From the IMG/VR virus record IMGVR_UViG_3300017987_000348, positions 1 to 24,674 of that record: a stretch of 24,674 nt of DNA; one strand, written 5' to 3'. A program made the translations under genes and the position numbers. Positions 1 to 24,674 of this stretch are shown here, piece after piece (positions within the stretch are counted from its first letter, which is position 1; each line of letters begins with the position of its first letter). The notes under the pieces were generated by a model. It made no database searches and was not told the DNA's origin. It worked only from the letters and a program-made list of their open reading frames with translations. This DNA is from a virus.

Positions 1-234
1 CAGACCGTCACGCACATCCACCGCACGGCCCGCCGCGGGCTGGTGCGCCTGGGGCTCGCCGACCCGGCCGAGCTCACGGACGAGGCCAAGCGGGAGTTCA
101 ACGAGAAGGCGAGCCACCTGGCCCTGCTGGAGCACGTCACCGGGCGCAAGGCGGCCAAGCGGCTCGCCGCGGCCGTCACCGAAACCCAAGCCAAACTCCC
201 CGTCCAAAAGACCCTCGAGGCCTTCCAACAGTGA
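1..234 (+). CDS. C-terminal fragment of an unrecognised protein (partial at left edge)
   Basis: The frame is open from the first base of the window and ends at a TGA at 232-234, so at least 77 residues of a C-terminus are visible. A GTG at 43 could start a 63-aa protein, but the reading frame continues upstream in the same register, so truncation by the window edge is more likely. The visible part is charged and helical (many Arg, Lys, Glu and Ala) with no cysteine motif or membrane segment. I recognise no family. It is followed directly by a repeat-rich non-coding stretch, so it may be the last gene of a preceding operon. Confidence 0.55.
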   Translation, partial: QTVTHIHRTARRGLVRLGLADPAELTDEAKREFNEKASHLALLEHVTGRKAAKRLAAAVTETQAKLPVQKTLEAFQQ

Positions 235-240
235 CCCCGC

Positions 241-660
241 TCCGCAACGCATCGCAACGCAGCACTCCGCCGCACGGCGCAGCGCAACATTTCGCGACGC
301 ATCGCAACGCCTATTTTGCGCCCCCGGAGACCGACCGAACCAAAACACCGCCGCAACGCTCCGCAGCGCAGCGCGGCGCAACGCGGCGCATCGCAACGCA
401 TCGTTTTTTTCCGACCCCGGAGACCGACCGAGCCAAAACACCGTCGCCGCGGCGCTCCGCAGCCCGCCGCGCCGCGACGCGCCGCAGCACTTCGCCTCGC
501 CGCGCTCCGCGCCGCTGCTTAACGCACCGCAACGCAACGCCTATTTTCCGCCCCCCGGAGACCGACCGAATCAAAACACCGCCGCGCCGCCCCGTGCCTC
601 GCCGCAACGCTACGCAGCGCGACGCCGCGCTGCGCTCCGCACCGCATCGCAACGCCTATT
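241..660. repeat. Degenerate array of CGCAACGC-type words with a conserved ~28-nt core
   Basis: Words such as CGCAACGC, GCATCGCAACGC and CTCCGCAGCGC recur throughout. Three copies of a longer core lie at about 323-350, 416-443 and 554-581. Each has CCCGGAGACCGACCGA followed by a variable dinucleotide and CAAAACACCG. Two cores are preceded by AACGCCTATTTT (about 307 and 537), and a last AACGCCTATTT at about 651 has no core behind it. The core starts are 93 and 138 nt apart and the intervening sequence is itself low-complexity. There is no coding signal, so a structured or slippage-expanded intergenic repeat is the best description. Confidence 0.75.
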
Positions 661-663
661 TAT

Positions 664-700
664 CTTCCGTCCTCCGTGCCCTCTGTGTCCTCTGTGGTGA
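664..700. repeat. Right-arm copy of the dispersed CACAGAGG repeat
   Basis: This copy reads as the pyrimidine arm, with CCTCCGTGCCCTCTGTG followed by TCCTCTGTGGTGAG. Its reverse complement is the tandem CACAGAGG unit seen at 5597-5630. It abuts the end of the CGCAACGC array directly. No partner arm faces it closely. Confidence 0.75.
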
Positions 701-800
701 GCTTCCAAGGCCACCAACACAGCGCCGGCCGGCGGGCCGCAAGCCGAGCTCCCACGCCCCCCGTGGAGCAACGCCCAGGCCCGCCGCCGGCCGTGTTTAG

Positions 801-835
801 ACCGGAGGCTGGAGGCTGGAGGAAGAAGACCGCAG
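801..835. repeat. GGAGGCTGGAGGCTGGAGG unit of the dispersed repeat family
   Basis: A purine-rich module with tandem GGCTGGAGG, followed by AAGAAGACCGCAGG. The same module occurs in inverse orientation inside the coding sequence at 3846-3873 and in related form at 2781-2809, 4233-4268 and 6490-6511. It lies just upstream of the left inverted arm of the DUF7694-like gene. Confidence 0.65.
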
Positions 836-841
836 GCAAAC

Positions 842-1324
842 CACCGAGGGACGGAGAAATGAAAGGGAAGAGGCCGTCGAAACAGCTTGAGAGGTATCGC
901 GTCACGACCGGCCCGCTGGCCAGCCGACCGGCAGACGGATACAACGGGGCCTTTATGGTGCCCGGACCCAGCGGCGTGGTTCTGGCCTGCATCGTGTCGG
1001 ACGCCCGTCACTGGCAGCAGTCCGGTCTGCCCGGCCAGCCCTTCGAACACGTCAGCGTCTCGCTCCAGGCCCGTTGCCCGACCTGGGAGGAGATGAATTT
1101 CGTCAAGCGGCTCTTCTGGCGTGACGATGAGACCGTGATCCAGTACCACGTCCCGAGGGATCGGCACGTCAACGTCAACGAGCACTGCCTGCACTTGTGG
1201 CGGCCGACGCAGAGCAAGATCCCCACGCCGCCCATCGTGTGCGTGTGAGCCATGTTAGGCTGGTGGACACCCTGTCCTCTCCCCTTTCCCCCCTCCCCTT
1301 GCACTCTTCTCCGTGCCCTCGGTG
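842..1324. repeat. Two-block inverted repeat flanking the DUF7694-like gene
   Basis: The left outer block CACCGAGGGACGGAGAA (842-858) is the reverse complement of TTCTCCGTGCCCTCGGTG (1307-1324) apart from one extra base. An inner block GAAAGGGAAGAGG (861-873) pairs with CCTCTCCCCTTTC (1276-1288) at 12 of 13 positions. The arms enclose one gene, whose start codon lies between the two left blocks. This resembles a non-autonomous mobile unit, but both arms belong to the dispersed repeat family, so independent insertion of two arms is an alternative. Confidence 0.55.
859..1248 (+). CDS. DUF7694-like hypothetical protein
   Basis: A 129-aa soluble protein of unknown function. The second half has the pattern I associate with the phage-linked DUF7694 family: a Trp-Glu-Glu-Met segment, a Lys-Arg-Leu-Phe-Trp stretch, Asp-Glu-Thr-Val-Ile-Gln-Tyr-His, and a C-terminal His-Cys-Leu-His-Leu-Trp-Arg-Pro. 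The family name is from memory, not a search. I chose the ATG at 859 because GAGGG (846-850) and GGAG (853-856) precede it. Upstream in-frame starts, for example 676, would translate repeat DNA. The start codon and ribosome site lie in a repeat arm, and a matching arm follows the gene. Confidence 0.75.
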   Translation: MKGKRPSKQLERYRVTTGPLASRPADGYNGAFMVPGPSGVVLACIVSDARHWQQSGLPGQPFEHVSVSLQARCPTWEEMNFVKRLFWRDDETVIQYHVPRDRHVNVNEHCLHLWRPTQSKIPTPPIVCV

Positions 1325-1345
1325 CCTCTGTGGTAAGTGATCCCC
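1262..1345. repeat. Pyrimidine arm of the dispersed repeat ending in GTGGTAAGTGATCC
   Basis: A C/T-rich tract (TCCTCTCCCCTTTCCCCCC) is followed by CTCCGTG/CCCTCGGTG/CCTCTGTGG units. The 20-mer GCCTCTGTGGTAAGTGATCC (1324-1343) is repeated exactly at 5757-5776, again just upstream of a gene. It contains the TAA that closes the hydrolase frame upstream and the GTG at 1337 that is its first possible start. Confidence 0.75.
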
Positions 1346-2020
1346 CTTTTTCCTCTTGACAACACGCGCACGCCGCGGATAGTCTGGACCAGGCTGGGGC
1401 GTGGGATCTCGGGAGGATGCTCCCTTTCCTTGACGCCCTATCCGCACGCCAAGCCGCTCGCCGCCGCACATATTCTCTTTAGCGGCTTCACGCAGTCCGA
1501 GGCCCGGCCGAACGGCATCCTGCGTCTCTGGCGACGGCTCCACGATCTGCACGCCGGGCCCGACACGGCCGTCCTCTACTACACCTGGGACGCCGACACC
1601 TCGGCCCTGGCCGAGTGGATCTGGCGGCTCTCCAACGGCGACGACCCGCCCCCGCGGCTCTACGTCTACGGCTACTCGTGGGGCGGCTGGGCCGCCGTGC
1701 AGTTCTGCCGCCAACTCTCCCTCCGCAGCGATCGGCTCGCGGTCCGCCGGCTGGTGCTCTCCGATCCCGTCTATCGCCACAAGCTCTGGATCGGCAACTG
1801 GCGGGCCCTGGTCGGCTGGCCCCCGATCCGCGTCCCGCGGAACGTCCGGGCGGTCTGGAGCTGCCGGCAGGAACAAAACCGGCCCCGCGGCCACCGCCTC
1901 GTGGCCGACGATCCGCTCGGCACGAGCATCCCCGAGCCGGTGCTCCTCTCGATAACCCATCAATACGCCGACGACGCCTACGCCTTCCAGGACGCGGCCG
2001 AGGCGGCGAGCAAGGAATAG
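1337..2020 (+). CDS. Alpha/beta-hydrolase fold protein (putative lipase/esterase)
   Basis: Up to 227 aa. A Gly-Tyr-Ser-Trp-Gly-Gly nucleophile elbow (Ser about 114) follows a strand-like LYVYG, with an acid candidate in LVLSDPV (Asp about 143) and a His candidate in SITHQY (about 208). This order (Ser, Asp, His) fits the alpha/beta-hydrolase fold. An in-frame TAA at 1334-1336 limits the N-terminus. GTG 1337 is the longest start but has no ribosome site and lies in a repeat. TTG 1430, downstream of GGAGG at 1412-1416, is an alternative and removes a non-conserved-looking 31-residue leader. No signal peptide. It sits next to a cysteine peptidase, so a role in cell-envelope degradation or lysis, comparable in principle to mycobacteriophage LysB, is possible but unproven. 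Confidence 0.75.
   Translation: MIPLFPLDNTRTPRIVWTRLGRGISGGCSLSLTPYPHAKPLAAAHILFSGFTQSEARPNGILRLWRRLHDLHAGPDTAVLYYTWDADTSALAEWIWRLSNGDDPPPRLYVYGYSWGGWAAVQFCRQLSLRSDRLAVRRLVLSDPVYRHKLWIGNWRALVGWPPIRVPRNVRAVWSCRQEQNRPRGHRLVADDPLGTSIPEPVLLSITHQYADDAYAFQDAAEAASKE
1356..1383 (+). promoter_or_regulatory. Sigma-70-like promoter candidate
   Basis: A perfect TTGACA (1356-1361) is followed after 16 nt by GATAGT (1378-1383), which matches TATAAT at 4 of 6 positions. If used, transcription would start near 1390, inside the longest reading of the hydrolase frame, which would favour the downstream start at 1430. The evidence is motif-only. Confidence 0.3.
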
Positions 2021-2022
2021 GC

Positions 2023-2673
2023 ATGGCCAGACGAGCACACAAGGGGGCGTGGCGGTACAAGCCGGACCGGCGGGACTGGCGGGCCTCGGGCCTGCGGCGT
2101 CCCGCCGCCGTCGCACCCCGCGATACGTTCGTCTGGCCCACGCCCTGGCCGCCGCGGGACCAGCACGAGACGCCGGCCTGCGTGGGCTACGCCTGGGCCG
2201 GCTGGCTCGACGCCCACCTCGGGCCGGGCCACGGCATGGACCCAGAGGATCTCTACCGCCGTGCCCAGCGCCGCGACCCCTGGCCGGGCGAGGACTACGA
2301 GGGATCGACCGCCCGCGGCGGGGCCAAGGTCCTGCGAGCGATCGGCCTGGTCCACAGTTTCTACAGGGCCGACTCGCCGGCCGAGCTGGCCGAGGGGGTG
2401 CTCTACCACGGGCCGGCCGTGATGGGCACGGCCTGGTACGAGCGGATGAGCACGCCGCGGCCCGGCCGCCACGGCCGGCTCTACGCCGTCGACGAAGGCC
2501 AGCCGGAGGGCGGCCACGCCTGGCTCGTGATCGGCGCGTCGACGGCCGACCGCTGGTTCTTGCTGCGGAATAGCTGGGGGACCGATTACCCCGACACGTT
2601 TTTGACCTGGGGCACGATGGCCCGGCTGTTGAAACAAGAGGCCGAGGCGATCCTGGCCGTCCCGGCCGACTGA
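2023..2673 (+). CDS. Papain-like (C1 family) cysteine peptidase
   Basis: 216 aa. The catalytic set of papain-like peptidases is visible: an oxyanion-hole Gln (about 47) in RDQHETPACVG, nucleophile Cys 53, His 165 in EGGHAWLVIG, and Asn 183 in LRNSWGTDYPD. The protein lacks a pro-domain and a signal peptide; the first 40 residues are basic and Trp/Pro-rich. Its length suits a bare C1 catalytic domain. The ATG at 2023 follows the hydrolase stop by 2 nt, so the two genes are probably co-translated. In a phage setting it could act in lysis, virion entry or protein maturation; the sequence does not decide between these. Confidence 0.85.
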   Translation: MARRAHKGAWRYKPDRRDWRASGLRRPAAVAPRDTFVWPTPWPPRDQHETPACVGYAWAGWLDAHLGPGHGMDPEDLYRRAQRRDPWPGEDYEGSTARGGAKVLRAIGLVHSFYRADSPAELAEGVLYHGPAVMGTAWYERMSTPRPGRHGRLYAVDEGQPEGGHAWLVIGASTADRWFLLRNSWGTDYPDTFLTWGTMARLLKQEAEAILAVPAD

Positions 2674-2849
2674 GCCACGGAGACGACAGAGAAGAGTGTA
2701 GAGGAAAAAAGGGAAAATGGAAAAACGGGAAGCAAGCACCAGAGGGGAGGCGGGGCGGGGGCGGCCGGCCGTGCGCACCCTCCGGTCTCCGGCCTCCGGT
2801 CTTTCCTCCCTCCTCCTCCTGCTCTGTGTCCTCTGTGCCTCCGTGGTCC
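2674..2849. repeat. Dispersed repeat copy with both arms, overlapping the start of the Trx-protease gene
   Basis: The left arm (GCCACGGAGACGACAGAG, then AGTGTAGAGG and a purine tract with GGGAAAATGG) spans about 2674-2735. A CCGGTCTCCGGCCTCCGG unit lies at 2782-2799. The right arm CTCTGTGTCCTCTGTGCC plus TCCGTGG spans 2822-2847. The arms are inverted relative to each other, so the transcript could fold into an imperfect hairpin. The first 44 codons of the downstream gene lie within it. Confidence 0.75.
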
Positions 2850-4648
2850 TCTTGGCGGCCGCGCCCTGCTGTGGGCCGGCCGGGGAGCCGCCCCTGCTCC
2901 TGGTGTTTGGGGCCTCCTGGTGCGGTCCCTGCCGCCAGATGGCCCCGGACGTCGAGCGGCTCGAAGAGAGCGGCCTGGTCCGCGTCCAGCACGTCGACAT
3001 CGACGCCGACACCGAGACGGCGCGGCGGTGGCGGGTCGAGGTCGTGCCGACCTGCGTGCTGGTCGTCGGCGGCAGCGAGGCCGGCCGGCTCGTGGGCGCG
3101 ACCAGCTACGCGGAGCTCGCGCAACTCTGCCGCCGCGGCGTCACCGGCCCGGCCCCGGTCGAGATCCAAAACCCGGCCCCGCCCGGCGGCATGTCGCCGG
3201 GCATCACCCGCCCGGCCAACTGGCCCGTCTGCGTGCTGGTCGTCGCCCGCTACGAGGGCGGCGCGATCGGCGGCGGGAGCGGGACGATCGCGGCGGTCCG
3301 CCACGGCACCGCCTACGTGGTCACGTGCGGGCACGGACTCCGCGAGCCGGTCGCCTCGCTCGAGGTCGTCACGCCCGACGGTCGCCGCTTTCCGGCCCGC
3401 CAGATCGGCGGCGACGACCAGGTCGACGTGGCCGTGCTGGCGATCGACGCCCCGGGCCTCGAGGCGGTCGAGCTCGCCGACGCGATGCCCGAGATGGGCC
3501 AAAAGGTCTGGGCCGGCGGCTACGGGCCCGACGGCACCTGGGCCTGGTACGCCGGCGAAGTCACGGCGCACGCCTGGCCCGGCCTGGGCGCGCCCGACGG
3601 CCCGCCGCCGTGGATCGAGTGGACCGGCGACGCCCGCGACGGCGACTCGGGAGGCGGCGTCTTTCTGGCCACCACGCCCGAGAAGCGGGACTGCGTGCTC
3701 GTGGGCCTGATCTCCGCCAGCCGCGACGGCCGCAGCGTGGGGCCGGCCATGCCGGCGGTCCGCGATCTCTTGGCCCAATGGATCCCCGACTTCCCCCGGC
3801 CCGTCGCGGATCTGCCCGTGCCGCCGATCCCGGTCCCGGTCCCGTCCCTCCAGCCTCCAGCCTCCAGCCTCCCACCTCCGTCGCCCTCCACGCCCGAGCC
3901 CGAAGCCGCCGCCCCGGTGACGCCTCCTGCCCCCACGCCCGGGGCCGGCGGTGAGGGCTCTTTGGAATCGATTACGGTCCCCGACAGCCCCGGGGAGAGC
4001 TCAACACCACCCGAGCACCGCGGCGGGTCCAGCGCCGCCGCCCAGCCACGGACGGCACTCCCCGGGGCCTCTTTGTTTTCCCGTGGCCCTTCCAGCCTCC
4101 TCGACACGGCCGGCCTCCACGTCGCCGTGGCGATCGCCAGCGCCCTGGGCATCACGCTCACGCCGGCCGCGGGCTACGTGGCCTGGCGGGTGGTGCGCGG
4201 TCTGATCGCCTGGCGACGGCGGAGGCGAGGCCGCAGACCGCAGACCGGAGACTGGAGGGAAGAAGAGGGACGCACCACGGAGGACACCGAGGACGCCGGC
4301 TGCGTGGTGCCCGACATCCCCTCCCCGCCCCCCTGCCCGCCGGCGGAGCCGAAGACCGCCTCGCAGACGCAGCCGGCGACGGAGCAAACGCCGCCGCCGC
4401 CGCTCGGGGTCGGCTGGCAGGACGGGCAGACGACGACGCGGAATCGCTACGTCCGCGTCCGAGAAACGAATCTGGAGGGCGAGGCCTACAAGGAGGCGAT
4501 CGCCTCGTGGGCGACATCCAATCCCCGCACGGCCGGCCTGATGCAGGCCGTCGATGAGCTCGCCCAAAACATCTACCACGGCAAACAAGTCGCGGCCCGC
4601 ATGGAGCCGCAACCCGACGACCCGCAAATCGTTCCCCAAGGAGTCTGA
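2717..4648 (+). CDS. Thioredoxin-trypsin-like serine protease-transmembrane fusion protein
   Basis: 643 aa from ATG 2717, or 625 aa from in-frame GTG 2771, which gives a more typical signal-peptide N-region. In order: hydrophobic signal/anchor segment (about 31-49); thioredoxin domain with WCGPC at 68-72 and a cis-Pro-type Val-Val-Pro at 109-111; trypsin-like domain with His 206 (TCGHG), Asp 237 (VDVAVLAID) and Ser 311 (DGDSGGG); Pro/Ser-rich linker (about 360-460); a membrane helix near 467-490 followed by an Arg cluster; and a 140-residue C-terminal region of unknown fold. The inferred topology puts redox and protease domains outside the cytoplasm. Repeat DNA encodes the signal segment and two linker pieces (376-385, 506-526). 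The substrate is unknown. Confidence 0.85.
   Translation: MEKREASTRGEAGRGRPAVRTLRSPASGLSSLLLLLCVLCASVVLLAAAPCCGPAGEPPLLLVFGASWCGPCRQMAPDVERLEESGLVRVQHVDIDADTETARRWRVEVVPTCVLVVGGSEAGRLVGATSYAELAQLCRRGVTGPAPVEIQNPAPPGGMSPGITRPANWPVCVLVVARYEGGAIGGGSGTIAAVRHGTAYVVTCGHGLREPVASLEVVTPDGRRFPARQIGGDDQVDVAVLAIDAPGLEAVELADAMPEMGQKVWAGGYGPDGTWAWYAGEVTAHAWPGLGAPDGPPPWIEWTGDARDGDSGGGVFLATTPEKRDCVLVGLISASRDGRSVGPAMPAVRDLLAQWIPDFPRPVADLPVPPIPVPVPSLQPPASSLPPPSPSTPEPEAAAPVTPPAPTPGAGGEGSLESITVPDSPGESSTPPEHRGGSSAAAQPRTALPGASLFSRGPSSLLDTAGLHVAVAIASALGITLTPAAGYVAWRVVRGLIAWRRRRRGRRPQTGDWREEEGRTTEDTEDAGCVVPDIPSPPPCPPAEPKTASQTQPATEQTPPPPLGVGWQDGQTTTRNRYVRVRETNLEGEAYKEAIASWATSNPRTAGLMQAVDELAQNIYHGKQVAARMEPQPDDPQIVPQGV
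3846..3873. repeat. In-frame CTCCAGCCTCCAG repeat inside the Trx-protease gene
   Basis: Tandem CCTCCAG units encode a Ser/Pro/Leu stretch (residues about 376-385) in the linker after the protease domain. The same module occurs in inverse orientation between genes at 801-835. The reading frame is kept. Confidence 0.65.
4233..4293. repeat. In-frame purine-arm repeat inside the Trx-protease gene
   Basis: GCAGACCGGAGACTGGAGGG is followed by AAGAAGAGGG and CACCACGGAGGACACCGAGG. These are the same units found between genes at 6490-6542 and 801-860. They encode residues about 506-526, just after the Arg-rich end of the membrane helix. With the inverse copy at 3846-3873 they bracket the linker/membrane-helix portion of the gene. 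Confidence 0.65.
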
Positions 4649-4649
4649 C

Positions 4650-5516
4650 ATGGCCAGCAACGGCTACACCTTCGTCTCCGATCGCGCCCTGCTGTACGAC
4701 GTGGAGCCGTGGAACCGGCTCGGCTTCGGCGTGCCCAATTTCGGCGACAACGTGGGCACAAAATCCGTTCCGATCTGGAACCTGGCCGACTACGTGGCCA
4801 AGGCCCAGTTGTTCATTATGACGCACATCGACGCCCAGCGCATGCAGCCGCCCAGCCGGAACACGGTTGAGCGGCTCGGCAAGCTGGTCAACCGCGTCAA
4901 CAGCGTGCTCGGGGGACGGATGAAGGAGTATTCCGACTTGCGGCTCGAGGAGCAGCACGCTTCCGCGGAGCTGCGAATCTGGAACATCCACCCGGCCCCC
5001 TACTTTCGTTCGGCCATCGTGCGGAACCACTGGCTCACCGAGTACAACGAGTTGTGCATGGTGGGGCTGACGAACATCTACCAGCACTCGGACAACGCGC
5101 TCTCGCTCACGATCACGCAGGCCTTCGCCCAGGACGTCTGGAAGTATTTCCGCGAGATCAAGCTCTTGCTCGGCTCCGAGCTCCTGCTCGTGCCGGCCGA
5201 GCAGCTCGCCGCCGACGCCTTCATCTTCACCGACGAGCACTACGACGCCTACAAGCCGGACCTCGTGACGCTCAACTTTGAGGCCCTCGACACGCCGGGC
5301 CCGATCCAGAGCACCTCGACCGAGGACGACTTGCGGCCGCTGTTCGAGGGCATCCCAGCCAACGTGCTGGCGCCGAAGCTCCGGCAGTACCCGGTCGGCG
5401 AAGACCTGACGGGCCTGAGCGGGGCCGCCCTCCCGGCCGAGGCCAGCGCGGTCGGCACCGAGGACGGCTCGGCCGTCGCCCCGGCCGGCCGCAACATCGG
5501 CGAGCCGCAGACGTAG
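4650..5516 (+). CDS. Hypothetical protein, 288 aa
   Basis: Not recognised. Translation starts at ATG 4650, one base after the stop of the fusion gene, with AAGGAG at 4638-4643 and a 6-nt spacer, a good ribosome binding site. The protein is soluble and mixed alpha/beta, with no signal peptide or membrane segment. The N-terminal half is rich in Asn, Trp and Tyr. A helical region near 60-90 contains regularly spaced Leu and Val. The last 30 residues are Ala/Gly/Pro-rich and probably disordered. Tight spacing behind the Trx-protease gene suggests a shared transcript and possibly a functional partnership. A structural virion protein is also possible. Confidence 0.75.
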   Translation: MASNGYTFVSDRALLYDVEPWNRLGFGVPNFGDNVGTKSVPIWNLADYVAKAQLFIMTHIDAQRMQPPSRNTVERLGKLVNRVNSVLGGRMKEYSDLRLEEQHASAELRIWNIHPAPYFRSAIVRNHWLTEYNELCMVGLTNIYQHSDNALSLTITQAFAQDVWKYFREIKLLLGSELLLVPAEQLAADAFIFTDEHYDAYKPDLVTLNFEALDTPGPIQSTSTEDDLRPLFEGIPANVLAPKLRQYPVGEDLTGLSGAALPAEASAVGTEDGSAVAPAGRNIGEPQT

Positions 5517-5536
5517 CGCAAAACCTCCGCGAGAAG

Positions 5537-5572
5537 GCCCGCGCGGGGTGCTGATTTATCCCGCGCGGGCCG
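5537..5572 (+). terminator. Perfect 12-bp GC stem-loop after the 288-aa protein gene
   Basis: GGCCCGCGCGGG (5537-5548) and CCCGCGCGGGCC (5561-5572) are perfect reverse complements around a 12-nt loop, 20 nt after the stop codon. No U-run follows (GCAGCGGGG), so it is not a textbook intrinsic terminator. In a GC-rich host it may still stop transcription or stabilise the 3' end. Confidence 0.5.
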
Positions 5573-5593
5573 CAGCGGGGAGGCGCGAGGCCG

Positions 5594-5777
5594 CAAAAAG
5601 GCACCACAGAGGACACAGAGGACACAGAGGAAAGACGTGTAGGGGAGAAAAGGGAAAATGGAAAAAGGGAACACGACAACAGATAGGGCTCGCCCCGCCA
5701 CCCCTCTTTTTCTTCTTCCCCTTTTTCCGCTTCCCCCTTTCCCCCTTACATCTTCTGCCTCTGTGGTAAGTGATCCT
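5594..5777. repeat. Complete copy of the long-hairpin dispersed repeat
   Basis: The left arm has three CACAGAGG units (about 5597-5630), then GACGTGTAGGGGAGAAAAGG and a purine tract containing ATGG. The centre includes ACAGATAGGGCTCG. The right arm is a long C/T tract ending TTACATCTTCTGCCTCTGTGG. The arms are imperfect reverse complements. The copy at 20520-20697 has the same order of parts. No protein-coding signal is convincing here; short open frames are Lys/Gly or Phe/Pro strings. Confidence 0.85.
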
Positions 5778-5780
5778 CCT

Positions 5781-5794
5781 ATTTCGCCCGAAAT
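5781..5794. promoter_or_regulatory. ATTTCGCCCGAAAT palindrome, copy 1
   Basis: 6-bp arms ATTTCG/CGAAAT around CC, 12 nt upstream of the nuclease start codon. The same motif with different centre bases lies at 12583-12596 and 21376-21389. An operator or other protein-binding site is possible. Confidence 0.5.
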
Positions 5795-5806
5795 GGAAAC
5801 GAGCCC

Positions 5807-6202
5807 ATGAGCGACGCACACATCGACGCCCCCCTGGTCGACTCCCGCGTGATCGACGGCGACACGATCGACGCGGCGATCGGGCTGCGGCTGCCGATCC
5901 GCATCGAGGGCATCGACACGCCCGAGCTCCGCGTGGCCGGCCAGTTGGCCGCCGCCCTGGTGGCCCAGTCGCACACGCGGATCTGGATCCAGCAGGCGCG
6001 GCACAACCAGCAGACGATCATGGCCCGCGCCACGGCGCTGGGCCAATACGGCCGGCTCGTGGGCGACCTCTATCTGCCGGCCACGGGCGAGACGCTTTCG
6101 GGTTATCTCCTGGCGGCCGGCGTGGCCGTCAAGAGCGAGGACGGCCGCCGCCACCAATGGACCGACGAGGAGCTCCGCCGAATCGAGAGGCTGGCACCAT
6201 GA
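5807..6202 (+). CDS. Staphylococcal-nuclease-like (TNase) domain protein
   Basis: 131 aa, a bare thermonuclease-type OB-fold domain. The active-site pattern is intact: VIDGDTI (Asp 17, Asp 19), an Arg at 32 in PIRIEGIDTPEL with Asp 37 and Glu 40, and Arg 83 in QYGRLVGDLYL. These correspond to Asp19/Asp21, Arg35, Asp40, Glu43 and Arg87 of staphylococcal nuclease. This predicts calcium-dependent cleavage of DNA or RNA. There is no signal peptide, unlike many secreted relatives, so it may act in the cytoplasm, for example in host-DNA breakdown, or be released at lysis. The stop overlaps the next start (ATGA), which indicates translational coupling. Confidence 0.85.
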   Translation: MSDAHIDAPLVDSRVIDGDTIDAAIGLRLPIRIEGIDTPELRVAGQLAAALVAQSHTRIWIQQARHNQQTIMARATALGQYGRLVGDLYLPATGETLSGYLLAAGVAVKSEDGRRHQWTDEELRRIERLAP

Positions 6203-6489
6203 CGGCAAAAGTGGCGACCGCGCGGGAGGGGCTCTCTTGGACGGCGATCGGCGTGATCGTCTCCGTGCTGGCGATCGCCGCCGGCGTGGCCGCGGCCGGG
6301 CTGGGCTGGCACGCCAATCTCTTGATCGAGATCAACTCGGCGTTGGCCGGGATCCGCTCGGACTTGAAGACGGCGCTCAAAGCGCTCGAATCGGCGGACG
6401 CCGAGCGGGAGCAACTCCGCTGCCGGCTCGACGAGCACGACCGGCGGATCACGACGCTCGAGGCCCACGCGCCCCGCTCGCCGCCTTGA
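6199..6489 (+). CDS. Small membrane protein with C-terminal coiled coil
   Basis: 96 aa. One hydrophobic helix (about residues 13-37, Ala/Val/Ile/Gly-rich) follows a short N-terminus, and a charged heptad-like segment (about 50-87) follows it. It starts at ATG 6199, overlapping the nuclease stop by 4 nt. The architecture resembles small phage membrane proteins such as holin/XhlA-like or spanin-like proteins, and the neighbourhood contains several degradative enzymes, but I cannot assign a family. A membrane anchor for a partner protein is equally possible. Confidence 0.75.
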   Translation: MTAKVATAREGLSWTAIGVIVSVLAIAAGVAAAGLGWHANLLIEINSALAGIRSDLKTALKALESADAEREQLRCRLDEHDRRITTLEAHAPRSPP

Positions 6490-6543
6490 GCGGGAGGCGG
6501 GAGACTGGAGAGATCACCACGGAGGCACGGAGAGCACGGAGGA
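6490..6543. repeat. Purine arm of the dispersed repeat supplying a ribosome binding site
   Basis: GGGAGGCGGGAGACTGGAG is followed by CACCACGGAGGCACGGAG and CACGGAGGA. The last unit places GGAGGA (6538-6543) 7 nt before the GTG start at 6551, a near-ideal Shine-Dalgarno distance. The arm fills nearly all the space between two genes. Confidence 0.75.
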
Positions 6544-6550
6544 CGAACGA

Positions 6551-7015
6551 GTGGCACAAATCGTACTGCTGGATAAGTCGTTGCGGGCGGGCGAGAACGC
6601 GGGGGACGTGATCAGCGTCCACGGTGATGACGTGGAGCTGTCGGGGGCGGGCTACGCGCTGGCCCGGATCGTGCAAGTCAAGGGCCCGACGGTCGAGGAA
6701 GTCCGGGCGGCGCTCTTGGGCCCGGAGATTCGCCCCATCTGGCGGTCGAAGGCTCCGGCGAACGAGTGGACGACGGAGCAGCCCGAAGAGAAGCCCGTTT
6801 GGATCGACGGCGAAGACAAGAAGTTTCTGGAAAAGCCCCCGCGACACGCCGTCAATCTGGCGTTGTCCGCGGAGGATCTGACGGCACTGGCCGATGCCAA
6901 GACGGACAAGGCCGCGACGCTCGCGCTTTTGGCGGCACGGAAAATCGAGAACGTGCGGCGTGAGATCGCCAATGATACAAAAGTGACCCTGGCCACGATA
7001 GCCGATGCCAAGTAA
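6551..7015 (+). CDS. Hypothetical protein, 154 aa
   Basis: Not recognised. The GTG start at 6551 has a strong repeat-derived GGAGGA site 7 nt upstream. The N-terminal half (to about residue 70) looks beta-rich. The middle has several Trp, Pro and Glu. The last 55 residues are helical and rich in Ala, Lys and Asp. No membrane segment or cysteine motif. The stop codon overlaps the beginning of the beta-helix gene by 11 nt, so it probably belongs to the same fibre/spike operon, perhaps as an attachment or chaperone protein. Confidence 0.75.
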   Translation: MAQIVLLDKSLRAGENAGDVISVHGDDVELSGAGYALARIVQVKGPTVEEVRAALLGPEIRPIWRSKAPANEWTTEQPEEKPVWIDGEDKKFLEKPPRHAVNLALSAEDLTALADAKTDKAATLALLAARKIENVRREIANDTKVTLATIADAK

Positions 7016-8261
7016 CGTCTATTATTCTGTCAGTCCCTACGGCACGGGGGACGTCAAGACCGGCTCGCCCACGATCGAGATCGCGGCGGGCGTGGCCACG
7101 TTGAGCGTTGCGCAGACGGGCAACATCGGCGTCGGGTGCTGCATCGACTTTGGGGCCGGCAACACGTTGATCTATATCGCGGCCGTCAATTCCGCGACCT
7201 CGTTTGACGTCGTGACCGCGACCGGCGGTACGCCATCCAATGTCAGCCCGGCCGAGACGGTCAACTCGATCCACCACGAGTACGCCTCGTTGAACGCGGC
7301 CGAGGCGGGCTACACGGACGCGAACCACGTCAACAATACGGACCTGACAACCGCGGACGTGCTGGTCAATCTCGCCTGTTACTACGACCACGACGACGAC
7401 ACGGCGGACGGGACGGCGGTCACGCTCGACGGTGCCACGACGGATTCAACCCGCTACGTGCGGATCTACACGCCCCAGGGCGGCACGGAGTCGATTAACG
7501 ATCAGCGGCACGAGGGGAAGTGGACGGCATCTCGGTACGCACTGGATGTTACGGCGACCGTCCTGGACCTGGGGGATGATTACGCAGAGGTTGTCGGGCT
7601 GCAAATCAGATGCACTTCAGCCTCCACGTATCGCAAAGGGATCTATCTGCGAACCAGCGCGCCCGATAACGTCACGATCGACAGGAATCTGGTTGTCGGC
7701 AACGGCGTAGGTGGCGCCTCTGAAGGGATCGTGTTGGACGGCAGCGGACACACAGTCAGCAACAATGTAATCTACGGCTGGAACGGATACGGTTGCCAGG
7801 GATACTACGACGATGGCAATTGCCTCTTCGCCAACAATACACTATACGCCAACGGGGTCTACGGGTTACTTCTGGACAGTTCGGGGTCCAAGGTCGTCAA
7901 CACGATAGCCTACGGCCACGGGACCAAGGATTTTTATGGCGGCGAGCCGGCCGGCAGCGACTACAACTTTTCCGAAGACGACACGGCGCCCGGCGCCAAT
8001 TCGATCCACGGCGCCAGCGATTCCAAGACGCCCGATTTCGTTGACACGGGCAGCGGCACGGAAGACTTCCACCTCCAGAGCACGTCCGACGCGATCGGCA
8101 CAGGCGTGGGGCCGTCGAGCGATTCGGACGTGCCGACGCTCGACATCGACGGCGACACGCGCTCGGGCGCGACGACCGACATCGGGGCCGATCTGTACGT
8201 GGCGGCGGGGCCGAGTGGGGCCAATACACCCTGGCATTTACTTTGCGGGAGGGCCGCGTAA
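7005..8261 (+). CDS. Right-handed beta-helix spike or fibre-like protein
   Basis: 418 aa. The central part (about 180-310) shows repeated short turns rich in Asn, Gly, Val and Ile (VTIDRNLVVGNG, HTVSNNVIYGWNGYG, CLFANNTLYANGVYG, KVVNTIAYGHG). This is typical of parallel beta-helix, pectate-lyase-like folds used by phage spikes and surface-polysaccharide-degrading proteins. The first 90 residues look like a separate beta-rich attachment region. No catalytic residues can be assigned. DNA encoding the beta-helix is markedly less GC-rich (rows of 50-58%) than the terminase gene (one row 73%), suggesting an exchanged receptor-binding domain. It overlaps the previous gene and abuts the next (TAATG). 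Confidence 0.75.
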   Translation: MPSNVYYSVSPYGTGDVKTGSPTIEIAAGVATLSVAQTGNIGVGCCIDFGAGNTLIYIAAVNSATSFDVVTATGGTPSNVSPAETVNSIHHEYASLNAAEAGYTDANHVNNTDLTTADVLVNLACYYDHDDDTADGTAVTLDGATTDSTRYVRIYTPQGGTESINDQRHEGKWTASRYALDVTATVLDLGDDYAEVVGLQIRCTSASTYRKGIYLRTSAPDNVTIDRNLVVGNGVGGASEGIVLDGSGHTVSNNVIYGWNGYGCQGYYDDGNCLFANNTLYANGVYGLLLDSSGSKVVNTIAYGHGTKDFYGGEPAGSDYNFSEDDTAPGANSIHGASDSKTPDFVDTGSGTEDFHLQSTSDAIGTGVGPSSDSDVPTLDIDGDTRSGATTDIGADLYVAAGPSGANTPWHLLCGRAA

Positions 8262-9838
8262 TGGCGAGCCGAGGGCAGACGCTGACGATCACCTACGTTG
8301 CCTGGGACACCGATGCCAACGCCGGCAAGACGGGCGACGTCGCAAACCATACGCTGCGTTGGGTGAAGGACGGCACGAGCGCGGCCCCGGACAACTCGCC
8401 CAGCGAGGTCGATGCCACCAACGCGCCGGGGATCTACAAGATCACGCTCACAGGAACCGAGTGTACGTGCTGGGTTGGCGTGCTGGCCGGCAAGTCGAGC
8501 ACGGCGGACGTGGTAGTGATGCCCGTCACGATTGCGTTTGAGCAATTGCCCACGGCCGCCCCGGACGCCGCCGGCGGCCTGCCGATCAGCGATGCCGGCG
8601 AGTTGGATCTCGACACGCTCTTGGCCCGACTCGACGCGGCCGTGAGCAGCCGCTCCACGCACGACGCCGACGCGGTCGTGACGGCCCTGGGCACCGGGTC
8701 AACGCTCACGGATTGTGCGACGGCGGCGGGCTTTTCGACGCTCGACGCGGCGGGGGTGCGTACGGCGATCGGGCTGGCCGAGGCGAATCTCGACACGCAG
8801 CTCGGGACGCTCTCGACGCACGACGCCGACGCGGTCGTGACGGCGCTGGGCACCGGGGCGACGCTCACGGATTGTGCGACGGCGGCGGGCTTTTCGACGC
8901 TCGACGCGGCGGGGGTGCGTACGGCGATCGGGCTGGCCGAGGCGAATCTCGACACGCAGCTCGGGACGCTGTCGACGCACGACGCCGATGCAGTGGTGAC
9001 GGCGCTGGGCACCGGGGCGACGCTGACGGATTGTGCGACGGCGGCGGGCTTTGCCACGGCCGAGAATCTCACGGTCGTGGCCGGGTATCTCGACACGGAG
9101 ATCGCGGACATTAAGACGGTGACGGACAAGCTGGGCGATACGCTCGAGGATGACGGGGGGACGTATCGCTTCACGTCCAACGCGCTCGAAGAGGGGCCCG
9201 CCGGGGAGCTGACGGCGGACGCGATCGACACGACGCTGACGGCGTCGCACGGGGCCGGCTCGTGGCAGACGGGCGGGGACACGGGCAGCGGGGCGAACAC
9301 GGTCACGCTCACGGTCGACGACGGGGCGGATGCGGTGGTGGGGGCGAAGGTGCGAGTGACGTGTGGGGCGCTCTCGTATCTGGACACGACGGACGACTCG
9401 GGGGAGGTGAGCTTCTCCTTGGACGACGGGACGTGGGCCGTGGCGATCACGCGGCCCGGGTATTCGTTCACGCCCACGACGCTGGCCGTCTCGGGGGACA
9501 CGGAGGAGACGTACAGCATGACGGCGACGGTTGTTCCGGCGAGCGAGCCGGGGCAGGTGGTGGGGTATCTGTACTGCTACGACGAGGAGGGGCAGGCCGA
9601 GGAGGGCGCCGAGATCCAGCTCCAGCAGACGCGGGCCGCCGAGGCGACGGGCGTGGCCTACGACGCGACGGTCCGCACCGAGACGAGCGACGCGACCGGG
9701 CTCGTCGAGTTCGCCGGGCTCTTTGCGGGGGCAACGTACAGGATGCGCCGCGGCTCCGCGACGCGGTGGGAGAACGTCTCGATCGCGGCCGACGCCGCGG
9801 ATCCGTACGCGCTGGCCTCGATCGTGGGGCCGGGCTAA
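8261..9838 (+). CDS. Fibre-like protein with 53-aa tandem repeats and C-terminal beta-sandwich domains
   Basis: 525 aa from ATG 8261, which overlaps the previous stop by one base and is preceded by GGGAGG (8249-8254). The N-terminal 110 residues form a beta domain. Residues about 133-263 are 2.5 copies of a 53-aa unit containing DAAGVRTAIGLAEANLDTQL, a segment type I associate with phage fibre and tail proteins. Two C-terminal beta-sandwich regions follow (about 346-420 and 428-525); the first has the look of a carboxypeptidase-regulatory/Ig-like fold. No enzyme motif. A role as a tail or head fibre is inferred. Codons end in G far more often than in the terminase gene. Confidence 0.75.
   Translation: MASRGQTLTITYVAWDTDANAGKTGDVANHTLRWVKDGTSAAPDNSPSEVDATNAPGIYKITLTGTECTCWVGVLAGKSSTADVVVMPVTIAFEQLPTAAPDAAGGLPISDAGELDLDTLLARLDAAVSSRSTHDADAVVTALGTGSTLTDCATAAGFSTLDAAGVRTAIGLAEANLDTQLGTLSTHDADAVVTALGTGATLTDCATAAGFSTLDAAGVRTAIGLAEANLDTQLGTLSTHDADAVVTALGTGATLTDCATAAGFATAENLTVVAGYLDTEIADIKTVTDKLGDTLEDDGGTYRFTSNALEEGPAGELTADAIDTTLTASHGAGSWQTGGDTGSGANTVTLTVDDGADAVVGAKVRVTCGALSYLDTTDDSGEVSFSLDDGTWAVAITRPGYSFTPTTLAVSGDTEETYSMTATVVPASEPGQVVGYLYCYDEEGQAEEGAEIQLQQTRAAEATGVAYDATVRTETSDATGLVEFAGLFAGATYRMRRGSATRWENVSIAADAADPYALASIVGPG
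8661..9050. repeat. 159-bp in-frame tandem repeat, about 2.5 copies
   Basis: Copies start at 8661, 8820 and 8979, exactly 159 bp (53 codons) apart; the third ends early near 9050. By eye, copies 1 and 2 differ at about four positions. This level of identity suggests recent duplication or ongoing homogenisation, so copy number may vary between relatives. Confidence 0.9.
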
Positions 9839-9878
9839 GGCACACACGCGGCCGCGGGTCCTTCCATGGGGCGGGGCC

Positions 9879-9940
9879 CCGGACAGTTTCCCACCGAGAG
9901 GTCGCGCGGCCCTTACAGAGTCCGTCCGTCCGCTGTCCGG
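9879..9940 (+). promoter_or_regulatory. Inverted repeat abutting the terminase small-subunit start
   Basis: CCGGACAG (9879-9886) and CTGTCCGG (9933-9940) are perfect reverse complements 46 nt apart, the second ending one base before the ATG. A GC palindrome, CGGGGCCCCG (9872-9881), overlaps the left arm. Folding could limit access to the start codon, or the arms could be protein-binding half-sites. No Shine-Dalgarno sequence is visible. The 103-nt gap between genes holds nothing else recognisable. Confidence 0.35.
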
Positions 9941-9941
9941 C

Positions 9942-10334
9942 ATGGCCCGATCCCGCACCCGCAAGCTGACCACCTCTAAGCCCTCCGCCACGGCCCTGCG
10001 CGCGGCCCTGCGTGCCGACCGCGTCGCGCGCGTGGCCCGCTGGATCCTCCAGGGCCGCTCCGAGCACGCAATCAGCGGTGCCTGCCGCCGGGCGTGGCCG
10101 CGCACTGCCGCCCAGCCCCTGATCGTCTCGGCCATGCAGCAGATCGCGGAGCAGGGCCAAGTCGACCCGGGGCTGGCCTACGGCTGGTGCGTCGAGGCCA
10201 CGCGAGCCGTCTACCACCGCGCCCTCCGTGAGGGCGACCTCCCCGTCGCCCTGCGTGCCGTCAACCAGATGGCCGCGCTCACCCGCCGGCCGCCGGAGCC
10301 CTCGCCCGATCCCGAGCCTCCTGCGGGGGCCTGA
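9942..10334 (+). CDS. Putative terminase small subunit
   Basis: 130 aa, small and basic at the N-terminus, with a helix-turn-helix-like stretch near residues 28-55 (ARVARWILQGRSEHAISGAC), then a helical body and a Pro-rich tail. It lies 2 nt before the large terminase gene, the usual place for the small subunit that recognises the packaging site. No family motif is strong enough for assignment by sequence alone; the call rests on size, predicted DNA-binding character and position. The ATG at 9942 was chosen because frame-compatible upstream starts lie inside the fibre gene. Confidence 0.65.
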   Translation: MARSRTRKLTTSKPSATALRAALRADRVARVARWILQGRSEHAISGACRRAWPRTAAQPLIVSAMQQIAEQGQVDPGLAYGWCVEATRAVYHRALREGDLPVALRAVNQMAALTRRPPEPSPDPEPPAGA

Positions 10335-10336
10335 TC

Positions 10337-12499
10337 GTGGCGCTGTTCCGCCTCCCCGTCACCACCGCCAAGAAGCCCCGCGCCGCCGCCGCTCCGCCCA
10401 AGCCGGTCTGGGGCACGGCCGACGAGCGGGCCCGCGACGCCGCCCGCAAGCGTGCCGCCCGCGCCGCCGACCGCGACGTCCTCATCCCCGAGCTCGCCCC
10501 CGCCCAGCTCGCCCGCCGCGACTGGCTCGAGGCCCGCGTCGAACAGTGGCTCTACTACTACTTCCCCGCCGACTTCTCGCTGCCCTTCACGCCCGACCAG
10601 CGCGAGATGATCCAGGCCATCCTCTCCGCGGCCGAGGACGGCGGCGACCAAGCGATCGCCGCGCCCCGGGGCGAGGGCAAGAGCCTGATCGCCGAGCGCG
10701 TGGCCCTCTACTGCGTCCTCCGCGGCGTCGTCCGCTTCCCGATCATCTTCTGCGCCACGGGCACCGCGGCCGAGGAGATGCTGGAGAACCTCAAGGAGGA
10801 GCTCACCGAGAACGACCGGCTGCACGAAGACTACCCGGCCGTCTGCGTCCCCGTGCGAGCCTTGCAGGGCGCCCCGGCCCGCGCCCGCGCGATGACCGTT
10901 TCGGGGGCCGGCTACGATCGCCACCTGGCCGCCTTCCACTGGATGACCCGCCAGATCCGCCTGCCCCGTGTCCCCGGCTCCCGCGCCGGCGGGGCCGTGA
11001 TCGCCACCCGCGGCCTCGACGGCGAAGTCCGCGGCCGCCGCGTCGGCAGCCTGCGGCCCGACCTGGCGATCATCGACGACCCCGACACCGAGATCACGTC
11101 CGCCACCGAGCTGCAGGCCGACAAGCTCGAGAAGAAGATCGACCGCAACATCGCCGGCCTCGCGGGCCAACAGCGACGCATCGCCCGCGTAATGCTCACG
11201 ACGATTCAGACGCGGATCTCCGTCTCGGCCCGTTTTACCGATCCCAAGCAAAAGCCCTCCTGGAAGGGCCGCCGCTTCAGCTTCCTCAAACAGCCGCCCA
11301 CGCGCCAGGACCTCTGGGACGAGTTCTGCATGCTCCGCCAGGGCGACCAGCAGAACGGCGACGAGTTCGCCCGCCGCGCCCACCAGTTCTACCTCGACCG
11401 CCGCGACGAGATGGACGCCGGGGCCGAGCTCTCCAACCCCCGCCGCTTCTCCGCCCGCCTCCTCGACGACGGCACGCAGGAGGAAGTCTCGGCGCTGGAG
11501 CGTTACTACAACCTCGTCTCGGACCTCGGCCAGGAGGCCGTCGACTGCGAGTACCAGAACAACCCGCCCGAGTTGGGCGGCCCCGAGGACGCCGGCCTCT
11601 CCGCCTACCGCATCCAGCGGCAGTTATCCGGCTACGCCCGCAAGCAAATCCCGCCGGGGTGCACTAACGTCGAGCAGGGCATCGACGTCGGAAAGCGGGC
11701 CCTGCATTTCGTCGTCCGTGCCTTCCGCGCCGACGGCACGGGCTACAACCTCGACTACGGCGTCCAGGAGACGCACGGCACGACCGTCGGCTCCGACGAG
11801 GGCCTCGACGTGGCCATCATCTCGGCCATCAAGGCCCGCTACGAGGCCTCCCAGGACCTCTACACCACCGTCGACGGCGAGATCCTCGCCCCAGACCTCA
11901 CGCTCGTCGATGCCAGCTACCGCACCGAGGCCGTCTATCAGGCCTGCCGCGAGCTGGGGCTCGACTGCAAGCCGTCGATGGGCTTCGGCAAGTCGAGCGG
12001 CTGCGTGCAGGCCAAGTTCACCGCCCCGACCCGCGCGACCCGCGACAAGAAGCCGGGCGATCGCTGGTTCTTGAGTCGTCGCCCCAAGGGCGTCTGGCTC
12101 GTCTGCTTCGACGCGGACCATTGGAAAAACTGGGAGCACGACCGCTGGCTTACCGACCCGTCCCGCCCCGGGACCATGTTCAATTTCGGCGAGCCGAGCG
12201 GCGACCCGGACCATCTCAGCTTCGACGAGAAGGGCCATTTCTCCTACGGCAAGCACATCGTCGCCGAGCAGGAAGTCGAGGAGGTCGTCCGCGGCGTCCT
12301 CATTCGCCACTTCAAGGCCAAATCCGACACCAACCACTACCTCGACGCCTCCGTGCTGGCGGACGTCGCCGCCAGCATGAAGGGAATCCGCCTCCGCGGC
12401 GGCAGCGCAACACCGGCCGACCAGCCGCCCGCCGGCGGATGGTTTGCTGCCATGGACGGCCGCAACCCCAAGAAGTCCAAAAGGAGCCCCAAGAGATGA
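10337..12499 (+). CDS. Phage terminase large subunit
   Basis: 720 aa, the packaging motor. The ATPase domain has a Walker A-like APRGEGKS (109-116), a Walker B LAIIDD (243-248) and a coupling-motif candidate MLTTIQ (286-291). The C-terminal part shows an RNase H-like nuclease pattern with acidic candidates Asp 450 (EQGIDVGKRAL), Asp 525 (TLVDASYRTEA) and Asp 670 (NHYLDASVLADV). The first 50 residues are Ala/Arg/Pro-rich. The length and the late region resemble GpA-like large terminases. The stop overlaps the next start (ATGA). It follows the small-subunit gene by 2 nt. Confidence 0.92.
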   Translation: MALFRLPVTTAKKPRAAAAPPKPVWGTADERARDAARKRAARAADRDVLIPELAPAQLARRDWLEARVEQWLYYYFPADFSLPFTPDQREMIQAILSAAEDGGDQAIAAPRGEGKSLIAERVALYCVLRGVVRFPIIFCATGTAAEEMLENLKEELTENDRLHEDYPAVCVPVRALQGAPARARAMTVSGAGYDRHLAAFHWMTRQIRLPRVPGSRAGGAVIATRGLDGEVRGRRVGSLRPDLAIIDDPDTEITSATELQADKLEKKIDRNIAGLAGQQRRIARVMLTTIQTRISVSARFTDPKQKPSWKGRRFSFLKQPPTRQDLWDEFCMLRQGDQQNGDEFARRAHQFYLDRRDEMDAGAELSNPRRFSARLLDDGTQEEVSALERYYNLVSDLGQEAVDCEYQNNPPELGGPEDAGLSAYRIQRQLSGYARKQIPPGCTNVEQGIDVGKRALHFVVRAFRADGTGYNLDYGVQETHGTTVGSDEGLDVAIISAIKARYEASQDLYTTVDGEILAPDLTLVDASYRTEAVYQACRELGLDCKPSMGFGKSSGCVQAKFTAPTRATRDKKPGDRWFLSRRPKGVWLVCFDADHWKNWEHDRWLTDPSRPGTMFNFGEPSGDPDHLSFDEKGHFSYGKHIVAEQEVEEVVRGVLIRHFKAKSDTNHYLDASVLADVAASMKGIRLRGGSATPADQPPAGGWFAAMDGRNPKKSKRSPKR

Positions 12500-12933
12500 C
12501 GTCCTACCTCCGCCTCGAGCCGGCCTGCGGCCCCGAGTGCCCCCGCTGCGGCTGCCGCGACGCCGAGATCCTGCAGCGGCCCATTTCGAGCGAAATGGAT
12601 GCCGACCCCAAGCGCCGCCCCTGGTGGCCCACCGGCAAGGCCCGCTGCCGCCACTGCGGCATGCAGTTCGCCTTCCGCGAGATCCCCGCCCCGCCGCAGC
12701 CGCCCGAGCTGCCCGCCTATCCCGAGCCCGCCACGGATCCGCCCGCCGACGGGCCCCATCACCAGCCCTACCCGGTGCGTGCCTGCCCCGAGTGCGGCTC
12801 CCCGTCGGTCGTCGTGACCTCCAGCCCACGGCCCCGCCCGGGCCAGCCGCGGATCCGTCACCACCGCTGCAAGGATTGCGCGGCGACCTTCAAGAGTGTC
12901 GACGACCGCCAGCTCGAGCCGGAGGCCTCCTAG
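12496..12933 (+). CDS. Double zinc-ribbon protein
   Basis: 145 aa with two CxxC...CxxC ribbons. The first has CPRCG near residue 15 and CRHCG near residue 51. The second has CPECG near residue 97 and CKDC near residue 125. The second ribbon (VVVTSS spacer, then IRHHRC and AATF) resembles the zinc ribbon of the repressor NrdR, without its ATP-cone domain. A Pro/Glu-rich linker joins the ribbons. Nucleic-acid binding is likely; a role in packaging or late-gene regulation is inferred only from its position between terminase and portal. It overlaps the terminase stop by 4 nt. Confidence 0.8.
   Translation: MTSYLRLEPACGPECPRCGCRDAEILQRPISSEMDADPKRRPWWPTGKARCRHCGMQFAFREIPAPPQPPELPAYPEPATDPPADGPHHQPYPVRACPECGSPSVVVTSSPRPRPGQPRIRHHRCKDCAATFKSVDDRQLEPEAS
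12583..12596. promoter_or_regulatory. ATTTCGAGCGAAAT palindrome, copy 2
   Basis: Extended to CCATTTCGAGCGAAATGG (12581-12598) this is a perfect 8-bp inverted repeat around AG. It lies inside the zinc-ribbon coding sequence, between the two cysteine pairs of the first ribbon. Confidence 0.5.
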
Positions 12934-12934
12934 C

Positions 12935-13279
12935 ATGCCCACCGCCAAGGCGTTCCCGTTGTCCGCCCTCCTCAGCGTCGTGACCGGCCGCCTCCTGGCC
13001 CTCGGCGAGCTCGTCGACCTGGAGGCTCACCTCGCCGGCCGGCCCGTCCAGCTCGCCGAGTTGGCCACCACGGCCCGCGCCCTGCGGCCGCGACTGCTGG
13101 CCCTGTTCCCCGAGCTGGCCGAGGCCCAAACACACCTCCCGGACCTCGACCGGCGACTGGCTGCCGCCGGCCGCCGCGCTCCGGTCGTGGCCGCCTGGCT
13201 GGCCGACGTCGCCCGATCCTGCGCCCTCCCGCCGAGCTACCGAGTGCCCGCCGGGGGCGAACCGCCCAACACGCCCTAA
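12935..13279 (+). CDS. Small hypothetical protein, DUF7736-like
   Basis: 114 aa, helical and Leu/Ala-rich. The N-terminus FPLSALLSVVTGRLL resembles the start of the phage-associated DUF7736 family (LSDVLSVTTGRLL pattern as I recall it), and a LRPRLLALFPEL segment fits the family's second conserved region. The match is from memory. Function is unknown. The ATG at 12935 follows the zinc-ribbon stop by one base, so expression is probably coupled. It sits between terminase and head genes but need not be structural. Confidence 0.65.
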   Translation: MPTAKAFPLSALLSVVTGRLLALGELVDLEAHLAGRPVQLAELATTARALRPRLLALFPELAEAQTHLPDLDRRLAAAGRRAPVVAAWLADVARSCALPPSYRVPAGGEPPNTP

Positions 13280-13302
13280 TCGCCCCCGTGTCCGCCGCCT
13301 GC

Positions 13303-13322
13303 CCCGTTATTTTTCCAACGGG
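13303..13322 (+). terminator. Short stem-loop after the DUF7736-like gene
   Basis: CCCGTT (13303-13308) pairs with AACGGG (13317-13322) around the U-rich loop ATTTTTCC. The stem is short and no U-run follows it, so termination would be weak. It lies 24 nt after the stop codon in one of the few gaps of the packaging module. Confidence 0.3.
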
Positions 13323-13323
13323 C

Positions 13324-13340
13324 TTTACAGATTCTGTAAA
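13324..13340. promoter_or_regulatory. Operator-like palindrome TTTACAGATTCTGTAAA
   Basis: Perfect 7-bp arms around ATT in an AT-rich patch, 45 nt upstream of the gpW-like gene. It stands out in GC-rich surroundings and immediately follows a stem-loop. The size and symmetry suit a dimeric regulator site. No -10 element was found at a proper distance. Confidence 0.4.
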
Positions 13341-13385
13341 ACCGGCGCGGCGAGCTTCCACGCGCCTCCGCGATACTCGCTCTCT

Positions 13386-13691
13386 ATGAGCATCGCGCAG
13401 CTCGAAACGCTGTACTCCGCCGCGATCGCCGCCCTCGAGGCGGGCGACTACGCCACGGCCATCCTCAAGGCCACGGCCGCCAAGTTCCGCATCGCCACCA
13501 CGCCGAACCTGGCCCGCAACCTGGCCGGCGGCGGCTCGCAGCAGATCAGTTGGAACGACGCAAGCGCGATCGACCGCTTTATTGCCGACTGCCGCCGCGC
13601 CGCCTCCGCCGCCACGGCCGCCAGCTCCGGGGCGTTCGCCCAGTCCAAGGTGACCTACGCCCGCTCGACCACCACGGACGACTACGAGTGA
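13386..13691 (+). CDS. gpW-like head-tail joining protein
   Basis: 101 aa. An N-terminal helical part (LETLYSAAIAALEAGDYATAIL) is followed by a short beta-like segment and a helix (DASAIDRFIADCRRAA), matching the size and alpha/beta order of lambda gpW, which closes the filled head. Its position between terminase and portal is that of lambda W between A and B. Sequence similarity to lambda W itself is weak by eye. The stop overlaps the portal start (GTGA). Confidence 0.7.
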   Translation: MSIAQLETLYSAAIAALEAGDYATAILKATAAKFRIATTPNLARNLAGGGSQQISWNDASAIDRFIADCRRAASAATAASSGAFAQSKVTYARSTTTDDYE

Positions 13692-15208
13692 CCGCCGCCA
13701 TTGCCCAAAAGAGCCGCATCGTCGACGCCCAGGGCGACCCGTTCGTCCGCGCGGCCGGGCCCGACGGCGGCCCCCGCTACGAGACGCTGCCCAACTGGAT
13801 GGCCAACCGCCACTGGGAGGCCGCCGAGACGAGCCGCCTGAACGAGGCGCACTGGACCTACGACAGCGAAGCCCCCATCAACGACTGGCTGGTCGACCAC
13901 CTCTGGAAGATCCGCGCGAGGGCGATCTACGAGAGCCGCCAAAACGGCTTCCTGGCGGGCATCGCCAACACCCTGGCCGACGACGTCGTCGGCCCCGACG
14001 GGCCGCAGCTCGAGGTGCAGTCGGGGAACAAGGCCTACAACGAGGCCAAGGAGTCGGTCTGGCGGGAGTGGTTCAAGTCCCCGACGACCCGCGCCAACGT
14101 CTCTGGGGCGGCCACGCTCCGGCTCTGGGTCCGCAATTTCGCCCGCTGTGGCGAGTTCCTCTCCCGCATCATCACCGATCCGGCCGCCTCGGGGCCCGTC
14201 AAGATGCGGCTCTGGCTGACCCCGGCCCGCGACCTGGCCACGCCGGCCGGCCACGTCGCCGGCGGAAAGACCGTGCTCGGCGTCGAGCTCGACCGCTACG
14301 ACCGCCCGGTCCGCTACTGGATCGCCGAGACCGCCGCCGACGGGATCTCGACGACCTACGCCCCCTGGCCCCCGGATCTCGTAATCCACGAATTTGTCCT
14401 CGAGGAGGAACAGCAGGCCCGCGGCTACCCCTGGCTCACGACCGCCCTGCAGCCGTCGGCCGATCTGAGGGACTACGACGATCAGGTCCAGGACGCCGCC
14501 CGCCAGATGGCCGACCAGGCCTCGCTGTTGTACTGCGAAAACCCCGACGAGCCGTGGCTCTCCCCCGAGTCGACGACGATCGAGCGGAGAACGATCAAGA
14601 CGGCGCCCCCGGGCTGGAAACCCTTCCAGCTCCAGGCCTCGCAGCCGCCCGTCCAGTACCCGCAATACAAGCAGGAGCGCCAGGCGGAGATCGCCCGCGC
14701 GATCAATATGCCGCTTATGATCGCGCGGCTCGACTCGGCCCGGCACAACTACAGCTCGGCCCGTTTCGACGGCCAAGGCTACGCGCGCTTCGTCGCCTTC
14801 ATCCAGCTCTTCCTCTCCGGCTCGCCCAAGAGCGTGGGCACGCTCGACCGCCTGGTCGACGAAGTCGAGCGCGAGGCCCGCTTCTCCGTCCCCGCACTCC
14901 GCGACCCGCCGCCGGATGCCCGCAACCACTGGACGTGGCCCGCCCGTCCGCACGTCGACCCCGGCAAGGAGGCCACTGCCTCCAAGATCCGGCTGGAGAC
15001 GGGCCAGAGCACGCTCTCCGACGAGCTCGCCGAGCGGGGCCGCACGGTCGACGTCCACCTCGCCACGCTCAAGCGGGACCGCGAGGCCTTCGAGGCCGCC
15101 GGCCAGCCCATGCCGGCCTGGATGCGTGGCGAGACGGACGACACCGAAGTCGACCTCGACGAGGACGACGACGCCGAAAACGCAAAGGCAGCCTCGAACC
15201 ATGAATGA
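13688..15208 (+). CDS. Phage portal protein (lambda gpB family)
   Basis: 506 aa from the GTG at 13688, which overlaps the previous stop by 4 nt. It forms the dodecameric ring at the packaging vertex. Recognition rests on the lambda-type signature near residues 338-362 (AINMPLMIARLD, then HNYSSARFDG), a preceding GYPWLTTALQPSADLRDYDD helix region, and the size. The last 20 residues are strongly acidic (Asp/Glu), a common portal tail. The order gpW, portal, protease-capsid is conserved with lambda-like phages. Longer upstream frames overlap the gpW-like gene and were rejected. Confidence 0.9.
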   Translation: MTAAIAQKSRIVDAQGDPFVRAAGPDGGPRYETLPNWMANRHWEAAETSRLNEAHWTYDSEAPINDWLVDHLWKIRARAIYESRQNGFLAGIANTLADDVVGPDGPQLEVQSGNKAYNEAKESVWREWFKSPTTRANVSGAATLRLWVRNFARCGEFLSRIITDPAASGPVKMRLWLTPARDLATPAGHVAGGKTVLGVELDRYDRPVRYWIAETAADGISTTYAPWPPDLVIHEFVLEEEQQARGYPWLTTALQPSADLRDYDDQVQDAARQMADQASLLYCENPDEPWLSPESTTIERRTIKTAPPGWKPFQLQASQPPVQYPQYKQERQAEIARAINMPLMIARLDSARHNYSSARFDGQGYARFVAFIQLFLSGSPKSVGTLDRLVDEVEREARFSVPALRDPPPDARNHWTWPARPHVDPGKEATASKIRLETGQSTLSDELAERGRTVDVHLATLKRDREAFEAAGQPMPAWMRGETDDTEVDLDEDDDAENAKAASNHE

Positions 15209-17627
15209 ACAGCTCCGCCAGGTGCTCGTCGACCATTGTGGACTGCCCGCCGATGCCAACGAGCAGGCCGCCCAGGAGTTTTATGCCGCCCTGCCGCTGG
15301 AGGCCAAGGGCCGGCTCGGCGTCTACCTGGCCGGCGGCGACACCGAGCACGCCCGCAGCGAGCCGCTCACCGTCCGCGAAGAGGCCACCCGCGACACCCG
15401 CGAGCTGACTGCCCGCACCTTCACGCTCCGCGCGGAGTCGCTCGACGAAAAGACCCGCAGCGTCGAGGCCGTGCTGGCCACCGACGACCCGGTCGCCGTC
15501 TGGGACTGGCGGGCCGGCGAGCTGATCGACGAGGTCCTGCGGATCGACGGCGCCGACGTCCCGGCCCAGGTCCCGATGCTCGACTCGCACTCCCGCTACT
15601 CGGCGCACAGCGTCTACGGATCGGTCCGCCAGATCCAGACGGCCGAGCACGAGCTGACCGGCCGCCTGCACTTTGTCGACGGCGACCCGGACGTCGAGCG
15701 GGCCTACCAGCGCGTGGCCCAGGGCCATTTGCGCGACGTCTCGGCCGGCTACCGCGTTTTGGAGGCCACCGACATCAGCCCCGGCGAATCGGCCACCGTC
15801 GGCGGCCGCAAGTACACGGCCGGAAAACTCGCGCTGAGAATCTCCACGCGCTGGGCGCTCAAAGAAGTTTCCCTTGTCCCGATCGGGGCCGACTCCCGCT
15901 CCAAGATCCGGCAAGACCCTCCCTCCACCACCAAGGAAACCAAGCCCATGGACCCCAAGCTCCGCCAGTACCTGGAATCGATCGGTCTGAAGGCCGACGC
16001 CACCGACGACGAGGCCCGCGCCTTCCACGACGGCCTCAAGGGCCAAGAGCGGGCCGAGGCCGACCGCATCGCCAAGGGCGGCAGCACCGGCGACAACGTG
16101 CGGACCGATCCGCCCGCCGACCCGCCCGCCGATCCCCCGAGCGATCCCGGCCGCTCCAACCCGCCCGCCGATCCCCCCGTCGACGCCGCCGAGGTCGCCC
16201 GCCTGGCCGTGGCCGCCGAGCGGGACCGCATCCGCCAGCTCCGCGAGTTGGCCGGCTCCGACGTCCCCGAGGCAATCCGCGAGCGGGCCGTCAGTGAGGG
16301 CTGGACGATCGAGAAGGCCAAGGGCGAATTTCTGGCCGCCGTCCGCGAGTCCCGCCAGCCGGGCGACGCCGTCCCCGGCGGCCCCGCCATCCACAGCCGC
16401 AGCCGGGAGGCCGACACGCACGTCCGCAGCCTCGCCGCCGGCACCCTGATCGGCCAGGGCCTCGACCCCACCCAGTGCTCGCTCTACCGCGGCCGCGGCC
16501 TCCCCGGTCCCGACGATCGCTTCAGCGAGCAGGACGCCGACCAGGGCCACCGCTTCCGCGCGCTCTCCGCGGTCGACCTCTTCCGTGAGTGCGTCCGCCT
16601 CGATACGGGCCGCTTCCACCTCTCCATCGAGGACGCCTTCGACGCCGCCCGCGCCGCCCCCTCCGGCGCGGCCCTCTCCTACGTCTTTTCGACCAACGTC
16701 TACGCCCGCCTCCTGGAGGGCTGGACCACGGCCGGCGACTCCACCGTCGGCTGGGTCGACGAGGAGGACGTCCCCAACTTCATGGAACAAGAGGACATCT
16801 CGCTCGCCGCCAACGCCCGCCTCGAGAAGCTCCCGCGGGGCGACACGGCCAAGCACGCCACGGCCTCCGACTCGCACGAGACCTACAAGATCGGTCGCTA
16901 CGCCAAGCAGTTCGTCGTCGACGAGCAGGACGTAATCGACGACCGGCTCGGCGCGATCATGCGGATGCCCGTCGAGATGGGCGAGGGCGCCCGCAACCTG
17001 CGGCCCGACCTGCTCTACAGCCTGATGCTGGAAAACCCGACGATGACCGACACGGGCGCCGTCTTCAACAACACGGCCGTCACCACGGCCGGCGGCCACG
17101 CGAACCTCGGCACCGCCGCGCTCGACTCGTCGGCCCTCAAGGCGGCGATCACGGCCATGGTCTCGCAGCGGCTCAACCGCACCGCCAGCGACCCCGGCCG
17201 CCAGTTGCTGATCCGGCCCAAGTTCTTGATCGTCCCCGCCGACCTCGAGTGGACGGCCCGCGAGCTCACGGCCTCGGCCGCCCTGGCCAAGCTCTTCGCC
17301 GATTCGGCCGATCCCTGGTACACGCAGCTCAACCTGCTGGCCAAAGAGGGCCTCCGCGTCGTGCCCGACGACCGCATCGGCGCGATCGGCGTCCTCGACC
17401 CCCGCACGGGCGTGGCGCGCACCGGCTCCGCGACCAACTGGTTCCTGGCCGCCGGCGGCCGCCGCGGGCTCCGCGTCGCCTACCGCCGCGGCACGGGCCG
17501 CCAGCCGACGATGCGGCAGTTCGTGCTCGACAAGGGCCAATGGGGCCTCGGCTGGGACATCAACCTCGACATCGGGGGCGTCTTCACCGAGTACCGCACC
17601 TGGTACAAGTCCACCGGCGCGGCCTAA
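15201..17627 (+). CDS. Prohead protease-scaffold-major capsid fusion
   Basis: 808 aa. Residues about 70-235 form an HK97-type prohead serine protease, with His 130 (MLDSHSRYSAHSVYG), Ser 181 (RDVSAGYRV) and an acidic candidate in LKEVSLVPIGAD. Residues about 250-400 are a charged helical scaffold-like region with a repeated Asp-Pro-Pro-Ala stretch (about 303-330). Residues about 455-808 are a major capsid region resembling Mu gpT (YAKQFVVDEQDVIDDRLGAI, ending FTEYRTWYK). Fusion in one frame with no stop is directly visible. The ATG at 15201 overlaps the portal end by 8 nt. Self-cleavage between the parts is expected. Confidence 0.87.
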   Translation: MNEQLRQVLVDHCGLPADANEQAAQEFYAALPLEAKGRLGVYLAGGDTEHARSEPLTVREEATRDTRELTARTFTLRAESLDEKTRSVEAVLATDDPVAVWDWRAGELIDEVLRIDGADVPAQVPMLDSHSRYSAHSVYGSVRQIQTAEHELTGRLHFVDGDPDVERAYQRVAQGHLRDVSAGYRVLEATDISPGESATVGGRKYTAGKLALRISTRWALKEVSLVPIGADSRSKIRQDPPSTTKETKPMDPKLRQYLESIGLKADATDDEARAFHDGLKGQERAEADRIAKGGSTGDNVRTDPPADPPADPPSDPGRSNPPADPPVDAAEVARLAVAAERDRIRQLRELAGSDVPEAIRERAVSEGWTIEKAKGEFLAAVRESRQPGDAVPGGPAIHSRSREADTHVRSLAAGTLIGQGLDPTQCSLYRGRGLPGPDDRFSEQDADQGHRFRALSAVDLFRECVRLDTGRFHLSIEDAFDAARAAPSGAALSYVFSTNVYARLLEGWTTAGDSTVGWVDEEDVPNFMEQEDISLAANARLEKLPRGDTAKHATASDSHETYKIGRYAKQFVVDEQDVIDDRLGAIMRMPVEMGEGARNLRPDLLYSLMLENPTMTDTGAVFNNTAVTTAGGHANLGTAALDSSALKAAITAMVSQRLNRTASDPGRQLLIRPKFLIVPADLEWTARELTASAALAKLFADSADPWYTQLNLLAKEGLRVVPDDRIGAIGVLDPRTGVARTGSATNWFLAAGGRRGLRVAYRRGTGRQPTMRQFVLDKGQWGLGWDINLDIGGVFTEYRTWYKSTGAA
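15933..15938 (+). promoter_or_regulatory. Internal ribosome binding site AAGGAA
   Basis: AAGGAA lies 9 nt before the in-frame ATG at 15948. The same word precedes the decoration gene (17700-17705) and the major tail gene (20058-20063), and AAGGAG precedes the 288-aa gene (4638-4643). Finding it inside a long coding frame at proper distance argues for a true internal start. Confidence 0.6.
15948..17627 (+). CDS. Internal-start scaffold-major capsid protein (nested)
   Basis: An in-frame ATG at codon 250 of the fusion would give a 559-aa scaffold plus capsid protein without protease. Evidence: the AAGGAA site upstream, a non-conserved Lys/Thr/Pro linker just before it, and an N-terminus (LRQYLESIGLKADA) that mirrors the N-terminus of the full-length protein (LRQVLVDHCGLPADA). 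Nested protease/scaffold starts are known in lambda (C/Nu3); here the capsid is also attached. This would let capsid subunits greatly outnumber the protease. Not provable from sequence alone. Confidence 0.6.
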   Translation: MDPKLRQYLESIGLKADATDDEARAFHDGLKGQERAEADRIAKGGSTGDNVRTDPPADPPADPPSDPGRSNPPADPPVDAAEVARLAVAAERDRIRQLRELAGSDVPEAIRERAVSEGWTIEKAKGEFLAAVRESRQPGDAVPGGPAIHSRSREADTHVRSLAAGTLIGQGLDPTQCSLYRGRGLPGPDDRFSEQDADQGHRFRALSAVDLFRECVRLDTGRFHLSIEDAFDAARAAPSGAALSYVFSTNVYARLLEGWTTAGDSTVGWVDEEDVPNFMEQEDISLAANARLEKLPRGDTAKHATASDSHETYKIGRYAKQFVVDEQDVIDDRLGAIMRMPVEMGEGARNLRPDLLYSLMLENPTMTDTGAVFNNTAVTTAGGHANLGTAALDSSALKAAITAMVSQRLNRTASDPGRQLLIRPKFLIVPADLEWTARELTASAALAKLFADSADPWYTQLNLLAKEGLRVVPDDRIGAIGVLDPRTGVARTGSATNWFLAAGGRRGLRVAYRRGTGRQPTMRQFVLDKGQWGLGWDINLDIGGVFTEYRTWYKSTGAA

Positions 17628-17712
17628 GCCACGCCCGAATTCACCCTACCGCTGACCCCGCAATCAGCCACCCCAAACCAATTTCCCATTTTCGACCGCA
17701 AGGAACCCCACC

Positions 17713-18675
17713 ATGTCCGCAGAAGCCGTGCTTTCCAAAGACGCCGACACGATCGACGTCTCGACCCCCGCCGCCGGCTACTCGTCCGGCGAAGTCATCC
17801 AGTTGACCGACGGCCGCGCGGCCGTCGTCTTGGGCCTCCAGGCCCTCGTGAGCGGCGACCCGGCCGCGCTGAAGACCTCCGGCCAGTTCACCGTCGCCAA
17901 GACGGCCAACGTCGTCGTGCTCGAGGGCGATCTCCTCTACTGGGACCGCTCGGCCGGCACGGCGACCCCCTTGAAGGCCGCCGCGGGCGCCGACTTCGCC
18001 ATCGGCGTGGCCGTCGCCGACGCCACCGCCGCGGCCACCACGGTCGTCGTCGACCTGAACGTCAAGCCCAACTACACGATCGACCTCTTCCGCGACCCGA
18101 CCGAGACGGTCATCGTCCTCACCTCGGGCACGCCGACCGTCGTCCACCGCGGCGGCTCGATCGCGATGACCTTCTCCGCCACCGCCGAGGCGCAGAAGTG
18201 CGACGTCCTCTCGGTGCACTCGGTCCCGGTGACGATCCCCTTCATCGTCGAGGGCCGATCGGCGATCTACGACATCGGCGACGACGGGGCCCTGGACATC
18301 AACCTCGGCATCGCGAACGCAACGCACGCCACCGACGCCGACTCGATCACCGAGGGCTGCTTCTTCCACCTCGACGGCACCGCGCTCTCGATCCTCGCCG
18401 AGTCCGACGACGGCACCACCGAGGTCGCCGCCACGGACACCACCGTCGACGCCGTCGACGACACTTATTTCGACTGGCGCATGGACTGCCGCGACCTGGA
18501 GGACATCAAGCTGTACATCAACGGCGTCCGCGTGCTGGACGACAGCACGTTCAAGCTCGACGCGGCCACCGGCCCCATGAAGCTGTTGGCCCACATCGAG
18601 AAGACGGCCAACGACACCACGGCCGACGTGCGAGTCGCGCACATGGCGATCCGCTGCACCGACCTGGCCAGCTAG
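17713..18675 (+). CDS. Capsid decoration-like protein with extra C-terminal domain
   Basis: 320 aa. The N-terminal 115 residues resemble DUF2190-type capsid cement proteins: a beta-rich region with EGDLLYWDRSAGTATPLKAAAGADFAIGVAVADA. The C-terminal 200 residues form a second beta-rich domain, perhaps a lectin-like sandwich, with several Asp/Thr-rich strands and Cys residues; I cannot name it. Such an addition would be displayed on the capsid surface. AAGGAA at 17700-17705 gives a 7-nt spacer to ATG 17713. It directly follows the capsid gene and is followed by a strong hairpin, which suits high expression. Confidence 0.75.
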   Translation: MSAEAVLSKDADTIDVSTPAAGYSSGEVIQLTDGRAAVVLGLQALVSGDPAALKTSGQFTVAKTANVVVLEGDLLYWDRSAGTATPLKAAAGADFAIGVAVADATAAATTVVVDLNVKPNYTIDLFRDPTETVIVLTSGTPTVVHRGGSIAMTFSATAEAQKCDVLSVHSVPVTIPFIVEGRSAIYDIGDDGALDINLGIANATHATDADSITEGCFFHLDGTALSILAESDDGTTEVAATDTTVDAVDDTYFDWRMDCRDLEDIKLYINGVRVLDDSTFKLDAATGPMKLLAHIEKTANDTTADVRVAHMAIRCTDLAS

Positions 18676-18683
18676 CCCACAGC

Positions 18684-18729
18684 GGGCAGGATCCGCGGGC
18701 CGCCGCTCCTTCGGCCCCGGATCCTGCCC
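18684..18729 (+). terminator. Strong stem-loop between decoration and head-tail joining genes
   Basis: GGGCAGGATCCG (18684-18695) pairs perfectly with CGGATCCTGCCC (18718-18729). After one unpaired C, GGGCCG (18697-18702) pairs with CGGCCC (18712-18717), leaving a 9-nt loop. The 18-bp stem begins 8 nt after the decoration stop. No U-run follows. It may attenuate transcription into the tail genes or protect the capsid mRNA 3' end. Confidence 0.65.
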
Positions 18730-18768
18730 CGTGTGTTTGCAGACCGGAAAGACACCCCCGACCGACCC

Positions 18769-19140
18769 ATGGCCAATTTCGACACCGACTTCGCCGCCGC
18801 CGACAGCCTCTTGGCCGAGGCCTTTGGCGACACCGTCACGCTTTCCCGCGGTTCCGAGACCGCCAGCGTGACGGCCGAGCTCGTGATGCGCGACGTCCAG
18901 GCCCGCGACCGCTCGGGATTCGTGACCACCGTCCAGACGACCGACTTTTTGATTGCGGCGGCCGACTACGACTTCGGCGACGGGGCCGTCGAGCCCCGCC
19001 GCGGCGACCGCATCGAGATCACGATCGCCGACGTCGCGCACACGTTCGAGGCCAAGCCCCAGGGCGACCGACCCGAGGCCGAATGGGCCGACGCCTCCGC
19101 TACCCAGTGGCTGGTACACACCAAGCACGTTTCCCCGTAG
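18769..19140 (+). CDS. Lambda FII-like head-tail joining protein
   Basis: 123 aa. The start MANFDTDFAAADSLLAEAFGD resembles lambda gpFII (MADFDNLFDAA), and the later RRGDRIEIT matches the family's RRGDTLTI segment, before a final beta strand. gpFII-like proteins build the head side of the head-tail joint. I chose ATG 18769; a GTG at 18733 would add 12 residues unlike the family. Position after the capsid/decoration genes and before the tail terminator agrees. Confidence 0.78.
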   Translation: MANFDTDFAAADSLLAEAFGDTVTLSRGSETASVTAELVMRDVQARDRSGFVTTVQTTDFLIAAADYDFGDGAVEPRRGDRIEITIADVAHTFEAKPQGDRPEAEWADASATQWLVHTKHVSP

Positions 19141-19146
19141 ATCTCC

Positions 19147-19626
19147 ATGAGCACGACCTGCGAGCTCGTCCAAGTCGCCGACGCCGTGGCCGCGGAGCTG
19201 AACGCCGAGAGCTTCAGCCTCCCGTTCACCGCGGTCCGCCACTACGAGACGGCGATGGAGCTCGAGGAGACGGGCGAGATCGCGGTCGACGTCGTCCCCG
19301 TCTCGCCCGGCATGGAGGAGGAGAGCGACACCACGCTCCGCTTCGACTCGGCCGTCGACGTCGCCGTCCGCTACAAGTTCACCTCCGCCGACACCGACCC
19401 GGCCACCGGGCGGATCAACACGCTCGCCGTCGACGACCTTTTGAACCTCGTCCAGGAGTTGGGCCGCTTCCTCTCGCTCCGCCGGCTGACCGAGTTCGAC
19501 GCCGTCTTTGTCTCGATCGAGACCATGTTCGGCTGGGTCCCCGATCACCTCCAGCAGTGGAGCCAGTTCACGAGCATTTTTCGCGTCACCTACCGCACGA
19601 GCCTCCCGGCCGAGGAGGCGGCATGA
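19147..19626 (+). CDS. Putative tail terminator / minor tail protein (gpU-like)
   Basis: 159 aa, alpha/beta, with an N-terminal helix (LVQVADAVAAELNAE), central strands (ALDV/VAVRYKF-like) and a C-terminal strand pair ending FRVTYRTSLPAEE. Tail terminator proteins of this kind lie right after the head-tail joining genes and cap the tail tube. Assignment rests mainly on order, length and secondary-structure pattern. The stop overlaps the next start (ATGA). Confidence 0.6.
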   Translation: MSTTCELVQVADAVAAELNAESFSLPFTAVRHYETAMELEETGEIAVDVVPVSPGMEEESDTTLRFDSAVDVAVRYKFTSADTDPATGRINTLAVDDLLNLVQELGRFLSLRRLTEFDAVFVSIETMFGWVPDHLQQWSQFTSIFRVTYRTSLPAEEAA

Positions 19627-20024
19627 TCGGGCTCAGCTACCGCCTCGACCTCGAGCTCCAGCGTGTCGCCGACGCGGCCGACAAGGCGGCCGACAAGGCG
19701 ATGCGGCCGGTGGCCTACGCCGCGGCCCAGGAGGCCAAGCGCTCGATCCGCCGCACGCGGAGCCGCAAGCCGGCCCCCGAGGGCCAGCCCCCGCGGACCC
19801 GTACGGGCCGCGCGAAGAAGGCCGTCCGCTACGCCATGGAGATCCGCGGCTACCAGTACGTGGTCGGCTTCGCCGCCAGCGTCATCGGCCAGGCCATGGG
19901 TGCCCACGAGCGCGGGGAGACGTACAAGGGCACCGCCTTCCCCCAGCGGCCCACGATGGGCCCCGCCCTTGCACACGTCGGCCCCCTGCTCGGTCGCACC
20001 TGGGAGGGCCGCATCGGCGACTGA
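19623..20024 (+). CDS. HK97 gp10-like tail completion protein
   Basis: 133 aa. A strongly basic helical N-terminal half with an Arg/Pro linker (about 39-64) is followed by YQYVVGFAASVIGQAMGAHERGETYKG and RPTMGPALAHV. A late His-Glu-Arg-Gly segment and a terminal long helix are common in HK97 gp10/minor tail protein Z-like proteins. It starts at ATG 19623, overlapping the previous stop. Longer frames starting upstream read through the decoration gene in another register and were rejected. Confidence 0.7.
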   Translation: MIGLSYRLDLELQRVADAADKAADKAMRPVAYAAAQEAKRSIRRTRSRKPAPEGQPPRTRTGRAKKAVRYAMEIRGYQYVVGFAASVIGQAMGAHERGETYKGTAFPQRPTMGPALAHVGPLLGRTWEGRIGD

Positions 20025-20069
20025 CCCCACCCGCCCCAAACACCTTTCCCGCTTCCAAAGGAAACCACG

Positions 20070-20513
20070 ATGGGAACCAAAAACACCAAGATGGCCTTCG
20101 AGGGCCTCCTCTACTACGGCACGGCCGGCAGCACCGCCGACACGCTGATCGAGAACGCCCGCGAGAAGACCTTCAAGCTCGACAAGGAGACGGGCGACAC
20201 GTCCGTCTCGGGCGACGGCACGGGGCCCAGCGTCAACTCGTCCCGCGTCACGGCCCTGAGCTGCTCGATCGAGTGGAGCATGGTCAACCGCGCGGACGAC
20301 ACCACGCTCACCGCGCTTCTGACCGCGGCCGCCGCCGGCACGCCCGTCGCGCTCCGCGGGAAGGACTATTCCTCGGGCAAGGGCCCCGACATGGACTTCG
20401 TCCTCTCCGTCGAGCTCGGGCAGCCGTTCAAGGGCGAGCAGACCTACAAGTTCTCCGCCGAGCCGACCGACGAGGCCGAGCGGGCCCCCGCCCTGGCCAA
20501 CCTCTACTGCTAA
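20070..20513 (+). CDS. Major tail (tube) protein
   Basis: 147 aa, compact and beta-rich, with a SCSIEWSMVNRADDTTLTALLTAAAAGTPVALR core (split across residues about 68-101) typical of siphovirus tail-tube proteins: a strand, then a helix covering the tube, then a strand. AAAGGAAA at 20057-20064 gives a strong ribosome site. The strong site, small size and place just before the chaperone/tape-measure genes all fit the most abundant tail protein. Confidence 0.75.
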   Translation: MGTKNTKMAFEGLLYYGTAGSTADTLIENAREKTFKLDKETGDTSVSGDGTGPSVNSSRVTALSCSIEWSMVNRADDTTLTALLTAAAAGTPVALRGKDYSSGKGPDMDFVLSVELGQPFKGEQTYKFSAEPTDEAERAPALANLYC

Positions 20514-20519
20514 GCCACC

Positions 20520-20697
20520 CATCCACCACCGAGGCCACAGAGGACAGAGAGGACGTGTAGGGGAGAAAAGGAAAAATGGAGAAAGGGAAAAGAAGAACAA
20601 TAGGGCTCGTGTCGAAACTCCTCCCTTCTGTTTCCCCCTTTTCCCCTCTCCCCATTTCCCCCTCACATCCTTCCCGTCCGTCTCCGTGCCTCCAGCC
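20520..20697. repeat. Complete copy of the long-hairpin dispersed repeat
   Basis: The left arm has CCACCGAGGCCACAGAGG, GACAGAGAGG, then GACGTGTAGGGGAGAAAAGG and a purine tract with ATGG. The centre has ACAATAGGGCTCG. The right arm is C/T-rich with CCCATTTCCCCCTCACATCC and GTCTCCGTGCCTCCAGCC. It parallels 5594-5777 part by part. It fills the whole 196-nt gap between the major tail gene and the next gene; no coding sequence is apparent. Confidence 0.85.
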
Positions 20698-20709
20698 TAG
20701 GGAAATGTT

Positions 20710-21327
20710 ATGAGCAAGAAAGGCACTTTCGCGGTCGTCATGTCGATCGCGGGCCGCACGCTGAAAAACGACCCGCTCTCGCTGACGGCCGACGCCGACG
20801 CCGGCTACGAGATCACGCTCCCGGCGGCCAAGGCCGGCACGCTCTCCACGCGGACCGGCGACGGCGAGGGGATCCTGACCCTTACCGAGGGTCACGGCCT
20901 CAGCTCCGGGAACGTCGTTGACATCCACTGGAGCGGCGGCTGCCGCTACAACGTCACGCTCGACTCGGACGACACGACCACCGTCGGCTTCGACGACACG
21001 CCCACCGCCTCGGGCGACGTCCTGCCCGCCGCCGAAACCGTGATCTACGTCACGACGCGGACGCAGATCAACTGCGCGATCGACGGCGATAACGTGGCCA
21101 TGTTCGGCGTCAACTGCGACCAGAACGCGCACGTCCTGTTTGAGGACGCCGACGGCGACGACATCAAGGCCTACCGCCTCACCGCCGACAACCCGGAGAC
21201 CTGGAACAGCTCTTCGGGCGAGACCAATCCCTTGACCGGCGACCCGATCACGGTGGCCTATGCCACCAACGGCTCCGCCACGGCCTCCACGCTCGAGATC
21301 CTCGTCCTGCAGGACTCCACCCCGTAG
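20710..21327 (+). CDS. Tail-region beta-rich protein of unknown function
   Basis: 205 aa, unrecognised. It is rich in Thr, Asp, Gly and Val, with alternating patterns suggesting a beta structure throughout (GILTLTEGHGLSSGNVVDIHW; YNVTLDSDDTTTVGFDD). No membrane segment or catalytic motif. It begins at ATG 20710 after GGGAAA, directly behind a repeat copy. Its place between tail tube and tail chaperone suggests a tail accessory, second tube-like or decoration protein. Confidence 0.7.
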   Translation: MSKKGTFAVVMSIAGRTLKNDPLSLTADADAGYEITLPAAKAGTLSTRTGDGEGILTLTEGHGLSSGNVVDIHWSGGCRYNVTLDSDDTTTVGFDDTPTASGDVLPAAETVIYVTTRTQINCAIDGDNVAMFGVNCDQNAHVLFEDADGDDIKAYRLTADNPETWNSSSGETNPLTGDPITVAYATNGSATASTLEILVLQDSTP

Positions 21328-21374
21328 CCTCGCTGCCGTTTCCTCCGTTTCCTCCTGTTCCAAAACCCTCCCCC

Positions 21375-21390
21375 CATTTCGCACGAAATG
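21375..21390. promoter_or_regulatory. CATTTCGCACGAAATG palindrome overlapping a start codon, copy 3
   Basis: Perfect 7-bp arms around CA. The last three bases are the ATG of the tail chaperone gene. It could fold in mRNA to mask the start codon, or be a DNA site. Confidence 0.5.
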
Positions 21391-21945
21391 CACAGCTTCA
21401 CCGACACCGCCGGCCGCCCCTGGCAGATCGCGCTCACGATCGGCGACATCCAGCGCGTGAAGGGCTCGTCCTGCGCCGTCGACCTCCTGCAGCCGGCCCT
21501 TGCCCGCGACGGCCGCCCGATCGAGCCCGACCAGGCCCGCGCCGTCGCGAACCTCTCGATCGCCCTGCAGACGGACATCCTCTTCTTCTACGACGTCTTG
21601 CAGGTGCTCCTCGAGCCCGACGCCGAGGCGGCCGGCGTCGACCCGCGGGAGTTCGGCCGCGGCCTGGCCGGCAAGGCCCTCTTCGAGGCCCACGCCGCTT
21701 TCCTCCAAGAGTGGCGCGATTTTTTCGTCGACTTGGGCCGCCCCGCCGAGGCGGCCGTGATCCAGACGACGGGGCAGATCGTCCAGGCGGCGTACAAGCT
21801 GGCGGAGGACGCGACGCAGACGTTCGACATGGAGGTCGTGATCCGGGAGATCGCCCACAAGCTCGAAAGCCTGAACCAGACGACGACCGACCGTACCAGC
21901 CCGGCGACCACTGGCGGACCGTCTACCGCTGGGCCGGCGTCCTGA
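21388..21945 (+). CDS. Tail assembly chaperone (gpG-like)
   Basis: 185 aa. Helical and acidic, with a conserved-looking core (GKALFEAHAAFLQEWRDFF; AVIQTTGQIVQAAYKLAEDA) and a low-complexity Thr/Ser/Pro tail of about 20 residues. It directly precedes the tape measure gene, and a second frame, -1 relative, continues beyond its stop. This gene pair arrangement is the hallmark of lambda G and G-T chaperones, which coat the tape measure protein during tail assembly. The ATG at 21388 lies in a palindrome and lacks a clear Shine-Dalgarno sequence. Confidence 0.72.
   Translation: MHSFTDTAGRPWQIALTIGDIQRVKGSSCAVDLLQPALARDGRPIEPDQARAVANLSIALQTDILFFYDVLQVLLEPDAEAAGVDPREFGRGLAGKALFEAHAAFLQEWRDFFVDLGRPAEAAVIQTTGQIVQAAYKLAEDATQTFDMEVVIREIAHKLESLNQTTTDRTSPATTGGPSTAGPAS
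21720..21726 (+). promoter_or_regulatory. Candidate -1 slippery heptamer T TTT TTC
   Basis: The heptamer is in phase with the chaperone frame (GAT TTT TTC) and fits the X XXY YYZ rule perfectly. The -1 frame is open from here to 22148. Against it: the -1 reading over the next 60 codons is Arg/Gly/Pro-rich and shadow-like, while the 0 frame still looks protein-like. Confidence 0.35.
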
Positions 21946-22148
21946 GACTCGACCCGCGGCCCTTCACCTACGGCCAACTGGCGACCATGGCCGAGGTGCA
22001 GTACGAGATCACAAACGATTTTGCCCGGCTCGTGGCCGCCTGCCTGGGCGTCGACCTCGACGGCGAGGCAACCCAGGCCGACGTGATGCCCTACAACCCG
22101 GCCGTCCTCGAGGCGATCGCCTCCAGCGGCCACGCCCTCGCCCACTAA
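21903..22148 (+). CDS. -1 frame extension of the tail chaperone (gpT-like part of G-T)
   Basis: From about 21903 the -1 frame gives 81 residues with real protein character (DHWRTVYRWAGVLRL, then FTYGQLATMAEVQYEI), resembling the T domain that binds the tape measure protein. It has no good start codon near its beginning; ATG 21987 would lose the first third. A -1 frameshift from the chaperone frame is therefore likely. The exact shift point is unknown. Near 21900 only the weak C CCG slip site is present. The extension ends 13 nt before the tape measure gene. Confidence 0.6.
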   Translation, partial: GDHWRTVYRWAGVLRLDPRPFTYGQLATMAEVQYEITNDFARLVAACLGVDLDGEATQADVMPYNPAVLEAIASSGHALAH

Positions 22149-22161
22149 CGCAGCAGAGCCC

Positions 22162-24674
22162 ATGAGCAGCGGTGCCAACGTCCGAGCCGGCCGCGCGTTC
22201 GTCGAGCTTTTCGCCGACAAGTCCAAGCTCGTCAAGGGCCTCAAGTCGGCCGAAAAAGACCTCAAGGCCTTTGGGGCCGGCGTCACCCGCATCGGCGGCA
22301 CGATCGCCGCCGCCGGCGCCGCCATCGTCGCCCCCATCGTGGGCGCGGCCGCCAAGTTCGCCAGCTTCGGCGACAACCTCAACAAGATGGCCGCCCGCAC
22401 GGGCGTCTCCGTCGAGGCCCTCTCGCAACTCAAATTCGCCGCCGAGCAATCGGGCGCGTCGATCGAGGATCTTGGCGCCGTGCTCCAGAAGATGAACCGC
22501 CGCGTCGGTCGCGTCACCGCCGGGGCGGGTTCCTCCGTCGAAACCGCGGCCCTGGAAGAGCTGGGGCTCTCGATGGAAAAGCTCCAGGGAATGAACGCGG
22601 AGGAGCGCTTTCTGGCGATCGCCGACGCAATGGCCAACTACGGCGACAACGCCGCCGCGGCCGGCCTGGCGCAACGCGCGTTCGGCACGGGCGTCGACAA
22701 GCTCCTGCCGCTCATCTTCTCCGGCCGGGAGGGGATCAAGCAGCTCCGCGAGGAGGCCCAGCGGCTCGGCGTCACGATGAGCACCGAGGACGCCGACGCG
22801 GCCGCCGAGTACACGGACGCCATGAACCGCCTCAAGCGCTCGCTGGAGGCCGCCTGGCAGACCGTGGGCGCGGCCGTCGCCCCCGTGCTGACCGAGCTCT
22901 CCAATCGGCTCGCCGCCGCCGCCGGCAAAGTCCGCGAGTTCATCGCCGAGCACCGCGAAGTGATCGTGACCGCGCTCAAGGTCGGGGCCGTGATCGCCGC
23001 CGCCGGCACGGCGATCGCCGGCATCGGCGCCCCCTTCGTGACGGCCGGCTTCGTGATCGGCACGGTGACCACGGCCGTCACGACCCTCTCGACCGCCTTC
23101 GCCTTCCTTGCGGCAAACCCGCTCGTGATCGTGTTCACCGGCATCGTCGCCGCGGCCGGCCTGGCCACCGCCGCCATCATGCGTTCGGCTGTTCACGTCG
23201 ACAAGATCAGCGACAGCATATCACGATGGCGGCAGAAACAGGACGAGCTGCGGGCGAGCACAATGAACCAGTTCGCCACCCTCACCGACCTGGCCGACAA
23301 GGAACGTCTGACCAACGAGGAAATGGACAAGGCCGAAGGCATTATCAGCCGGCTCGAAATGGCCTACGGCGATTTGGGGATCACCCTGGACCGCACGCAA
23401 GGCAAACTCTCCGGCGTCGCCGAAGCGCAGGCCGCCGCCAACAAACAGATGCGAGCCGCCGCCCTGCACGAACTCAAGGCGGAGCTGAAGGAACTCGAGC
23501 GGACCATGGCATCCGTCAACCAGGAGGCCGCCGGCGGCAACCTGGGGGCCGCCTTCGGCGGGTTCCTGGAGGGCGGCTTCAAGGGCATGGATGAGGCCGA
23601 GGCCGACTGGCAGCGCGAAAAGATGCAAGAGAACATCGCGCTGAGCGAGAAGTATCAGGCCATATTGGCCCGCATCCGCGCCCTGGAAGGGGGCGACGTG
23701 GACGCGCTTTCCGGGGGCGCATCGCCCGCAGACGCCGCCCTGCCCGACCTGGCCCCGCGCAACGAGGAGGCCACCCAGCTCACCAAGCTGCACGACCAGC
23801 GCATGGACCAGATCGCAGAGGAGGAGGCCGCCGAGCTGACCCGCATCCGCGAGAAGTACGCCCTCGAAAAGCAGCTCCGCGAGCGCGTGGGCGCCGACGT
23901 GGCCCCCATCGAAAGGGCCCAGGCCGAAGAGGAGGCCGCGGCCCGCGAGACCTTCACCGGCCGCCGTGGTGCCGAAACCGAAGATTACGGCAGCAAGCTG
24001 GACCAGCTCGCCGGCGGCCCCGAAGACGCCCTGGCCCAGGCCCGAGCGCGGGCCGACTTCGAAGCCGGCCTGGCCGAACGCCTGGCCGACCTCAAAATCC
24101 GCCTCATCGACAACGAAGAGGAGCGGGAGATTGCGTCGATCAAGCGCCGCTATGCCGCGGACCGCGAGCAAGCCGAGAAGATCGGCGCCGACCTGGCCGC
24201 CCTGAACCAGGCGGAGAAGCTGGAGATCGGCGGCGTGAAAGACCGTCACGAGGAGGAGAGGACCACCGAGCGGGAAACGGCCCGCGAGCGGATCACGGAC
24301 GAAATCGAGCGCAACACGATCCTCCGGGACAAGGAAGGCCTTGACCAGCAAATGGCCCTCATCAAGCTCGACGAGAAAAAGGCGCTCCGCGAGGCCGGCG
24401 AGACGGGCGTCCCGATCGACAAGATCGTGCAGCAGTTCGCCCTCCGCCGCCAACTGGCCGCCAAAGATTTTGCGGCCCAGAACCAGCAGGCCGAGCGGAC
24501 CGCCAGCCCCACCGGGACCTTCTCCGCCGCCGCCCTGGCCGTCATGGGCGGCCCCAAAGACGCCGAAGAGCGGACCGCCAAGAACACCGAAAAGACCGTC
24601 GGCAAGCTCGGCCAACTCCTGGGCAAAACCGACGACGTGATCAACGGCCTCGGAAACGTCAAACCCAAGTTTGC
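22162..24674 (+). CDS. Tape measure protein (partial, runs off right edge)
   Basis: At least 837 codons with no stop to the window end. It starts at ATG 22162. The N-terminal part has KMAARTGVSVEALSQLKFAAEQSG and EERFLAIADAM segments typical of phage tape measure proteins. Hydrophobic Ala/Gly/Val stretches lie at about 38-66 and 268-342. After about residue 350 the protein is a long charged coiled-coil region (Glu, Arg, Lys, Ala). It sets tail length and is threaded with the genome on infection. I checked the frame row by row to the end, finding no stop codon. Lysozyme or peptidase domains, often C-terminal, could lie beyond the edge. Confidence 0.88.
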   Translation, partial: MSSGANVRAGRAFVELFADKSKLVKGLKSAEKDLKAFGAGVTRIGGTIAAAGAAIVAPIVGAAAKFASFGDNLNKMAARTGVSVEALSQLKFAAEQSGASIEDLGAVLQKMNRRVGRVTAGAGSSVETAALEELGLSMEKLQGMNAEERFLAIADAMANYGDNAAAAGLAQRAFGTGVDKLLPLIFSGREGIKQLREEAQRLGVTMSTEDADAAAEYTDAMNRLKRSLEAAWQTVGAAVAPVLTELSNRLAAAAGKVREFIAEHREVIVTALKVGAVIAAAGTAIAGIGAPFVTAGFVIGTVTTAVTTLSTAFAFLAANPLVIVFTGIVAAAGLATAAIMRSAVHVDKISDSISRWRQKQDELRASTMNQFATLTDLADKERLTNEEMDKAEGIISRLEMAYGDLGITLDRTQGKLSGVAEAQAAANKQMRAAALHELKAELKELERTMASVNQEAAGGNLGAAFGGFLEGGFKGMDEAEADWQREKMQENIALSEKYQAILARIRALEGGDVDALSGGASPADAALPDLAPRNEEATQLTKLHDQRMDQIAEEEAAELTRIREKYALEKQLRERVGADVAPIERAQAEEEAAARETFTGRRGAETEDYGSKLDQLAGGPEDALAQARARADFEAGLAERLADLKIRLIDNEEEREIASIKRRYAADREQAEKIGADLAALNQAEKLEIGGVKDRHEEERTTERETARERITDEIERNTILRDKEGLDQQMALIKLDEKKALREAGETGVPIDKIVQQFALRRQLAAKDFAAQNQQAERTASPTGTFSAAALAVMGGPKDAEERTAKNTEKTVGKLGQLLGKTDDVINGLGNVKPKF

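Follow-up and report, generated by a model that had tools for sequence, protein, structure and literature searches.

The gene at positions 2717–4648 of the window, by which we mean the whole 24,674-base IMG/VR record, encodes a thioredoxin domain and a trypsin-like protease domain in one chain, and at the corresponding locus of related planctomycete prophages the same two domains are found in the opposite order. Of the new facts from the analysis, this reversal within one locus is the most informative. Since the joining of the same domains in opposite orders in two lineages is otherwise hard to explain, it suggests that the two activities are used together, and we tentatively regard the protein as a lysis-stage factor that may open the envelope of hosts with cysteine-rich wall proteins by a "reduce and cut" action, a reading to which we give slightly less than an even chance.

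The open reading frame begins with an ATG and contains zero internal stops (Table 1). GC3 is 0.93–0.96 across the thioredoxin and protease part and 0.84–0.88 across the Pro-rich, transmembrane and tail part, and the signal stays in a single frame from about 2,800 to about 4,600, so there is no frame change joining two genes. An artefact in which two genes were fused by a sequencing error, as the earlier note allowed for, or by an assembly error is ruled out by this single frame and by the recurrence of the fusion in dozens of chromosomes and four further, independent phage contigs; nothing was found in favour of such an artefact, which we discount almost entirely. The ATG at 2717 is located within a copy of a dispersed repeat, and a GTG at 2771 is a plausible alternative start, the exact start codon being unsure.

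Both domains are recognized by Pfam, PF00085 (Thioredoxin) with 55.2 bits against a curated cut-off of 23.5, and PF13365 (Trypsin_2) over aa 187–317 with an E-value of 4.4e-12 and 47.4 bits against a cut-off of 27.6. The WCGPC sequence occupies aa 68–72 (W68-CGP-C72), and the thioredoxin domain is predicted to be a disulphide reductase. H206, D237 and S311 are invariant in the five phage homologues and in six aligned chromosomal ones. AlphaFold2, with 11 homologues as input, gave a mean pLDDT of 82, both domains being well predicted and the linker disordered, and VIA-align superimposed 187 residues of the protease part on DegP (8f0a) with Z 26.1 and rmsd 2.3; DegS (Z about 25), Rv3671c (Z about 24.5) and DegQ are also among the best structural matches. 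No PDZ domain was matched by Pfam at E 0.1 in the fusion protein and none is reported in the phage homologues, and the protein is therefore not filed as an HtrA member. The domain search and structure prediction that the earlier note had proposed thus bear out its claim of a redox motif and a complete His/Asp/Ser set in one chain, and its assignment of Cys69, Cys72 and Ser311 was right.

The hydrophobic core at aa 31–49 is predicted to be an export signal or signal anchor, and a transmembrane region follows the linker, as expected from the exported-looking N-terminus and later membrane helix noticed before; the second region is weaker than the first (hydropathy 1.72 versus 2.82). By the positive-inside rule the C-terminal tail is probably cytoplasmic, both export and topology being predictions from the sequence.

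Table 1. Features of the fusion gene and its surroundings in the window.
Feature	Position	Strand	Basis
Papain-like (C1) cysteine peptidase	2026..2673	+	phrog_16701 peptidase 2e-28; Pfam C1 0.13
Thioredoxin-trypsin-TM fusion gene, 643 aa	2717..4648	+	ORF call, Pfam, GC3
N-terminal hydrophobic core, aa 31–49, SLLLLLCVLCASVVLLAAA	2807..2863	+	hydropathy 2.82
Thioredoxin domain, aa 58–137	2888..3127	+	Pfam PF00085 E 7.9e-15; AlphaFold2 block pLDDT 80–94
Redox motif Cys69-Gly-Pro-Cys72	2921..2932	+	both Cys invariant, 5 phage homologues
Trypsin-like protease domain, aa 168–355, HtrA/DegP fold	3218..3781	+	Pfam PF13365; VIA-align
Catalytic His206	3332..3334	+	invariant in alignments
Catalytic Asp237	3425..3427	+	invariant in alignments
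Catalytic Ser311 (GDSGG)	3647..3649	+	invariant in alignments
Pro/Ser-rich linker	3800..4096	+	sequence
Transmembrane region, aa about 461–493, then RRRRRGRR	4097..4195	+	hydropathy, moderate score
C-terminal tail	4196..4645	+	sequence; topology inferred
Next downstream gene, 288 aa, no assigned function	4650..5516	+	homologue also next downstream in reversed-order prophages
97 aa single-TM and coiled-coil protein	6196..6489	+	hydropathy; phrog_1009; L236 match
Composite repeat copies	670–699, 2673–2740, 2764–2852, 3837–3880, 4242–4302, 5602–5681, 6495–6546, 20524–20599	both

The dispersed repeat is a composite of CACCACAGAGGACACAGAGGA... GTGTAGGGGAGAAAAGGGAAAATGG, with AGACCGGAGGCTGGAGG, found on both strands and mostly intergenic. 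Its pattern has 13 matches versus about 1 expected, and it is present in 8 of 119 planctomycete genomes, with 0 for a reversed-pattern control. Inverted copies within the fusion gene code for part of the signal core, which one copy (2817–2852) overlaps, and of the linker, which contains a copy of the companion repeat (3837–3880).

The C1 peptidase, 43 bases upstream of the fusion gene, has strong PHROG and weak Pfam support, and the alpha/beta hydrolase at 1337–2020 scores slightly below the Pfam cut-off. Of the three neighbours named in the earlier note the peptidase stands, the hydrolase falls just short, and the nuclease was not found next to the fusion gene, where 676–1248 is a DUF7694 gene by Pfam; the terminase at 10337–12499 has the sole nuclease domain found. 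The terminase, portal and capsid genes come after the fusion module, in agreement with the proposed phage structural-gene cluster. A longer frame of the gene at 6196–6489 matches phrog_1009 (E 1.4e-4), and its product has a weak match (E 2e-4) to the transmembrane coiled-coil gene of L236, a contig with the reversed fusion. No holin, spanin or endolysin profile from PHROGs or Pfam gave a significant match to the fusion protein or its neighbours, which counts against a role in lysis.

Elsewhere in the window, a 903 aa frame (14916–17627) has matches to both head maturation protease and major head protein families, as a protease-capsid fusion. Three 159-base tandem copies (8630–9106) lie inside the gene at 8243–9838 and encode the motif AIGLAEANLD, which is present too in genes of two viral contigs (L002 and L015). 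Positions 212–660 hold low-complexity GCAACGC/CGCATCGC repeats with recurring CCCCCGGAGACCGACCGA blocks. The terminase is 100% identical to those of L205 and L206 from two other metagenomes, and the same phage thus recurs.

Four other phage contigs encode a thioredoxin-trypsin protein that has a hydrophobic segment at its N-terminus and a transmembrane region near its C-terminus, in the order signal, thioredoxin, trypsin, linker, membrane region; three are viral contigs (L002, L015, L202), and the fourth (L084), a phage contig from the bin of a planctomycete metagenome-assembled genome, carries primase and terminase genes as well. The phage of the window is plausibly planctomycete-associated. 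The CxxC cysteines and the His/Asp/Ser residues are invariant across all five proteins with the thioredoxin first, the redox motif varying to HCEPC in L084 and WCSPC in L202. A permuted-papain C92-type gene is located upstream of the fusion gene in L015, L202 and L084, and also in L002, where it sits at the end of the contig; Pfam assigns the papain-fold amidase of L015 to C92, and homologues of this gene are found in the other three contigs. Small single-TM proteins flank the fusion gene in most of the four.

On the chromosomes, thioredoxin-trypsin fusions are found in 108 of the 148 genomes of the sampled Planctomycetota class, as counted with profile A9, built from phage and chromosomal fusions, about ten of the weakest matches covering mainly the protease part; with the same profile the count across the phylum is 40 of 392. 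The domain order, for which the earlier note knew of no characterised phage protein, is thus shared by four more phages, and since it recurs in about 100 planctomycete chromosomes it is a planctomycete architecture and no phage novelty. No full-length relative was found among the INPHARED phages, and no paper on a thioredoxin-trypsin-TM architecture and no family name for the chromosomal proteins were found. As a separate observation, the first gene (154–564) of the record of ssRNA phage SRR5466337_2 (L273, NC_073930.1; Leviviricetes, 4,757 bases) encodes a full thioredoxin (Pfam 3.2e-29), unexpected in so small an RNA phage.

The reversed order came from planctomycete prophages with a portal like that of the window, present in 24 of 294 genomes at 30–35% identity, whose surroundings were scanned. 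Two of them (G300 and G033, portals 32–34% identical to that of the window) encode proteins of 498 aa and 482 aa with Trypsin_2 first and thioredoxin second, followed by a Pro-rich linker, a transmembrane region and an Arg-rich tail. The gene downstream is homologous to that at 4650–5516 (blastp 35% over 269 aa, E 1.6e-48), and the reversed-order locus therefore corresponds to the locus in the window. Upstream are a papain-like gene and a single-TM coiled-coil gene, and the same pair is found immediately upstream in all seven viral contigs that encode the reversed protein, one of them being identical to the G300 copy. A probable tail tube gene, recognized by eye, comes after the reversed fusion in L236. 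Homology between the C1 peptidase of the window and the papain-like gene of these prophages is unsupported by sequence, so the link is one of fold or role only.

Like the window protein, the reversed-order proteins (L234, L236, L266–L272) have both domains, an Arg-rich flank and the same downstream gene, with the transmembrane region in L234 and L266 likewise called by hydropathy; they differ in having the trypsin domain before the thioredoxin, another conserved C-terminal tail and an unclear Asp position. The CxPC motif and the GWSGG serine are kept in every one of them. The alignment of the set leaves the position of the catalytic Asp unclear and the His is changed in L268, so some of these proteases may be inactive; the frame is interrupted in L272. 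The tail (PQAIVPETRFAPYERDTFAEAFAWAE...) is among their best-conserved parts, though probably cytoplasmic, and suggests a cytoplasmic partner. By eye it resembles the tail of the window protein, a likeness unsupported by comparison.

The earlier note had suggested that a reducing domain coupled to a protease could open and cut disulphide-rich envelope proteins, and this is reasonable because the hosts have a cysteine-rich protein wall (PMC8567305); that the two domains would act together is argued by the existence of the reversed-order homologues. The N-terminal signal would bring the thioredoxin and the HtrA-fold protease domain to the periplasm, where the C-terminal helix and its Arg-rich flank would hold both on the cytoplasmic membrane. 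The thioredoxin may then open disulphides of envelope proteins, or of the substrate of the protease, and the tethered protease would cut the chain so loosened. Together with the papain-fold hydrolase and the small single-TM proteins, the fusion might form a late module that helps to break down the cysteine-rich envelope of planctomycetes during lysis. What the protein does biochemically, the direction of its redox reaction and its target in the wall we infer, as we do the substrate, the timing and the role in lysis.

Cysteine-rich YTV proteins are present in planctomycete walls, and peptidoglycan synthesis genes are missing in most Planctomycetales (PMC8567305). All 37 YTV-positive genomes among the 392 of the phylum have a chromosomal fusion, versus none of the five YTV-negative genomes of the class (p 0.0012, a value that ignores shared ancestry), and this co-occurrence is weak as independent evidence because both traits mark one class by common descent. 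The chromosomes have thioredoxin-trypsin proteins of their own, so that the architecture is not confined to lysis. A thioredoxin in the oxidising periplasm also requires an electron donor; none was found, which counts against a lysis factor.

The chromosomal fusions and the structural matches to DegP, DegQ and DegS would also suit a periplasmic quality-control or maturation factor, in which the thioredoxin rearranges wrong disulphides and a DegP/DegS-like protease clears misfolded chains while phage proteins are being exported in a burst, as the chromosomal proteins may do for the host. In the weakly resolved thioredoxin tree the phage domains fall among the chromosomal fused ones, in keeping with such a function. 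However, the phage proteins have no reported PDZ domain, their C-terminal membrane anchor is absent from the chromosomal fused forms examined, and their genes cluster with those of papain-fold hydrolases and small TM proteins, and we regard quality control as somewhat unlikely. The closeness of DegS and Rv3671c, and the strong conservation of the Arg-rich tail on the cytoplasmic side of the reversed-order proteins, would fit a redox-controlled membrane protease, whose thioredoxin would open a disulphide within the protease domain of the same chain or in a partner and so switch cleavage on, for timing or signalling and not for breaking the wall; in the alignment, however, no cysteine pair common to all five phage protease domains with the thioredoxin first is evident, and we regard such a switch as clearly unlikely. 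A role in modifying the host surface (by superinfection exclusion or receptor removal), or as an entry enzyme carried in the virion, would agree with an exported-looking, membrane-anchored protein encoded among structural genes, and a module among head and tail genes fits a virion or entry role too, but direct support is missing and a signal and anchor are ill-suited to a virion protein, so this is quite improbable.

Phage exit from planctomycetes appears little studied, nothing on point having been found in the literature, and the walls are cysteine-rich, with little or no peptidoglycan machinery in many members. A conserved protein that couples disulphide chemistry with proteolysis, and whose domains stand in either order at one position of related phages, offers a concrete candidate that can be tested, and the joining of two domains in either order is a strong sign of shared function. 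A wider claim, possible but doubtful, would be that phages have a new type of lysis factor against walls of largely cross-linked protein, a tethered thioredoxin and protease by which disulphide-rich wall proteins are reduced and then cut, assembled at least twice, in opposite orders, in planctomycete phages.

The chromosomal Planctomycetota thioredoxin-trypsin proteins resemble the phage form in their signal-like N-terminus, CxxC thioredoxin and trypsin-like domain in the same order, but differ in having GRSGGG instead of GDSGG at the Ser and a longer linker, and the forms examined have a conserved C-terminal domain without a TM helix, whereas the phage form has a C-terminal TM region. A second chromosomal type (L207–L212), with signal, trypsin domain and C-terminal TM region, shares with the phage protein GDSGG(P) and the membrane region but is without a thioredoxin domain; its trypsin domain is the nearest in the tree, where the phage domains group with it (support 95/92), and the AU test (p 0.20) does not reject a tree that unites the phage and chromosomal fusions in one clade. 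From the HtrA, DegP and DegS proteases the phage protein differs in having no reported PDZ domain, a thioredoxin fused on and a C-terminal anchor. It is like them in fold (Z about 25–26) and in the His/Asp/Ser residues, and DegS and Rv3671c, which are regulatory proteases, are anchored in the membrane too.
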